Source: Stenotrophomonas sp. 610A2 (GTDB lineage Bacteria; Pseudomonadota; Gammaproteobacteria; Xanthomonadales; Xanthomonadaceae). From it: DNA of 64,000 nt. This document shows positions 1 through 64,000 of this stretch, one piece after another. Position 1 is the first letter of the stretch, and every line of letters begins with the position of its first letter. A program made the translations under genes and the position numbers. The notes below the pieces were generated by a model. It was not told the origin of the DNA. It searched no databases and saw nothing but the letters and a program-made list of their open reading frames with translations. The stretch lies in NCBI RefSeq assembly GCF_030549615.1, contig NZ_CP130832.1:2108001-2172000 (forward strand), given 5' to 3'.

Positions 1-1205
<1,205 letters not shown>

Positions 1206-1393
1206 ACCGCTGACTCCTTTTAGTGCAGATGGCTTGCGGCGGCGCCGGGGCGCTGCGCGGGCTTGTCAGGGCCATGGGCCCTGACAGGTGGATGCCAGTC
1301 CGAGTATGGACGAAGCATCCTGCATTCGGTTCATGTTCGCTGGTGCCAGTTTAGGCAACGGCGTGTTGCGGGCATGTAACGGAGCGCGCGACT

Positions 1394-1906
1394 GTAGTGC
1401 CGAGCCATGCTCGGCAGGGGCATTCCCTGTAAAGCTTCAGCCGACCATGGGTCGGCACTACAGGTGAAGCTTCCGCCGACCCGTGAACCGGGTTTGTAGG
1501 AGCGGCGTAAGCCGCGAAGCCAGTACTGCATCAGTCGGCCAAGAGCTACCCCTCCCCAACCCTCCCCTTGGCTACGCCAAAGGAAGGGGCTGTAGTGCCG
1601 AGCCATGCTCGGCAGGGGCGTTCCCGGTAAAGCTTCAGCCGACCATGGGTCGGCACTACAGGTGAGGCTTCCACGGTCACGTGAACGGGTTCTGTAGGAG
1701 CGGCGTAAGCCGCGAAGCCAGTACTGCATCAGCCAGCGAAGAGCTACCCCTCTCCAACCCTCCCCTTGGCTACGCCAAAGGGAGGGGGTGTAGTGCCGAG
1801 CCATGCTCGGCAGGGGCGTTCCTGGTAAAGCCTCAGCCGACCATGGGTCGGCACTACAGGGAGGGGTTTCCCGGTAAAGCCTCAGCCGAGCATGGCTCGG
1901 CTCTAC
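1394..1906. repeat. 198-bp tandem of GTAG/SMAG-type REP pairs plus GCGGCGTAAGCCGC palindromes
   Basis: GTAG-headed palindromes (GTAGTGCCGAGCCATGCTCGG and the inverted GCCGACCATGGGTCGGCACTAC form) start at 1394, 1592 and 1790, exactly 198 bases apart. A partial inverted copy follows at about 1883-1906. Each complete unit also holds a TAGGAGCGGCGTAAGCCGCG palindrome (near 1497 and 1695) and a CCCTCCCCTTGGCTACGCCAA stretch. The array fills most of the 766-base gap between acnA and vapB; nothing coding is seen in 1206-1393. The GTAG head and palindrome match the SMAG repeats of S. maltophilia; the tandem arrangement is what the sequence shows. Confidence 0.9.
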
Positions 1907-1932
1907 AGGGGGTGGCTGGGGTATGCCGGCCA

Positions 1933-1957
1933 AAGTATGTATAATTCGTACATACTT
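1933..1957 (+). promoter_or_regulatory. vapB promoter with overlapping palindromic operator
   Basis: A perfect 9-base inverted repeat, AAGTATGTA (1933-1941) and TACATACTT (1949-1957), is separated by 7 bases. A consensus -10 box TATAAT lies inside it at 1940-1945. GGAG precedes the vapB ATG at 1972. An AbrB-fold antitoxin dimer bound here would cover the -10 box, which fits the autorepression typical of vapBC loci; binding is inferred. Confidence 0.75.
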
Positions 1958-1971
1958 CGATTGGAGATCCC

Positions 1972-2205
1972 ATGGACGCCACCGTAGCTGAACGCGGGCA
2001 GATCACCCTGCCCAAGGCCGTACGCGACGCTTTGGGTCTGACCAAGGGCACCCTGCTCAAGGTTGAGCTGGAAGGCAGCCGCATCATCCTGCGCAAGAGC
2101 GTGGACGACGCCATCTCCCGCGCACGCGGCAAGTTCGCCCTGGACGGGTTCGAGTCGGCCGAGCAGGCCGTGCGTACCGTCCGTGACGAGGCCGGCGAGG
2201 CATGA
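1972..2205 (+). CDS. vapB: VapB-type antitoxin, AbrB/SpoVT fold
   Basis: A 77-residue protein with an N-terminal swapped-hairpin AbrB DNA-binding domain: the segment ERGQITLPKAVRDALGL at residues 7-23 is diagnostic, followed by GTLLKVELEGSRIILRK. The C-terminal part, from about residue 45, is acidic and charged and is expected to wrap and inhibit the toxin. The reading frame overlaps the toxin start by 4 bases (ATGA), the usual translational coupling of such pairs. A palindrome covering the -10 box just upstream is a likely autoregulatory operator. The pair sits between the two aconitase genes. Confidence 0.88.
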   Translation: MDATVAERGQITLPKAVRDALGLTKGTLLKVELEGSRIILRKSVDDAISRARGKFALDGFESAEQAVRTVRDEAGEA

Positions 2206-2603
2206 TGATCGCCGTTGATTCCCCGGTCCTTATCGAGCTGCTCAGCGACGGCCCTCGCGCCGACGCGGTGGAGGCCTGCCTGCGGCAGGCCTTGGTCGGC
2301 GGCCGGGTGGTCCTCTGCGGTACCACCCTGGCTGAGATCTGCGCCTCGCTGCGCGGTGGCGCAGAGGTGCAGGGTGCTCTGGAGGAAATGGGTGTCCATT
2401 TCAATCCGCTGGAAGCCAAATCCGCGTTGCGTGCCGGCGAGATGCACCGCCGCCACCGGCAGCGCAGCGGCGATACCCGCCGCATCGACGATTTCATGGT
2501 GGGCGCGCATGCACTGCTGCAGTGCGATGGCCTGATCACCTGGAACGACACGTTTTATCGCGATTACTTCAAGGGCTTGAAGCTGATCGTGCCGCAAGCC
2601 TGA
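2202..2603 (+). CDS. vapC: VapC-type PIN-domain ribonuclease toxin
   Basis: A 133-residue PIN domain, the length usual for VapC. The conserved acidic residues that hold the catalytic metal are present: D6 in AVDSPVLIELL, E45 in TLAEICASL, D96/D97 in RRIDDFMVGAHA and D116 in TWNDTFYRDYF. VapC toxins cleave tRNA or rRNA when free of VapB; the substrate cannot be told from sequence. Two adjacent ATG codons (2202 and 2205) could start it; the first overlaps the vapB stop. All catalytic positions are intact, so the toxin is probably active. It lies 38 bases before acnB on the same strand, so some read-through into acnB is possible. Confidence 0.9.
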   Translation: MMIAVDSPVLIELLSDGPRADAVEACLRQALVGGRVVLCGTTLAEICASLRGGAEVQGALEEMGVHFNPLEAKSALRAGEMHRRHRQRSGDTRRIDDFMVGAHALLQCDGLITWNDTFYRDYFKGLKLIVPQA

Positions 2604-2641
2604 GCCCATCCACTTTTTAACCGTTACACCCGGGAGTTGTC

Positions 2642-5233
2642 ATGTTGGAAGCCTACCGCCACCACGTAGCCGAGCGCGCCGCGCTTGGCATCCCGCCGTT
2701 GCCGCTCACTGCACAGCAGACGGCCGACGTCATTGAACTGCTGAAGAACCCGCCGGCTGGCGAAGCCGAGTTCCTGGTCGATCTGATCACCAACCGCGTA
2801 CCGGCTGGTGTCGATGACGCCGCCAAGGTCAAGGCCTCGTACCTTGCCGCCATCGCCTTCGGCAGCGAGCAGAACGCACTGATCAGCCGTGAGCGCGCTA
2901 CCGAACTGCTGGGCACCATGCTCGGTGGTTACAACGTCGCGCCGCTGATCCAGCTGCTGGACGACGCCGCAGTCGGCGCTATCGCCGCTGAAGGCCTGAA
3001 GCACACCTTGCTGGTGTTCGACGCATTCCATGACGTGCAGGAAAAGGCCAAGGCCGGCAACGCCAATGCACAGGGCGTGCTGCAGAGCTGGGCCGATGCC
3101 GAGTGGTTCACCAGCAAGCCGGAAGTGCCGCAGAGCCTGACCATCACCGTGTTCAAGGTGCCGGGCGAAACCAATACCGACGACCTGTCGCCGGCTCCGG
3201 ATGCCACCACCCGTCCGGACATCCCGATGCACGCCCTGGCGATGCTGAAGAACAAGCGTCCGGATGCACCGTTCGTGCCGGAAGAAGACGGCAAGCGCGG
3301 CCCGATCCAGGAAATCCTGTCGCTGAAGGACAAGGGCCACCTGGTTGCCTACGTCGGCGACGTGGTCGGCACCGGCTCCAGCCGCAAGTCCGCCACCAAC
3401 TCGGTGCTGTGGTTCACCGGTGAAGACATCCCCTTCATCCCGAACAAGCGCTTCGGTGGCGTGTGCCTGGGTTCGAAGATCGCCCCGATCTTCTACAACA
3501 CCATGGAAGACGCCGGCGCACTGCCGATCGAGCTGGACGTGTCGAAGATGGAGCACGGCGATGTCGTCGAGCTGCGTCCGTACGACGGCAAGGCCCTGAA
3601 GAACGGCGAAGTCATCGCTGAGTTCCAGGTCAAGAGCGACGTGCTGTTCGACGAAGTGCGCGCCGGTGGCCGTATTCCGCTGATCATCGGCCGTGGCCTG
3701 ACCGCCAAGGCACGTGAAGCGCTGGGTCTGCCGGTCACCGACCTGTTCCGCCTGCCGGTGCAGCCGGCCGATACCGGCAAGGGCTACTCGCTGGCACAGA
3801 AGATGGTTGGCCGCGCCTGTGGCCTGCCGGAAGGCAAGGGCATGCGCCCGGGCACCTACTGCGAACCGAAAATGACCTCGGTGGGCTCGCAGGACACCAC
3901 CGGTCCGATGACCCGTGACGAGCTGAAGGACCTGGCCTGCCTGGGCTTCTCGGCCGACCTGGTGATGCAGTCGTTCTGCCACACCGCAGCCTACCCGAAG
4001 CCGGTGGACGTCAAGACCCACCACACCCTGCCGGAGTTCATCTCCACCCGTGGCGGCGTCTCGCTGCGTCCGGGCGACGGCGTGATCCACAGCTGGCTCA
4101 ACCGCATGCTGCTGCCGGACACCGTCGGCACCGGTGGTGACTCGCACACCCGTTTCCCGGTCGGCATCTCGTTCCCGGCCGGTTCGGGCCTGGTCGCCTT
4201 CGCTGCTGCCACCGGCGTCATGCCGCTGGACATGCCGGAGTCGGTGCTGGTGCGCTTCAAGGGCAAGATGCAGCCGGGCGTGACCCTGCGTGACCTGGTC
4301 AACGCGATCCCGCTGTACGCGATCAAGGCCGGTCTGCTGACCGTGGCCAAGGCTGGCAAGAAGAACATCTTCTCCGGTCGCATCCTGGAAATCGAAGGTC
4401 TGCCGGACCTGAAGGTCGAGCAGGCATTCGAACTGTCCGATGCTTCGGCTGAGCGTTCGGCCGCTGGTTGCTCGGTGCACCTGAACAAGGAGCCGATCAT
4501 CGAGTACCTCACCAGCAACATCACGCTGTTGAAGTGGATGATTGCCGAGGGTTACCAGGACGCCCGTTCGCTGGCCCGCCGCATCGAGAAGATGGAAGCA
4601 TGGCTGGCCAACCCGGAGCTGCTGCAGGGTGATGCCGACGCCGAATACGCCGCCGTCATCGAGATCGACCTGGCCGACATCCATGAGCCGATCGTGGCCT
4701 GCCCGAACGACCCGGACGACGTGAAGACCTTGTCCGAAGTTGCCGGCGCCAAGATCGACGAAGTGTTCATCGGTTCGTGCATGACCAACATCGGTCACTT
4801 CCGTGCTGCTGCCAAGCTGCTGGAAGGCAAGCGCGACATCCCGACCCGTCTGTGGGTTGCACCGCCGACCAAGATGGATGCGTCCGAGCTGACCAAGGAA
4901 GGCGTGTACGGCACCTTCGGTTCCGCTGGCGCGCGCATGGAAATGCCGGGCTGCTCGCTGTGCATGGGCAACCAGGCGCAGATCCGCGAAGGCTCCACCG
5001 CGATGTCGACCTCGACCCGCAACTTCCCGAACCGCCTGGGTCGCAACACCAATGTGTATCTGGGTTCAGCCGAGCTGGCCGCGATCTGCTCGCGTCTGGG
5101 TCGCATCCCGACCAAGGAAGAGTACATGGCCGACGTTGGCGTGCTGGATTCGGCGGGTGCCGAGATCTACCGCTACATGAACTTCGACCAGATCAGCGAT
5201 TACAAGGACGTGGCCGATTCGGTCAACGCCTGA
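2642..5233 (+). CDS. acnB: Bifunctional aconitate hydratase 2 / 2-methylisocitrate dehydratase AcnB
   Basis: TCA-cycle aconitase B, 863 residues, close to the 865 of E. coli AcnB. The order of parts is that of AcnB: an N-terminal helical HEAT-like domain ([19 protein letters not shown]), the swivel domain next ([26 protein letters not shown]), then the cluster-binding core. The three iron-sulfur ligands are C713 (IGSCMTN), C771 and C774 (GCSLCMGNQ). The family is known to act on citrate and 2-methylisocitrate and to bind mRNA when it loses its cluster. GGGAG lies just before the ATG. A strong rho-independent terminator follows at 5263-5288. Identification is certain. Confidence 0.98.
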
Positions 5234-5262
5234 GTTGTAGCTGAGCAGTAAAGGTTGAACGG

Positions 5263-5288
5263 AAAACCCCGGCGCAAGCCGGGGTTTT
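5263..5288 (+). terminator. Rho-independent terminator of acnB
   Basis: Stem CCCCGGC / GCCGGGG with a GCAA tetraloop, flanked by AAAA before and a run of six T after (5285-5290). It starts 30 bases after the acnB stop. Confidence 0.93.
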
Positions 5289-5324
5289 TTGTTGCCGAGG
5301 AACACCAGCAATCGTTGTTGCTTT

Positions 5325-5422
5325 TGTGGGAGCGGCGTAAGCCGCGAAACCAATGCACCAGTAGATTGCAAAGTGTGCGGTTCTTTGTTGCCCCCAGCAT
5401 CGCGGCTGACGCCGCTCCCACA
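5325..5422. repeat. REPIN-like element, copy 1 (98 bp)
   Basis: Inverted arms TGTGGGAGCGGCGTAAGCCG at the left and the matching CGGCTGACGCCGCTCCCACA at the right enclose a unique centre. Each arm is itself a small palindrome. Two arms in inverted orientation at fixed spacing is the REPIN pattern mobilised by RAYT (REP-associated tyrosine) transposases; no such transposase lies in this window. Confidence 0.82.
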
Positions 5423-5439
5423 AACAAAACCTGCAGCCT

Positions 5440-5537
5440 TGTAGGAGCGGCGTAAGCCGCGAAGCTCGTGCATTGTCAGATTGCACAATATTCGATGATT
5501 CGTTGCCCCCAGCTTCGCGGCTGACGCCGCTCCTACA
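5440..5537. repeat. REPIN-like element, copy 2 (98 bp)
   Basis: Same arms as the element at 5325 but with TGTAGG/CCTACA ends: TGTAGGAGCGGCGTAAGCCG at the left and CGGCTGACGCCGCTCCTACA at the right. It has the same 98-base length and lies 17 bases after copy 1. The matched change in both ends (G to A, C to T) shows the two arms vary together. Confidence 0.82.
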
Positions 5538-6435
5538 AACGCAGAAAACCCTGCGTGGCCCGGGGAAGCACAGCGCAGTTGGGAGGTACCGTTCTTGGCG
5601 GAAAGTACCTAGAGGCCACAGCTGCGAAAAGTGATGCCATTAGCCAACAGCCAACGCTCCTGGAGCATCTTCCCGGCTCGCAGCACCCTCCTAAGCGTGT
5701 ATCCCAATAATGATGTCTTTCGGGGCGGTCATGCAAAGGAGATTGGAGCCCTTTTGCGAGAAGCTCTCACTTAGTTTTTTGGGGCTGCTGACACCAAGTG
5801 GGGATAAACGCCGGCCGCAGGCTTGGGAGTGATTACTGGCGATCGATTAGGTCCCAGGACGTAAGTTTTGCATCTTTAAGACTATCCCTATTCTGGAAGC
5901 TACGCGTCGCGTGTAAGTTATCAGAAGTAGTCATGGCGCTGACATCTTGGCTTCGGCGTTTCTCTCGGAGAACTGCAAGTTCTACTATTTGTTTTGTAGA
6001 GAAATGTAGTGGGGGGGTATTTCGATTTTATTTTCGATTTCTGGAAATTCCTCTCCGGGTTGAGGCTTAAGGGGTAAGGTGTTCCTGAGTCGGATTATGT
6101 GCGCGCATGATGATTTTTGTGCGATATAAAGTTTCTATTTGTAATTGGGGTTTTTAATATAGCGTGGCGAATTTTGGTCGTTCGGATGATGGCTGTGCAT
6201 AATTTCCAATATTTTTGGATTTTCTTGTTGTTCGGCTGGATTGTTCGATTGGATGAGTGTGCACCAAGCGGTGAATTAAATAAGGCCTCTCCTGCGTCTC
6301 TCTTGTTTGTCTGCCTGAAGTCGGGATTGATTTTTTGATATGCACTATGGTGTTGGGTGGGCTATAGCTTGCGCTGCTATCGAGGGGTGTAGCTGTAAAT
6401 CTTTGGCAGTATGTAGAATCGTTGTGGGGCATCGC
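5538..6435. other. AT-rich stretch with no supported gene
   Basis: About 900 bases between the REPIN pair and the hybrid kinase. Base composition drops visibly, above all in 5870-6340, which is full of T and A runs unlike the flanking genes. Short open frames exist (for example 5798-6070), but none has high-GC codon use, a recognisable domain or a convincing ribosome-binding site. It probably holds the kinase promoter and may be foreign or decayed DNA. Confidence 0.5.
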
Positions 6436-9400
6436 ATGGCTCGTGTATTCGCTATTTTGGTGACTCTTCTTATTATGGCGTCTGGAGTGTGCGCTGCTCA
6501 GCCTTCAAATTCGACGATTTTGACGCTCGTTGCGCGCAGAGTCGTCCCTGACGCCCGGCTCTTGCTCGATGAGTCAGATCGAGAGTGGGTAAGAAGCAAG
6601 AAGGTTCTGATTTTGGGGGTTGCTCCACCAAACTACACACCGTTAGAAATTTTTTCCCGCAACGATCACTATGAAGGAATTACTGCTGATGTGCTCGGAG
6701 CTGTCGGCGGAATGTTGGATGTAAGCTTGCGGGTCATTAGCTTCCCGGACCGTACAACTGCACTGCGTGCGCTCGAGCATGGAGTGGTGGATATGGTGGG
6801 CAGCGCCAATAACTACGAGCTCGCTGGCCATGCGGTTCGCTTGACGCAGCGCTACGTGGAAGACACCCCCGTGTTGTACGTGCGCAAGACCGAGCACCGG
6901 CGCATGGCGCCGGAACTGACCGGCATGCGCATTGCCGTTGCCGAGGACTATCTGCCGCAAGTGCAGATACGCGAGCTGTATCCGGATGCGATCATTGCCA
7001 ACTTTCGCTCGCGCGAGCAGGCGCTCGCTGCATTGGCATTTGGCAATGCGGATCTATATCTGGGCGATACGGTTTCCAGTAACTACCTGGTGAATCTGAG
7101 CTACTTCAACTACGTGCGCACGATTGCCGTGCCGCGGGTCGATACCGGCGGCTTTGCCTTTGCTGTCCGCGAAGATGCCTTGACCCTGGAGCGAGTGGTG
7201 AACATGGCGCTGCAGCAGTTGCAGCAGACGCATGGCACGGAGTTGCTGAAGCGTTGGTCGGGCGGCGGTGGCATGGTGCCTTTGGCGCGTATAGAGCTGA
7301 CCAGTGCAGAGCAGCGCTGGATCGCGGAGAACCCGGTGGTGCGCTTCGTGGCCAGCAATGACACTGCGCCGCTTTCCTACTTTGATACCGATGGTCGCTT
7401 CAGCGGCTTGAGCGCTGACATCATGAGGGCCATTGCGCAACGCACCGGTCTGGAGTTCGAAGCGGTGCGGGTATCGCGGCTCGACCAGCAGATGCAGGCC
7501 TTGGAGAATGGAACCGCTGATCTGACCATGCTGGTGCCGACCTCTTCGCGTGCGCGCAGGTTCAGCTTCTCACGGCCGTTCGTACAGACCTCGTTCGGCA
7601 TCATTACCCGCGACGAGGCCAACGGCCCCGCCGCGCTGAGCGACCTGCGTGGAAAGCGTATCGCGTTGCCGCTGCACCATGCGCTGAAGGAATTGTTGGT
7701 CCCTGCGACCGACTACCAGTTCATCGAGACGGACACCTTGGCTGCCGCGATGGAGCTGGTGAACGACGGCAAGGCGGATGCGACGATCGCATTCCTGCCG
7801 ATGGCGCTGTATTACACCTCGGTACTGCACAACGAGAAACTGCGTGTGTCGGATGTGGTTGAAGACACGCCGGCGTGGTTGGCGATTGCCTCGCGCAAGG
7901 ACAAGCCCGAGCTCGCAAGTATCATCGACAAGGCGATGATGCAGATCCCGCCCGATGAGGTGGACATCTTCCAGAACCGCTGGCGGCCGCGCCCCGATGC
8001 ATCCCCGGCAGCGTGGACCGACTTCCGCTCATTGATCTACAAGATCACCGCCGGCGCTCTGTTGCTTATCCTGGTGTCGCTGATCTGGAATGTACACATA
8101 CGCACACAGTACCGTCGTCGCCAGGTAGCTGAGGATGCATTGGGCGAGCAGCTCAACTTCATGCGCTCGCTGATCAACGGCACGCCGCACCCTATCTACG
8201 TCCGTGATGAGAAGGGAAGGTTGGTTACTTGCAATACCAACTACCTGGACATGCTTTCCGTCACCGAGAAGAAGGTGCTTGGAAAGACCTCGATGGAAGG
8301 CGCAAAGATGGACCCGCGTGAAGCCCAGAGCTTCCACGACGACTATCTGTGGGTAATGGCCAATGGCAAACCCTTGGAGGTGGATCGCACCCTGCACCTG
8401 CCCGGGCGTGTGCTCAGCATCTATCACTGGATCTACCCGTACTTCGATTCCCAGGGCCAGGCCAAGGGCGTGGTTTGCGGCTGGATAGATGTGAGCGACC
8501 GCCTGCATCTGATGGAGGAGCTGCGCCGCGCGCTCAATGCCGCCGATCAGTCAAGTCGCGCCAAGACCACTTTCCTGGCCACCATGAGCCACGAGATCCG
8601 GACGCCGATGAGCGCGATCATCGGCATGCTGGAGCTTGCGCAGAAACATGCCGAACAAGGCCGTCTTGATAAGTCAGCTATCGCAGTTGCCTATGATTCC
8701 GCACACGGCTTGCTCGAGCTGATTGGCGATATTCTGGACGTGGTACGCATCGAGTCGGGCCACGTCAGCTTGAGTCCGAAGCGCGCCAATCTGCGTGAAA
8801 TGACCGAGTCTGTGGCGCGGGTATTCAATGGTCTGGCGCGGCAGAAGACGTTGCACCTGCGCTTGGAGCTGGATCCCAGCGTGGACTGCGACGTGTCGAT
8901 AGATCCGATGCGCTTCAAGCAGGTGCTGTCCAATTTGGTCGGCAACGCCATCAAGTTCACCGACCGCGGGCAGGTCACCATCAAGGTGCGCGGCGTTGTC
9001 GTGGCGGAATCCCGTCTACAGCTGCGGCTGGAAGTGGCGGATACCGGCATTGGCATCGCCGAGAGCGATATCGCGCGCTTGTTTGATCCTTTTGCGCAGG
9101 CCGACCACGGGCATAGCTCGCGCGGTGGAACGGGCTTGGGCCTGCCCATCTGCAAATTCCTGTGCGAGTTGATGGGCGGCGATATTTCCATCCGCAGTAC
9201 GCTGGGCGAGGGTACCTCGGTGATACTCAATATCCCACTCGAAGTGTTGCCGGCAATTCCCGGCGCCGTTGAGGTGCTGCAGACGGTGGATGCAAAGCAC
9301 CCGAGCATGAAGGTGCTGGTGGTGGATGACCATTCGGCCAATCGCACTTTGCTGACCCAGCAGCTGGCATTCCTCGGCCAGAGTGTGCGTAGTGCTGCCG

Positions 9401-10080
9401 ATGGTCGCGAAGGCCTTGATTGCTGGCTGGACGAACCGGTTGATATTGTCGTTACCGATTGCAATATGCCGGTGATGAACGGCCATGACATGGCGCTGGC
9501 GATCCGTCGGCATGAGAAGGATCATGGACTGCCGCCGTGCATCATCATTGGCTTTACCGCCAATGCCCAGCCAGAAGAACGGGCCAAGTGCATCGCCTCT
9601 GGAATGAATGATTGCCTGTTCAAGCCGGTCAGTCTGAGTACGCTGTCCGCCATGCTGGTGACGTTGGGGGAGAAGGCCGGTGTTGGCATGTCGGCGCCGC
9701 GTCTCGCTCAGACGAAGGACATCAACACGGCGCTGTACGAGCTGACAGGTGGTGACGCGGAGATGACGCGGAACCTGGTCATCGAGGCGCACCGGAGTTT
9801 TGTGCGCGACCTGAGTGAGCTGCAGGTCTTGCTGCCGGGTTTCGAGCCACGCGCCATGTCCAATCTGGTGCACAGGATTAACGGCGGAGTACGCCTGCTG
9901 CAGGTGGCGCACCTGATGGATATCTGTGATCGCGTCGAATTCCTGTGCGATCAGCAGGAGGTTGAGCTGGACGAGGTTGTGGCCAACGTCCAGTTCATCG
10001 CGAGTGAGTTGCCGGCGATCATTGACGTACTCGCGGCGATGCGTGAGCCAGAAGCCCTGGATCTATCGCTGATGCGCTAG
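6436..10080 (+). CDS. EvgS/BvgS-type hybrid sensor histidine kinase
   Basis: A multi-step phosphorelay sensor of about 1,214 residues. I start it at 6436 because MARVFAILVTLLIMASG is a good signal peptide and GGGG lies 6 bases upstream; an in-frame ATG at 6340 would add 32 unlikely residues. Order of parts: two periplasmic venus-flytrap domains of SBP family 3 (about 60-280 and 290-515), a membrane helix (about 537-556), a PAS domain (about 570-690), HisKA with H719 in MSHEIRTPM, an ATPase domain with N837 and DTGIGI at 869, a receiver with D1008 in VVTDCNMP, and an HPt-like domain with H1146. The ligand is unknown. No response regulator of EvgA type is adjacent. The 5' few hundred bases have lower GC than the rest. 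It ends 14 bases from the convergent cheB. Confidence 0.92.
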   Translation: MARVFAILVTLLIMASGVCAAQPSNSTILTLVARRVVPDARLLLDESDREWVRSKKVLILGVAPPNYTPLEIFSRNDHYEGITADVLGAVGGMLDVSLRVISFPDRTTALRALEHGVVDMVGSANNYELAGHAVRLTQRYVEDTPVLYVRKTEHRRMAPELTGMRIAVAEDYLPQVQIRELYPDAIIANFRSREQALAALAFGNADLYLGDTVSSNYLVNLSYFNYVRTIAVPRVDTGGFAFAVREDALTLERVVNMALQQLQQTHGTELLKRWSGGGGMVPLARIELTSAEQRWIAENPVVRFVASNDTAPLSYFDTDGRFSGLSADIMRAIAQRTGLEFEAVRVSRLDQQMQALENGTADLTMLVPTSSRARRFSFSRPFVQTSFGIITRDEANGPAALSDLRGKRIALPLHHALKELLVPATDYQFIETDTLAAAMELVNDGKADATIAFLPMALYYTSVLHNEKLRVSDVVEDTPAWLAIASRKDKPELASIIDKAMMQIPPDEVDIFQNRWRPRPDASPAAWTDFRSLIYKITAGALLLILVSLIWNVHIRTQYRRRQVAEDALGEQLNFMRSLINGTPHPIYVRDEKGRLVTCNTNYLDMLSVTEKKVLGKTSMEGAKMDPREAQSFHDDYLWVMANGKPLEVDRTLHLPGRVLSIYHWIYPYFDSQGQAKGVVCGWIDVSDRLHLMEELRRALNAADQSSRAKTTFLATMSHEIRTPMSAIIGMLELAQKHAEQGRLDKSAIAVAYDSAHGLLELIGDILDVVRIESGHVSLSPKRANLREMTESVARVFNGLARQKTLHLRLELDPSVDCDVSIDPMRFKQVLSNLVGNAIKFTDRGQVTIKVRGVVVAESRLQLRLEVADTGIGIAESDIARLFDPFAQADHGHSSRGGTGLGLPICKFLCELMGGDISIRSTLGEGTSVILNIPLEVLPAIPGAVEVLQTVDAKHPSMKVLVVDDHSANRTLLTQQLAFLGQSVRSAADGREGLDCWLDEPVDIVVTDCNMPVMNGHDMALAIRRHEKDHGLPPCIIIGFTANAQPEERAKCIASGMNDCLFKPVSLSTLSAMLVTLGEKAGVGMSAPRLAQTKDINTALYELTGGDAEMTRNLVIEAHRSFVRDLSELQVLLPGFEPRAMSNLVHRINGGVRLLQVAHLMDICDRVEFLCDQQEVELDEVVANVQFIASELPAIIDVLAAMREPEALDLSLMR

Positions 10081-10094
10081 CGCGATTGAATGCT

Positions 10095-11150
10095 TTACCC
10101 GCGGGCAATGGCAAGAATGCGTTCGGCTATTCGCTCCAACGGCAGTACCTCATCGGCAGCGCCGAGACGCACTGCGCTGCCGGGCATTCCCCAGACCACG
10201 GAGCTGGCCTCGTCCTGGGCCAAGGTTGGTGCACCGGCTTGCTTCATCTCCAACAGGCCGCGGGCACCGTCTTCGCCCATTCCAGTGAGGATCACCCCGA
10301 CCGCATTGGCGCCGGCATTGGCGGCAACCGAGCGGAACAGTACATCCACCGCTGGCTTGTGCAGATTGACCGGCACACCGTCGTCGACCCTGCAGCGCCA
10401 GCGGGCGCCGTCACGGATGACCCGCAGGTGCTGGCCGCCAGCGGGCAGATAGGCGTGGCCGGGCAGGATGGCTTCGCCATCGCTGGCCTCGCGTACCGAC
10501 ATCGCCGAGTGCCGGTCCAGGCGCTCGGCAAAGGCGGTACTGAAGCTGGCGGGCAGATGCTGGGTCATGACGATGGCCGGCGCATCTGCGGGCATGGACT
10601 CCAGTACCACTCGCAGGGCTTCGGTACCGCCAGCGGAGGCGCCGATGGCGATCAGACGATCGGTAGTACGGAAGCCGAGATTGCTGGCGTTTGCCGGGCG
10701 CTGCACCGGCCGGCGCGGGCCGCCGGCGATTGCCCGAACCCGCGAGCGGGCGGCCATTTTCACCTTGCTGCGGATTTCTTCTGCATACGCATCCAGACCG
10801 CGGGCGACGTCGAGCTTGGGTTTGGCGACAAAATCCACCGCGCCCAATGACAGCGCCTGCAGGGTGGTATCGGCGCCGCGCTCGGTCAGCGAGGATACCA
10901 TCACCACCGGCAGGGGATGCAGGCGCATCAGGTTTTCGAGGAAGGCCAGGCCGTCCATGCGCGGCATCTCGACGTCCAATGTCAGCACGTCAGGGTTGAG
11001 CCGTTTGATCTTCTCGCGTGCCAGCAATGGATCCGCTGCGGTGCCGACGACTTCGATGGCCGGGTCGGCGGCGAGGATCTCGGTCAGCACCTGGCGGACC
11101 AAGGCCGAGTCGTCGACGATCAAAACCCGGCAGGGGGCCTGCAGATTCAT
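10095..11150 (-). CDS. cheB: Chemotaxis protein-glutamate methylesterase/deamidase CheB
   Basis: Adaptation enzyme that removes methyl groups from MCP glutamates and deamidates glutamines. It has 351 residues: an N-terminal receiver with phosphoacceptor D59 ([12 protein letters not shown]), a linker rich in Arg and Pro, and a C-terminal esterase domain. The Ser-His-Asp triad is S172 (AIGASAGG), H198 (MTQHLP) and D294 (GMGEDGA). Its start overlaps the stop of cheD by 4 bases, so cheR-cheD-cheB are coupled and follow an MCP gene in one transcript. CheA phosphorylation is expected to activate it. It is the only cheB in the window, although there are two cheA genes. Confidence 0.97.
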
Positions 11151-11746
11151 TCAAACAACTCCACGCCACCACTGACCGGGGTGTGCGACAGACGGGCGCG
11201 GACGGCGGTTTCGGTGGCGACCACTTCGGCGTCGTGCGCATGCGGCAGACGCTGCACGACCACCCGGCCGGTGATGGGGAAGAACCAGATCTTGCGCGGA
11301 TGAATGCCGCACAGGTCCTCGGCAACGATGGGAATGTGCTCGGCGCGCAGGTATTGGCGGACGAATTCCGCATTGCGGGTACCCACCGGGTTGCTGGTGA
11401 AGCCCTTGAGCACGTTGGCGCCGCCGAAAACCTTGGCCTCAAGGCGCTTGCGATGCGCTCCACGCTTGAGCAGGTCGTTGATCAGCAGTTCCATTGCATA
11501 GCTGCCGTAGCGCGCGGGCGCACCGTCACCGATATTGCCTTCGGGCAACAGGAAGTGATTCATGCCGCCGATCCCCAGGATGGGGTCGCGGATACAGGCG
11601 GCGACGCAGGAGCCGAGGATGGTGGTCAAGGCGGTATCGTCGTCCACCACCAGGTACTGGGTTGGTAGCAGCTTGGCGGCAATCGTCTGGAAACGTGTGT
11701 CGCGGTAGCGCATCACCTCATCTGGGTGTTGCTGGAGGTTCTTCAT
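11147..11746 (-). CDS. cheD: Chemoreceptor glutamine deamidase CheD
   Basis: CheD deamidates selected glutamines of chemoreceptors. It has 199 residues. The Thr-Cys-His catalytic set is T41, C47 (LGSCVAAC) and H64 (GGMNHFLLP), with the spacing known from Thermotoga CheD. The later FGGANVL segment is also typical. The gene overlaps cheR upstream and cheB downstream by 4 bases each, so production is coupled. In some bacteria CheD also binds a CheC phosphatase; none is seen here, and dephosphorylation is probably left to CheZ. Confidence 0.95.
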
Positions 11747-12588
11747 GCGCCATTCCTGCGGCTGCGACGGTAAAGCGTGCGACCGCAGGGCTGGATCACA
11801 TCGGCCGCATGCAGGTAGTTCTCCGAGTGGCCGGTATAGAGCAGGCTGTCATCGTCCATATGCTGCACCAGGCGCGAGAGGATGCCGCGCTGGGTGGGCT
11901 TGTCGAAGTAGATCATCACGTTGCGGCAGAACAGTGCATCGAACGGACCACCCACGTCGTAGCGGTTGGCCAGCAGGTTGAGCGGACGGAACTCGATGAG
12001 CGAGCGCAGCGCCGGCACAACCCGGCACTTGCCTTCATTGGGGCCGCTGCCGCGCTGGAAATAGCGCCGCTTCATCGCCGGGTCCAGCCCTGCGATGCGG
12101 TCCATTGCGTACACGCCTTGGCTGGCGGTGGCCAGCACCTGGGTGTCGACGTCGGTGGCGATGATGCGTACCGGCGGGGTCATCGACGAGAACGCCTCGC
12201 AAGCGGTGATCGCCATGGAGTAGGGCTCCTCACCGGTGGAAGCGGCACACGACCACAGCTTCAGCGGCGCTCGTGGGGCGCGCAACTGCAGCTCTTCGCG
12301 CAGCTTGTCAAAGTGGTGCGGCTCGCGGAAGAACGAGGTCAGGTTGGTGGTCAATGCATTGGTGAATGCCTGCCACTCCTCGCCGCCATGCTGCTCAAGT
12401 TGGTCCAGGTAGTCCTTGAACGAGCGCAGGCCAAGGTTGCGCAGCCGTCGCGACAAGCGGCCGTAGACCATGTCGCGCTTGGCAGGAGCCAGCGCGATGC
12501 CTGCACGTGCGTGGATCAGCTCGCAGACGCGGCGGAAGTCACGGTCATTGAACTCGAAGTCCCGCTCGGTGCTGTCGATGTCGATCAT
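11743..12588 (-). CDS. cheR: Chemotaxis protein methyltransferase CheR
   Basis: SAM-dependent methyltransferase that adds methyl groups to MCP glutamates. It has 281 residues: an N-terminal helical receptor-contact domain ([18 protein letters not shown], then [19 protein letters not shown]) and a C-terminal Rossmann methyltransferase with the SAM motif [15 protein letters not shown] and the [16 protein letters not shown] segment. It follows the MCP gene by 13 bases and overlaps cheD. Four MCPs in this window end in WQEF, close to the NWETF tail that tethers CheR in enteric bacteria, so this CheR may be recruited that way. Confidence 0.97.
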
Positions 12589-12601
12589 GGAATATGCGCG
12601 C

Positions 12602-14761
12602 TCAGCTGGCCATGGCCAGCGTTTGTGGCTGCTTGGCCGCAGCGGGTTGGGCGCTCAGCTGGAATACCGCCACCGCTTCATCCAACAACGTGGCCTGTTC
12701 TTCCATTGCGCGTGCTGCGGCGGTGGCTTCTTCGACCAGTGCGGCATTCTGCTGGGTGGTTTCGTCCATCTGCATGACGGTCTGGTTGACCTGCTCGATA
12801 CCTGCAGACTGCTCCTGCGAGGCAGCGGAGATCTCGGCCATGATGTCGGTGACGCGTTGAACCGCGGTGACGATCTCGCCCATGGTGGTGCCGGCCTGCT
12901 GCACCAGCTGCGAACCTTCGTCCACGCGCTCGACCGAGTCTTCGATCAGGGTTTTGATCTCCTTGGCGGCGCCGGCCGAACGTTGGGCGAGGGTACGGAC
13001 TTCGGCGGCAACCACGGCGAAGCCGCGGCCCTGCTCACCGGCGCGGGCAGCTTCAACCGCGGCGTTCAGCGCCAGGATATTGGTCTGGAAGGCGATGCCG
13101 TCGATCACGCTGATGATGTCGGCGATGCGACGTGAGGACTGCTGGATCTGACCCATGGTGGTGACCACTTCTTCCACCACCAGCCCGCCGCGTGAGGCTA
13201 CCCCGGCTGCACCGATCGCCAGCTGGTTGGCCTGGCGTGCGGATTCCGCATTCTGGCGGACGGTGGAGGTCAGTTCCTCCATCGACGCTGCGGTTTCCTC
13301 GAGGTTGGCGGCCTGCATCTCGGTGCGGCGCGAGAGATCAGCATTGCCGGTGGCAATCTCGCCGGCGGCCAGATTGATGCTGTCGGCAGACTGCTGGATC
13401 CCGGAAACGATGCCGGCCAGCTGGGAGACGGTGCTGTTTGCGTCTTCACGCATGCTGGCGAAGACGCCCTGAGCGTCGCCGCTGAGTTTGACGGTGAGGT
13501 CGCCGTCGGCAAGCGCCTGCAGCAGGCGCGATACTTCGCCCAGATTGTCGTCGCTGACCTGCATCATGGTGTTCAGGGCACGCACCATGGCCTGGAAGTC
13601 GTGCTCGAAGCGGTCTTCATCGCCGCGCTGGCTGAAGTCGCCGGCAGCGGCGGCGCTGCCCAGGCGCTTGATCTCGCTGTTGATGGCAGCCAGGTTGGTC
13701 TTGATGGCGGCCATGGTTTCGGTGATGACGCGCTTGTCGCCGGGCAGCAGCGGCATGTCCTGGCTGAGGTCACCGACCGCATAACGCTGCGCCAGCGCGA
13801 TCACCTGCATCTTGACGTCGATGTGGTTGCTGACCAGCACATTGGTCTCTTCAACCATGACGCCGTAATCGCCGGGGAAGCGGCTGGCGTCGATGCGGTA
13901 GCCGATCATGCCGGCGTCATGTTGGCGAGCCATCTCGGCCTGTGCGCCAATCACCGCCCGCAGCTGGTCCTGCATATGCGACATGCTGCTGAGCAATTGG
14001 CCGGTTTCGTCCTTGCTGGGGGCAGCGATGTGGTTGTCCATGCGCCCCTTGGCGATGGCGGTCGCCACGGCCGTGGCATTGCGCAGTGGCAGCACGATGC
14101 GGTTGCCGATGATCCAGCTCAAGGTCAGTACCAGCAGCACCAACACACCACCAGCCACCGTCATGATTGCGGTGAACTTCAGGGCCTGGCCCTGCAGATC
14201 GTCCATGTAGACGCCGCTGGATACCACCCAGTTCCACGGCTTGTACATGCCTGCATAAGCAAGCTTGCCAACCACGCCATCCTTGCCGGGCTTGGCCCAG
14301 GTGTAGGCGACATAGCCGCCACCCTTGCGTGCGGCTTCGACCTGGTCGTAGTAGACGCGGACGCCGTCCTCGCCGCGGAAGTCCTTCATGTCCTTGCCGA
14401 CCAGGTCAGCACGGAACGGATGCATCAGCAACACGTACTTGGTGTCGTAGATGTTGAAGTAGTTGACGTCGGCGTCGGAACGCATCTTCTGCAGCGCGGC
14501 CATGGCGTACTTCTGTGCGTCAGCGAGCGGCATCGCGCCGGTTTCCGCTTCCTTGGCGTAGTGGTCGAGAACGCCGTAGCTCATTTCCACCTGGGCGCGC
14601 AGCGCGTCCTTGCGGGTTTCGTACAGATCCAGGTACTGCATGCGGGCAGCGATGACCGCCAGCGTGATCACACCGATCACGATCAGGGCCGTCAGCAGGT
14701 TCAGCTTGCGCCTGACGGAGATGTTGGAAATGTAGTTGTTCCAGAGCGAGAAGATAGTCAT
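12602..14761 (-). CDS. Methyl-accepting chemotaxis protein, single Cache (type 2) sensor, multi-HAMP
   Basis: Membrane chemoreceptor of 719 residues, first gene of the MCP-cheR-cheD-cheB operon. Order: short cytoplasmic start, TM1 (about 20-42), a periplasmic single Cache_2-like domain ([17 protein letters not shown], then [11 protein letters not shown]), TM2 (about 195-218), HAMP, two or three further HAMP-like segments marked by [17 protein letters not shown] and GDLTVKL, and the signalling hairpin tip with [18 protein letters not shown]. Small acids or short aldehyde-like metabolites are common ligands of such sensors, but no ligand can be assigned. Unlike the other four MCPs here it lacks a WQEF tail and ends TLAMAS. 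A sigma-28 promoter lies at 14813-14839. Confidence 0.95.
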
Positions 14762-14812
14762 CGAATCCGCTGGTTACCTTGCGGTATCAGCGCTGCGTGA
14801 GGGGATACCGGT

Positions 14813-14839
14813 TTATCGGCCGCGAAGGGCGCGAGTTGA
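14813..14839 (-). promoter_or_regulatory. Sigma-28 (FliA) promoter for MCP-cheR-cheD-cheB
   Basis: Reading the minus strand: TCAA (14839-14836), 15 bases, GCCGATAA (14820-14813), a full match to the -10 consensus at the standard spacing. The -10 lies about 50 bases before the MCP start at 14761. Confidence 0.82.
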
Positions 14840-14911
14840 GCGGCCTGAAGAGGGAGGCAAGCCAAAGCAGTCGATCTGTTCACGTATGCGAAGAAGGGAT
14901 GTGTATTCGGT

Positions 14912-15010
14912 TGTGGGAGCGGCGTAAGCCGCGAAGCTGGTGGTGCTTACAGTCGCCGGCGGTGCCTCAACCGACGGTAAGTCAGCTTCGCGGCTTACGC
15001 CGCTCCCACA
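14912..15010. repeat. REPIN-like element (99 bp)
   Basis: TGTGGGAGCGGCGTAAGCCG at the left and the exact inverse, CGGCTTACGCCGCTCCCACA, at the right, with a unique 59-base centre. Length and arms match the elements at 5325, 5440 and 60971. It sits between an MCP promoter and the terminator of the next MCP. Confidence 0.82.
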
Positions 15011-15050
15011 AGGAATGATTCGAGCATTGAGCATTGCGGCCGCCCCTCCA

Positions 15051-15085
15051 AAAAAAATCCGATGCCAGGGACTGGCATCGGATTT
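15051..15085 (-). terminator. Rho-independent terminator of the MCP gene at 15144-17516
   Basis: A 13-base perfect stem, AAATCCGATGCCA (15055-15067) with its inverse at 15073-15085, and a 5-base loop. On the minus strand it is followed by a run of seven T (15057-15051). It lies 59 bases past the stop. Confidence 0.92.
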
Positions 15086-15143
15086 CAGGTGGTTCAATTG
15101 CTTGGCTTGGCTGGGTTGTCAGCACAGCCAACGATGGTGTTGC

Positions 15144-17516
15144 TTAGAACTCCTGCCAATCCGAGTCAGCCAGTTCGGCTACTGCGGTGCGGGCAGCGGC
15201 TGCGCGACGGCGAGGTGCCGGTGCTGCTGCCTGGACGGCGGGGCGGGGTGCCGGTTCACGTGCGGAAGCCGCGCTGCTGGTGACAGCGGCGCCTTCTTCC
15301 AGCTGGAACACGGATACCACGTTGGCCAGATGTGCGGCCTGTTCTTCCATCGAGCGGGCCGACGCGGTGGCTTCTTCGACCAATGCGGCGTTCTGCTGGG
15401 TGGTTTCGTCCATCTGCACGATGGTCTGGTTGACCTGCTCGATGCCGGCCGACTGCTCCTGCGAGGCAGCGGAGATCTCAGCCATGATGTCGGTCACACG
15501 CTGCACCGAGGCGACGATTTCGCCCATGGTGGTACCAGCCTTGCGAACCAGCGCCGAGCCATCGGCGACCTTGCCGACGGAGTCGTCGATCAGGCCCTTG
15601 ATTTCCTTGGCGGCGCCGGCCGAACGCTGGGCCAGCGTGCGAACTTCCGAAGCCACCACGGCGAAGCCGCGACCCTGCTCGCCAGCACGTGCGGCTTCCA
15701 CCGCAGCGTTCAAGGCGAGGATGTTGGTCTGGAAGGCGATGCCGTCGATCACCGAGATGATCTCGGCAATCTTGCGCGAGGACTGTTCGATCTGGGTCAT
15801 GGTGGTGACCACCTGGCTGACCACTTCACCGCCCTGCGAGGCCACCGAGGCAGCGCCGATGGCGAGCTGGTTGGCCTGGCGAGCCGATTCTGCGTTCTGG
15901 CGCACTGTGGAGGTCAATTCCTCCATCGATGCTGCAGTTTCTTCCAGGTTGGCGGCCTGCTGCTCGGTACGACGCGACAGGTCGTTGTTGCCGGCGGCAA
16001 TTTCGCTGGCGGACGAGTTGATCGACACCGAGGACTGCTTGATGCGGCCAACGATGCCGGTCAGCTGTTCGGCGGTGGCATTGGCGTCGTCACGCATGGT
16101 GGCGAACACGCCTTGGTACTCGCCATGCATGCGCACGGTCAGGTCGCCGCGCGAGAGCGCAGACAACAGTGCGGAGATCTGCTCCAGGCTGCTGGCATTG
16201 GCGTCCAGCAGGCTGTTGATCTGCTCGGCCAGCTGCAGGAAGAAGCCGTCCTTGTCGGCAGTGCCGATGCGGCCGCTGAGGTCGCCAGCAGCGGCGGCTT
16301 CCATGATGCGCGCCACTTCCTTCTCGACCTGGGCCTCGGTGCTGCGATCGCGCCATTCGACAACGTGGCCAACCGGTACATTGTTGTCGTCACGGATCAC
16401 CGAAATGGTCTGTGCGAACTCGGCTTCACCAAAGCGCATTTCACGCTTGAATACGCCGTTCTTCTCGAGACCTTCCATCACCTTGCCGTCAACCTCGCCA
16501 CGGTGCTCGAGCACGGTGACCGGCTGGCCGACCAGTGGCTTGCTGGCGTCGAAGTCGGTCAGTGCGCTGCTGATTTCCTCGTGGTGCTCGCTGAGCTTGT
16601 CGAGCAGGGCGCGGTTGGCGTAGACGATCTCGAGGTCGTTGTTGGTCAGGAACACGCCGGTGGACGAGTAGTCCAGTGCGGTACGGATGCGCAGGTTCTC
16701 GCTGGCGATGACCTGGTCACGGTCGATGCGTTCGCGCAGGTCGCGCTGCATGCGCTGCATGGCGCGCAGCAGATCACCCACTTCATCGGCACGGGAGACG
16801 TCGATGGAACCATCCAGCTTGCCGCTGGCCACTTCATTGGCCACGTCCACGGCGCCACGGATGGTGGCAACCAGCGAGCGCGCAAACAGCCAGATCAGTG
16901 CCAGACCGGCAGCACCACCGACCAGCACGGCGATGATGCCGACCAGGGCGGAGGTGCGATAGGTATCTTCGGCCTGCTTTGCGGCGGCCTGGGCGCGGGT
17001 GTTGTCGTTCGCGGCAAGTGCTTGCAGGGCGTTATAGGCATTGCGGTGCAGGTTGCGGGTTTCGCCTACGAAGGTGTCGATGGCGTCATCCGGCAGGTCC
17101 AATGCCAGCATCTCGGTTACCGCGTCGTAGGACGACGCAGCCTTGCCCCAATCAGCGACAAAGGCCTCGAACAACTTCTTCTGCTCCGGGCTGTCGATCA
17201 GCTTCGGATAGGCAGCGATGGTGGTGTCGATCTGCATGCGCAGTTCGGTGGCACGTGCCTTGGCATCGGCTTTGACGTCATCGCTGGCGCGCACCAGGCT
17301 CTGGTAGGACGCGTTGCGGTACTCGCTGACCATGCCGCTCAACTCACCGGTGGTGCGAAGACTGGGCATGCGGTTTTCAGCGAGGTCGGTGGTGACGTTG
17401 TTCAACGAGTGCAGGCCGCGATAGGCGACGACACCCTGCAACAACATGACGAACAGCACGACGCCGAAAGTAAGCATCAGCTTCGGCTTCAGTTTCAGCG
17501 AGTTGATCCACTGCAT
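15144..17516 (-). CDS. Methyl-accepting chemotaxis protein with four-helix sensor, HAMP-PAS-HAMP linker
   Basis: Membrane chemoreceptor of 790 residues. Order: TM1 (about 12-30), a periplasmic four-helix-bundle domain (about 35-185), TM2 (about 195-212), HAMP ([15 protein letters not shown]), a cytoplasmic PAS-like domain (about 275-375; [31 protein letters not shown]), more HAMP-like segments ([20 protein letters not shown]) and the signalling hairpin ([18 protein letters not shown]). It ends DSDWQEF, a likely CheR/CheB tether. The PAS domain could sense redox or a small ligand; no cofactor residue is recognisable. The gene lies 83 bases after the OB-fold gene on the same strand and could share its sigma-28 promoter. 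A strong terminator follows. Confidence 0.95.
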
Positions 17517-17566
17517 CTTGCGCGATCTCCGGGAACAGGCCCCGCCATGTCACAGGCGCGGGGTGG

Positions 17567-17587
17567 CACGCCGGCATTGCCGGCGTG
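17567..17587. other. Intercistronic hairpin between OB-fold gene and MCP
   Basis: A perfect 9-base stem, CACGCCGGC / GCCGGCGTG, with an ATT loop, 12 bases past the OB-fold gene stop. No T-run follows on the minus strand, so it may stabilise the upstream message or cause partial termination before the MCP gene. Confidence 0.55.
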
Positions 17588-17599
17588 ACGAAAGGCGGA

Positions 17600-17983
17600 T
17601 TACTTGATGTTTGCCAGCTTCAGGTTGGCCGGCGATGCCACTTCGATTTCGGCGCGCGATGCGTCGCGCTGGATCTTGCCGATCACGCAGACGGTCTTGC
17701 CTTCCAGGGTCTCCAACGGGAAACCGAACTTGCTGCGGTTGCTGCCGGCGATACGTGCCGAGAAGGTGTGGCGCGGGAACATGCCGCCCATGTGCAGGAA
17801 GGTCGGCTGGCCTTCGGAGCCTTCGGCGTAACGGGCCTTCTCAACCTTGCCGCAGACCATGCCGTCCTTGCCGGCGAAGCGCGCAGCGGTTTCCGGCGGG
17901 ATCATCTCGGCATCGGCAACGGCGTCGAACGCGACGGTGGCCAGAACGGTGGCGGCAAACAGCGGAAGTACATGCTTGTACAT
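17600..17983 (-). CDS. Secreted small OB-fold protein, function unknown, chemotaxis-associated
   Basis: A 127-residue protein. I start it at 17983 because MYKHVLPLFAATVLATVA gives a clear signal peptide ending near AVADA, and GGAG precedes that ATG; a longer frame to 18127 would put 48 non-signal residues first and run over cheW. The mature part has the rhythm of an OB-fold: MVCGKVEKARYAE, PTFLHMGGMFPRHTFSARI, then GKTVCVIGKIQR and AEIEVASPANLKL. This fold binds nucleic acid or oligosaccharide in other proteins; here the ligand is unknown. The likely place is the periplasm. A good sigma-28 promoter lies upstream, and it sits between cheW and an MCP, which points to motility or chemotaxis. I know no flagellar role for it. 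Confidence 0.8.
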   Translation of the reverse strand: MYKHVLPLFAATVLATVAFDAVADAEMIPPETAARFAGKDGMVCGKVEKARYAEGSEGQPTFLHMGGMFPRHTFSARIAGSNRSKFGFPLETLEGKTVCVIGKIQRDASRAEIEVASPANLKLANIK

Positions 17984-18038
17984 CGAAAACTCCGGGAAGG
18001 GAAAGTAGGGCCGGTCGGGGAGGACGGGCATGCAATGG

Positions 18039-18065
18039 CTATCGGCCCGTAGTTGCCGGGCTTGA
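18039..18065 (-). promoter_or_regulatory. Sigma-28 promoter for the OB-fold gene (and possibly the following MCP)
   Basis: Minus strand: TCAA (18065-18062), exactly 15 bases, GCCGATAG (18046-18039). The -10 lies about 55 bases before the ATG at 17983. Confidence 0.8.
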
Positions 18066-18107
18066 GTTGCATGCATGGAACTGTGATCGACTTTGCGAAA
18101 TTGCCGC

Positions 18108-18599
18108 TCAAGCCGCCTCTTCGGCAACGCTCGGCTGGCCGAGGTCGGCGGTATCTAGCAGGGTTTCGATGTCCAGCAGGATCAGCATGCGATCGTCCTG
18201 GGTGCCGATGCCGGAGATGAAGCGGGTATCGACGGCGGCGCCGAATTCCGGGGTCGGGCGGATCTGCTCGGCGTTGAGCGGGATCACGTCGGAGACGCTG
18301 TCCACCACGATGCCGACAACGCGGTCTTCGACATTGAGCACGATCATCACGGTGAAGGCGTCATAGCGGGCTTCGTCCAGGCGCAGCTTCAGGCGCAGGT
18401 CGATGACCGGCACGATGGTGCCGCGCAGGTTGATGACGCCCTTGATGTAGTCCGGCGCATCCGGCACCCGGGTAACAGCGTCATAACCGCGGATTTCCTG
18501 CACCTTGAGGATATCCACGCCGTAGTGCTCATTGCCGAGGGTGAAGCTGAGGTATTCGCCGCCGGTGGTATCGGTGGCGGTGGTGCGGGAGTCATTCAT
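18108..18599 (-). CDS. cheW: Chemotaxis adaptor protein CheW
   Basis: Adaptor that couples CheA to chemoreceptors in the signalling array. It has 163 residues from the ATG at 18599, where AGGA gives a ribosome-binding site; a longer frame to 18647 adds 16 residues with no support. The two SH3-like subdomains are clear: LSFTLGNEHYGVDILKVQEI, then INLRGTIVPVIDLRLKL and VGIVVDSVSDVIPL. The conserved NLRG loop that meets CheA is present. A separate sigma-28 promoter lies 51 bases upstream. It is the only plain CheW in the window; the other CheW-like domain belongs to ParP. Confidence 0.97.
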   Translation of the reverse strand: MNDSRTTATDTTGGEYLSFTLGNEHYGVDILKVQEIRGYDAVTRVPDAPDYIKGVINLRGTIVPVIDLRLKLRLDEARYDAFTVMIVLNVEDRVVGIVVDSVSDVIPLNAEQIRPTPEFGAAVDTRFISGIGTQDDRMLILLDIETLLDTADLGQPSVAEEAA

Positions 18600-18649
18600 G
18601 GCGGATCCTGGTCCTGGCGGGCTGCCGATGCGATGCGGCTGATGCACCG

Positions 18650-18676
18650 GTATCGGCGCTACCGGGTGGGACTTTA
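18650..18676 (-). promoter_or_regulatory. Sigma-28 promoter for cheW
   Basis: Minus strand: TAAA (18676-18673), 15 bases, GCCGATAC (18657-18650). It matches consensus at the -35 and at seven of eight -10 bases, 51 bases before the cheW ATG. Confidence 0.82.
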
Positions 18677-18774
18677 GGCGCCGAGGCAGGAATCGCGGGA
18701 TGGGGTGCCAGGAGTGTGATTTCGGGCCGGATTGGCTGTGGCTCCAGCCCCGACTTCAGGGGAATGAAGGCTGG

Positions 18775-18810
18775 AAAGCCAAGGCCAAAGCCAAAGCCAA
18801 AGCCAAAGCC
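18775..18810. repeat. Hexanucleotide microsatellite (AAAGCC), six copies
   Basis: Six units of AAAGCC, the second altered to AAGGCC, between the pilZ stop and the cheW promoter. The unit length is a multiple of three and no gene covers it. Confidence 0.9.
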
Positions 18811-18827
18811 CAACAGACGCGCTTGGC

Positions 18828-19601
18828 TTATTCCCCGTTGCTGCGTGCCTTACGCAGGCGGTCGATCCTGAAGATGTAGCGCTGGATGATGTTGTCGGCG
18901 CCGCGCGGCAGGTCGTCGAAGCGCAGGCCGATGCGGGTCATCTCCGAACCGTTGGGCTGCTTCTGCTGGCGCAGGTTGCAGACCACAAACGAGGCCTTGA
19001 TCGGTGCCCCTTCGGGAACCTCCAGCAAGCAGCTGTAGCGGCTCTGCAGCTTGAGCAGGTTCTGGTCGGGCGGCAGCAGCAGCGCCATGCCGCCTGCGCT
19101 GATGTCGAGCACGCGCCAACGGCTGGATTCGCCGCCGTCGGGGTCTGGCAGCACGCAATACGGCGAATCGCCAACCGGCGTTTCCAGGCGATAGAACTCG
19201 CGCCGCTGCAGGTGGTAAACCTCCTCCGGCAACGGCATCTCAAAGGCAGTGTGGTCGCCACGCTCAACGCGGTGATGGCCCTGCAACTGGAAGCGCACCA
19301 TGACCTTGTCGACCTGGCCGAAGCAGAGCAGGGTGCTTGCAGTTTCCACGGAGCGATTGATCGATGGGACCGGGCTGGCATCCAGCATCAGGCCCTGCAT
19401 GTCCACTTCGAGCACCGCCGAAGGAAAGGACTGGTCGCGCCCATCCGGGTGCACATTGATCATCGAACGCTGATCGATCATGGCCTGCAGCAGATGCCTC
19501 ACCTGATGCGGGTTACGCACCATGTAGCGGTCATCGGCATACAGGTTGCCGGCGTGTGGCGAGGGCGTCGGTGCAGTCGATTCGTGGTCGGGCATGGACA
19601 C
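18828..19601 (-). CDS. YcgR-like flagellar brake protein with PilZ domain
   Basis: Predicted cyclic-di-GMP receptor of 257 residues. An N-terminal YcgR domain (about 28-125; MVRNPHQVRHLLQAMIDQ) is followed by a PilZ domain with the binding motif QRREFYRLETP and the later DISAGGMALLLP. In enteric bacteria YcgR, once loaded with cyclic-di-GMP, slows the motor by contacting the stator or rotor. Its place next to cheW and in a region with a cyclic-di-GMP phosphodiesterase gene (48006-50126) fits that role. A weak sigma-28-like site lies at 19655-19681. The gene runs divergently from the methyltransferase. The product could instead control another output, since PilZ partners vary. Confidence 0.9.
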   Translation of the reverse strand: MSMPDHESTAPTPSPHAGNLYADDRYMVRNPHQVRHLLQAMIDQRSMINVHPDGRDQSFPSAVLEVDMQGLMLDASPVPSINRSVETASTLLCFGQVDKVMVRFQLQGHHRVERGDHTAFEMPLPEEVYHLQRREFYRLETPVGDSPYCVLPDPDGGESSRWRVLDISAGGMALLLPPDQNLLKLQSRYSCLLEVPEGAPIKASFVVCNLRQQKQPNGSEMTRIGLRFDDLPRGADNIIQRYIFRIDRLRKARSNGE

Positions 19602-19654
19602 TTTACGGTTGGGCGGTGATCAGTGTGGCCGCCCTGGAGGCGGTACAAACTGTG

Positions 19655-19681
19655 ATAACGGCCGCCTTTTTAACATCTTTA
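19655..19681 (-). promoter_or_regulatory. Possible sigma-28 promoter for the PilZ gene
   Basis: Minus strand: TAAA (19681-19678), 15 bases, GCCGTTAT (19662-19655); six of eight -10 bases match. It is 54 bases before the start. The remaining 19682-19938 gap to the divergent methyltransferase shows no gene and must hold that operon's promoter, which I could not place. Confidence 0.5.
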
Positions 19682-19938
19682 GTCTGTCTGTTACGAGCCC
19701 AGTAATCACACCCGGTGATTTACCTACCTGTCTGTGTGGACGCAAAATTTGGTCGGCACCGTAATGTCCGGACTGCCGGGCTTTTGACGGTTTCACAGAG
19801 GAACCTGAGCGGCGGCTTAATGTTCGAGATGACAGTGTGAAATAGTCTCAAATAGCGATTTGCATCACGATTTAACATTCAGCGATCCGTGAGCATCTGC
19901 AACTTCCGGGCAGTACCCTCAACGCAAGGGAACAGCAG

Positions 19939-20691
19939 ATGAGCAAGGAAGCCGCAGATCAGTTCGATCAGTTGGGTGCGCTCTACGAGGACATGGCAAC
20001 CTGGCCATTCCGGAAGTACATCGAAACGCCAAGCGTGTTTGCGGCGCTGGGCCCACTCGATGGACTTGATGTCCTGGAGTATGGCTGCGGCAGCGGTTAC
20101 TACTCGCGTCTGTTGAAACGCGCAGGCGCACGCAAGGTGGTTGGATATGACCTTGCCGAGGGCATGCTCGAGTACGCCCGCCGCTGCGCGCAGCGTGATG
20201 GTCTGGACATCAGCTTCCGCTCAACGTTGGATGAAACCACCAACGGCAATTTCGATCTTGTGCTGGCGGTCTATGTGCTGCCTTATGCCACCACCTTGGC
20301 CGAGTTGGATCAGATGGCAGCGGAGATGATGTCGCCGCTGCAACCCGGTGGTCGTTTGGTCGCGCTGCCGATCCATGCACGTTATGCACCAGCGCCGACT
20401 TACTACGAGGGCTGCGGCTTCACGCTGACGCCTGATGACGAAGCCAATCCCTGGCAGGAAGGCGGGCGCCTGCGCCTGGATCTGCGCTATCGCGAGTACG
20501 AAGCCAGTGTGCACGCCTGGTACTGGTCGCAGCAGGCAATCGAGGCGGCGTTGCTGAGAGCGGGCGCGGAAGATATCAAATGGTCGAATCCACGGCTGAT
20601 GACGGGTCATGACCTGGGCGAGGTGCCACCGGCACTGCAGGCCTATGTCGATGAGCCGCATGCGGCAATCATCGAGTGCCGCAAGCGCTAG
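19939..20691 (+). CDS. Class I SAM-dependent methyltransferase
   Basis: A 250-residue soluble methyltransferase. The SAM-binding motif I is DVLEYGCGSGYYSRLL (residues 44-59), followed by the acidic motif II GYDLAEGMLEYA (69-80) and NFDLVLAVYVLPY. The overall form resembles small-molecule methyltransferases of the ToxA or UbiE kind, not rRNA or protein methylases; the substrate is unknown. An AGGG lies shortly before the ATG. It is the first of three plus-strand genes (with an acyltransferase-like protein and an FAD-linked oxidase) enclosed on both sides by minus-strand chemotaxis genes, which suggests a small biosynthetic or modifying pathway. Confidence 0.88.
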   Translation: MSKEAADQFDQLGALYEDMATWPFRKYIETPSVFAALGPLDGLDVLEYGCGSGYYSRLLKRAGARKVVGYDLAEGMLEYARRCAQRDGLDISFRSTLDETTNGNFDLVLAVYVLPYATTLAELDQMAAEMMSPLQPGGRLVALPIHARYAPAPTYYEGCGFTLTPDDEANPWQEGGRLRLDLRYREYEASVHAWYWSQQAIEAALLRAGAEDIKWSNPRLMTGHDLGEVPPALQAYVDEPHAAIIECRKR

Positions 20692-20808
20692 CAGCACACG
20701 CTACCAGCAAGCGGTGCCCGGCAAGACGCACTTGCTGTAGTGAACCATGCCTTCGCTCCTGCCCTCGGTCTGGCCACCGGGGCGGTGAGCGTCCCCGAGG
20801 GTAGAGCG

Positions 20809-21831
20809 ATGCCCATTGAAGTGGAAATACTGAACTCCATCGAACAGATGGATGAAGCCGAGTACCGCGTGTTTCACCACACCAGTGGTGCCTCGTTCTT
20901 CTACGACTGGCGTTTCCTGTGCGCAGCCGAGCGCTCGCCCTTGTTGGCGATCAAGGGCGCGTTCTACCTGCTGGCCCGCGAAGACGGCAGGCTGGTCGGC
21001 TTCGTGCCGGCCTACCTGCAGTTGGTGCAGACCGTGGATCCTTTTGGTCTGCTTGCGCGCACTGCGGATATTCAAAGTGATCGTGAGCAATGCGCGCTTT
21101 TCAGCCATGCGATGCACTGCTTTGACAGCGGCGTGATCGTGTTGCTGGGCGCGGCGGCCGAGGATGCATTGGTCGCTGCGCTGAAGGCGCTGGCGGTCAG
21201 GTTGGATGCGCAGTATGTGGGATTGTTGAATGTCGCCAGTGATCATGCCCGGCAGCAATTGGCGGAGCAGGGGCTGGCGGTGCGCTACCTGGTCGATCGC
21301 TACTTCATGGACATGACCCGGTTTGAAGATTTCGACGCCGTGATCAAGGCCTTGCCCAAGGATGGGCGCTATGAGATGACCCGTCAGTTGCGCAAGTTCG
21401 CTGCCGGAAGCGGCGGCATCAGTCTGCTCAGCCCGCCCTTCGATCAACGCCTGGAGCAGCTCACCGAGTTGTGCCAGCAGACCACGGCGCGCAATGGAAC
21501 GCCGCAATACTTCCCGGCGCAGACGCTGGCCCGCTTCGTGCGCACTTGTGAGGGATTGATCCGGCTGGTGGTGGTGGAAGACCAGGGTGTGGTGGTTGGC
21601 GGCCTGATCTGCTTCCTCGATGGGACGTTGATGTGCATCTGGTCGGCTGGCATGCGCTACGACCTCACCGACTACAGCCCCTATACCGTCAGTTTCGCCT
21701 ACGCCTACGAATGGGCCTTGGGCGCAGGTGTACGCACCATCGAAGCCGGTCGCTTGAACGCACGCATCAAGACCCGGCTTGGCCTGCAGCCGTTGCCACT
21801 CTACTCAGCGACAAGCGCAGTCGCCGTCTGA
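20809..21831 (+). CDS. GNAT-fold acyltransferase-like protein (COG3146/FemAB-like)
   Basis: About 340 residues. I start it at 20809 (MPIEVEILNSIEQM) because GAGG lies 8 bases upstream; an in-frame ATG at 20740 would add 23 residues. The sequence looks like the tandem-GNAT group sometimes called peptidoglycan biosynthesis/recognition proteins: an N-terminal half with SGASFFYDWRFLCAAE and GRLVGFVPAYLQ, and a C-terminal half with RLVVVEDQGVVVGGLICFL and ending in a LNARIKTRLGLQPLP segment. Such proteins transfer aminoacyl or acyl groups from tRNA or acyl-CoA; the substrate here is unknown. No signal peptide is seen. It is 117 bases after the methyltransferase and 32 bases before the oxidase, so probably co-transcribed. 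Confidence 0.72.
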   Translation: MPIEVEILNSIEQMDEAEYRVFHHTSGASFFYDWRFLCAAERSPLLAIKGAFYLLAREDGRLVGFVPAYLQLVQTVDPFGLLARTADIQSDREQCALFSHAMHCFDSGVIVLLGAAAEDALVAALKALAVRLDAQYVGLLNVASDHARQQLAEQGLAVRYLVDRYFMDMTRFEDFDAVIKALPKDGRYEMTRQLRKFAAGSGGISLLSPPFDQRLEQLTELCQQTTARNGTPQYFPAQTLARFVRTCEGLIRLVVVEDQGVVVGGLICFLDGTLMCIWSAGMRYDLTDYSPYTVSFAYAYEWALGAGVRTIEAGRLNARIKTRLGLQPLPLYSATSAVAV

Positions 21832-21863
21832 CTCAATCTTCTGGATGATCCGAGGGAACCACC

Positions 21864-23249
21864 ATGGACCCGCAGCACGCAAAGATGCTCCCCGACGACT
21901 ACCGGGCCTTCTCGCAGACATTGGAGGGCAAGGTCAGGTCCCGCCATCATGCCGAGTACGCCAGTTGGTACTACAGCACGGCCTGGAATCGACGCCATTT
22001 CGAACGCTTCCCCGAGTACATCGTGCGTGCCGCGTCAGTGGAGGACGTGATCAAAAGCGTGAATTTCGCGCGCTTGCATGGGCTCAGGATTGCGGTGAAG
22101 GGCTCGGGCCACAGCTACGCGGGCAGCTTCCTGCACCGCGGTGGCCTGCTGCTGGACCTGGCCCAGCTCAACGCGATCGAGGTGGATGCGGAGCAGGAAA
22201 CAGTGACCGCAGGTCCAGGTGTGACCAGCGCTCAGCTGACGCAGGCCTTGGCACCGCACGGCTTGGCATTCCCTACCGGTCACGGCGCGAAGGTAGGTCT
22301 TTCCGGCTTCCTGCTGGGAGGTGGATTGGGCATCAACTGCGATGCCTGGGGCGGCATGAGCACCTTCAACATACTTGCATTGGATGTAGTGACCGCCGAT
22401 GGTCGCTTGTTGCATGTCAGCGAAACCGAGAACGCGGAACTGTTCTGGGCGGCACGAGGAGGCGGCCCCTGCCTGTTCTTTGTCGTGGTTCGGTTTCACC
22501 TGCGCACCTGGCTTGCGCCAAAAACGATACTGGCACGCAGCTACGTGCTGGATACGGCCAGACTCAAGCCCTTGCTGATGGCCTTGTGCGCACGCAGGCA
22601 CGATGATCGCGCGCAGGTCATGCTGGTGCTTGGCGGTGCGCCCGGTGTGCCGGCGGCCTTGAGCGTCAGCGTGTTTTGCGACGATGCTGCCGAAGCTGGA
22701 TCACTGCACGCTGCGCTGGAAATGGATCTGCAGCCCTGGTTGGGCGAATTCGTCGAGCAGGAACTCGGCAGCTTCGATCCCATTTATCAACAGACCGAGC
22801 AGGCCATGGTCAGCAAGCGCTACCGCGCCGACAACATACTCACCGATGCAGCGGGGAAGGTTGCCGATGTGCTGGTTGCAGGCATGCAGGCACGGCCTTC
22901 GCCCGCTACGTTCTGCCTGCTGATCCTGCGACCCAATCACGAGCATGCCGACGCGGCGTACTCGATCCATGGGCGGCTTTCGGTCTCGACCTACGCGCAG
23001 TGGAACGACGAGGACGAAGACGATCTGAACCGGGATTGGCTACGCGGTGTATTTGATCAGCTGGCGCCTATTGCTACCGGCAGCTATATCAATGAATTCG
23101 ATCTGGAGGCACGCTCTGCCGAGGTGGCGACCTGCTACTCCGCGGATGCCTGGCGGCGATTGCAGAAGCTGCGGCAACGCTATGACGAGCATGGCGTGTT
23201 CCCGGGTGTGTCGCTGTTGGCGGCCGATGTCAGTGAACGGGTGTTCTGA
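21864..23249 (+). CDS. FAD-linked oxidase of the berberine-bridge type
   Basis: A 461-residue flavoprotein of the VAO/PCMH fold. The FAD-binding domain is at the N-terminus with the VKGSGHSYAG loop, whose His is the likely covalent flavin ligand, and GLSGFLLGGGLGINCDAWGG. The C-terminal BBE motif is present (GSYINEFDLEARSAEVATCY). By alignment to the usual second flavin anchor, the cysteine of bicovalent enzymes appears to be a serine, so attachment may be by His alone; this is inference. No signal peptide is seen. Relatives oxidise sugars, alkaloids, polyketides or tetramic acids. It ends the three-gene cassette and faces the next MCP gene. Bases 23250-23428 hold no gene. Confidence 0.88.
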   Translation: MDPQHAKMLPDDYRAFSQTLEGKVRSRHHAEYASWYYSTAWNRRHFERFPEYIVRAASVEDVIKSVNFARLHGLRIAVKGSGHSYAGSFLHRGGLLLDLAQLNAIEVDAEQETVTAGPGVTSAQLTQALAPHGLAFPTGHGAKVGLSGFLLGGGLGINCDAWGGMSTFNILALDVVTADGRLLHVSETENAELFWAARGGGPCLFFVVVRFHLRTWLAPKTILARSYVLDTARLKPLLMALCARRHDDRAQVMLVLGGAPGVPAALSVSVFCDDAAEAGSLHAALEMDLQPWLGEFVEQELGSFDPIYQQTEQAMVSKRYRADNILTDAAGKVADVLVAGMQARPSPATFCLLILRPNHEHADAAYSIHGRLSVSTYAQWNDEDEDDLNRDWLRGVFDQLAPIATGSYINEFDLEARSAEVATCYSADAWRRLQKLRQRYDEHGVFPGVSLLAADVSERVF

Positions 23250-23428
23250 TTGGATCTGCGCCGAAGTTGGATGGACGCATCGATGGCGTGAACTGCAGGC
23301 GCAGCCGGATAGCGGGTCGATCCGGTATTGCTTGCCGTGATGTCGAAAGGACCATCGCGGAAGTGGTTGAGCAAACTGCAGGCAGCGGACGGGCTGGAGA
23401 GTGCCCGCCCGCCGCCAACAGCAATGCC

Positions 23429-25660
23429 TTAGAACTCCTGCCAATCGTCGGTGCTGGCGACAGGTGCACGCGTCGCTGGTTTCGGGATAGCGCGCAATGC
23501 AGGGCGGCCACGCGGCGGTGCAGCCCCCGCGCTGGCAGCTACCTTGGCCAGGGTTGCGCTTACCGAGCCAGCCAGGCGGAACTGTGCCACCGCAGCGGAC
23601 AGTTGTTGTGCCTGGTCCTCCATCGAACGTGCTGCGGCTGTGGCTTCCTCGACCAGCGCGGCGTTCTGCTGGGTGGATTCATCCATCTGCATCACGGTCT
23701 GGTTGACCTGGTCGATACCGGTGGACTGTTCCTGCGAAGCCGCCGAAATGTCCGCCATGATGGTGGTCACGCGCTGCACCGAGGCAACGATGTCGTCCAT
23801 GGTGGTGCCGGCATTGCGGACCAGTTGCGAACCTTCGGCGACCTTGTCGACCGAACTGTCGATCAATCCCTTGATCTCCTTGGCCGCTGCCGCCGAGCGC
23901 TGCGCCAGCGTGCGCACTTCCGATGCCACCACCGCGAAGCCGCGGCCCTGATCACCGGCGCGTGCCGCTTCCACCGCAGCGTTGAGCGCCAGGATATTGG
24001 TCTGGAAGGCGATGCCATCGATGACGCTGATGATGTCAGCGATCTTCTTCGATGAGGCCTCGATCGCACTCATTGTGGTGACCACTTGCCCGACTACGCT
24101 GCCGCCCTGCGCGGCGACTTCGGCGGCACCGCGTGCCAGCTGGTCGGCCTGGCGCGCATGTTCGGCGTTCTGGCGCACGGTGGAGGTCAGTTCCTCCATC
24201 GAAGCAGCGGTTTCTTCCAGATTGGCGGCCTGCTGCTCGGTGCGGCGGGACAGGTCGTCATTGCCGGTAGCAATCTCGCTGGCCGACAGGCTGATGCTGC
24301 CGCTGGCCGCCTGGATGCCCGAGACGATGCTGCCCAGTTGGTCGACGGTGGCATTGCCATCGTCACGCATGCGGGCGAACACGCCGTGGAACTCGCCTTC
24401 CATGCGCTGGGTGAGGTCGCCTTGTGCAACCGCCTGCAACAGCTTGGAGAGGTGGCCAAGATTGACTTCGGTGGTTTCCATCAGCGAGTTGACGCCACCG
24501 ACCATGTCGCGGAAATCGTGCTCGAACTGATCGGCGTCGCCACGCTGGCTGAAGTCGCCAGCCGCCGCGGCATTGGCCAACCGCTTGATCTCGTTGTTGA
24601 TCGCGGACAGGCTGGCCTTGGTGCTGTCCATCGCCTGGGTGATGACGAATTTCTCGCCGGGCAGGCGGTCCATGTCCACCGAAAGATCGCCGCGTGCGTA
24701 GTGGCGCATTACCTCGACAGCGCGCATCTTGACGCCGATGTGCTGGGCAACCAGGGTGTTGACCTCGCGCACCATCCGCCCGTACTCGCCGGGGAAACGG
24801 GATTCGTCGATACGGAAGCTGATCGCGCCCTGGTCGTGCTCGCGCACCATCTCGTTCTGCGCGCCGATGACGGCCTTGAGCTGGTTCTGCACGCGTTGCA
24901 TCGAAGCCAGCAAGGCGCCGACTTCATCTTTGCGGCTGCTGTCGATGCTGCTGTCCAGGCGACCGTTGGCAACGTCGTCGGCGGCGCGCAGGGCATCATT
25001 CACCGGGCGCACGATGGCGCGCACGATCACCACGCCCAGGACGGCAGACAACAGGCCCAACAGCAACATGCAGACGATGATCGCGGTAGTGCTGCGGGCC
25101 TGCGCGGCATTGGCGTTGGCCACTTCCTTGTCCAGTACCGAGGCGACGTGGCTGCTGAGCTTCTCGACCGCATCAAACAGATCGCGACGGCTGATCCGTG
25201 ACTGGTCATTGGAGACGCTCTGGGCCAGCTCGAACTGACCTTCGTTGATCGCCTTCTCCATCATCGCGTGTGCGCTGAAGTAAGCATCCAGGGTCTTGCC
25301 CATCTCCGCGTACAAACCCTGCTGGGTGGTGTCTGCAGGCAGGGCTTCGTATTGCTTGCGGTGCTCGGCCAGCTTCTGTCGCTGGTCGGCAATGCGCTGG
25401 TTGTACTCGGCGACATAGGCAGGTTCGTGCAGATGCGAGAGCTGTGATAGCTCGGCGATGCGGATCTCAGCCAGATCGGCGCGCATCCGTTCCAGGTACT
25501 GCACGGCTGGCATGTCACGCGCGCTTACCTGTTGCAGCTGGGCAGTGGCCTGGTTCAGCCGCACTACGGCGAAACCGCCCATGGCCAGGGTGGTGAGGGT
25601 GGTAAGAGTGAAAGCAACTGCAAGTTTTCTGGCGATGCTGAGGTTGCGAAAGAACTCCAT
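23429..25660 (-). CDS. Methyl-accepting chemotaxis protein with four-helix periplasmic sensor, multi-HAMP
   Basis: Membrane chemoreceptor of 743 residues from the ATG at 25660 ([17 protein letters not shown]), which has GGAGAG 6 bases upstream; the frame could extend 17 residues without support. Order: TM1 (about 12-32), a periplasmic four-helix bundle (about 35-185), TM2 (about 192-212), HAMP, extra HAMP-like segments ([31 protein letters not shown]), and the signalling hairpin with [18 protein letters not shown]. It ends TDDWQEF. Four-helix sensors of this kind bind small molecules directly or through a periplasmic protein; the ligand is unknown. The gene faces the oxidase gene and has a distant, weak sigma-28-like site. 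Confidence 0.94.
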
Positions 25661-25774
25661 CTCTAACTCTCCGGATCGACTGCAGATTTGGACGCTGCGG
25701 AGGGGTCTCATCCAACCCTGGATTACGCAGCGTAGTGTCCACGCCGCAAGCCTATGCGGGTGTTGTCATAGCCG

Positions 25775-25801
25775 ATAACGGCGCTTTCTCACGCTGCTGT
25801 A
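25775..25801 (-). promoter_or_regulatory. Weak sigma-28-like site upstream of the MCP at 25660
   Basis: Minus strand: TACA (25801-25798), 15 bases, GCCGTTAT (25782-25775). It resembles the site before the PilZ gene. It is 115 bases from the start codon, further than the others. The rest of 25661-26015 shows no gene. Confidence 0.33.
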
Positions 25802-26020
25802 GGAGTTTTCACGTCCGAAATTCTGAAGGATTCAGCACAATTGATTGAATGCGCATCACAAGTCTTAGCGGTTTAAAGACGTCAGGACGATTTAGTGATG
25901 CGGCGCTTGGACTGAATGTGCGCGCATTCACTGTTTCAGCCTGTTTCACTGACTCTCTTACGATCAGCCGCAATTCGTGGTTTACATCGATTTTTGTTCC
26001 CTCGAGTTGACGGAAACAAA

Positions 26021-26048
26021 AAGCCCCCGGCACAGAGTGCCGGGGGCT
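26021..26048 (-). terminator. Rho-independent terminator of the MCP gene at 26068-28701
   Basis: A 12-base perfect stem, AGCCCCCGGCAC (26022-26033) and its inverse (26037-26048), with a 3-base loop. It is followed on the minus strand by TTTTTGTTT (26022 downward to about 26014). It is 20 bases past the stop. Confidence 0.92.
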
Positions 26049-26067
26049 CGATGTGACAACGGTACGG

Positions 26068-28701
26068 TCAGAACTCCTGCCAGTTGCCATCGTCCAGTTT
26101 GCGCACTGCCTGTCCGCTGCGGGCGCTGCTGGCCACCGGACGCAGGCGTTGCTGTGGATGTTGCGCAATGCTGGCGACCGCTACCTTGTTGGCAGGCTTG
26201 CCGGCGGTATCCGCAGCGGTGCGGAACACCGCAACCGCCTCACTCAGGTGGTTGGCCTGGTCTTCCATCGAACGTGCGGCGGCGGTGGCTTCTTCCACCA
26301 GCGCGGCATTCTGCTGGGTGGTTTCATCCATCTGCATGACGGTCTGGTTGACCTGGTCGATGCCGGCGCTCTGCTCCTGCGACGCAGCTGAAATCTCAGC
26401 CATGATGTCCGTGACGCGCTGCACCGAGGTGACGATTTCGTCCATCGTGGCACCGGCCTGCTGCACCAGTACCGAGCCTTCGCCGACCTTGCCGACGGAG
26501 TCGTCGATCAGGCCCTTGATCTCCTTGGCAGCAGCCGCCGAGCGCTGGGCGAGGGTGCGGACTTCCGAGGCGACCACGGCGAAGCCGCGGCCCTGCTCAC
26601 CGGCACGGGCGGCTTCCACCGCAGCGTTCAGCGCCAGGATATTGGTCTGGAAGGCGATGCCATCGATGACGCTGATGATGTCGGCGATCTTCTTCGACGA
26701 GGCTTCAATCGCGCTCATCGTGGTGACGACCTGGCCGACCACGGTGCCGCCCTGGCTGGCGACGCCATGTGCGCCGATGGCGAGCTGGTTGGCCTGGCGG
26801 GCATGCTCGGCGTTCTGGCGCACGGTGGAGGTCAGTTCCTCCATCGAGGCGGCGGTTTCTTCCAGGTTGGCGGCCTGCTGCTCGGTACGGCGTGACAGGT
26901 CGCTGTTGCCGGTGGCGATTTCGGTGGCGGCCAGGTTGATGCTGGAGGCCGCGTGCTGGATGCGGCCGATGATGTCGGTCAGCTGGCTGACGGTGGCGTT
27001 GGCGTCGTCGCGCATGTTGGCGAAGACGCCGTGGAAGTCGCCCTGCATCTTCGCGGTCAGGTCGCCACGGGCGATGGCCTGCAGCAGCTGCGAGAGCTCG
27101 GACAGGTTGCCGTCGGTGGTTTCCATCAGCTGGTTGAGGCTGCTGACCATGTCGCGGAAATCATGCTGGTAGGCATTGGCGTCGCCGCGCACCGAGAAGT
27201 CGCCCTGTGCGGCAGCTCCGGCCAGACGCTTGATCTCGCTGTTGATCGCCGACAGGCTGGCCTTGACCGCATCCACGGTCTCGGTGATGACGGCCTTCTC
27301 GCCGGGCAGGCGTTGGATGTCAACGGACAGGTCGCCGTTGGCGTAGCGCTTGATGACTTCCAGAGCCGACAGCAGCATCTGGATGTGTGAAGCGACCAGT
27401 GCGTTGCTCTCCTTGACCATCACGCCATAGTCGCCCGGGAACGCAGTCTCATCCATGCGGTGGCTGATGACACCGGCATCATGCTGCCTGGCCATTTCGC
27501 GTTGAGCACCGATCACCGACTGCAGCTGGGACTGCATGCGCTGCATCGAGCTGAGCAGGGCTCCCAGCTCATCGTCGCGCTGCACGCTGACGGCATTGTC
27601 GAGCTTGCCGGCGGCGATGTTGTCAGACAGTTTTACGGCCTCGTTCAATGGCTTGAAGACGAACTTGCGCAGCAGCAGGAACAGCGCGCCGCACAGCAGC
27701 AGGGCGGCAATCACGCCGACCACGACGATGGTCCACAGCAGGGCCTGTGCCTGTTCCATCAACAGGGCGCGCGGCACCACGACGCCGAAGGCGAAGGTCT
27801 GCTCGGCGTTGCCGATCTTCAGCGGGACATAGGTTTCCACCACATCTTCGTCGAGGGCCGCATCATGGCGCTGCTCGAAGGTGATCTTGTTGCTGGCGGT
27901 ATTGGCCAGCATCGTGCGCGTGTCAGCATCATCAGCCTTCGTGCCGACCTTGGCCGGATCACGGTCTGCAATGATGGTGCCCACCGGCGACAGCAGGCGC
28001 ACGTAGCCTTCCTGCATAGGGCGCATCTTGGACAGGCGATCCTGCAGTGACTGCAGGGCGAAATCCACCGTCACCACGCCGAGGAACTGACCGTCCTGGA
28101 CGATAGGCGTGGCCAGCGTGGTCATCAGGATCTTCTTGCCGCCGATCTCGTAGACGTACGGTTCCAGCACGGAGGGCTTCTTGGTCGCTGCCGGCTGCAG
28201 GTACCAGTCACCGTCGCCGGGCACGTCGTAACCGCGCAGCGGTTCCTGTACCGGTGCGCCGTCCTGCCATGCCCAATAGCTCATGAAGCGGCCGCTGGCG
28301 TCATGGCCTTCGGCATCGATATGGTTGGCATCGTCGCCGTCGAAGGCCTGCGGCTCCCACAAGGTGCCGACACCGACCCACTGCGGATTGTTCAATGCTT
28401 GCGAGTGCAGCACCTGTGCGGCGCTCAAGCGGCTGAAGCCGCCTTGCTGGCGCAATGCAATGAAGCTGCGCGACAAGGTGTCGTTGGCCTCAAAACCGTG
28501 GCCAAGCTCGGTGGAGATGCGCTGGGCCTCGAGCTGGGCGATGTTCTCGAGACTGACCCGCGAGGCTGACAGCAGGGCATCGCTGCTGCGCAGGTAGATG
28601 AACAACGCGGTGAGGCCGAATGCGAAGGTCGCGACCAATGCCGTTCCCAGCATCAAGCGCATTGCAATACTGCGGGTGAGGAAATTAGTGGGCAAAGACA
28701 T
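26068..28701 (-). CDS. Methyl-accepting chemotaxis protein with double Cache sensor, multi-HAMP
   Basis: Membrane chemoreceptor of 877 residues. Order: TM1 (about 15-36), a large periplasmic double-Cache domain (about 40-325) with [31 protein letters not shown] and [18 protein letters not shown]2 (about 332-355), HAMP, additional HAMP-like segments ([31 protein letters not shown]), and the signalling hairpin with [18 protein letters not shown]. It ends DGNWQEF. Double-Cache receptors often bind amino acids, polyamines or purines; the arginine of the best-known amino-acid motif is not obvious here, so the ligand stays open. The 3' 1.25 kb is almost identical to the neighbouring MCP gene. Confidence 0.95.
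26217..27469. repeat. Long direct repeat, copy 1 (shared MCP cytoplasmic module)
   Basis: Coding for the extra HAMP-like segments and the signalling hairpin. It matches 28993-30245 at a constant 2,776-base offset with only scattered base changes. The translated copies differ at about five residues over roughly 415. Confidence 0.9.
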
Positions 28702-28739
28702 GGGTTACTGCTGGCCTGGTAGGTAGGGGGTTTGTCAGT

Positions 28740-28766
28740 ACATCGGCATCTGTAGGCAGAGCTGGA
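28740..28766 (-). promoter_or_regulatory. Weak sigma-28-like site upstream of the MCP at 28701
   Basis: Minus strand: TCCA (28766-28763), 15 bases, GCCGATGT (28747-28740). It is correctly spaced and 38 bases before the ATG, but has a poor -35. Confidence 0.35.
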
Positions 28767-28787
28767 GCGTTTTCTTGCACTGAAATG

Positions 28788-28813
28788 ACGACGCCCCTAT
28801 TCAGGGGCGTCGT
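28788..28813 (-). terminator. Probable terminator of the MCP gene at 28835-31087
   Basis: An 11-base perfect stem, ACGACGCCCCT (28788-28798) and its inverse (28803-28813), with a 4-base loop, 21 bases past the stop. Only a short T-rich tail (CATTTC) follows on the minus strand. Confidence 0.72.
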
Positions 28814-28834
28814 TCATACATGTGTAGCTGGCAA

Positions 28835-31087
28835 TCAGAATTCCTGCCAGTCGCCGTCGTTGTCGACGCGCACTGCCGCATTGCCACGTTGTGCCGGAGC
28901 CACCGCGCGCAGGCGACGTGCCGGTGCCGGGGCAGCGGGAGCAAACGCAGTCTTGGCCTGCTGCGGCTGTGCGACAACTGCCTGCACGGCGTCGGTGCGG
29001 AACACCGCCACCGCCTCACTCAGGTGGTTGGCCTGGTCTTCCATGGAGCGTGCGGCGGCAGTGGCTTCTTCCACCAGCGCTGCATTCTGCTGGGTGGTTT
29101 CGTCCATCTGCATGACGGTCTGGTTGACCTGGTCGATGCCGGCGCTCTGCTCCTGCGACGCAGCTGAAATCTCAGCCATGATGTCGGTCACGCGCTGCAC
29201 CGAAGTAACGATCTCATCCATCGTGGCACCGGCCTGCTGCACCAGTACCGAGCCTTCGCCGACCTTGCCGACGGAGTCGTCGATCAGGCCCTTGATCTCC
29301 TTGGCGGCAGCCGCCGAGCGCTGGGCGAGGGTGCGTACTTCCGAGGCGACCACGGCAAAGCCGCGGCCCTGCTCACCGGCACGGGCGGCTTCCACCGCAG
29401 CGTTCAGCGCCAGGATATTGGTCTGGAAGGCGATGCCATCGATGACGCTGATGATGTCGGCGATCTTCTTCGACGAGGCTTCAATCGCGCTCATCGTGGT
29501 GACGACCTGGCCAACCACGTTGCCGCCCTGGCTGGCGACGCCATGTGCGCCGATGGCGAGCTGGTTGGCCTGGCGGGCATGCTCGGCGTTCTGGCGCACG
29601 GTGGAGGTCAGTTCCTCCATCGAGGCGGCGGTTTCTTCCAGGTTGGCAGCCTGCTGCTCGGTACGGCGTGACAGGTCGCTGTTGCCGGTGGCGATTTCGG
29701 TGGCAGCCAGGTTGATGCTGGAGGCCGCGTGCTGGATGCGGCCGATGATGTCGGTCAGCTGGCTGACGGTGGCGTTGGCGTCGTCACGCATATTGGCGAA
29801 CACGCCGTGGAAGTCGCCCTGCATTTTCGCGGTCAGATCGCCACGGGCGATGGCCTGCAGCAGCTGCGAGAGCTCGGACAGGTTGCCGTCGGTGGTTTCC
29901 ATCAGCTGGTTGAGGCTGCTGACCATGTCGCGGAAATCATGCTGGTAGGCATTTGCATCGCCGCGCACGGAGAAATCACCCTGTGCGGCGGCACCGGCCA
30001 GACGCTTGATCTCGCTGTTGATCGCCGACAGGCTGGCCTTGACCGCATCCACGGTCTCGGTGATGACGGCCTTCTCGCCGGGCAGGCGTTCGATGTCAAC
30101 GGACAGGTCGCCGTTTGCGTAGCGCTTGATGACTTCCAGAGCCGACAGCAGCATCTGGATGTGTGAAGCGACCAGTGCGTTGCTTTCCTTGACCATCACG
30201 CCATAGTCGCCCGGGAACGCAGTCTCATCCATGCGGTAGCTGATCATGCCGGTATCGTGCTGGCGTGCCATCTCACGCTGTGCGCCGATCACCGATTGCA
30301 GCTGTGCCTGCATGCGCTGCATGGACTGCAGCAGCATGCCGACTTCGTCGCGGCGCGAGGCATCGATACGACGGTCCAGCTTGCCGGCAGCGACATCGTC
30401 GGCTACGCGCACGGCCTCGGCCAGCGGCAGCATGATCGCGCGGATGATCGCCCAGCCCAATGCGGCGGCCAGCAGCAAGGCCAGGCCGAGGCCGATCGCG
30501 ATGGCGATCAGCGAGCGCTGGTGCGCCTGCCGTGATTCGGCAGTCTGCTTGGTCAGCTGCTCCTGGTTGTACTGCGACATCTGCTTGAGCTGGTCGAACA
30601 GGGCGCGGCGCAGCTTGCGCGAGTCATCGCTGGAGATTGCGTTGGCGGTGACGAAGTCGTCGGCGGCGATCGCTGCGGCAATACGGTCGTGTGCTTCGAA
30701 GTAGCCTGCACGCAGCTCCTTCATCTTTTCGTACATGGCCAGCTCGCTGGCGCTGTAGTCGGCTTCGATGTCGTCGTAGGCCTTCTCAGCAGCTTCAATC
30801 AGCTTGCGGCTGTCAGCCATGCGCTTGTCGTAGTCGGCCAGCTGTTCCGGGTTGCCCTGGTAGTTGAGCTGGGCCTGCTCGAAGGTGCGGTACTCACCGA
30901 GCTGGGCGCGCATTTCGCCAAGCTGCTGGACGGCCGGCATCCAGTTGTTGTTGACCTGCTGTATCTGGGTGTCGGCCACGTTCATCCGCCACAGCGCGAA
31001 CAGCGCAAGCAGCAGGGTGAGCAGGCTGGTGCTGCAGAACGCAAGCACCAGCTTTCGCGTGATCGACAGATTCTGGAACCACTTCAT
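28835..31087 (-). CDS. Methyl-accepting chemotaxis protein with four-helix periplasmic sensor, multi-HAMP
   Basis: Membrane chemoreceptor of 750 residues from the ATG at 31087 ([17 protein letters not shown]), with GGAG 9 bases upstream; earlier in-frame codons lack support. Order: TM1 (about 12-32), periplasmic four-helix bundle (about 35-185), TM2 (about 190-212), HAMP, three HAMP-like segments and the signalling hairpin. The tail is GDWQEF. The periplasmic half resembles the MCP at 23429-25660 in plan, while its cytoplasmic half is nearly identical to the double-Cache MCP next to it, so the gene looks like a mosaic made by duplication or gene conversion. A good sigma-28 promoter lies at 31216-31242. 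Confidence 0.95.
28993..30245. repeat. Long direct repeat, copy 2 (shared MCP cytoplasmic module)
   Basis: Partner of 26217-27469. Similarity fades abruptly on both sides, just where the sensor and TM parts begin and near the WQEF tails. Confidence 0.9.
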
Positions 31088-31215
31088 TGCAGACATCTCC
31101 GTAGGCGGGCATAGGGGGCGATCCACAGGTCCGGCGCTCCTGTGGAATGTCGTGCGTTGTGCAGGCCGCGACGGAGGCCCAGGTTGGTTGACAAACCTGA
31201 TTGCATTGCGATGCG

Positions 31216-31242
31216 GTATCGGCAACTTTCGGAGCTTCTTGA
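31216..31242 (-). promoter_or_regulatory. Sigma-28 promoter for the MCP at 31087
   Basis: Minus strand: TCAA (31242-31239), 15 bases, GCCGATAC (31223-31216). It lies about 130 bases before the start codon, between the cheA terminator and the MCP gene. Confidence 0.75.
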
Positions 31243-31318
31243 AGACACTCCGTGGCTGTGATTCAGCCAGTCAAAAGGCGTGCGCCGCCGTATCCAGGCG
31301 CGGCGGACGCACGACACA

Positions 31319-31351
31319 ACGCCGCCCGCCCAGATGTCGGGCGAGCGGCGT
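31319..31351 (-). terminator. Probable terminator after the cheA gene at 31373
   Basis: Stem ACGCCGCCCGCC / GGCGAGCGGCGT with one mismatch, about 20 bases past the stop. It has no strong T-run, so termination strength is uncertain. Confidence 0.55.
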
Positions 31352-31372
31352 CAGTTACGTGCTACGACGTGA

Positions 31373-33334
31373 TCAGGCGGCTTGCTGGGTACGCAGCGAG
31401 CGCACAAGGCCGCCGATATCGACGATCAGCGCAACCCGGCCATCGCCGAGGATGGTGGCGCCGGAGACGCCGCTGATACGCCGGTAGTTGTTCTCGATGT
31501 TCTTGACGACGACCTGTTGCTGGCCGATCAGCTCATCCACTTCCAGCGCGATCTTCTGGCCGTCACCTTCCACCACGACGACCAGCGGTTCGGCCTGTGG
31601 ATTGTCGGGATAGCCGTAGTACTGGCCCAGCGACAGGATCGGCAGGTATTCGCCGCGGACGCGCAGAACGCGCCCCTCGCCAGCCATGGTGCGGATATCG
31701 TCTGGCTGCGGCTGCAGTGCTTCCAGCACGTAGGCCAGCGGCAGGATCAGGGTTTCGCCGGCAACCGATACGGTCATGCCATCGAGGATGGCCAGCGTCA
31801 GCGGCAGCCTGATCAGTACGCGGGTGCCGGCACCGGTGCGGCTTTCCAGCTGCACTTCGCCGCCCAATGCCTGGATGTTGCGGCGGACCACGTCCATGCC
31901 AACACCACGACCGGACAGGTCGGTGACCGCATCGGCGGTGGAGAAGCCGGGCTGGAAGATCAGATCCCAGACCTGTGCATCGGTGGGGTTGTCGGGCACG
32001 CTCAAGCCGCGTTCCAGCGCCTTGGCGAGGATCTTGTCGCGGTTCAGGCCGCGGCCGTCGTCGCTGACTTCAATGACGATGTGGCCGCCCTGATGCGATG
32101 CCGCCAGGGTAATCGTGCCGGTCTCGTCCTTGCCCGAGTCGCGGCGCACGTCCGGCATTTCCAGGCCGTGGTCGATGGAGTTGCGGACCAGATGCACCAA
32201 GGGATCGGCGATCTTTTCGATCAGGCCCTTGTCCAGCTCGGTGCCTTCACCGATGGTGCGCAGGCGGACCTGCTTGCCGAGACGGCTGGAAAGGTCGCGG
32301 ACCAGCCGCGGGAAGCGACGGAATACTGCATCCACTGGCAGCATGCGCACGCCGATGACGGCTTCCTGCAGGTCGCGGGTATTGCGTTCGAGCAGATCCA
32401 GGCCAGCCAGCAGCTGCTCGGCGTGGGCCGGGTCCAGTCCGCCGGAAACCTGCTTGAGCATGGCCTGGGTGATGACCAGTTCACCGACCAGGTTGATCAG
32501 CGCATCGACCTTGTCGACGCTGACCCGGATCGAGCTTTCGGCTTCGTGCTGCTGGCCGCTGGCAGGTGCCTTGACGGCAGCCTCGGCGATGTTGGCGACC
32601 GCAGCGACCGGGGCTTCAACTGCAAGGCTGGGCGGTGCAGCCGGACGGATATCCAGCTCGCAGTCATCGACCACCCAGGCGAAGGTGTCTTCGATGCGGC
32701 TGCGCGGCACCTTGCCGACCAGGCCCAGGTCCCAGGCCAGGTAGGCTTCCAGCGGATCGAGCTGGTCGAAGCTGGGCAGGCGCGCCATGCGCGGTTCCAC
32801 GTGCAGGGAACCCAGGGTTTCCAGCTCGCGGATGATGCGCAGCGGATCATTGCCGCTCATGAACAGCGACGGCGCCGGGGCGAAGCCAATCTGCCAGGCG
32901 TCCGGGGTTTCTTCCTGTTTCACTGCAGCCACGGCAACCGGTGCCGTGCCGGACAGTACGGCTTGCAGACGATCGGTAACCGCCTTGACGGCGGCGGGAT
33001 CGGCGGCCTGGCCATGTTCGACTTCGCGCAGCAGGGCGCGCAGCACGTCCACCGAACCCAGCATCGCGTCGACCGCGTTGCCTTCCAGTGCGCGCTTGCC
33101 GGAGCGCAGCTCATCGAGCAGCGTTTCCAGCACATGCGTCAGTGCGGCGATGGCATCGAAGCCAAAGGTGCCGGCACCGCCCTTGATGGAGTGGGCGGCG
33201 CGGAACACGGAGTTGATGACTTCAGGGTCGTGCTGGCCGTCTTCCAGTGCCAGCAGGCCGGCCTCCATTGCATCCAGCCCTTCACGGCTTTCTTCGAAGA
33301 AGGTGGCGTGGAAACGTTGCAGGTCCATGCTCAT
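31373..33334 (-). CDS. cheA: Chemotaxis histidine kinase CheA with CheY-binding (P2) region
   Basis: Cytoplasmic kinase of 653 residues that links receptors to CheY and CheB. Order: HPt/P1 with phosphorylated H48 (FRAAHSIKGGAG), a P2-like CheY/CheB docking region (about 145-235; DPLRIIRELETLGSLHVEP), dimerisation P3 (about 265-330), the ATPase P4 (LVHLVRNSIDHGLEMP, DDGRGLN, GFSTADAVTDLSGRGVGMD) and CheW-like P5. P1 ends in a lightly charged linker. It is the E. coli-like kinase of the two in the window and lies with the STAS gene and a cheY-like gene upstream and five MCPs, cheW and cheRDB downstream. All catalytic residues seen are intact. Confidence 0.96.
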   Translation of the reverse strand: MSMDLQRFHATFFEESREGLDAMEAGLLALEDGQHDPEVINSVFRAAHSIKGGAGTFGFDAIAALTHVLETLLDELRSGKRALEGNAVDAMLGSVDVLRALLREVEHGQAADPAAVKAVTDRLQAVLSGTAPVAVAAVKQEETPDAWQIGFAPAPSLFMSGNDPLRIIRELETLGSLHVEPRMARLPSFDQLDPLEAYLAWDLGLVGKVPRSRIEDTFAWVVDDCELDIRPAAPPSLAVEAPVAAVANIAEAAVKAPASGQQHEAESSIRVSVDKVDALINLVGELVITQAMLKQVSGGLDPAHAEQLLAGLDLLERNTRDLQEAVIGVRMLPVDAVFRRFPRLVRDLSSRLGKQVRLRTIGEGTELDKGLIEKIADPLVHLVRNSIDHGLEMPDVRRDSGKDETGTITLAASHQGGHIVIEVSDDGRGLNRDKILAKALERGLSVPDNPTDAQVWDLIFQPGFSTADAVTDLSGRGVGMDVVRRNIQALGGEVQLESRTGAGTRVLIRLPLTLAILDGMTVSVAGETLILPLAYVLEALQPQPDDIRTMAGEGRVLRVRGEYLPILSLGQYYGYPDNPQAEPLVVVVEGDGQKIALEVDELIGQQQVVVKNIENNYRRISGVSGATILGDGRVALIVDIGGLVRSLRTQQAA

Positions 33335-33370
33335 TGGCGCGGTATCCGATCGGTGGGGCAGGTGGGCTGA

Positions 33371-33736
33371 TCAGCCCAGGACTTTCTGTACGGTGGCAAT
33401 CAGCTGTTCGGGATTGAACGGCTTGACCAGCCAACCGGTGGCGCCGGCGGCCTTGCCTTCGGATTTCTTGTCGGCGGCCGACTCGGTGGTCAGCATCAGC
33501 ATCGGCGTGAACTTGTAGTCCGGCAGCTGGCGCAGTTCGCGGATCAGCGAGATGCCGTCCATGTTCGGCATGTTGACGTCGGTGACCACGGCGTTGAAAC
33601 GCTGGCCCTTGGCCCGGCCCAGGGCGACCGCGCCGTCTTCGGCTTCTTCTACCGAAAAGCCGGCCGAGGTGAGGGCGAAAGAGACCATCTGGCGCATTGA
33701 CGCCGAGTCGTCCACCACCAAGATTCGTGCGCTCAT
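33371..33736 (-). CDS. CheY-like single-domain response regulator
   Basis: A 121-residue receiver domain without output domain. The acidic pair is D9/D10 (VVDDSASMR), the phosphoacceptor is D53 (VVTDVNMPNMDG), a switch Thr lies in MLTTES and the Lys in LVKPF. It overlaps the STAS gene by 4 bases and lies 36 bases before the cheA with a P2 region, so it is probably that kinase's direct partner. It differs from the cheY beside cheZ (40569-40961) and may serve as a phosphate sink or a second output. Stand-alone receivers of this form (PilG/PilH or CheY-like) also exist for twitching, but the setting is flagellar chemotaxis. Confidence 0.93.
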   Translation of the reverse strand: MSARILVVDDSASMRQMVSFALTSAGFSVEEAEDGAVALGRAKGQRFNAVVTDVNMPNMDGISLIRELRQLPDYKFTPMLMLTTESAADKKSEGKAAGATGWLVKPFNPEQLIATVQKVLG

Positions 33737-34041
33737 GCAGCGTTCTCCACAGATTTCGTTGTGTCAGGGGTTGCTTCCAGACCCAGGGTCCGGAGGACAC
33801 CGAGCAGGCGCGCGGCATCACGGAAGGTATCGGTAGCGTTGTCGAAGACGGTGCCGTTGCCTGCCTGCTGGCGTGCCAGCACAAAGGCGCACAGCACCTG
33901 CATCGCGGCGGTGTGCACACGGCCCACCTGGCTGGCATCCACGCGCAACTCGCCCGCTTGCGGCAGGTGGGTTGCCAGGTGTTGTTTCAACTCGCTGGTG
34001 GACTCGATGCCGAGATCCTGCGCCAGGGCCACAGTGCTCAT
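33733..34041 (-). CDS. STAS-domain protein (MlaB / anti-anti-sigma-like)
   Basis: A 102-residue single STAS domain, started at 34041 (MSTVALAQDLGIESTSELK), where GGAG lies 7 bases upstream; the frame could extend by five residues. The fold is seen in LRVDASQVGRVHTAAMQVLCAFV, where HTAAMQ takes the place of the D-[ST]-[AS]-G loop phosphorylated in SpoIIAA-type proteins; the acidic residue is a His here, the Thr is kept. It is the first gene of a STAS-cheY-cheA unit with a likely sigma-28 promoter. STAS genes in chemotaxis operons are known from Pseudomonas and Xanthomonas-like bacteria, but their role is not defined. Confidence 0.85.
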   Translation of the reverse strand: MSTVALAQDLGIESTSELKQHLATHLPQAGELRVDASQVGRVHTAAMQVLCAFVLARQQAGNGTVFDNATDTFRDAARLLGVLRTLGLEATPDTTKSVENAA

Positions 34042-34071
34042 CGTTGCTCCGAACAAACGTTACTGGGAGAG

Positions 34072-34098
34072 ATAGCGGCGATACGCCAGTGATCTTTA
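34072..34098 (-). promoter_or_regulatory. Probable sigma-28 promoter for STAS-cheY-cheA
   Basis: Minus strand: TAAA (34098-34095), exactly 15 bases, GCCGCTAT (34079-34072). It has a full -35, six of eight -10 bases, and lies about 31 bases before the start. Confidence 0.6.
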
Positions 34099-34147
34099 GG
34101 GTTGCGATGCGCTGCAACAGATAGTGTTAACGGGCGCACGGTTTTGT

Positions 34148-34321
34148 AGCTTTGCCCCTCCCTTTCGCGCAGCGAAGGGGAGGGTTGGGGATCTGCTCCC
34201 TCCCTTGCGCCGAAGGCGTAGGGGAGGGCTGGGGAGGGGTAGCCCTTGGCTGGGTAGAGCCGAGCCATGCTCGGCTGCGGCCTTACCGGTAAAGCCTCTG
34301 CCGAGCATGGCTCGGCACTAC
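34148..34321. repeat. REP cluster between parP and the STAS operon
   Basis: Two CCCTCCCTT-type GC-rich palindromes (around CGCGCAGCG and GCGCCGAAGGC) and one GTAG-headed pair (34254-34321) with TAGAGCCGAGCCATGCTCGG at the left and its near inverse at the right. They fill the 320-base gap. Confidence 0.82.
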
Positions 34322-34362
34322 CGTTGCTTCGTTCCCCTTTGCCGCGCAAACAGAGGAGGTAC

Positions 34363-35343
34363 TCAGCGCAGCAGACGGCCGGCGTCGAGCAGGATCATCG
34401 GTTGCTGGCCGATGCGGGCGATGCCGCGGAACAGTTCATTGGAGATCTGGCAGATGCGCGCTGTGTCCGGTGGCTCGATCTGCGAGTCGTTGAGGTTGGC
34501 GACGTCTTCCACCGCCGACACGCGCAGGCCCAGGGTCTCGCCGTTCTCTTCCAGCACTACGATGCGCGTCTGTGAATCCTCAGGCGCGCTTTGCACGTCA
34601 AGATGGCGGCACAGGTCCATCACCGGCACCACTTGGCCGCGAAGATTCATGATGCCCAGCATCGCCGGGCCGGTACCTCGCAATGCAAGCAGCGGCACCG
34701 GCAACACCACTTCCTGCACCTTCAACAGCTCCAGCGCATAGGTCTGTTGCCCACAGCGCAGTCGCAACCAACGTGAACTGCGCTCGGCGGCGCGCCGTTG
34801 CTGCGGGCTGCTCGCCGGGCGCTGTGCCTGCGCCTGCAGTTCCTGCCAGGTGCTGGGACGCGCATCTGGCGAGGGGTGCTCCAGAGCGCGGACATTGGGG
34901 GTGCTGCGCGGAGGGGGAGCAGGGCTCACCGGCAACCCAGCCGCGGTTTCAAATGCAGCCTGCAGGTTGGCACTGTCGCTATGGGCGAGCTTGCGACTTT
35001 CAGCAGGGCCGGTCTCGTAGATCACTTCGTCCGGCAGGTCGTCCCAGGTTGGGGGGCGACCTGCATTGGCGGCGGCAGTGGCCGCCATCGCGTCGTCGAA
35101 GGCAGCCTGCAGGGCGGCGCTGTCGCCGGCCGGAGTGGCTGCCGCGGCGGGGATTGGTGCGCCAGCAGGCTTGGCCTGTGCTTCGGCCAACGCAGCCTCG
35201 AACACGGCCTCCAGCTCGGGGCTGTCGCCCGGCACTTCGGCAGCTGCAGGCTTGGCCGGCGTTGCAGGTGCCGCGACCGCAGCGGCGGGCACGGCCTCCA
35301 GCAGCAGTTCGCCCAGATAATCGTCGAGTACGTCGTTGCTCAT
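34363..35343 (-). CDS. parP: ParP-like chemotaxis array protein: CheW-like domain with long Ala/Pro-rich N-terminus
   Basis: A 326-residue protein. The C-terminal third (about 190-326) is CheW-like: WLRLRCGQQTYALELLKVQEV, IMNLRGQVVPVMDLCRHL, LGLRVSAVEDVANL. The N-terminal 180 residues are low-complexity Ala/Pro with three copies of a motif, [GS]DS-x-x-L-[EQ]-A-[AV]-F-[DE] (residues 39-55, 73-89 and 122-138). In Vibrio, ParP uses its CheW-like domain to hold CheA and MCPs in polar arrays and its Pro-rich part to meet ParC. It overlaps parC by 4 bases and follows motCD, the order seen in polar flagellates. The symbol rests on context and form. Confidence 0.85.
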   Translation of the reverse strand: MSNDVLDDYLGELLLEAVPAAAVAAPATPAKPAAAEVPGDSPELEAVFEAALAEAQAKPAGAPIPAAAATPAGDSAALQAAFDDAMAATAAANAGRPPTWDDLPDEVIYETGPAESRKLAHSDSANLQAAFETAAGLPVSPAPPPRSTPNVRALEHPSPDARPSTWQELQAQAQRPASSPQQRRAAERSSRWLRLRCGQQTYALELLKVQEVVLPVPLLALRGTGPAMLGIMNLRGQVVPVMDLCRHLDVQSAPEDSQTRIVVLEENGETLGLRVSAVEDVANLNDSQIEPPDTARICQISNELFRGIARIGQQPMILLDAGRLLR

Positions 35344-36125
35344 GCGGCGCGCTCCAGCTGCGCGGCCTCGCTGAGCAGCAGCCAGTCGAGCGCGTGGCGG
35401 TAAGCGGCCATGCCGCGGCCGGGATAATCGTCGCCAAGCAGGGGCACGGTGAGTGCTGCCGGGTTGCAGATGCGGGTGTCGATCGGAATCGCGTCTTCCC
35501 AGACGCGCTCGCCGTGACGGTCCTGCATCAGCTTCAAGGTTTCATTGCCGGCACGGGTACGACGGTCGAACAAGGTGGGCAGCACCGAGATCGGCAGGTC
35601 GCGTTTGCGCGAGCGCTCGACCATTTCGCCGGTTCGGACCATGCCGTCCAGTCCATGCAGGGCCAGCGGTTCGGCCTGGGTCGGGATGATCAGGCGGTCA
35701 GCGGCGGCCAGGGCGTTGATCATCAACAAGCCCAGCGTCGGCGCGCAGTCGAGCAGGATGTAGTCGTGCTGCTCGCCGTGGCGGGCCAGCGCCTGCTGCA
35801 GGGCCAGGCCCAGACCAGGCTGGTTGGCGCTGCGACGTTCCAGCGTGGCCAGCGAGGCTTGCGCGCACAGATAGTCCAGGCCAGGAATGTCGCTGTGGCG
35901 GGCAAGCGAAGCGATCTCATGTGGCGGCGTGGCGAACAGTTCCTGCACGCCCTGCGGCACCGGCTCAACCGGTACGCCGAAGGCGCGGGTCAGCGAGGAA
36001 TGGGGGTCCAGGTCGATCAACAACACCTTGTGTCCACGCGCGGCAAGGCCGCGCCCGAGTGACAAAGTGGTGGTGGTTTTGCCGACGCCGCCTTTTTGGT
36101 TGGCAATGGCCCAGATACGCATCAT
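35340..36125 (-). CDS. parC: ParC-like ParA/MinD-family ATPase, polar chemotaxis array positioning
   Basis: A 261-residue ParA-type ATPase. The deviant Walker A is NQKGGVGKTTTT (K11 and K16), with VLLIDLDPHSSLTRAFG and ILLDCAPTLGLLMINAL following. I start at 36125, where ATGA overlaps the motD stop; the frame runs further up but only antisense to motD. In Vibrio and Pseudomonas ParC places chemotaxis arrays at the cell pole and hands them to daughter cells, with ParP as partner. No parB or parS is present, which argues against a plasmid or chromosome partition role. Position between motD and the CheW-like parP supports the call. Confidence 0.92.
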   Translation of the reverse strand: MMRIWAIANQKGGVGKTTTTLSLGRGLAARGHKVLLIDLDPHSSLTRAFGVPVEPVPQGVQELFATPPHEIASLARHSDIPGLDYLCAQASLATLERRSANQPGLGLALQQALARHGEQHDYILLDCAPTLGLLMINALAAADRLIIPTQAEPLALHGLDGMVRTGEMVERSRKRDLPISVLPTLFDRRTRAGNETLKLMQDRHGERVWEDAIPIDTRICNPAALTVPLLGDDYPGRGMAAYRHALDWLLLSEAAQLERAA

Positions 36126-37069
36126 TGGACTCCTTCGATGACCGCCGGTACCGCGCTGCGAACGGCGGATGCGGCAGTTGTGCCGCCGTTCCCGCCTTCG
36201 TCGCTGGTACTGGCTGTGGTGTTGCCGGAAGCAGGCAGATCGGCTGCCGCTGCCGAATCGGCGAGGATGATCACCATCACCCGCCGGTTGCGGTTGCGCC
36301 CTTCGGGCGCATCGTTGCTTTCGCGGGGGCGGAACTGGCCGTAACCCACCATCGCCAATCGCTGTGGCTGCACGCCATGATCGGCGAAAAGGTGCACGAC
36401 GCTGGCTGCGCGTGCCGCTGACAGCTCCCAGTTCGACGGGAACTGCGCGGTGGCGATCGGCAGGTTGTCGGTATGGCCTTCGACGCGAACGCCGTTTGGG
36501 GCATCCAGCAATACATCGGCCAGGGTGCCGAGCGTGTTGCGAGCGCTGGCGTCCAGCGCCGCCGAACCCGTAGTGAACAGAATGTCGCTGTTGATCTCGA
36601 CCTCGATCCACAGTTCGGTGCGGCGCACGGTGATGACGCCCTGTTTGACCAGTGGCGCCAGCGTCTGGCTGAGGCGATCGGCGATCTGGTTGAGCTGGCG
36701 CTCGGCGCGCTGCAGCTGTTCCTGGTTGTGGGCCGAGACCGGCATGCGCATATGCGAAGCCATCGACGGCAGCTGGGTCGGGTCGGCCAGTGCGCCACCG
36801 GTCATGCTCGGTGCGCTGATCACCGATGGCGAATCAAAGCCGCCGCCCTGCAATTGCTTGTTGCCCACCTGCACCTGGCTGATGGTGCGCGGGGCGCCGC
36901 CAAAGGCCGTGGTCAAGGCATCTGCCATCACGCGGTATTTGCCTTCGTTCAAGGACGAGATGGCGTACATCACCACGAAGAACGCGAGCAGCAGCGTCAT
37001 CAGATCGGCATAGGGGATTGCCCATGCTTCATGGTTGGCGTGCTCTTCGTGGTGCTTGCGGCGGGCCAT
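36122..37069 (-). CDS. motD: Flagellar motor stator protein MotD (OmpA-family)
   Basis: Peptidoglycan-anchoring stator subunit of 315 residues. A basic N-terminus is followed by one membrane helix with the proton-carrying D22 in PYADLMTLLLAFFVVMYAI, a periplasmic linker, and an OmpA-like domain with VRVEGHTDNLPI and GYGQFRPRESNDAPEGRNRNRR. The tail is Ala/Ser-rich. It overlaps parC by 4 bases and follows motC by 3 bases. MotCD is the second stator type known in Pseudomonas and Xanthomonads, used at high load or in viscous media; no MotAB is in the window. Confidence 0.95.
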   Translation of the reverse strand: MARRKHHEEHANHEAWAIPYADLMTLLLAFFVVMYAISSLNEGKYRVMADALTTAFGGAPRTISQVQVGNKQLQGGGFDSPSVISAPSMTGGALADPTQLPSMASHMRMPVSAHNQEQLQRAERQLNQIADRLSQTLAPLVKQGVITVRRTELWIEVEINSDILFTTGSAALDASARNTLGTLADVLLDAPNGVRVEGHTDNLPIATAQFPSNWELSAARAASVVHLFADHGVQPQRLAMVGYGQFRPRESNDAPEGRNRNRRVMVIILADSAAAADLPASGNTTASTSDEGGNGGTTAASAVRSAVPAVIEGVQ

Positions 37070-37072
37070 GGC

Positions 37073-37813
37073 TCAGTTCACGTAGCCGGCCAGGCTGTTT
37101 TCGATATTGCGCGGGTTCTCACCCTGGGCAATGGCGATCAGGCCTTCAATGATCATTTCGCGCTCGCGGCAGCTGCTGGCGATCACGCCCTTGAGCTTGG
37201 CCGATACCGGCAGGAACAGCAGATTGGCCGAGGCGATGCCGTAGATGGTGGCAGTGAATGCCGCGGCGATGCCGTGGCCGAGCTTGCTCGGGTCGGCCAG
37301 GTTCTTCATCACCGCGATCAGGCCGAGCACGGCGCCGATGATGCCGAGGGTAGGGGCGTAGATGCCCATGCCTTCAAAGACCTTGGTAGCGGCCAGATCC
37401 TGCTGCTCCTGGCTGCCGAGTTCGATCTCCAGCATATGGCGGATAGTGTCCGGCTCGACGCCGTCGACCACCAGCTGCAGGCCCTTGCGGATGAACGGAT
37501 CGTCCTGCAGCTCCACCTGCGGCTCCAGGCCGAGCAGGCCCTGGCGGCGGGCGATGTTGCTCCAGTCGACGATCTGCTGGACCAGCGCGCGGCGATCGCT
37601 TGCCGGCGGACGGATCACCCAGCGCACGATCTTGAAAGCGTGCTTGAACACCGCCGGTGAGGTGTGCAGCAGGATGGCTGCCAGGGTGCCGATGATGACG
37701 ATCACGAAGGCAGCAGGGGACCACAGCGAGGACAGGCCAGCGCCTTTGAGGATGCTGCCACCCACCAGGGAGGCGAGGGCGAGGAAGAGTCCAATGATGC
37801 TGAGTCGGTCCAT
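37073..37813 (-). CDS. motC: Flagellar motor stator protein MotC (MotA family)
   Basis: Inner-membrane stator subunit of 246 residues from the ATG at 37813 (MDRLSIIGLFLALASL). Four membrane helices are seen: two near the start (about 5-22, 28-50) and two near the end (about 145-200, with GIYAPTLGIIGAVLGLIAVM and ATIYGIASANLLFLPV). The large cytoplasmic loop carries the charged residues that meet FliG. A TTG at 37852 could add 13 residues, but it lies upstream of the -10 box of a strong sigma-28 promoter, so it would not be transcribed from it. The start of transcription is predicted at or next to the ATG, giving a leaderless message. No ribosome-binding site is seen. Confidence 0.95.
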   Translation of the reverse strand: MDRLSIIGLFLALASLVGGSILKGAGLSSLWSPAAFVIVIIGTLAAILLHTSPAVFKHAFKIVRWVIRPPASDRRALVQQIVDWSNIARRQGLLGLEPQVELQDDPFIRKGLQLVVDGVEPDTIRHMLEIELGSQEQQDLAATKVFEGMGIYAPTLGIIGAVLGLIAVMKNLADPSKLGHGIAAAFTATIYGIASANLLFLPVSAKLKGVIASSCREREMIIEGLIAIAQGENPRNIENSLAGYVN

Positions 37814-37820
37814 GGTGCGT

Positions 37821-37847
37821 ATATCGGCCTCGTTGTAGCGGTCTTGA
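37821..37847 (-). promoter_or_regulatory. Sigma-28 promoter for motC-motD-parC-parP
   Basis: Minus strand: TCAA (37847-37844), 15 bases, GCCGATAT (37828-37821). The -10 ends only 7 bases before the motC ATG, so the first transcribed base should fall about at the start codon. Confidence 0.8.
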
Positions 37848-37895
37848 ATCAATGAGCGGTGCAGCTGTTGTTGCAGGCGCTGTTGCTTTTGTTAG

Positions 37896-38014
37896 CCCCT
37901 CTCCCGCCTGCGGGAGAGGGGTTGGGGTGAGGGCAGCTCTGGCTTTGAAAGCTGAAAGCGCCCCTCACCCGCCCCGTCTTCGCGGGGCTGCCCTCTCCCG
38001 CAGGCGGGAGAGGG
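37896..38014. repeat. Paired GC-rich hairpins between cheA and motC
   Basis: Two near-identical palindromes, CCCCTCTCCCGC with its inverse (37896-37921) and CCCTCTCCCGC with its inverse (37991-38014), 119 bases end to end. They occupy the gap between the end of cheA and the motC promoter and could act as terminator or REPIN-type element. Confidence 0.8.
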
Positions 38015-38082
38015 GACAGTTGGCATCGCGGGGGCCGTTGGGATGCTTGATCGCAGGCTTTGCTGGAGGGCCGGGTCATTGC

Positions 38083-39945
38083 TTACCCCTGCACCCCACG
38101 CAGCCCATCCACATCCAGAATCAAGGCCATCCGCCCATCACCAATCAAAGTGGCGCCGGCGTAGCCGTTGAGGCCGCGCAAGGCGCGTGGCAGCGGCTTG
38201 ATCACCACTTCCTCGCGGCCACGAACCTGGTCCACCACCAGACCGAAGCGGGCTTCGCCCATCTGCAGTACGACGATGGTCAGCAGCGTGGAAGGTGCCG
38301 GGGTGACACCCAACCACTGGCGCAGATCAAGCAAGGCCAGGGTGTGCGACTTGCGGTCCAATACCGCGCGGCCGTCGAACCAGCCCAACGAGGTGGCCGG
38401 TGCGTGCAGCACCTCCATCACGCGGGCCAAGGGCAGGGCGTAGACGTCCTCGCCAGCCTGCACCAGCAGGGTCGGAAGGATGGCCAGGGTCAGCGGGACG
38501 CGGATCAGGAAGCGGCTGCCACGGCCCAGTTCGGATTGGATCTGGATCTGGCCGCTGAGTTCGCGGATGCGTGACTGCACCACGTCCATGCCAACGCCAC
38601 GACCGGAAATGTCGGTGACTTCCTGCTTGGTCGAAAAGCCGGGCAGGAAGACCAGGTGCAGACACTCCTCGCTGGTCAGGCGGGCAGCCGCTTCCGGGTC
38701 GATCAAACCCTTGTCGCGGGCCTTGGCACGCAGGCGCTCCGGGTCGATGCCGGCACCGTCGTCCTGCACTTCGATGCTGACGTAGTCACCTTCCTGCTGC
38801 GCGGACAGGCGAACCCGGCCCATCCGCGGCTTGCCCTGCGCTTCGCGCAGTTCGGGTGATTCGACGCCATGGTCGATGGCGTTGCGGACCAGATGCACCA
38901 AGGGGTCTGCCAGCGCTTCGACCAGGTTGCGGTCCAGTTCGGTGTCGGCGCCGATCAACTCCAGATCGACTTCCTTCTGCAGAGAGCGGGCAACGTCGCG
39001 GGCAACTTTGGGGAAACGCGAGAACACCTTGCCGACCGGCTGCATGCGGGTCCGCATGACCGCCGATTGCAGGCGCGCGGTCGCAATATCCAGCGTGGAG
39101 ACAGCGCGGTCGAGCTCTTCGTCCTTCAAGCGCATGCGCAGGGTCTTGAGCCGGTTGCGGGCCAGTACCAGTTCGCCGATCAGGTTGACGATGGCATCCA
39201 GCCGCTTGGTGTCCACGCGCACGGTGTGCTCGGGTTCGGCAGCCTTTGCACCAGCTGGTTTGGCTGCGCCTGCTGCAGGACGCGCGGGTGCGGCAGGAGT
39301 CGCGGCCGGCTTGGGCTTGGGTGCAGCAGGAATCGCCTGCACAGCGACAGCGCCAGGTGCGGCGCCGCCATGCAGCTGGTCAAGCAGGGCTTCGAACTCG
39401 TCTTCGTCGATCAGGTCACCGCCGGCCTTTGCCGCAGCGATCGGCTGGGCACCGGGGGTGCCGCTGCCATGCAGTTCGTTGAGCAGGGCTTCGAACTCGT
39501 CTTCGCTGATCAGATCACTGTCGCCCGCAGGCGCTGCAACCGGTTGCGCGACTGTGACGACCGGTGCAGCGCCAACATCGAACTGCGCGATCAGCGCAGC
39601 AGGGGCATGCTCCGGTTCGGTGCCAGAAGACACGGCGTCGAGCATGGCCTGCAGCCAGTCCAGCGATTGCTGGGCGGCATCAAAATGGTGCGCCAGCAGT
39701 TCGGCTTTGCCGGCGCGGGCCATGCCGAGGGTTTCCTCGGCGGCGTGGCAGAGCTCCACCATCGGGTGGATCGCCAGAAAACCGGCGCCGCCTTTGAGTG
39801 TGTGGAAACCACGGAATACGGCGTTGAGCTGCTCGCTGTCGTGCGGTGCCTGTTCCAGCGTCACCAGCTGCTCGCCGAGGCGATCCAGGATCTCCTGCGC
39901 TTCGAGGATGAAGTCGGCGGCGATGTCGTCGGCAAAAGCACTCAT
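38083..39945 (-). CDS. cheA: Chemotaxis histidine kinase CheA, polar-flagellate type without P2
   Basis: Second CheA, 620 residues. HPt/P1 with H48 (FRGFHTLKGGAG); a linker with a 17-residue motif given twice, DLISEDEFEALLNELHG (144-160) and DLIDEDEFEALLDQLHG (177-193); an Ala/Pro stretch; then P3, the ATPase (LVHLVRNAIDHGVESPE, GFSTKQEVTDISGRGVGMD) and the CheW-like P5. No CheY-docking P2 domain is seen. In Vibrio a comparable linker segment (LID) of CheA binds ParP; parP is 2.7 kb downstream, so the repeats may be that site. It lies 3 bases after cheZ and forms cheY-cheZ-cheA behind fliA. It is probably the main flagellar kinase. Confidence 0.96.
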   Translation of the reverse strand: MSAFADDIAADFILEAQEILDRLGEQLVTLEQAPHDSEQLNAVFRGFHTLKGGAGFLAIHPMVELCHAAEETLGMARAGKAELLAHHFDAAQQSLDWLQAMLDAVSSGTEPEHAPAALIAQFDVGAAPVVTVAQPVAAPAGDSDLISEDEFEALLNELHGSGTPGAQPIAAAKAGGDLIDEDEFEALLDQLHGGAAPGAVAVQAIPAAPKPKPAATPAAPARPAAGAAKPAGAKAAEPEHTVRVDTKRLDAIVNLIGELVLARNRLKTLRMRLKDEELDRAVSTLDIATARLQSAVMRTRMQPVGKVFSRFPKVARDVARSLQKEVDLELIGADTELDRNLVEALADPLVHLVRNAIDHGVESPELREAQGKPRMGRVRLSAQQEGDYVSIEVQDDGAGIDPERLRAKARDKGLIDPEAAARLTSEECLHLVFLPGFSTKQEVTDISGRGVGMDVVQSRIRELSGQIQIQSELGRGSRFLIRVPLTLAILPTLLVQAGEDVYALPLARVMEVLHAPATSLGWFDGRAVLDRKSHTLALLDLRQWLGVTPAPSTLLTIVVLQMGEARFGLVVDQVRGREEVVIKPLPRALRGLNGYAGATLIGDGRMALILDVDGLRGVQG

Positions 39946-39948
39946 GAC

Positions 39949-40569
39949 TTACAGCCCCAGGTCCGAGAGCAGATCGTCGGCGTCGACCTGCGACACGGCG
40001 TGGCGGTCCAGGCCATTGACGGCCGGACCAGCCAGTCCCTGGTTGCGTGCATCGTCTTCCGGCGGCGGCAGGCCCAGCGCGCCAAAGCCTTCGTGCACGC
40101 GACGGACGATGCCAACCACGCGGCGGATGATCTGCCCGGTCAGGTCCTGGTAGCTCTGGGTCAGGGCCACTTCGGTGAGGTTGTGGCGGATGCGTTCGAG
40201 GATTTCGCCCTGTTCGGCATTGAGGCCGTCGCTGCGCAGACGCTCGGTCAGCGCGCGGCATTCTTCAGCCAGATCCAGCGTGCGGTGGGTGGCCTGCTCG
40301 GTCATCTGCACCACGTGGTCCAGGCGCGCGCAGGCGTCGTCCAGCTCGCCGGCTTCACTGGGCACGCTGGGCAATTCGCCCAGGGCCTGGCCGAGTTCGC
40401 GTGCGAGCCGGCCCAGGCCGGACATCATCGGCTGGGCGCGCAGGGCGGCCAGCGCGTCGATTTCCCGGCGCCAGCCGGCTTCGTCGCCGCTTTCCAATGC
40501 TGCCAGTGCGTCCTGCAGGCGCTGCACCAGGGCCGATTTGTCGTTCAGTGCTTCCCCGAGTTGGTTCAT
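39949..40569 (-). CDS. cheZ: CheY-P phosphatase CheZ
   Basis: Dephosphorylates CheY-P and so ends the tumble or reversal signal. It has 206 residues, mostly long helices that make the four-helix dimer. The catalytic Gln is Q141 in QSYQDLTGQIIRRV, and the C-terminal CheY-binding helix is VDADDLLSDLGL. It overlaps the cheY stop by one base and precedes cheA by 3 bases. It is the only phosphatase of CheY in the window and could act on both CheY-type proteins. The Q-loop and tail are intact, so function is expected to be normal. Confidence 0.96.
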   Translation of the reverse strand: MNQLGEALNDKSALVQRLQDALAALESGDEAGWRREIDALAALRAQPMMSGLGRLARELGQALGELPSVPSEAGELDDACARLDHVVQMTEQATHRTLDLAEECRALTERLRSDGLNAEQGEILERIRHNLTEVALTQSYQDLTGQIIRRVVGIVRRVHEGFGALGLPPPEDDARNQGLAGPAVNGLDRHAVSQVDADDLLSDLGL

Positions 40570-40961
40570 CAGGCGCTCGCTGCCAGGCGTTCGAAGATCT
40601 TGCCGAGCTTCTCTTCCAGAGTCTGCGCGGTGAACGGCTTGATGATGTAGCCGTTCACGCCGCTCTGCGCGGCCTCGATGATCTGCTCGCGCTTGGCCTC
40701 GGCGGTGACCATCAGGACCGGCAAGGTCTTGAGCTTGGCATCGTTGCGGATGGCCTTGAGCAGCTCGATGCCGGTCATCACCGGCATGTTCCAGTCGGTG
40801 ACCACGAAATCGAACGGCTGGCTCTGCAGCAGTGACAGCGCGGCATGCCCGTCCTCGGCTTCGGCGGTATTGGTGAAGCCCAGATCGCCGAGCAGGTTCT
40901 TGACGATGCGACGCATCGTCGAGAAGTCGTCAACGATCAGGATGCGCATGTTCTTGTTCAA
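40569..40961 (-). CDS. cheY: Chemotaxis response regulator CheY
   Basis: Receiver that, when phosphorylated by CheA, binds FliM and changes motor direction. It has 130 residues: the acid pair D11/D12 ([11 protein letters not shown]), phosphoacceptor D56 ([13 protein letters not shown]), switch T86 (MVTAEAK), aromatic Y105 and K108 (GYIIKPF), all in the pattern of E. coli CheY. The VTDWNMP and [12 protein letters not shown] stretches are those of the motor-binding type. It lies 13 bases after fliA and ahead of cheZ, and is transcribed with the flhB-fliA operon or its own promoter. Confidence 0.97.
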
Positions 40962-40974
40962 AAGGCTTTCCTCT

Positions 40975-41724
40975 TCATGGTTCCTCGAGGCCGGCGTCTG
41001 CCGCCTCGAAAATCTTCAGCCGCCCTCGCAGGCGCAGCATGGCTTGGCCGTGGATCTGACAGACGCGGGATTCGCTAACGCCCAATACCGCGCCGATTTC
41101 TTTCAGGTTCAATTCCTGCTCGTAGTACAGCGACAGCACCAGCTGTTCGCGTTCCGGCAGGTGGCCGATGGCCTTGCCCAGCTCGGCACCGAACTGGCTG
41201 CGCTCCAGCACCTGCTGCGGGTTGGGGCCGCCGGTGGTCGGGGTGTCCAGTTCGCCCTGGTCTTCGATGCGCGATTCCAGGCTCAATACCTGTCCGCGCG
41301 AGGCGTCTTCGACCAGTCGCATGTATTCGGGCAGCGGCAGTTCCATCGCTTCGGCCACTTCGCTGGCACTGGCCGCGCGGCCGCTGCTCTGTTCGAGGCG
41401 ACGGATGGTGGCGGCAGCGTCGCGGGCGCGGCGGTGCACCGAGCGCGGCACCCAGTCGCCACGACGGATCTCGTCGATCATCGAGCCGCGGATGCGGATG
41501 GATGCATAGGTCTCGAACGATGCGCCCTGTTCGGCGTCATAGCTGCGCGAGGCCTCGATCAAACCCATCATGCCGGCCTGGATCAGGTCGTCGACCTCGA
41601 CGCTCGCAGGCAGGCGTGCGGCCAGGTGGTGGGCGATGCGGCGGACCAGGTCGGCGTGGCGGGTGATGCAGTCATTGGCCGCACTGCGCTGGACTTCACG
41701 GTATTGAGCGGCTGCATTGTTCAT
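40975..41724 (-). CDS. fliA: Flagellar RNA polymerase sigma factor FliA (sigma-28)
   Basis: Sigma factor that reads late flagellar and chemotaxis promoters. It has 249 residues: region 2 ([36 protein letters not shown]), region 3 ([18 protein letters not shown]) and region 4 with the helix-turn-helix [19 protein letters not shown]. It overlaps flhG by 4 bases. Its expected targets are seen across the window: sites with TAAA or TCAA, 15 bases and GCCGATA before motC, cheW, MCP genes and the OB-fold gene. FlgM, its usual inhibitor, is not in the window. Confidence 0.97.
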
Positions 41725-42605
41725 GCCTTCACCTTCTGCTGGATGATGCGTTCCAGGAAGAACTCAACGCCGCCGCGCGGGGCGGTTGGGGCTTGCCAGC
41801 GCGCGGTGCGACGGGCGATTTCGTTGATGGCCAGCGAGGCTGGCGCGGAAGGGTAGAGCTTGACCACCGGCTGCTGGCGCTGCACCGAAAGGCGCAGCCA
41901 GTCGTCCTGCGGCACGCAGCCCAGGTAGTTCAGCGAAACATCGATCAGGAACTTCTCGCAGACCCGCACCAGCTTTTCGTACAGGGCGCGGCCTTCGTTC
42001 GGGTCGCGGACCATGTTGGCCACCACCTGGATACGGTCCACGCCGCGTTCGCGCGACAGGACCTTGATCAGCGCGTAGGCATCGGTGATCGAGGCCGGCT
42101 CGTCACAGACCACCACCACGGTGTCCTGGGCTGCCTGGCAGAAGGTCAGCACGCTGTCGGTGATACCGGCGGCGGTGTCGATGATCATCACATCGAGGTC
42201 GCGTTCCAGCTCGGAGAACACGTTGACCAGGCCGACGTGCTCGGCAGGCTGCAGCTCGGCCATGTGGCGGCGGCCGGAAGCGGCGGGGACCACGAGCACG
42301 CCATTGGGGCCCTCGATGATCACTTCTTCCAGCGTGGCGCGCCCGGCGACCAGGTCGGCCAGGGTGTGCTTGGGCTGCAGGCCCAGCACCACGTCGATGT
42401 TGGCCAGGCCCAGGTCGGCATCCAGCAGCAGGGTGCGTTTGCCCATGCCTGCCAGTGCCACGGCCAGGTTGGCCGAGACATTGGTTTTACCCACACCGCC
42501 CTTGCCGCCAGTCACCGCGATGGTGCGTACCGGGCCGGCAGGTTCGTGCCGGGTAGCCGACAGCGGGAAGGTGTTGGTCAGCTTGGCGTACTCACGCGAC
42601 TGCAT
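41721..42605 (-). CDS. flhG: Flagellar number regulator FlhG (FleN), MinD-family ATPase
   Basis: ATPase of 294 residues that limits flagellar number, usually by binding FlhF and the master regulator FleQ. The deviant Walker A is TGGKGGVGKTN (residues 32-42), with TLLLDADLGLANIDVVLG and MIIDTAAGITDSVLTFC behind it. The N-terminus has the short NTFPLS segment that stimulates FlhF in relatives. It overlaps flhF by 14 bases and fliA by 4, so these are made together. It is distinct from parC, which has a different Walker A setting and sits with motD. Confidence 0.96.
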   Translation of the reverse strand: MQSREYAKLTNTFPLSATRHEPAGPVRTIAVTGGKGGVGKTNVSANLAVALAGMGKRTLLLDADLGLANIDVVLGLQPKHTLADLVAGRATLEEVIIEGPNGVLVVPAASGRRHMAELQPAEHVGLVNVFSELERDLDVMIIDTAAGITDSVLTFCQAAQDTVVVVCDEPASITDAYALIKVLSRERGVDRIQVVANMVRDPNEGRALYEKLVRVCEKFLIDVSLNYLGCVPQDDWLRLSVQRQQPVVKLYPSAPASLAINEIARRTARWQAPTAPRGGVEFFLERIIQQKVKA

Positions 42606-44424
42606 TGTTCAACTCCGTGTTGCAGGGCATATCGGCCGCGCGGCGCAAATCTTCAAGGCGGAGTACAAGATTTGCGGCAGAGGCCCGGTAAAGGTCTTCC
42701 GGAACGTCCTGGCCGTCGGTCACCCAGGTGATCGGCAGGCGGTGATCGACCGCCACCGACAGGGCCGAACCGAAGCGGCCGGTCTCGTCCAGCTTGGTCA
42801 GCACCACGCCCTGCGGGTTGGCGGCGCTGAAGCGGCGGACCACTTCGTCCATGTCCTGGAAGGCGGTGTTGGCGGGCAGCACCAGCAGGGTGCGGATCTG
42901 ACCGGCGGCGCGCAGCCACTGCAGCTGGGCAGTGAGGGCGCGGTCGCGCTGGCCCAGGCCGGCGGTGTCGATCAGCACCAGCTTGTAGTCGGCCAGCTTC
43001 TGCAGCAGCTGGTTCAGGTCGGTGCCGCTGTTGGCCTCGTGCACGGCGATGCCGAGCTGGCGGCCGAAGCCGTACAGCTGCTCGCGGGCGCCGATGCGCT
43101 GGGTATCGGTGGTGACCAAGGCCACGTCGCGGGCGGCGTGGGCTTCGGCAAAGCGCGAGGCCAGCTTGGCAATGGTGGTGGTCTTGCCGGCGCCGGTGGG
43201 GCCGACCAGGGCGATGACGCCGCCGGTTTCCATCGGGTCGACCGGGGCGATCGGCAGCTTCTTGGAGATCAGGCCCAGCATCAGACCGCGAGCGCGGCTC
43301 GGCTCGATGTCGGCCGGGATCTGGGTGGCCACATCGCGGGCCAGGCCGGCGTCGAAGCCGTACTCGTCCATCAGGTCCAGCGCATTGGCGCGCACCGCGC
43401 TGCCGCGCAGGCGTTCATCGGTGAAGCGGTTCATCTCGCGCTCGATCAGATGGCGCATGCCGGCCACTTCCTGACGCAGCTGGCTGAGCTGTTCGTCGTC
43501 GCGGGCGATGATCACCGGTGCGCTGGTCACTGCGCTCACCGGGGAGGTGGCGGCGACGGCGGCAGTTTCGGTGGCTTCAACAGCGCTGGTGACCGGCGCT
43601 TCCGCCGGCTGCGGGCTAGCGACGGCGGCGATGGCTGCTGCCGCAGCGGCCGGGGCTGCGATTGCCTCGATTGCGGGCGCGACAGCGACTGGGGCCACGG
43701 CGACCGGGGCAGGGTTGAACACCGGTGCGACAGGGATTGCTGGAACGGCGACGGCAGCGATCGGCTGCTGCAACTCCGGTTCCGGCATCGGCGGATCGAT
43801 GACGAAGCGCGCGCGTTCCATCGGTGCAGGCGGCTCGATGGTGACGGCGGCGATGGCGTCGGCAAAGCTGGCCTGCTGGGTGACGGCAGGTGCGGCGGCC
43901 AGCGGAGCGACCGCAGCGGCGCTGCCGGCGGGACGGAAAGCCGGCACCACCGGCAGTTCGTCGGCGCTGGCCGGCTGGGTGGCGAAGAAGGTCTGCGGGA
44001 CAGGTGCGCGCGGAGCAACCGGTTCGACTTCGGCGGACTTGAGCAGGCCGGCAAAGCGGCTACCCGGTGCCAACTCGATGCTGTTGTCGATGGAGCGGCC
44101 GGTCGCGCCAACTGCCGAGCGTGCCAGGGCGGCGACGGCCGAGGTGGTGGCGGTGACCGGTTCCGGCTCCGGGGTCTTGCGGCGGGTCATCGCGGCCATG
44201 ATGGCTTCGGCGGCGCTGCGCGGCTTGGCCGGTGCCGGCGGGGCCGGGCGGGTCGCTTCCAGGGCCTGCTTCACCGCGGTTTCGTCGTAATGCGCAGCCG
44301 CCACGATCTCCACACCTTCCTCGATCCGGCGGTTGGACAGGATCACGGCATCGGGGCCATGTTCCTTGCGCACGAGGTTCATGGCGGTGCGCATGTCAGC
44401 GGCGACGAAACGTTTGATCTTCAT
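42592..44424 (-). CDS. flhF: Flagellar biosynthesis GTPase FlhF (SRP family)
   Basis: SRP-like GTPase that sets the polar site of the flagellum. I start at 44424 because FlhF proteins begin MKIKRFVAADMRTAM; an ATG at 44478 adds 18 residues and has AAGGAG 11 bases upstream, so it cannot be excluded. Length is about 610 residues, long for the family (E. coli has none; Vibrio and Bacillus about 370-500), owing to a very Ala/Pro/Val-rich middle (about 90-310). The C-terminal NG domain has GPTGAGKTTTIAKLA (G1), TTDTQRIGA (G2), IDTAGLGQRD (G3) and LTKLDETGRFG (G4). It lies between flhA and flhG, and shares a 14-base overlap with flhG. Confidence 0.95.
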   Translation of the reverse strand: MKIKRFVAADMRTAMNLVRKEHGPDAVILSNRRIEEGVEIVAAAHYDETAVKQALEATRPAPPAPAKPRSAAEAIMAAMTRRKTPEPEPVTATTSAVAALARSAVGATGRSIDNSIELAPGSRFAGLLKSAEVEPVAPRAPVPQTFFATQPASADELPVVPAFRPAGSAAAVAPLAAAPAVTQQASFADAIAAVTIEPPAPMERARFVIDPPMPEPELQQPIAAVAVPAIPVAPVFNPAPVAVAPVAVAPAIEAIAAPAAAAAAIAAVASPQPAEAPVTSAVEATETAAVAATSPVSAVTSAPVIIARDDEQLSQLRQEVAGMRHLIEREMNRFTDERLRGSAVRANALDLMDEYGFDAGLARDVATQIPADIEPSRARGLMLGLISKKLPIAPVDPMETGGVIALVGPTGAGKTTTIAKLASRFAEAHAARDVALVTTDTQRIGAREQLYGFGRQLGIAVHEANSGTDLNQLLQKLADYKLVLIDTAGLGQRDRALTAQLQWLRAAGQIRTLLVLPANTAFQDMDEVVRRFSAANPQGVVLTKLDETGRFGSALSVAVDHRLPITWVTDGQDVPEDLYRASAANLVLRLEDLRRAADMPCNTELNNAVA

Positions 44425-44573
44425 GCTTTGGTACCGGGAGTGAGGCGGCGAAGGAGTGGCGTTGGCGATGTCGAACATGACGAAGCGGGCTCCTTCTTGC
44501 GGAATGGGGGCGATGCAGCAGGTGTCTGGTTTCCGTCACCGGCAGGGTTGCCGGTGTCGGCTTTCGGGCTGCC

Positions 44574-46682
44574 TCAGCTGATCGTGCCGACCAGCTTCAG
44601 GCGTTTGTCTTCCGGCACTTCGCTGTAGGCCAGGACCGACAGCGAGGGAACGCTGTGGCGGACCAGGCGCGCCAGCGCGGCGCGGACCGGGGCCGGTACC
44701 AGCACTACAGCCGGCTCGTTTCGGGCCTCCTGCTTGCCGACGCAATCGGCAAGGCTTTGGTGGAGGCGTTCGGCGAGACCAGGTTCCAGTGCGGCGCCAT
44801 TGCCTTGTGTTGACTCCTGCAAGACGCGTTCCAATTGCGGGTTGAGGGTGAACACCGGCAGCTCCGGCGAGGAACCGGCGATTTCCTGTACGATGAAGCG
44901 GCCCAATGCATTGCGTACCGAGGCGGTGAGTGCGGCGGCGTCCTGGGTGACTGCGGCGGCTTCGACCATGGCTTCGGCGATCTTGCGCAGCTGGCGGATC
45001 GGGATGCGCTCGACCAGCAGGTTCTGCAGCACACGGGCCACAGTGGATAGCGGCAGCGCCTTGGGCGACAGGTCCTCGGCCAGCTTGGGCGCGCTCTTGG
45101 CCAGGGTCGCCAGCAACTGCTGCACTTCCTCGTGGCCGAGCAGTTCCGGCGCGTGCTCGCGGATCAGGTGCGACAGGTGGGTGGCAACCACGGTGGCCGG
45201 ATCGACCACGGTGTAGCCCAGCGACTCGGCATGGGCGCGCTGATGCGGCTGGATCCAGGTGGCGTCCAGGCCGAACGCCGGGTCTTTGCCGGCAATGCCT
45301 TCCAGCTTGCCCATCGCGCTGCCCGGGTCCAGTGCCAGTTCGCGGTCCGGATGGATGTCGGCGGTGCTGACCGGCACGCCGTGGATCAGCAGGCGGTAAT
45401 GGGTGGCCGGCAGTTCCAGGTTGTCGCGGATGTGGACCGGCGGGATCAGGAAGCCCAGGTCCTGGGTGAGCTTTCGGCGCACGCCCTTGATGCGCGTCAT
45501 CAATTCGCCGCCCTGGGCCTTGTCGACCAGCGGAATCAGCCGGTACCCCACTTCCAGGCCGAGCGGATCAACCGGGCGCAGCTCGTCCCAGGTCAGTTCA
45601 GCGGTGGGGGCGGGCTGCGGCTGGCCCAGCGCGTTCAGGCCGCCTTCGTTGGCAGCGGCTTCGTTGCTTGCGGGCTTGGCGGCAGCAGCGGTTTCACGTT
45701 TCCACAGTTTCCAGGCGATGAAGCCGAGGATTGCCGCCAAAGTGAGGAAGGCCAGGTTCGGCATGCCCGGCACCAGGCCGACCAAGCCGATGATGCCGGC
45801 GGTGATGGCCAGTGCGCGGTACTGACCAAACACCTGGCCCATCATCGCCTCGCTCATGTCCTGCGAGCGCGACGCGCGGGTCACCAGCATGGCCACGGCA
45901 CTGGAAACCAGCAGGGCCGGCAGCTGCGCCACCAGGCCGTCACCGATCGACAGCAGCGTATACGTCGCCGCGGCGTCGCCGAACGGCATGCCGTGCTGCA
46001 GTACACCTACGGCCAGGCCGCCGAGCATGTTGATGAAGAGGATCAGGATGCCGGCGATGGCGTCGCCACGAATGAACTTGCTGGCACCGTCCATCGCACC
46101 GTAGAAGTCGGCTTCCTCGCGGACTTCCTCGCGGCGGACCTTGGCCTCTTCGCGGGTCAGCAAACCGGCGTTGAGGTCGGCGTCGATCGCCATCTGCTTG
46201 CCGGGCATGGCGTCCAGGATGAAGCGGGCGGTCACTTCCGACACGCGCCCGGCACCCTTGGTGATAACCACGAAGTTGATGATGGTCAGGATCGCGAAGA
46301 CCACGATGCCGACCGCGTAATTGCCGCCGATGACGAACTCACCGAAGGCGGCAATCACCTTGCCGGCGGCTTCGTGGCCGTCCTGGCCGTTGAGCAGGAT
46401 CACGCGGGTGGAGGCCACGTTCAGCGCCAGCCGCAGCATCGTGGTGACCAGCAGCACGATCGGGAAGATGGTGAAGTCCAGCGGTCGCTTCACATACACG
46501 ACGGCCAGCAGCACCAGCATCGAGATCGCGATGTTCAGGGTGAACAGGGCGTCCAGCACCGGCGGTGCCAAGGGCACCACCACCATTGCCAGCAAGGCCA
46601 GCACGATCAGTGGTGCACCCAGCCCCTGGCGCAGCATGTCCAGCACGCGGCGCGCGGAGAAGCCCGAGGTCTGGCTGCTCAT
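44574..46682 (-). CDS. flhA: Flagellar type III export component FlhA
   Basis: Export-gate protein of 702 residues. The N-terminal half has about eight membrane helices (from GLGAPLIVLALLAMVVVPLA) with the conserved TRFILDAMPGKQMAIDADL cytoplasmic loop, where the Asp is thought to aid proton flow. The C-terminal half is a soluble cytoplasmic domain that docks chaperone-substrate pairs (TWDELRPVDPLGLEVGYRLIP-like start). Its start overlaps the flhB stop by 4 bases. Length agrees with the family (about 690-700). A gap of about 150 bases to flhF shows no gene. Confidence 0.97.
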   Translation of the reverse strand: MSSQTSGFSARRVLDMLRQGLGAPLIVLALLAMVVVPLAPPVLDALFTLNIAISMLVLLAVVYVKRPLDFTIFPIVLLVTTMLRLALNVASTRVILLNGQDGHEAAGKVIAAFGEFVIGGNYAVGIVVFAILTIINFVVITKGAGRVSEVTARFILDAMPGKQMAIDADLNAGLLTREEAKVRREEVREEADFYGAMDGASKFIRGDAIAGILILFINMLGGLAVGVLQHGMPFGDAAATYTLLSIGDGLVAQLPALLVSSAVAMLVTRASRSQDMSEAMMGQVFGQYRALAITAGIIGLVGLVPGMPNLAFLTLAAILGFIAWKLWKRETAAAAKPASNEAAANEGGLNALGQPQPAPTAELTWDELRPVDPLGLEVGYRLIPLVDKAQGGELMTRIKGVRRKLTQDLGFLIPPVHIRDNLELPATHYRLLIHGVPVSTADIHPDRELALDPGSAMGKLEGIAGKDPAFGLDATWIQPHQRAHAESLGYTVVDPATVVATHLSHLIREHAPELLGHEEVQQLLATLAKSAPKLAEDLSPKALPLSTVARVLQNLLVERIPIRQLRKIAEAMVEAAAVTQDAAALTASVRNALGRFIVQEIAGSSPELPVFTLNPQLERVLQESTQGNGAALEPGLAERLHQSLADCVGKQEARNEPAVVLVPAPVRAALARLVRHSVPSLSVLAYSEVPEDKRLKLVGTIS

Positions 46683-47809
46683 CGGCTGCCTCCCTTGCCG
46701 AATTCATCGATATCGATGGACGCCATCTGCGGCATCGGGCCCGTGCGCCATTGGCGCAACTGGTAGACGTAGGACAGGACCTGGGCAACAGCCGAATACA
46801 GTCTCACGGGGATTTCCTTGCCGAGTTGGCTTTCCCGATACAAGGCCCGTGCCAAAGGCGGCGCCGAGACGATGGTGACCTTGTTGCCGTCGGCCACCTG
46901 GCGAATGCGCAGGGCCAGTTCGTCGACGCCGCGGGCGACCACGGTGGGGGCGTTCATGCGTCCACTTTCGTACTTGAGGGCGACCGCGTAGTGGGTCGGG
47001 TTGACCAGCACGACGTCGGCGGTTGGCACCGCTTCCATCATCCGCCGCTGCGACAGCTGCATCTGCATCTGCCGAATGCGGCCCTTGACCTCGGGGCTGC
47101 CCTCGCTTTCCTTCATCTCGCGCCGCAGCTCTTCGCGGGTCATCTTCAGCTTCCGCAGCCAGTTCCACTTCTGGTACGGCGCATCGATGGCGGCAAGCAG
47201 GGCCATCGCGCCGGCCGTGGCCAGCAGCAGCTTGAGGGTGAAGGCCAGGCCGCGGCCGATGGCGCTCTCCAGCGGCAGGTGCAGCAGGCCGCGTAGCGCA
47301 TCCACGCCGTGCCAGATGCACAGGCCCGCGGCGGTGCCGACAAAGGCCACGCGCAGCAGGGACTTGACGAATTCCGCGAGGGCCTCGGCGCCAACCAGGC
47401 GCTTGATCCCGGACATCGGGTTCATGCGGTTGAGGTCCGGCATCATCGCCTTGCTGGAAACGCGCAGACCGCCCATCAGGGTTGGGGCGATGAAGCCAGC
47501 GAGCAGGCAGACCAGTAACAATGGGCTGAAGGCCAGCATCAGCTTGAGCAGCATCCAGCCAGCGTGGCCAAACAGGGCATTCGGGGTGTCCAGCAGGCCG
47601 ACTTCAGGCGTCAGCGCGGCCTTCATCCACTGCCGGGCCGAGCCACCCATCGAGCCGCCCAAGGCGTATAGCGCCAGCACCGCAGCGACGAAGACGGTAG
47701 CGGTGGCAAGCTCGCGGGAACGCGGGATATTGCCTTGCTCGCGGGCCTCGCGCAGGCGTTTTTCGGTGGGGAGTTCGGTTTTTTCCCCGGCCTGTTCGTT
47801 CTCGGACAT
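46679..47809 (-). CDS. flhB: Flagellar export switch protein FlhB
   Basis: Export apparatus protein that switches from hook to filament export. It has 376 residues from the ATG at 47809 (MSENEQAGEKTELPTEKR); a TTG at 47848 lies on the likely sigma-54 promoter. Four membrane helices (about 30-210) are followed by a cytoplasmic tail with the self-cleaving N270-P271-T272-H273 motif in DVVLVNPTHYAVALKY. It heads the flhB-flhA-flhF-flhG-fliA-cheY-cheZ-cheA gene run, and the flhB stop overlaps flhA. Confidence 0.97.
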   Translation of the reverse strand: MSENEQAGEKTELPTEKRLREAREQGNIPRSRELATATVFVAAVLALYALGGSMGGSARQWMKAALTPEVGLLDTPNALFGHAGWMLLKLMLAFSPLLLVCLLAGFIAPTLMGGLRVSSKAMMPDLNRMNPMSGIKRLVGAEALAEFVKSLLRVAFVGTAAGLCIWHGVDALRGLLHLPLESAIGRGLAFTLKLLLATAGAMALLAAIDAPYQKWNWLRKLKMTREELRREMKESEGSPEVKGRIRQMQMQLSQRRMMEAVPTADVVLVNPTHYAVALKYESGRMNAPTVVARGVDELALRIRQVADGNKVTIVSAPPLARALYRESQLGKEIPVRLYSAVAQVLSYVYQLRQWRTGPMPQMASIDIDEFGKGGSR

Positions 47810-47843
47810 TGCCTGGCATGGAAGAAGGGTTCTTCCAAGGTCG

Positions 47844-47859
47844 TGCAAAAATCATTCCA
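47844..47859 (-). promoter_or_regulatory. Sigma-54 (RpoN) promoter candidate for flhB
   Basis: The minus strand reads TGGAATGATTTTTGCA, with GG and GC separated by exactly 10 bases, as in the TGGCAC-N5-TTGCA consensus. The predicted start of transcription is about 25 bases before the flhB ATG. Confidence 0.68.
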
Positions 47860-47869
47860 AACCCCAGCT

Positions 47870-47994
47870 GTAGTGCCGAGCCATGCTCGGCAGGGGCATT
47901 ACAAGCAATCCAAAAGCCGCAAAGGTAGTGCCGAGCCATGCTCGGCAAGAGGCATTCCCGGTAAAGCCCCATGCCGAGCATGGCTCGGCACTAC
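47870..47994. repeat. GTAG/SMAG-type REP cluster upstream of flhB
   Basis: One half-element (GTAGTGCCGAGCCATGCTCG, 47870-47892) and one full inverted pair (47925-47994) between flhB and the GGDEF-EAL gene. Confidence 0.85.
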
Positions 47995-48005
47995 AGGTGG
48001 GGCAC

Positions 48006-50126
48006 CTATTCCTGGTTGGCGTGGAACGAGGCCAGGCGGGCTTCCATTGCTGCGTGCTGGCTGTCGCCGCCGTGCAGGCGCATGAAATTCTCGGCACTGA
48101 CCGGGCGGCCCAGCAGGTAGCCCTGCAGGTGGTCGCAGCCCAGCCGCTCCACATAGGAACGCTGGCCTTGGGTTTCGATGCCCTCGGCAACGACCTGCAG
48201 GTTCAGTGCGTGGCCGAGCGCGACGATGGCCGAGACAATCACCACGTCCTCGTCGCTCTCTTCCAGTGCCAGCACGAAGGCGCGATCGATCTTGATCTCG
48301 GTGGCCGGCAGGCGCTTGAGGTGCAACAGGCTGGAGACGCCGGTACCGAAGTCATCGATCGAGATGCCAACGCCCAGCCCGGCAACGCTGCGCAGGACCG
48401 AGATGGCATTGTCGGCATCACGCATCACCGCGGTTTCGCTGACCTCCAGGATCAGCCGTGATGGCTCCAGCTCGCTGTGGTCCAGTGCCGCGCGAACATC
48501 CTCCAGCAGCTTGGGCGAGCCCAGCTGACGGCCGGACAGGTTGACCGACACCCGCCAATCGCCGTTGCCGGCATCCTGCCAGCTGCGCATCTGCCGGCAG
48601 GCTTCGTCCAGAACCCAGTTGCCCATGGTGTCCATCAGCCCGCTCTGTTCGGTCAGGCGGATGATGCGATCGGCCGGGATGTAGCCGTGCTCGGGGTGGC
48701 GCCAACGGATCAGCGCCTCTGCGCCACTGACACGGCCGCTATTGGCATGCACGCGGGGTTGGTAGTGCAGGGACAACTGCGCCGTGCCCAGCGCCTTGCG
48801 CAGGTCTTCCAGCAAGCGCCGGTCCTGCTCGACGTTGTCGTTCATCCAGTCGGCGAACACCGCATGGCTGTTGCGTGCGGACTGGCGGGAATAGGCCATG
48901 GCGGTTTCGGCCATGGCGATCAGCTGTGCCGCGCTGTCGCCGTGCTGCGGGTGCTGGGCGATGCCGAGGCTGGCGGTGATGCGCAGGTCGCGGCCGGCAA
49001 CGCGCACCGAGTTGACCGCCAGAATGATGCGCTCGGCCAGAAGGTCTACATCCTCTGGTCGCTTCAGCGGGCTGGCGATGACGAACTGGTCGCCGCCCAG
49101 GCGCCCGACCAGATCCTCGGCCGGCAGCAGTTGCCGCAGGCGCTCACCGATGTCGACCAGCGCTGCATCACCGGTCTGTGGGCCGAAGGTGCCATTGATG
49201 TGGCGGAAGCCGTCCAGGTCGATGGAGATCACCGCCAGCGCTTGCCCGCCCTGCAGCATCTGCTCGATGCGCTCGTGCGAGAGCTGGCGGTTGGGCAGGC
49301 GGGTCAGGGAGTCGTGCAGGCTGGCATGGAACAGCTCCTTGCGCGCATCGTCCAGCGAGGCCGACAGCATCGAGTTGCGCAGGTGTAGCAGACGCGCCTG
49401 CATGCGTTGTTCGAACAGCGAGATGGTCAGCACCACTGCCATCACACCGACGGTCAGCAATACCACGCAGGCGGCCAACCACTCGGTCGGCACGCCGCCA
49501 CTGGATGCAGCGGCACACACCGAATTGGCCGGGAAGCGCGCGGCAGCCATGCCGGTGTAATGCATGCCGACGATGGCCAGGCCCATGACGGCGGCGGCAA
49601 TCAGGCGCAGTGGCATGGACTGTTCGACCGCGCGCAGGCGGAAGGCGATATACAGCGCGCTCCAAGACGCGCCGACGGCAATGATGATCGACAGCGCGAA
49701 CCAGATGCGGTCGTAGTCGATGCCGGGTGTCATCTTCAGCGCCGACATGCCGACGTAATGCATCCAGGCGATGCCCAGACCCATCAGCAGCGCGCCGAGC
49801 GCCAGGCGCAGGTGCGGCAGGGTTGGCCGCGAGACCAGCCACAGGGCAAAGATCGAGGCGGCCACCGCCACCAGCAGTGACTCCAGGGTCAGCCACAGGT
49901 CGTAGCCGAGGGGGATTGGCAGGCGGAAGGCCAGCATGCCGACGAAGTGCATCGACCAGATGCCTGCACCCATCGCCACGCCACCGGCCAACAACCAGCG
50001 GGCAGCAACGCGTCGTGGCTGCGATGCGGATACCCGCGAGGCCATGTCCAGTGCCGTGAACGAGGCAAGGATCGCCACCAGGATGGACAACACGACAAAC
50101 AACGGGTTGTAGCTGCCGACGAGCAT
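48006..50126 (-). CDS. MHYT-GGDEF-EAL membrane protein, probable cyclic-di-GMP phosphodiesterase
   Basis: Membrane protein of 706 residues, started at 50126 (MLVGSYNPLFVVL), where GGAGAGGG lies 5 bases upstream. The N-terminus has seven helices with three MHYT-type motifs (MHFVGM, MHYVGM, MHYTGM), thought to sense O2, CO or NO through copper. Next comes a GGDEF domain with GGDQF in place of GGDEF, probably inactive, and an EAL domain with EALIRW, NLSGRQ, EVSETAV, SIDDFGTG, EIKIDRAFV, AEGIET and LQGYLLGRP all present, so phosphodiesterase activity is expected. It sits between fliR and flhB. Lower cyclic-di-GMP would favour swimming and relieve the PilZ brake. Confidence 0.93.
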   Translation of the reverse strand: MLVGSYNPLFVVLSILVAILASFTALDMASRVSASQPRRVAARWLLAGGVAMGAGIWSMHFVGMLAFRLPIPLGYDLWLTLESLLVAVAASIFALWLVSRPTLPHLRLALGALLMGLGIAWMHYVGMSALKMTPGIDYDRIWFALSIIIAVGASWSALYIAFRLRAVEQSMPLRLIAAAVMGLAIVGMHYTGMAAARFPANSVCAAASSGGVPTEWLAACVVLLTVGVMAVVLTISLFEQRMQARLLHLRNSMLSASLDDARKELFHASLHDSLTRLPNRQLSHERIEQMLQGGQALAVISIDLDGFRHINGTFGPQTGDAALVDIGERLRQLLPAEDLVGRLGGDQFVIASPLKRPEDVDLLAERIILAVNSVRVAGRDLRITASLGIAQHPQHGDSAAQLIAMAETAMAYSRQSARNSHAVFADWMNDNVEQDRRLLEDLRKALGTAQLSLHYQPRVHANSGRVSGAEALIRWRHPEHGYIPADRIIRLTEQSGLMDTMGNWVLDEACRQMRSWQDAGNGDWRVSVNLSGRQLGSPKLLEDVRAALDHSELEPSRLILEVSETAVMRDADNAISVLRSVAGLGVGISIDDFGTGVSSLLHLKRLPATEIKIDRAFVLALEESDEDVVIVSAIVALGHALNLQVVAEGIETQGQRSYVERLGCDHLQGYLLGRPVSAENFMRLHGGDSQHAAMEARLASFHANQE

Positions 50127-50297
50127 CAAACCCTCTCCCTAATTGTCGTACCGCGGTTGCGGCAGCGAGCGCTGCCGTGTTCGGTGCCGCATTCCCCTGC
50201 AGCGCCCGACTGTACCCGGACTATCCACGGGTATAGGGAAAGCAGCAAGAGGGGCCTCAGGCAATAACAAAACCAGAACGTTGAGCTGAGTAAGGCG

Positions 50298-51089
50298 TCA
50301 CATTGTCACTTGTCGCGCCGTGTCAAAGGCGATGTTGAACAGGCGTTGGACCGGCGCCCCCATTTCCCCGGCGAGCAGGGTCAGCAGGGACAGACCCAGC
50401 AGCAGGGCGACCGGCAGGCCGAGCTGCATCGGGTTCAGTGCCGGTGCTGCTCGGGCCAGCACGCCGAAGGCCAGGTTGATCGCCAGCATTGCCACTACCA
50501 GCGGCAAGGCCAGCGAGAGGGCGCCGCGGAAGATCTGCAGGGCCAGGGTCGGGACCAGGGCGGCGACTGCATGCGGATCGGGCAGGGCGGTGCCGATCGG
50601 CAAGGCCTTGTAGCTGTCCACCAGCAACGAGATCAGTGCCAGATGGCCGTTGCTGGTGAAGAACAGCAGGCCGAACATCAGGTAGAACCATTGTCCGATC
50701 ACGCCGGAGCTGCCACCGCGCATCGGGTCGGCCATCTGCGCGAAGGCCAGGCCAGTGCTTTGCGCGATCATTTCACCGGCCATGGCACCGGCTTCGAAGA
50801 TCAGCCGCAGCAGGAAGCCAATGCTGACCCCGACCGCGACTTCGCGCAGGATGCTGAGCACGGTGGCCGAGTCGAAACCATTGAAGATCGGCACTGGCGG
50901 CAGTACCGGCGACAAGGCCACGGACAGTGCAACGGCCAGCAAGGCGCGCACCCGTGCCGGCACCGCGCGGGTACCGACCATGGGCATGGCCATCAACATC
51001 GCGCCGATGCGCAACATGATCCACAGGGTATTGCCGATGATGGCAAACGCCTGTTGGCCGTCGATGACCGTCTGCGTGACCGAATCCAT
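50298..51089 (-). CDS. fliR: Flagellar export gate protein FliR
   Basis: Membrane protein of 263 residues in the flagellar type III export gate (FliPQR core). About six hydrophobic helices; family marks are RIGAMLMAMPMVGTRAVPARVR, SIGFLLRLIFEAGAMAGEMI and GLAFAQMADP. It follows fliQ by 4 bases. The usual upstream fliP is not in the window. Between its end and the MHYT gene (50127-50297) I see no gene, apart from a short GC-rich hairpin near 50163-50178. Confidence 0.95.
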   Translation of the reverse strand: MDSVTQTVIDGQQAFAIIGNTLWIMLRIGAMLMAMPMVGTRAVPARVRALLAVALSVALSPVLPPVPIFNGFDSATVLSILREVAVGVSIGFLLRLIFEAGAMAGEMIAQSTGLAFAQMADPMRGGSSGVIGQWFYLMFGLLFFTSNGHLALISLLVDSYKALPIGTALPDPHAVAALVPTLALQIFRGALSLALPLVVAMLAINLAFGVLARAAPALNPMQLGLPVALLLGLSLLTLLAGEMGAPVQRLFNIAFDTARQVTM

Positions 51090-51093
51090 GCCG

Positions 51094-51363
51094 CTAGCCG
51101 ATCAGGTGCGGAATGCGTTGGAAGAGCAGGATGGTGAACTCGACCAGATGGCCAAGCAGCAGGCTGCCCAGCGCAAACAATGCCGCCGTCAGCGCGGCGG
51201 CCTTGGCGACGAAGGCGATGGTGGGTTCGTTGAGCTGGGTCGCAGCCTGGACGACGCCGACCACCACGCCGACAACCAGCACGACAAGCAGCAGCGGACC
51301 GGCGATCCACAGCGTGGCGACAAGGCCGCCGCGCAGTTCGGTGAGGGCAAGTTCGGGACTCAT
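51094..51363 (-). CDS. fliQ: Flagellar export gate protein FliQ
   Basis: Small membrane protein of 89 residues with two hydrophobic helices (about 15-40 and 53-78), part of the FliPQR export gate. The LLVVLVVGVVVGVVQAATQLNE and TLAFV-like IAFVAKAAALT parts are typical. fliR follows 4 bases later. Directly before its start lies a REP array, then an unrelated TetR gene, so the normal neighbour fliP is absent from this spot; it must be elsewhere in the genome or this cluster has been broken. Confidence 0.93.
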   Translation of the reverse strand: MSPELALTELRGGLVATLWIAGPLLLVVLVVGVVVGVVQAATQLNEPTIAFVAKAAALTAALFALGSLLLGHLVEFTILLFQRIPHLIG

Positions 51364-51426
51364 GGCCAGGGCAGATGCAAGAGCAGTGCCAGAGCCCTGG
51401 TGCCGGTTTTTTGGCCCTCCCGGTGC

Positions 51427-51875
51427 AGAGCCGAGCCACGCTCGGCTGCGGTATTACCGGGAGAGCTTCTGCCGAGCATGGCTCGGCACTACATTTCGCC
51501 CCCTCCCTTTCGCGCAGCGAAGAGGAGGGCTGGGGAGGGGTTGGCTTTGGCAGTGGTAGAGCCGAGCCATGCTCGGCTGGGGCATTACCGGGAGAGCTTC
51601 TGCCGAGCATGGCTCGGCACTACATTTCGCCCCCCTTTCGCGCAGCGAAGGGGGCTTGGGGAGGGGTTGGCTTTGGCAGTGGTAGAGCCGAGCCATGCTC
51701 GGCTGGGGCATTACCGGGAGAGCTTCTGCCGAGCATGGCTCGGCACTACATTTCGCCCCCTCCCTTTCGCGCAGCGAAGGGGAGGGCTGGGGAGGGGGTG
51801 GCTTTGGCAGTGGTAGAGTCGAGCCATGCTCGGCTGGGGCGTTACCGGGAGAGCTTCCGCCGAGCGCGGCTCGGC
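51427..51875. repeat. Four-copy tandem of GTAG-type REP units (126-131 bp)
   Basis: Units begin AGAGCCGAGCC at 51427, 51558, 51684 and 51815 (spacings 131, 126 and 131). Each has a left arm, an inverted right arm near TTCTGCCGAGCATGGCTCGG, and a CCCTCCCTTTCGCGCAGCG palindrome. The last unit has mutated arms and runs into the 3' end of the TetR gene. Confidence 0.92.
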
Positions 51876-52549
51876 ACTTGCGCCGCCGCGGCAGCGGCAC
51901 GGTACTCCTTCCCCACGGCCTCCAATCCGGCGATTGCGAAGCTGTGCAGATGCGCGACCAGCGGTTGCGAGGGGCTCCGCATCACCGGTTGCAAAGGTCC
52001 AGGCAGATCATGACCGATCACGATCAGCATCATGCAAGGCGCTGCAACGCTCAGCAGGCAGCGCAGCAGGGCGGGATCATCGGTCGGAATGCCGGAGATC
52101 TCACTGAGGATCTGCGCAATGGCCACGATCTTCGGCGGTACTGCTTCATCCAGCAGCACCTGCAGGTGCGAAGAAGGCGCCATCAGCTCGCGTGCAAGTA
52201 CACGCGGAGCCCAGGCCTCGGGTTGCTGTGCGCGTTCGACCAGACCCGTCAGCAACGCGTGCAGGCGTTGCTGGGCACTGAGGCCGCTGGCGGCGATTCG
52301 CTGTAGATCCTCAAGATCGAGGATCTGCCGGTGCGCTTCCAGCAGCACGGCCTGGTACAGGCCGTTGCGGCTGCCGAAGTGATAGTTGATGGAAGCCAGG
52401 TCGGCGCCAGCGCGTTGGGCTATGGCCTTGCCAGTGGTCTCAGCGAAGCCCTGCTGCGAGAAAAGCTGGCCCGCGGCCTCCAGCAGGCGGCCACGGGTCG
52501 CTTCGCCGTCGGTACGGGGACTGCGTGACGATGTTTTCTGTGTGCTCAT
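51842..52549 (-). CDS. cecR: TetR-family regulator, CecR/YbiH-like
   Basis: DNA-binding repressor of 235 residues. The N-terminal helix-turn-helix is TGKAIAQRAGADLASINYHFG (about 38-58), and the C-terminal domain resembles the DUF1956 CecR group (RVLARELMAPSS, LLDEAVPPKIVAIAQILSEI). In E. coli CecR controls the ybhGFSR exporter; here the same four genes lie divergently, 109 bases away, across an AT-rich perfect palindrome. The last 11 residues and the stop codon fall in a REP right arm (51842-51877), so the tail looks repeat-derived. The inducer is unknown; E. coli CecR affects cefoperazone and chloramphenicol tolerance. Confidence 0.85.
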   Translation of the reverse strand: MSTQKTSSRSPRTDGEATRGRLLEAAGQLFSQQGFAETTGKAIAQRAGADLASINYHFGSRNGLYQAVLLEAHRQILDLEDLQRIAASGLSAQQRLHALLTGLVERAQQPEAWAPRVLARELMAPSSHLQVLLDEAVPPKIVAIAQILSEISGIPTDDPALLRCLLSVAAPCMMLIVIGHDLPGPLQPVMRSPSQPLVAHLHSFAIAGLEAVGKEYRAAAAAAQVPSRARRKLSR

Positions 52550-52595
52550 TGCGTGGCAAGTTTAGCGTGGTCAACGGATTCGCCATGCTCACTTT

Positions 52596-52611
52596 AAATT
52601 AAATTTAATTT
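52596..52611. promoter_or_regulatory. Candidate operator: 16-bp perfect AT palindrome between cecR and ybhG
   Basis: AAATTAAATTTAATTT is a perfect palindrome in the 109-base divergent gap, the only AT island there. It lies 47 bases from the cecR start and 48 from the ybhG start, fitting a single TetR site acting on both. Confidence 0.6.
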
Positions 52612-52658
52612 GAACTAGGCTGCGCACTGTACTCCTATCCATCTGCGGATGCGTCCCG

Positions 52659-53660
52659 ATGAAAAAGCCCGTCCTCGTTGTTGTGGCCGCCGCGGTGGTG
52701 CTCGCAGCCTTGTTTGCATGGTGGTGGAGCGGGCGCGACAAGCAGGCGGAGGGTGCTCTGCTGCTGCAGGGCAATGTGGACATCCGGCAGGTGTCACTGG
52801 CCTTCGATGGCAGCGGTCGTGTGCAGGAAGTGCGGGTGGAGGAGGGCGACCAGGTCAAGGCCGGGGAGGTATTGGCTACCCTCGATACCCGCACCCTGCA
52901 GTTGCAGGCCGATCAGGCCAAGGCGCAGATCGAGACGCACCGGCAGACGGTGGCACGCCTGCGCAATGGCGCGCGCCCCCAGGAAGTGATCCAGGCCAGG
53001 AGCCAGCTGGCTGCAGCGCAGGCCGATGCCGCCCGCACGGCGCAGGACCTGCAGCGTCTGCAAGGCGTGGCCGCCGCGACCGATGGACGCGGTGTCAGTG
53101 CCTTGGAAATGGACCGCGCCCGCAGTGCGGCAAAAGTGGCCGCAGCCACCGCCGAGCTGCAGCAGCAGGGTTTGGCGCTGGTCGAGCAGGGGCCGCGGAA
53201 GGAAGACATAGCAGCAGCGGAGGCCCAATTGCAGGCGGCCGACGCGCAACTGGCGCTGCTGCAGCACCAGATCGATCTCGGTCAGCTGAAGGCGCCAGTG
53301 GCTGCGGTGGTGCGTTCGCGGCTGGTCGAGGTGGGGGACATGGCAAGTCCACAACGTGCAGCCTTTGCGCTGGCGCTCACCCAGCCGAAGTGGGTACGCG
53401 TATATGCCAGTGAGACCGAACTGGGTCGCATCCGAGCCGGGCAGTCCGCGCAGGTAACCAGCGATAGCCGCCCAGGCAGATCCGTAGCCGGCAAGGTCGG
53501 CTTCATTTCCTCGGTGGCCGAGTTCACCCCGAAATCGGTGCAGACCGAGGAACTGCGCACCAGTCTGGTCTATGAGGTGCGTGTGCTGGTGGACGATCCG
53601 GACGACCAGCTGCGACTGGGCCAGCCGGTAAGCGTTCGCCTGCAACAAGACGCTCGCTGA
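52659..53660 (+). CDS. ybhG: HlyD-family membrane-fusion protein of the YbhGFSR exporter
   Basis: Periplasmic adaptor of 333 residues, as in E. coli YbhG (332). An N-terminal membrane anchor (VLVVVAAAVVLAALFAWWW) is followed by a lipoyl half (SGRVQEVRVEEGDQVKAGEVLATLD), a coiled-coil hairpin (about 85-210; Ala/Gln-rich), the second lipoyl half (GQLKAPVAAVVRSRLVEVGD) and a beta-barrel. It is expected to bridge the ABC pump in the inner membrane to the outer-membrane factor at the end of the operon. Its stop overlaps the start of the ATPase gene by one base. Confidence 0.92.
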   Translation: MKKPVLVVVAAAVVLAALFAWWWSGRDKQAEGALLLQGNVDIRQVSLAFDGSGRVQEVRVEEGDQVKAGEVLATLDTRTLQLQADQAKAQIETHRQTVARLRNGARPQEVIQARSQLAAAQADAARTAQDLQRLQGVAAATDGRGVSALEMDRARSAAKVAAATAELQQQGLALVEQGPRKEDIAAAEAQLQAADAQLALLQHQIDLGQLKAPVAAVVRSRLVEVGDMASPQRAAFALALTQPKWVRVYASETELGRIRAGQSAQVTSDSRPGRSVAGKVGFISSVAEFTPKSVQTEELRTSLVYEVRVLVDDPDDQLRLGQPVSVRLQQDAR

Positions 53661-55420
53661 TGCAGTCGCCCGTCACTACGGTCGTCGCCCGCGACCTGCG
53701 CAAGGTGTTCCCCGCACCCGGCGGTGGCGAGGTCGAGGCCTTGGGCGGTATCACCCTGGAGGTGCGTGCCGGCCAGCTGACCGCCCTGGTCGGCCCCGAT
53801 GGCGCTGGCAAGACGACTTTCCTGCGCATGGTTGCCGGTCTGCTGCCGGCCGATGGCGGACAATTGCAGGTGCTGGACGTCGACGTGGCGCAGCAGCCAC
53901 AGCGGGTGCAGGACCAGATCAGTTACATGCCACAGCGATTTGGCCTGTACGAAGACCTGAGCGTGCAGGAGAACCTGGACCTCTATGCCGATCTGCACGG
54001 CGTGCCGACGGAGCAACGCACTGCCCGCTTCGAGCGCCTGCTGCTGATGACCGATCTGGCCGCGTTCAAGGCGCGCCCCGCCGGCAAACTTTCTGGCGGC
54101 ATGAAACAGAAGCTTGGCTTGGCTTGCACGCTGGTGAGGTCGCCGAAGTTGCTGCTGCTGGATGAGCCTAGCGTAGGCGTGGACCCACTGTCACGGCGCG
54201 AACTGTGGAAGATCATCCAGCAGCTGGTGCAGGAGGAACAGCTCAGCGTTCTGGTCAGTACGGCGTACATGGACGAGGCCGAACGTTGCGAGCACATTTT
54301 CGTGCTGCATGAAGGCAGGCTGTTGGCCGAAGGCGATCCAGCCAGCCTCACGCGCAAGGCAGACGGGCTGACATGGGCGGTGGAGCCCGTCGCCGGACAG
54401 GAACCACGCGACCTGCAGGCGCAGCTGATCGATGACACCGCGCATGTGCTCGATGCGGTGCCGCGCGCTGGTGTGGTGCGCTTCATCCTGCAGCCGGGTG
54501 CGCGCCCTGCCGATATCGCCGCGGCGCTGCAGGGACAGACGCCGAGTGCGCGTCCAGCAGAATTGGAAGATGCGTTCATGATGCTGTTGCGTGCACAGCA
54601 GGTGCAGGCGACGACTGCGGTGGCTGCTGTCGTTGCAGCTGCACGCCCGGCCGATGATGCGCCGGTGATCGTGGTGCGCGATCTGGTGCGCCGCTTTGGT
54701 GATTTCACCGCGGTCGCCAGCACCAGCTTCGACGTCCATCGCGGCGAGATCTTTGGTCTGCTCGGGCCCAACGGTGCTGGCAAGACCACGACCTTCCGCA
54801 TGCTGTGCGGCCTGCTGCCAGCCAGCAGCGGGCATCTGGAAGTCGCTGGCTTGAACCTGCGAACGGCGCGTGCACAGGCGCGGGCACGCATTGGTTATGT
54901 CTCGCAGAAGTTTGCCCTTTACGCCAACCTGAGCGTGCGCGAGAACCTGGAGTTCTTCGGTGGCGCGTATGGACTGGGCGGGGCGCAGCTGCGTCAGCGC
55001 GTTGCAGATGTGATCAGCCGCTTCGACCTGCAGGCGCAGGCCCGCAGCGGCGATCTGCCGGCAGGTTACAAGCAGCGGCTGGCAATGGCGGTTGGCCTGC
55101 TGCACGCACCGGATATCCTGTTCCTGGACGAGCCTACCAGCGGCATCGACCCGCTTGCACGGCGCGCGTTCTGGCGCACCATCACCGGTTTGGCGCAGCA
55201 GGGCGTGACCATCATCGTCACCACCCATTTCATGGAAGAGGCCGAGTACTGCGATCGCATCGCGATCCAGGACGCTGGCGAACTGCTGGCGCTGGGCACG
55301 CCGCAGCAGGTACGGGCGCAGGCGGGCAGCGAAGGTATCGACATGAACGCGGCCTTCATCGGCATTGTCGAACAGGGCCGTACGAAGCGCGGCAGCGCTG
55401 CTGCTGGCAGGGCGGCCTGA
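53660..55420 (+). CDS. ybhF: Dual-domain ABC transporter ATPase, YbhF-like
   Basis: Two ATP-binding domains in one 586-residue chain (E. coli YbhF has 578). NBD1: Walker A GPDGAGKTT, signature LSGGMKQKLGLA, Walker B LLLLDEPSVGVDP. NBD2 (from about 335): Walker A GPNGAGKTTTF, altered signature LPAGYKQRLAMA, Walker B ILFLDEPTSGIDP. The first Walker A carries Asp where Asn is common. An Ala-rich linker (about 305-330) joins them. It serves the two permeases YbhS and YbhR; the start of the YbhS gene overlaps its last base. The substrates in E. coli include drugs and possibly cations; not known here. Confidence 0.94.
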   Translation: MQSPVTTVVARDLRKVFPAPGGGEVEALGGITLEVRAGQLTALVGPDGAGKTTFLRMVAGLLPADGGQLQVLDVDVAQQPQRVQDQISYMPQRFGLYEDLSVQENLDLYADLHGVPTEQRTARFERLLLMTDLAAFKARPAGKLSGGMKQKLGLACTLVRSPKLLLLDEPSVGVDPLSRRELWKIIQQLVQEEQLSVLVSTAYMDEAERCEHIFVLHEGRLLAEGDPASLTRKADGLTWAVEPVAGQEPRDLQAQLIDDTAHVLDAVPRAGVVRFILQPGARPADIAAALQGQTPSARPAELEDAFMMLLRAQQVQATTAVAAVVAAARPADDAPVIVVRDLVRRFGDFTAVASTSFDVHRGEIFGLLGPNGAGKTTTFRMLCGLLPASSGHLEVAGLNLRTARAQARARIGYVSQKFALYANLSVRENLEFFGGAYGLGGAQLRQRVADVISRFDLQAQARSGDLPAGYKQRLAMAVGLLHAPDILFLDEPTSGIDPLARRAFWRTITGLAQQGVTIIVTTHFMEEAEYCDRIAIQDAGELLALGTPQQVRAQAGSEGIDMNAAFIGIVEQGRTKRGSAAAGRAA

Positions 55421-56541
55421 TGTCCGGTTTCCGCGCCCGGCTATGGGCTCTGGTGCGCAAGGAGACCCGGCAGATGTTGCGCGAGCGCAGCAGCTTGGCC
55501 GTGGGCTTGTTGTTGCCGGCGGCCCTGATCCTGTTGTTTGGTTACGGCTTGTCGTTCGATGTCAGCCACGCGCCGGTCGCGGTGGTGTTGGATGAGCGCT
55601 CGCCAAGCACGCAGTCCCTGGTCGCGGGGCTGCAGGGTTCACCGTATCTGGCGCCGGTGCAGGTGCGCGACATGGATGCGGCGGTGGCGTTGATGCGGCA
55701 AGGCAAGGTGGGCGGGATCGTGCATGTGCCGGTGGACTTCAGTCGACGCAGGGCCGATGGCACTGCCAGGGTGCAGTTGATACTCAACGGCGTGGACGCC
55801 AATACCGCGCGTACCCTGGAGGCCTATGTGGGCGGGGCCTTGGCAAGCCAGCTGCAAACCACGCTTGATCGGCAGGGAAGAATCAATGCGGACGGCGGCG
55901 TCACTGTCATCCAGCGGATGTGGTTCAACGAGGCAAATACCAGCACCTGGTACCTGGTGCCCGGGCTGATCGTATTGGTAATGACCTTGATCGGCGCTTT
56001 CCTGACCTCGCTGTTGGTGGCGCGGGAGTGGGAGCGAGGCACGCTGGAAGCATTGTTTGTTACGCCGGTTCGCCCCACCGAACTCGTGCTGGCCAAGCTG
56101 CTGCCCTATCTGGGCATCGGCTTGATCAACCTTGCGATCTGTCTGCTGACCGCGCGTTTCCTGTTCGAGGTGCCGATGCGCGGTTCGCTGTTCGCAATCG
56201 TGGTCAGCTCGCTGCTCTACCTGACAGTCTCGCTGCTGCTTGGTCTGTTCATATCGGCAGTGACACGCAACCAGTTCCAGGCCAGCCAGGTGGCGCTGCT
56301 GACCAGCTTCATGCCGGCGATGATGTTGTCCGGCTTCGTGTTCGACCTGCGCAACATGCCGGTTGCGGTGCAGATCATCAGCCAGCTGTTGCCGGCAACC
56401 CACTTCATGGGCTTGATCAAGTCGTTGTTCCTGACCGGTGACAACTGGCCGTTGTTCCTGCAGAAATCATCGATCCTGCTGCTGTATGCGTTGCTGCTGT
56501 TTGCGTTCACCCGCCGCAAGCTGCGCAAGAGGCTGGTGTAG
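55420..56541 (+). CDS. ybhS: ABC-2 type permease, YbhS-like
   Basis: Inner-membrane permease of 373 residues, started at 55420 where the ATG shares its A with the ybhF stop; the frame runs further up only as antisense or shadow. One N-terminal helix (LAVGLLLPAALILLFGYGL), a periplasmic domain (about 45-175), then five helices, with the ABC-2 mark VAREWERGTLEALFVTPVRP in the coupling region. The end is basic (RRKLRKRLV). It pairs with ybhR, whose gene starts 2 bases after its stop, to make the membrane channel. Confidence 0.93.
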   Translation: MSGFRARLWALVRKETRQMLRERSSLAVGLLLPAALILLFGYGLSFDVSHAPVAVVLDERSPSTQSLVAGLQGSPYLAPVQVRDMDAAVALMRQGKVGGIVHVPVDFSRRRADGTARVQLILNGVDANTARTLEAYVGGALASQLQTTLDRQGRINADGGVTVIQRMWFNEANTSTWYLVPGLIVLVMTLIGAFLTSLLVAREWERGTLEALFVTPVRPTELVLAKLLPYLGIGLINLAICLLTARFLFEVPMRGSLFAIVVSSLLYLTVSLLLGLFISAVTRNQFQASQVALLTSFMPAMMLSGFVFDLRNMPVAVQIISQLLPATHFMGLIKSLFLTGDNWPLFLQKSSILLLYALLLFAFTRRKLRKRLV

Positions 56542-56543
56542 GC

Positions 56544-57659
56544 ATGGACGCGGTTGTCATCTACTTCCGGCGGATCGCCTTCCTGTGCAGGAAGGAACTG
56601 ATCACCCTGCTGAAAGAGCCCTCAAGCCGCGCGATGCTGTTCATGCCGGCGCTGCTGCAGGCAATGTTGTTCGGTTATGGGGCGACGTTCGATCTGCGTC
56701 ACGTGCCGTATGCCGTACTCGATCTCGGTGACGGGCAGGCATCGAGCGAGTTGTTGCGGCGTGTCGATGGCGCGGGCATGTTCGAGCGTGTAGGCACGCT
56801 GGCGTCGCCGCAACAGATTGCCCCGCTGATCGATGCCAACAAGGTACTGCTGGTGATCAGCATTCCCGCCGATTTCGAGCAGCGCTTGAGTGCGGGCGAG
56901 GCTGCGCCGCTGCAGCTGATCATGGACGGCCGCAACTCGACCACGGCCGGTGCTGCCGCAGGTTACATCGGCTCCATCGTGGCTGACTTCAATCGGGCAC
57001 GAGCAGGAGGGGAGCCGTCGGTGCAGCTGGTCACGCGCAGCTGGTACAACCCGAACCTGGAGTCGCGTTGGCAGCTGATGCCGGCGTTGATTGCCGCACT
57101 GAGCATGCTGCAGACCCTGCTGATAGCAGCCTTGTCGGTCGCGCGCGAACGCGAGCAGGGCACCTTCGATCAACTGCTGGTCACGCCGCTGACGCCGATG
57201 CAGATACTGATTGGCAAGGCCTTGCCGTCGATCCTGGTTGGGCTGGTGCAGTCCACCATCATCCTGCTGATCATCCGCTTCTGGTTCCAGATTCCAATGG
57301 CTGGTTCGGTGGGGTTGCTGTACCTGGCACTGGCGGTGTTCACCGTGGCCTCGGTCGGCATTGGCCTGTCGATCTCGGCGGTGGCTGCCAACATGCAGCA
57401 GGCCATGCTCTACACCTTCCTGTTGATCATGCCGTTGATGCTGCTGTCCGGGCTGATGACGCCGGTGGCGAACATGCCCAGGGTGTTGCAGGTGGCTACC
57501 TACGCCAACCCGCTGCGTTTTGGCATCGACCTGGTACGCCGGGTCTACCTGGAAGGCGCGGGCCTGCAGGAAGTGGGCTTCAACTTCATTCCCATGCTTG
57601 TGGTGGCGGCGATCACCTTGCCGTTGGCAGCGTGGTTGTTCCGTAACCGGCTTACCTAG
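56544..57659 (+). CDS. ybhR: ABC-2 type permease, YbhR-like
   Basis: Second permease of 371 residues with the same plan as YbhS: an N-terminal helix (AMLFMPALLQAMLFGYGATF), a periplasmic domain (about 45-170) and five helices, with the coupling mark VAREREQGTFDQLLVTPLTP. It follows ybhS by 2 bases and precedes the outer-membrane factor by 10 bases. The two permeases are clearly paralogous in layout; both are complete. Confidence 0.93.
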   Translation: MDAVVIYFRRIAFLCRKELITLLKEPSSRAMLFMPALLQAMLFGYGATFDLRHVPYAVLDLGDGQASSELLRRVDGAGMFERVGTLASPQQIAPLIDANKVLLVISIPADFEQRLSAGEAAPLQLIMDGRNSTTAGAAAGYIGSIVADFNRARAGGEPSVQLVTRSWYNPNLESRWQLMPALIAALSMLQTLLIAALSVAREREQGTFDQLLVTPLTPMQILIGKALPSILVGLVQSTIILLIIRFWFQIPMAGSVGLLYLALAVFTVASVGIGLSISAVAANMQQAMLYTFLLIMPLMLLSGLMTPVANMPRVLQVATYANPLRFGIDLVRRVYLEGAGLQEVGFNFIPMLVVAAITLPLAAWLFRNRLT

Positions 57660-57669
57660 GACGCGCATC

Positions 57670-59172
57670 ATGATGGCCTCGCAACCTCGTCACCGCCTGA
57701 TCTTTGCTTTGTTGCCGCTGACGTCGCTTGCCGTCTGCCTGGCGCTGGCCGGTTGTACGGCGGGGCCGGACTTTGTCCGTCCGGATACGCCGGAACCGGC
57801 GGATTGGACACAATGGCGGGGCGGTGACGCGTCACTAAATGGCAGGGTGGACACGCAGGCGCCGTCGCCGGAATGGTGGACCCTGCTGTCCGATCCGGTA
57901 CTGGATGAACTGCAACGCCGCGCGCTGCTCGCCAGCCCCGACCTGCGCAGCGCTGCCCTGCATTTCGCGCAGGCGCGGGCACAGCGCAATACGGTTGCCG
58001 CGCAACGGGGCGTGGACGTAGGCGTGTCGGCGGCGGTGAACAGGCAGCGCCAGAGCGAGAACGGTGCCGGCACGCGCATGCTCGATATCCTCAGCAACGA
58101 CAGCGATGCGCTGAAGCAACTGCTGGCCGAACCATTCAATCTGTACCAGGCCGGCTTCGACGCATCCTGGGAGCTGGACCTGTGGGGGCGGGTGCGACGC
58201 TCCATCGAAGCGGCCGATGCCGGTGTCGCGCAACAGGCCGCGCTGCTGGATCTGGCGAGGTTGAGCATCACCAGCGAAGTTGCACGCAATTACGTGCAAC
58301 TGCGCGCCGCGCAGCGGCAGATCGAACTGGCGCGCGAGGATATCGCCGCGCTGGAAGAGCGCTTGGCACTATTGCAGGCACGGGTGGACGGTGGCTTGCA
58401 GGATCATCTGGATCTGGACCGGCAGCAGGCCGATCTGGCCGCAGTGCGCGCACGCCTGCCCGGCTTGTTGGCGGAGGAAGCCAGCACCGGCAACCAGCTT
58501 TCGCTGTTGCTGGGCGAGCGTCCGGGTGCGCTGCGTACCGAGCTGGCAGCTCCCTCCAGCATCGCCGACGACACATTGCCGGATCTGTCACTGGGCCTGC
58601 CATCGGAGGTGGCGCAGCGGCGGCCGGATATCCGCGCGGCGCAAGCGCGCCTGCAGCAGGCAACGGCCAGGATCGGGATCGCCCGGGCCGACCTGTACCC
58701 AAGCATCCGCCTGGGGGCGAGGTTTGGTTACGAATCGTATTTGTCCGGCGAGTTCTCCGACTGGGGCAGTCGTACCTGGTCGATTGGCCCGGTGCTGAAT
58801 CTGCCGTTGTTCGATCACGGCCGCCGCAAGAGCGTCGTGCAGCTGCGCGAACTCGAGCAGCAGGAAGCTGCCGTCGCTTACCAGAAGACCGTGTTGCAGG
58901 CCTGGCAGGAGATCGACAATGCCTTGAATGGCTATGCCGCCACGCAGCAGCAACGCGCGCAGTTGCGCGTTCGTGAGCAGACCACCCTGGACGCCTACAG
59001 GATTGCCCAGGCGCGGCGCGATGCAGGCCTGGTCGACTTCCTGGTCGTCCTTGATGCGCGCAGGAGCTATCTGCAGGTTCGCCGCGATCTGGTTGACTGC
59101 GAAGCGCTGCTGCGCGGTCAGTTCATCGCGGTCAACAAGGCGCTGGGCAACGCCCCTTACGCCGACGGATGA
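57670..59172 (+). CDS. Outer-membrane efflux lipoprotein, NodT/OprM family
   Basis: TolC-like outer-membrane channel of 500 residues, started at 57670 (two adjacent ATG codons); the frame is open further up only through ybhR. The lipobox is LALAGC, cleaved before Cys, after a hydrophobic signal. The two repeats of the OEP fold are seen, with WELDLWGRVRRSIEAADAG in the first and DLYPSIRLGARFGYESY and LPLFDHGRRKSVVQL in the second. It is the last gene of the ybhGFSR-type operon. The E. coli ybh operon lacks its own channel, so this one encodes a full tripartite pump. Confidence 0.92.
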   Translation: MMASQPRHRLIFALLPLTSLAVCLALAGCTAGPDFVRPDTPEPADWTQWRGGDASLNGRVDTQAPSPEWWTLLSDPVLDELQRRALLASPDLRSAALHFAQARAQRNTVAAQRGVDVGVSAAVNRQRQSENGAGTRMLDILSNDSDALKQLLAEPFNLYQAGFDASWELDLWGRVRRSIEAADAGVAQQAALLDLARLSITSEVARNYVQLRAAQRQIELAREDIAALEERLALLQARVDGGLQDHLDLDRQQADLAAVRARLPGLLAEEASTGNQLSLLLGERPGALRTELAAPSSIADDTLPDLSLGLPSEVAQRRPDIRAAQARLQQATARIGIARADLYPSIRLGARFGYESYLSGEFSDWGSRTWSIGPVLNLPLFDHGRRKSVVQLRELEQQEAAVAYQKTVLQAWQEIDNALNGYAATQQQRAQLRVREQTTLDAYRIAQARRDAGLVDFLVVLDARRSYLQVRRDLVDCEALLRGQFIAVNKALGNAPYADG

Positions 59173-59307
59173 CTGGCGTGCGCCAGCGGGATCTTCATCA
59201 ACGGTAGAGAAGGGTGGGCAAGGCCTTCGGTTGCGGCTGCGGCTACACTCCAGTGATTCTGGTCGCAGCGTGTCACCGCGGCCCTTCGTCGCTCAAGAGG
59301 ATGCTGC

Positions 59308-60924
59308 ATGGCGGATACATCCCGCAGGGACTTGTTCAAGGCCATCGCTGCCGGCGCCTTGGTCACCCCGGTTGCGCTGTTGGCCAAACCGGTTGCCGAT
59401 GCTGCCTGTACCCCCCAGTCGCCGCGCTGGGGAAAGGGGCCGGAAGGGCAGCGCATCGCCGACCTCGGCGACGGCACCTACCTCAATCCCATCGTCGCCG
59501 GCGACCATCCGGACCCCAGCATCCTCAAGGATGGCGACGATTACTACATGACGTTCTCGTCGTTCTATTCCTACCCGGGACTGGTGATCTGGCATTCCAC
59601 CGATCTGGTCAACTGGGCGCCAATCGGGCCTGCGTTGCACAAGACGCTGGGTGATATCTGGGCTGTGGACCTGTGCAGGCACGACGGCCGCTACTTCATC
59701 TATCTGCCGGCCAATCCAAGCGGTGATGGCTGGTCGATCTTCGTGATCTGGGCCGACGACATCGCCGGCCCTTGGAGTGAGCCAATTGACCTGAAGATCG
59801 ATGGCTGCATCGATCCTGGCCATATCGTCGGCGAGGACGGCAAGCGCTACCTGTTCGTCAACGGCATCCGTCGGGTACGTCTGCGCGATGACGGCTTGGC
59901 GACCGATGGCGCACTGGAGCCTGCCTACAGCCCGTGGCACTACCCGGCCGACTGGATCACCGAGAATTTCGCCCCCGAGGGCCCCAAGCTGCTGCGTCAT
60001 GGTGACTGGTTCTACCTGGTCACCGCTGTCGGTGGCACCGCCGGCCCGGTGACCGGGCACATGGTGATCGCCGCGCGTTCGCGTTCCATCCATGGGCCGT
60101 GGGAGCACTGCCCGCACAATCCGCTGGTGCGCACGCTGTCCGAAGCAGAGCCGTGGTGGTCGCGCGGCCACGCCACTCTGGTGGAGGGGCCCGCCGGTGA
60201 TTGGTGGATGGTTTACCACGCCTACGAGAACGGCTTCCGCACGTTGGGTCGGCAGACCCTGCTGGAACCTGTCGAATGGACCGAAGATGGCTGGTTCCGT
60301 GCACTCGGCGGGGATCTGTCGCGGCCTCTGCGCAAGCCGGCCGGTGGTAAAACCAGCAAGGTAGGGTTTGCGCTGTCCGATGATTTCAGCGCTGATCGCT
60401 TTGGCACGCAGTGGGCATTCCATAACCCAGGGCCGGATGAGCGCAAACGCGCGCGCTATCAGCCAGGCACGCTGCGCTTGAAAGCCAGCGGCACGTCGCC
60501 GCTCGACAGTTCACCGCTGACCTGCGTGGTGCCGGATCGTTCGTATGAGGTGGAGGTGACGCTGGCGCCTGACACAGAAGCGGAAGCCGGCCTGCTGCTG
60601 TTCTACAACAACAAGGCCTTCATTGGTGTCGGCTTCGATGGCAGCACCATCAAGAACTTCCAGTACGCGGAAGAACTGGTATGGGCACGCGCGCCGCGTT
60701 CGCCGGGCCCGGTGCGGGTGCGCTTGAACAACACCAACAACGTGGTGACCTTCCATTACTCGCACGACGGCGGACGCAGCTGGCAGCTGCACCCGACCCG
60801 AATGGAGGTGTCCGGCCTGCACCACAACGTGTTCGGCGGCTTCCTAAGCCTGAAGATTGGCATCTATGCCGCCGGGAGCGGCGAACTGGCGATCAGTGAT
60901 TTCCGCTATCGGGCGCTTGGTTAG
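59308..60924 (+). CDS. Glycoside hydrolase family 43-like enzyme, Tat-exported
   Basis: Predicted secreted beta-xylosidase or alpha-arabinofuranosidase-type enzyme of 538 residues. The Tat signal is SRRDLFKAIAAGALVTPVAL. The five-blade propeller catalytic residues are D69 (GDHPDPSI, base), D169 (GCIDPGH, pKa modulator) and E224 (FAPEGPKL, acid). From about residue 350 a second, beta-sandwich domain is seen (FSADRFGTQWAFHNPGPDE, SYEVEVTLAPDTEAEAGLLLFYNN), as in GH43 enzymes that carry a C-terminal lectin-like part. AGAGGA lies 7 bases before the ATG. A single gene; the sugar specificity is unknown. Confidence 0.9.
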   Translation: MADTSRRDLFKAIAAGALVTPVALLAKPVADAACTPQSPRWGKGPEGQRIADLGDGTYLNPIVAGDHPDPSILKDGDDYYMTFSSFYSYPGLVIWHSTDLVNWAPIGPALHKTLGDIWAVDLCRHDGRYFIYLPANPSGDGWSIFVIWADDIAGPWSEPIDLKIDGCIDPGHIVGEDGKRYLFVNGIRRVRLRDDGLATDGALEPAYSPWHYPADWITENFAPEGPKLLRHGDWFYLVTAVGGTAGPVTGHMVIAARSRSIHGPWEHCPHNPLVRTLSEAEPWWSRGHATLVEGPAGDWWMVYHAYENGFRTLGRQTLLEPVEWTEDGWFRALGGDLSRPLRKPAGGKTSKVGFALSDDFSADRFGTQWAFHNPGPDERKRARYQPGTLRLKASGTSPLDSSPLTCVVPDRSYEVEVTLAPDTEAEAGLLLFYNNKAFIGVGFDGSTIKNFQYAEELVWARAPRSPGPVRVRLNNTNNVVTFHYSHDGGRSWQLHPTRMEVSGLHHNVFGGFLSLKIGIYAAGSGELAISDFRYRALG

Positions 60925-60970
60925 GGCGCTGCGGGCTGAGACCGACACAGGCATCGGCATCGGAGAACGC

Positions 60971-61069
60971 TTGTGGGAGCAGCGTAAGCCGCGAAGCTGG
61001 CGTTGCTCAACGATTGCCCGCTTTGGCTCCTGATGACCTGCGAGCTTCGCGGCTTACACCGCTCCCACA
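60971..61069. repeat. REPIN-like element (99 bp) between convergent genes
   Basis: TGTGGGAGCAGCGTAAGCCG at the left and CGGCTTACACCGCTCCCACA at the right, each with one change from the family arm. It has the same length as the other three and could also end transcription from both sides. Confidence 0.8.
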
Positions 61070-61088
61070 ATCAACAGCAGGTTGGTAC

Positions 61089-62357
61089 TCAGCGCCGACG
61101 CAGCCAGAAGTAGATCGGCAGGCCGGAGGCGATCAGCGCCACACCCCATAGCAGTGCTTCGCTGCCGATGCCGCCAATGGCGTACAGGCTGAAAGCAAGT
61201 GCGCCAGCTGCAGCGATGCGCGAGGGGATGCCGCTGCCACGCCACAACCAGGCCGCGGCGCCGGCCAGATAGGGCAGCAAGGTGGCGGCGGTGGACAGCA
61301 GTACCGAGAACTTGAACAGGTCCACCAGCGAGCGGTTGTAGTTGCAGATCACCAGAACGGTTGCCAGCAGGCAGCTGACGATCACGCCGAACACCGGCGT
61401 GCCGCGCTTGTTCTCACGGGCAAAGGCGCGCGGCAGCACGCCGTCGCGGGCGGCCGCCATCGGCAGCTGTGCCGACAGCAGCGTCCAGCCATTGAGTGCA
61501 CCGACGCAGGAGATCGCCATCACCACCGCCAGCAGCATGCCGGCGGTCGGCCCCCACAGCGCGGCCGCTGCATCTGCCATCGGCGCGCCGGACTTGGCCA
61601 GTACATCGGCTGGCAGCAGGCCGAGCACGGTGGTGCAGGCCAGTACCGTGGCAATGCCGGCGATCAAGGTGCCGGTGACGGTGGCACGGGCGATGGTGCG
61701 CGGGGCATCGTCAACCGAGTCGGCCGGCACGGTGGCTGCTTCCAGCCCGATCATCGCCCACAAGGTCAGCGCGACGGTGGCACCAGCCACGCTGCCCAGC
61801 GATTCGCCGGACGGATTGAAGGGTACGTAATGACTGGTGTCGACCAGCCACAGCGCGACCAGGCCGAACATCAGCAACGGCACCACCTTGAGTACGGTGG
61901 TCAGCAGCTGCAGGCGGCCGGCTTCGCGCATACCGATCAGGTTGACGCCGGCACAGGCCCACAAGGCAGTCAGGCCGCAGGCCGCCGCGCGCACCGGAGT
62001 GGCGGTGAGCTCAGGGAAAATGGCACCGATGCTGCCCGCGAAAGCCACCGCGATTGCGGCGATCGCACACCACATTGAGATCCAGTAGCTCCAGGCCACC
62101 AGAAAGCCGGGGAGTTCGCCAAACGCATTGCGCGCGAACACATACGGGCCACCGGTCTGCGGCCAGCGCTTGGCCAGTTGGGCAAAGGTGATTGCCAGCA
62201 GCAGGGCACCGCACAGGGTGATACCCCAGCCGATCAGGGTCGCTGCGCCATAGGGGGCGAGGGTGGCAGGCAACAGGAAGGTGCCTGAGCCGATCATGCT
62301 GCCAACAACCAGGGCAGTAGCAGACCAGAAGCCCAACGGGCGGCGCGAAGTAGTCAT
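61089..62357 (-). CDS. Amino acid permease, APC superfamily
   Basis: Inner-membrane transporter of 422 residues, started at 62357 (MTTSRRPLGFWSATALVV); a GTG nine codons earlier has no better support. About twelve helices. The first has the ligand-binding break GSMIGSGTFLLPATLAPYG typical of the AdiC/CadB and related branch, and helix 6 has LTLWAMIGLEAATVPADSV. Such proteins exchange or import amino acids or amines; AdiC-type residues cannot be checked by eye, so the substrate is open. It faces the GH43 gene across a REPIN and is divergent from the DUF885 gene. Confidence 0.88.
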   Translation of the reverse strand: MTTSRRPLGFWSATALVVGSMIGSGTFLLPATLAPYGAATLIGWGITLCGALLLAITFAQLAKRWPQTGGPYVFARNAFGELPGFLVAWSYWISMWCAIAAIAVAFAGSIGAIFPELTATPVRAAACGLTALWACAGVNLIGMREAGRLQLLTTVLKVVPLLMFGLVALWLVDTSHYVPFNPSGESLGSVAGATVALTLWAMIGLEAATVPADSVDDAPRTIARATVTGTLIAGIATVLACTTVLGLLPADVLAKSGAPMADAAAALWGPTAGMLLAVVMAISCVGALNGWTLLSAQLPMAAARDGVLPRAFARENKRGTPVFGVIVSCLLATVLVICNYNRSLVDLFKFSVLLSTAATLLPYLAGAAAWLWRGSGIPSRIAAAGALAFSLYAIGGIGSEALLWGVALIASGLPIYFWLRRR

Positions 62358-62574
62358 GAATACAGCAACGGCAAAGGCTCGCACCGGAGTTCGGATGCCC
62401 CGGGAGAGCGTGGGAGAGGGGGGCAGGCGCCGTGGGCGACCGCAGCAGGGGGTGGATTATGACGGTTTGCAGCGCTCACCGCGATGCAGGGGGCTGGCAA
62501 TGACCTTTGGCCCTTCCCCGGAGACGGGGGTTCCGCTGACGCTGGCGGCCTTGTTCCCCGTGCTGGAAACCCCG

Positions 62575-64000
62575 ATGACTGTCCGACCGTTGGCGCTTGC
62601 CGTCTCGTTCTCCCTGGCCACCGTGCTGGCCGCCTGCTCACCGTCGTCGCAGCCTGCGGCTGGTGACAGCACCGCGCAGGCACCGCAGGCCGACAAGGCC
62701 GCGCAGCTGAACAAGCTGTACGCCGACTACTGGGAAGGCGTGCTGAAGCTGAATCCGCTGCAGGCTACCTTCCAGGGCGACAACCGTTACAACGACCAGC
62801 TGCCGGACTTCGGCTCGGCCGAGTTCCGCAAGCAGAGCCATGACTTCACCCAGGAATGGTTGGGCAAGGCCGAGAAGATCGGCGATGCAGGCTTGGCGGG
62901 GCAGGATCTGCTCAGCTACCGCATCTTCGTCGAAGAGCAGAAGCAGTCGCTGGAAGGGGAGAAGTTCCCGACCTGGATGATGCCGGTCAACCAGATGGGC
63001 TCCACCGTCAGCTATGCGGTGATGCTGGGCTCGGGCCAGGTCGCGCAGCCGTTCAAGACGGTCAAGGATTACGACAACTGGCTGGCGCGTGCAGCGCGCA
63101 TCCCGGTATTGCTGGAAACCGAAAACGCCAATATGCGCGAAGGCATGAAGGCCGGTGTGGTGCAGCCGCGCGTGCTGATGGAAAAAGTGGTGCCGCAGTT
63201 CGACGAGATCATCACTGCCAAGGCCGAGGACAGCCAGTTCTGGGGGCCGATCAAGCAGCTGCCGGCTGACTTCCCGCAGGCTGACAAGGATCGCCTGACC
63301 GCTGCCTTCCGTGCGGTGATCAACGACAAGCTGATGCCGGCGATCAAGCAGCAGCGTGATTTCATTGCCAACGAATACCTGCCGGCGACCCGCGATACGG
63401 TCGGTCTGGATTCGCTGCCGGACGGCAAGGCGTGGTACGCCTTCAACGCAAAGCAGAGCACCACCACCGCGCAGACCCCGGAGCAGATCCACGAGATCGG
63501 CCTGCGGGAAGTGGCGCGCATCCACGCTGAGATCCAGACGGTGATGACCGAGGTGGGCTTCAAGGGCTCGCTGCAGGAGTTCTTCACCTTCATGCAGAAG
63601 GACAAGCAGTTCGAGTTCAAGTCCGAGCCGGAACTGCTGGAGCATTACCGCGGGCTTGAGGCCAAGATCAACGCCAACGTGCCGAAGCTGTTCTCGCTGA
63701 CCCCGAAGGCTGGTTTCGAGATCCGCCCGATCGAGGCCTTCCGCGCCAAGTCGGCCGCTGGCGGCGAGTACATGCAGCCGAGCGAAGACGGCAGCCGTCC
63801 GGGCATCTTCTACGTCAACACCTACGACTTGCCGACGCGCAAGACCTGGGACGCCGAAGACCTGTTCCTGCATGAGGCCATCCCGGGCCACCACTTCCAG
63901 TTGGCGCTGCAGCAGGAACTGACCGGCGTGCCGGCGTTCCGCCGCTTTGGTGGCGAGACCGCCTTCATCGAAGGTTGGGGCCTGTATGCCGAAAGCCTGG
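62575..64000 (+). CDS. DUF885 lipoprotein, metallopeptidase-like (partial, 3' end outside window)
   Basis: At least 475 residues. I start at 62575 because MTVRPLALAVSFSLATVLAAC is a lipoprotein signal with lipobox VLAAC and GGAAA precedes it; an ATG at 62500 in frame would add 25 residues. The rest matches DUF885: LNPLQATFQGDNRYND, MGSTVSYAVMLG, and the metal site HEAIPGHHFQLALQQEL followed by FRRFGGETAFIEGWGLYAE, which resembles a zinc-peptidase HExxxGHH helix plus a distant Glu. Function in the cell is unknown; it is expected to face the periplasm. Cut off at the window edge. Confidence 0.9.
   Translation, partial: MTVRPLALAVSFSLATVLAACSPSSQPAAGDSTAQAPQADKAAQLNKLYADYWEGVLKLNPLQATFQGDNRYNDQLPDFGSAEFRKQSHDFTQEWLGKAEKIGDAGLAGQDLLSYRIFVEEQKQSLEGEKFPTWMMPVNQMGSTVSYAVMLGSGQVAQPFKTVKDYDNWLARAARIPVLLETENANMREGMKAGVVQPRVLMEKVVPQFDEIITAKAEDSQFWGPIKQLPADFPQADKDRLTAAFRAVINDKLMPAIKQQRDFIANEYLPATRDTVGLDSLPDGKAWYAFNAKQSTTTAQTPEQIHEIGLREVARIHAEIQTVMTEVGFKGSLQEFFTFMQKDKQFEFKSEPELLEHYRGLEAKINANVPKLFSLTPKAGFEIRPIEAFRAKSAAGGEYMQPSEDGSRPGIFYVNTYDLPTRKTWDAEDLFLHEAIPGHHFQLALQQELTGVPAFRRFGGETAFIEGWGLYAESL

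Follow-up and report, generated by a model that had tools for sequence, protein, structure and literature searches.

A predicted secreted OB-fold protein encoded with a four-helix-bundle chemoreceptor in Xanthomonadaceae: a candidate periplasmic co-receptor

Why a small secreted protein should be encoded between cheW and a chemoreceptor gene, behind what looks like a flagellar promoter, is the question raised by one locus of Stenotrophomonas sp. 610A2. The window analysed here is the whole stretch of 64,000 nucleotides around it (contig NZ_CP130832.1, positions 2,108,001 to 2,172,000). The first-pass annotation described a protein of 127 residues, bearing a signal peptide and encoded between cheW and a methyl-accepting chemotaxis protein (MCP) gene, and translation together with Pfam analysis of the neighbours confirms this description. 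OBsec serves as a working name for the product of 17600..17983. On the minus strand, the order runs from a YcgR-like gene through cheW, OBsec, the four-helix-bundle (4HB) receptor, and an sCache_2 MCP to cheR, cheD, and cheB (Table 1); the last three were named by eye from the ORF list and then served as search queries. The same window contains fliA at 40975-41724 (contig 2149014-2149667). Six copies of AAAGCC occupy 18775-18810, between cheW and the YcgR-like gene.

Table 1. Coordinates of OBsec and neighbouring features within the window
Feature	Position	Strand	Basis or remark
YcgR-like gene	18828-19601	-	Upstream of cheW
cheW	18108..18599	-	Pfam CheW; upstream neighbour of OBsec, frequent, not constant
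Sigma-28 (FliA)-type promoter, TCAA-N15-GCCGATA	18040..18065	-	Exact match
OBsec, secreted OB-fold protein, 127 aa	17600..17983	-	Translation, homologues, predicted fold
83-bp gap between OBsec and receptor gene	17517..17599	-	GC-rich hairpin without T run; without sigma-28 site
Partner chemoreceptor, 790 aa: periplasmic 4HB, HAMP, PAS, HAMP_2, MCP signalling domain	15144..17516	-	Pfam
Second MCP (sCache_2), next 3' gene	12602..14761	-	Pfam; own sigma-28 site at 14839-14814

A scan of the window OBsec against Pfam and NCBIfam returned no family at E<=1, and a PDB sequence search returned nothing credible. Relatives number 284 by protein search and 560 by profile search. Among the 120 listed from each, the names that are given read "hypothetical" or "secreted protein", and the sources are Stenotrophomonas, Xanthomonas, Pseudoxanthomonas, and a few unclear labels. 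One locus (L053) lies on a contig titled Bacillus subtilis with a Stenotrophomonas-like chemotaxis cluster; that assembly is probably mislabelled or contaminated.

The best of five AlphaFold models of OBsec is a predicted OB fold with a five-stranded barrel, while four of the five scored poorly. In a fold comparison, the top matches of the model are the OB domains of AsnRS/AspRS and RPA. Export was judged from the signal peptide by eye. Cys44 and Cys99 are invariant in all 28 aligned diverse sequences, and both are missing together in two distant relatives. Comparison supports an extracytoplasmic OB-fold protein, as had been suggested. OBsec would be exported and might fold in the periplasm as a barrel closed by a disulfide.

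The predicted fold is shared with the OB-fold nucleic-acid-binding superfamily (AspRS/AsnRS anticodon domains, archaeal RPA, PF01336), but OBsec differs from that superfamily in being secreted and in having two cysteines in its core. PF01336 (tRNA_anti-codon) has no match in the window OBsec and matches 2 of 28 relatives below the cut-off (best E 0.06). The BOF family (YgiW/VisP, YdeI; PF04076) consists of periplasmic OB proteins, and OBsec is likewise predicted to be a small exported OB protein. PF04076 is not among the eight Pfam families matched by the 28 relatives at E<=10. No BOF chain occurs among the 50 rows listed in the fold comparison, which is uninformative either way.

An exact TCAA-N15-GCCGATA lies between cheW and OBsec, with its end 56 bp 5' of the OBsec ATG. 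The exact motif occurs seven times in the 4.68-Mb genome, six times on the minus strand; all four copies in the window precede motility genes. A reversed-pattern control matches the genome once. Upstream of OBsec orthologues, a site with at most one mismatch is present in 12 of 15 genera. In genus g9 the site precedes the second of two tandem OBsec copies only (two of three genomes looked at), and in g25 it has two mismatches in one genome and is absent from another. Genera g24 (paired copy) and g28 have a weak site or none that was found. When a 14-bp spacer is scored as half a mismatch, sites with at most 1.5 mismatches precede OBsec in 79/80 genome-contig, 20/20 family, and 12/20 diverse loci. 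Of 126 OBsec copies, 107 have GCCGATA itself 30-110 bp 5' of the gene; for comparison, it occurs in 298 of 15405 80-bp windows in the same loci. Conservation of the site across 12 genera supports by comparison the late-class sigma-28 promoter first proposed for this gene. OBsec resembles sigma-28-dependent late flagellar and chemotaxis genes in promoter type and cluster position, but differs in that its product is a secreted protein without assigned function. Elsewhere in the window, the sigma-28 site of a motA-like gene (37822-37847, minus strand) ends 8 bp before the likely ATG (37813), and an mRNA starting from it would be leaderless or nearly so.

None of 119 loci has a sigma-28 site in the gap that separates OBsec from the receptor gene. 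The best scores there, 2.5-5 mismatches, resemble those of shuffled upstream DNA (means 3.2-4.2). Comparison across these gaps argues for the shared transcript with the following MCP that had been surmised at the outset. OBsec and its receptor are inferred to share this transcript with OBsec in excess over the receptor, by analogy with binding-protein operons. In many gaps (24 gaps listed), the OBsec stop codon is followed by a strong hairpin that lacks a T run; the window hairpin (17517-17599) is possibly an intercistronic stabiliser. At orthologous loci the gap hairpins are similar in strength and differ in sequence.

OBsec was found in 47 of 149 family genomes, representing 15 genera. All 53 carriers among 298 order genomes are Xanthomonadaceae, and the 10 matches among 397 phylum genomes divide into seven from the same family and three distant ones (39-61 bits). 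Of the 149 family genomes, 78 have FliA and 86 have FlgI, and every one of the 47 OBsec genomes carries both fliA and flgI. The co-occurrence of OBsec with fliA has a Fisher p of 4e-18, uncorrected for relatedness. Within the genus, OBsec and fliA occupy the identical 85 of 87 genomes, and the other two (G352, G773) have neither. Three genomes from two other genera (G056, G126, G027) lack OBsec and FliA while their congeners have both. These losses are independent support for a link between OBsec and flagella, to which G111, with FliA kept and OBsec absent, is an exception.

The strict dependence of OBsec presence on fliA and flgI would suit a protein that forms part of the flagellar motor or helps to assemble it, and contact between motor and wall was among the first guesses for OBsec. 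However, 31 of the 78 fliA-positive family genomes lack OBsec, and its constant neighbour is a receptor gene, with no stator or ring gene in such a position. A motor-wall role was rejected on these two grounds, and a motor part of any kind appears highly improbable.

The pairing with the receptor was followed with a profile (A3) of the first 210 receptor residues, the 4HB-type periplasmic domain, built from paired receptors. In all 47 OBsec family genomes, the A3 match starts 25-120 bp 3' of the OBsec match on the same strand. The profile took rows from 16 of these genomes and none from the other 31, so that finding it in the 47 is partly expected by construction. Conservation of the neighbourhood extends beyond a few strains. 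Among the 78 fliA-positive genomes, A3 matches at E<=1e-30 in 47/47 with OBsec versus 1/31 without, and this near absence outside OBsec genomes is the informative part of the result. The sole OBsec-negative match, in G062, is unpaired and scores 130 bits, near the paired but divergent receptor of G090 (141 bits). At E<=1e-10, A3 has no match in five genomes from which OBsec has been lost. G111, which kept fliA, retains an A3 remnant of 46.6 bits, and its congeners keep OBsec and A3. For the remaining FliA-positive, OBsec-negative genomes, the A3 threshold was 1e-30 only.

Gene order at individual loci points the same way. An ORF of at least 200 aa starts 11-225 bp 3' of OBsec at 119 of 121 loci (window included), the two exceptions being L003, at a contig end, and L111. 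By homology, a receptor follows OBsec at 79/80 genome-contig, 20/20 family, and 19/20 diverse loci. A cheW gene lies within 1 kb 5' at 80/80, 20/20, and 9/20 of these loci, respectively; at the diverse loci, cheW adjacency fails 11 times in 20 and receptor adjacency once. Genera g9 and g28 have tandem copies of OBsec in front of a single receptor gene. L111 (6025-6399) is a second, divergent, unlinked OBsec copy in G023, with no receptor behind it and a two-mismatch sigma-28-like site upstream. With the same receptor type 3' of OBsec in 47/47 genomes, the comparison strongly favours the earlier guess of a receptor accessory factor.

The receptor domain that OBsec accompanies appears to be the periplasmic one. 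PF12729 (4HB_MCP_1) was found in the window receptor and in all 10 other paired receptors scanned, and a structure model of the periplasmic domain is helical. A PAS family was found in 7 of the 10. In two receptors of genus g28 (L112, 3640-5988; L115, 3605-5974), poly-HAMP domains (HAMP_N3, HAMP_2) replace PAS while 4HB and OBsec are kept, and the L057 receptor has neither PAS nor poly-HAMP at E<=0.001. The PAS domain noted in the following MCP is therefore not a constant feature. Because 4HB is present in all and PAS is exchangeable, the link follows the periplasmic domain as the constant partner. Conservation was also considered as a guide to a docking surface at the membrane-distal tip. The distal half of the paired 4HB domain is more conserved (2.82 vs 2.29), yet two unpaired control receptors follow the same trend (2.97 vs 2.50 and 2.86 vs 2.52), so that conservation at the tip is not specific to the paired receptors and was dropped as an argument for docking there. 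The alpha3-alpha4 loop, around residue 143, stands out at 3.2 against 2.4-2.5 and is a weak lead.

OBsec and the receptor gene might form a two-gene, sigma-28-driven chemoreception module in which OBsec is a periplasmic co-receptor, likely ligand-binding; this reading, drawn from sequence comparison, is given about an even chance. Its basis is the promoter site, the predicted OB fold, the conserved pair, and joint presence and absence. OBsec would work with the 4HB domain of its own receptor, presumably by physical binding, and most likely would bind a ligand and dock there in the manner of maltose-binding protein on Tar. Signals from the receptor would then reach CheW/CheA by way of HAMP, PAS, and the MCP domain. 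Counted against the module are the unlinked L111 copy, the missing or weak promoter sites in g24, g25, and g28, the G062 receptor, and the four poor OB models. Conserved adjacency may also come from co-regulation alone.

The pairing evidence also fits a constitutive accessory of the receptor, one that has no small ligand and would serve to fold, stabilise, cluster, or gate the 4HB domain. Several conserved OBsec residues are partly structural (V43, G45, G95, G102), as such an accessory might have. Against it, H72, R77, and the E57-G58 region are invariant or nearly so across the receptor-linked set, and conserved polar residues of this kind would suit a binding surface, although the evidence is weak. 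The accessory without ligand is considered unlikely, and an OBsec that brings a ligand is favoured over one that merely tunes the receptor.

Relatives outside the family bear on whether OBsec acts apart from the receptor, for instance as a secreted or periplasmic binder of nucleic acid or polysaccharide that merely shares the flagellar promoter. These distant relatives are single secreted OB proteins. The three distant-match genomes have no FliA over the cut-off, and no MCP was recognised in the ORFs beside the relatives at three of four places (L136 left out). Two distant relatives match PF01336 below the cut-off. Independent action would also account for the unlinked copy at L111. Joint loss with the receptor and adjacency in 47/47 genomes argue against it, and the net charge of the OBsec domain, -2.9 to +4.0 (pI 5.1-9.7; 28 sequences), is not steadily positive as expected of a nucleic-acid binder. 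Action apart from the receptor is accordingly considered quite unlikely. Two distant loci have neighbours of separate interest. At L135, a 473-aa protein (3279-4700), whose C-terminus resembles an OBsec-type OB domain by eye, adjoins a single secreted OB protein (5031-5414). At L133, the distant secreted OB protein (4847-5215) lies about 1.2 kb from an ORF (6408-6800) that by eye resembles a nuclease of staphylococcal-nuclease type.

For the co-receptor reading, the closest known parallel is maltose-binding protein with Tar, a chemoreceptor assisted by a periplasmic binding protein. In both, an exported soluble protein (predicted for OBsec) is paired with a four-helix-bundle chemoreceptor. As in receptors of this type, the partner is kept with its receptor (adjacent in 47/47; A3 alone in 1/31), and the periplasmic domain is a four-helix bundle by PF12729. 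Unlike maltose-binding protein, OBsec is a predicted 100-residue OB barrel rather than a two-lobed solute-binding protein, is probably encoded within the receptor's own transcription unit, and has no transporter genes seen beside it. Oligonucleotides or oligosaccharides would be natural ligand candidates for an OB fold. The specific proposal that a tiny barrel closed by a disulfide, encoded by the leading gene of its receptor's flagellar operon, captures them in the periplasm and signals via a dedicated 4HB receptor, with PAS and poly-HAMP exchangeable and the periplasmic pair kept, is speculative and unlikely to hold in every part.

In the Xanthomonas literature, XAC1892 is listed among MCPs reduced in a phoP mutant (PMC6562643) and described as a receptor of unknown ligand domain (PMC8547431), and XAC1891 and XAC1893-1897 are listed as chemotaxis genes (PMC3751643); OBsec could not be matched to an XAC tag, and these entries carry no weight in the readings given here. 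A FliA tier in Xanthomonas is supported by the accessible parts of four papers, and those parts contain no mention of the OBsec gene (PMC5550985, PMC10714752, PMC3826837, PMC7970052). In the open-licence literature searched, no paper was found that deals with OBsec or describes an OB-fold partner of a chemoreceptor.

OBsec offers a handle on one receptor type across 15 genera, including the well-studied Stenotrophomonas and Xanthomonas. To our knowledge, no ligand has been described for most four-helix-bundle receptors, and here a neighbour annotated as hypothetical may be what binds it. If OBsec binds nucleic acid or sugar fragments, the OB barrel would join the short list of folds that feed chemoreceptors. 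Through its receptor, OBsec may help swimming bacteria sense a stimulus.
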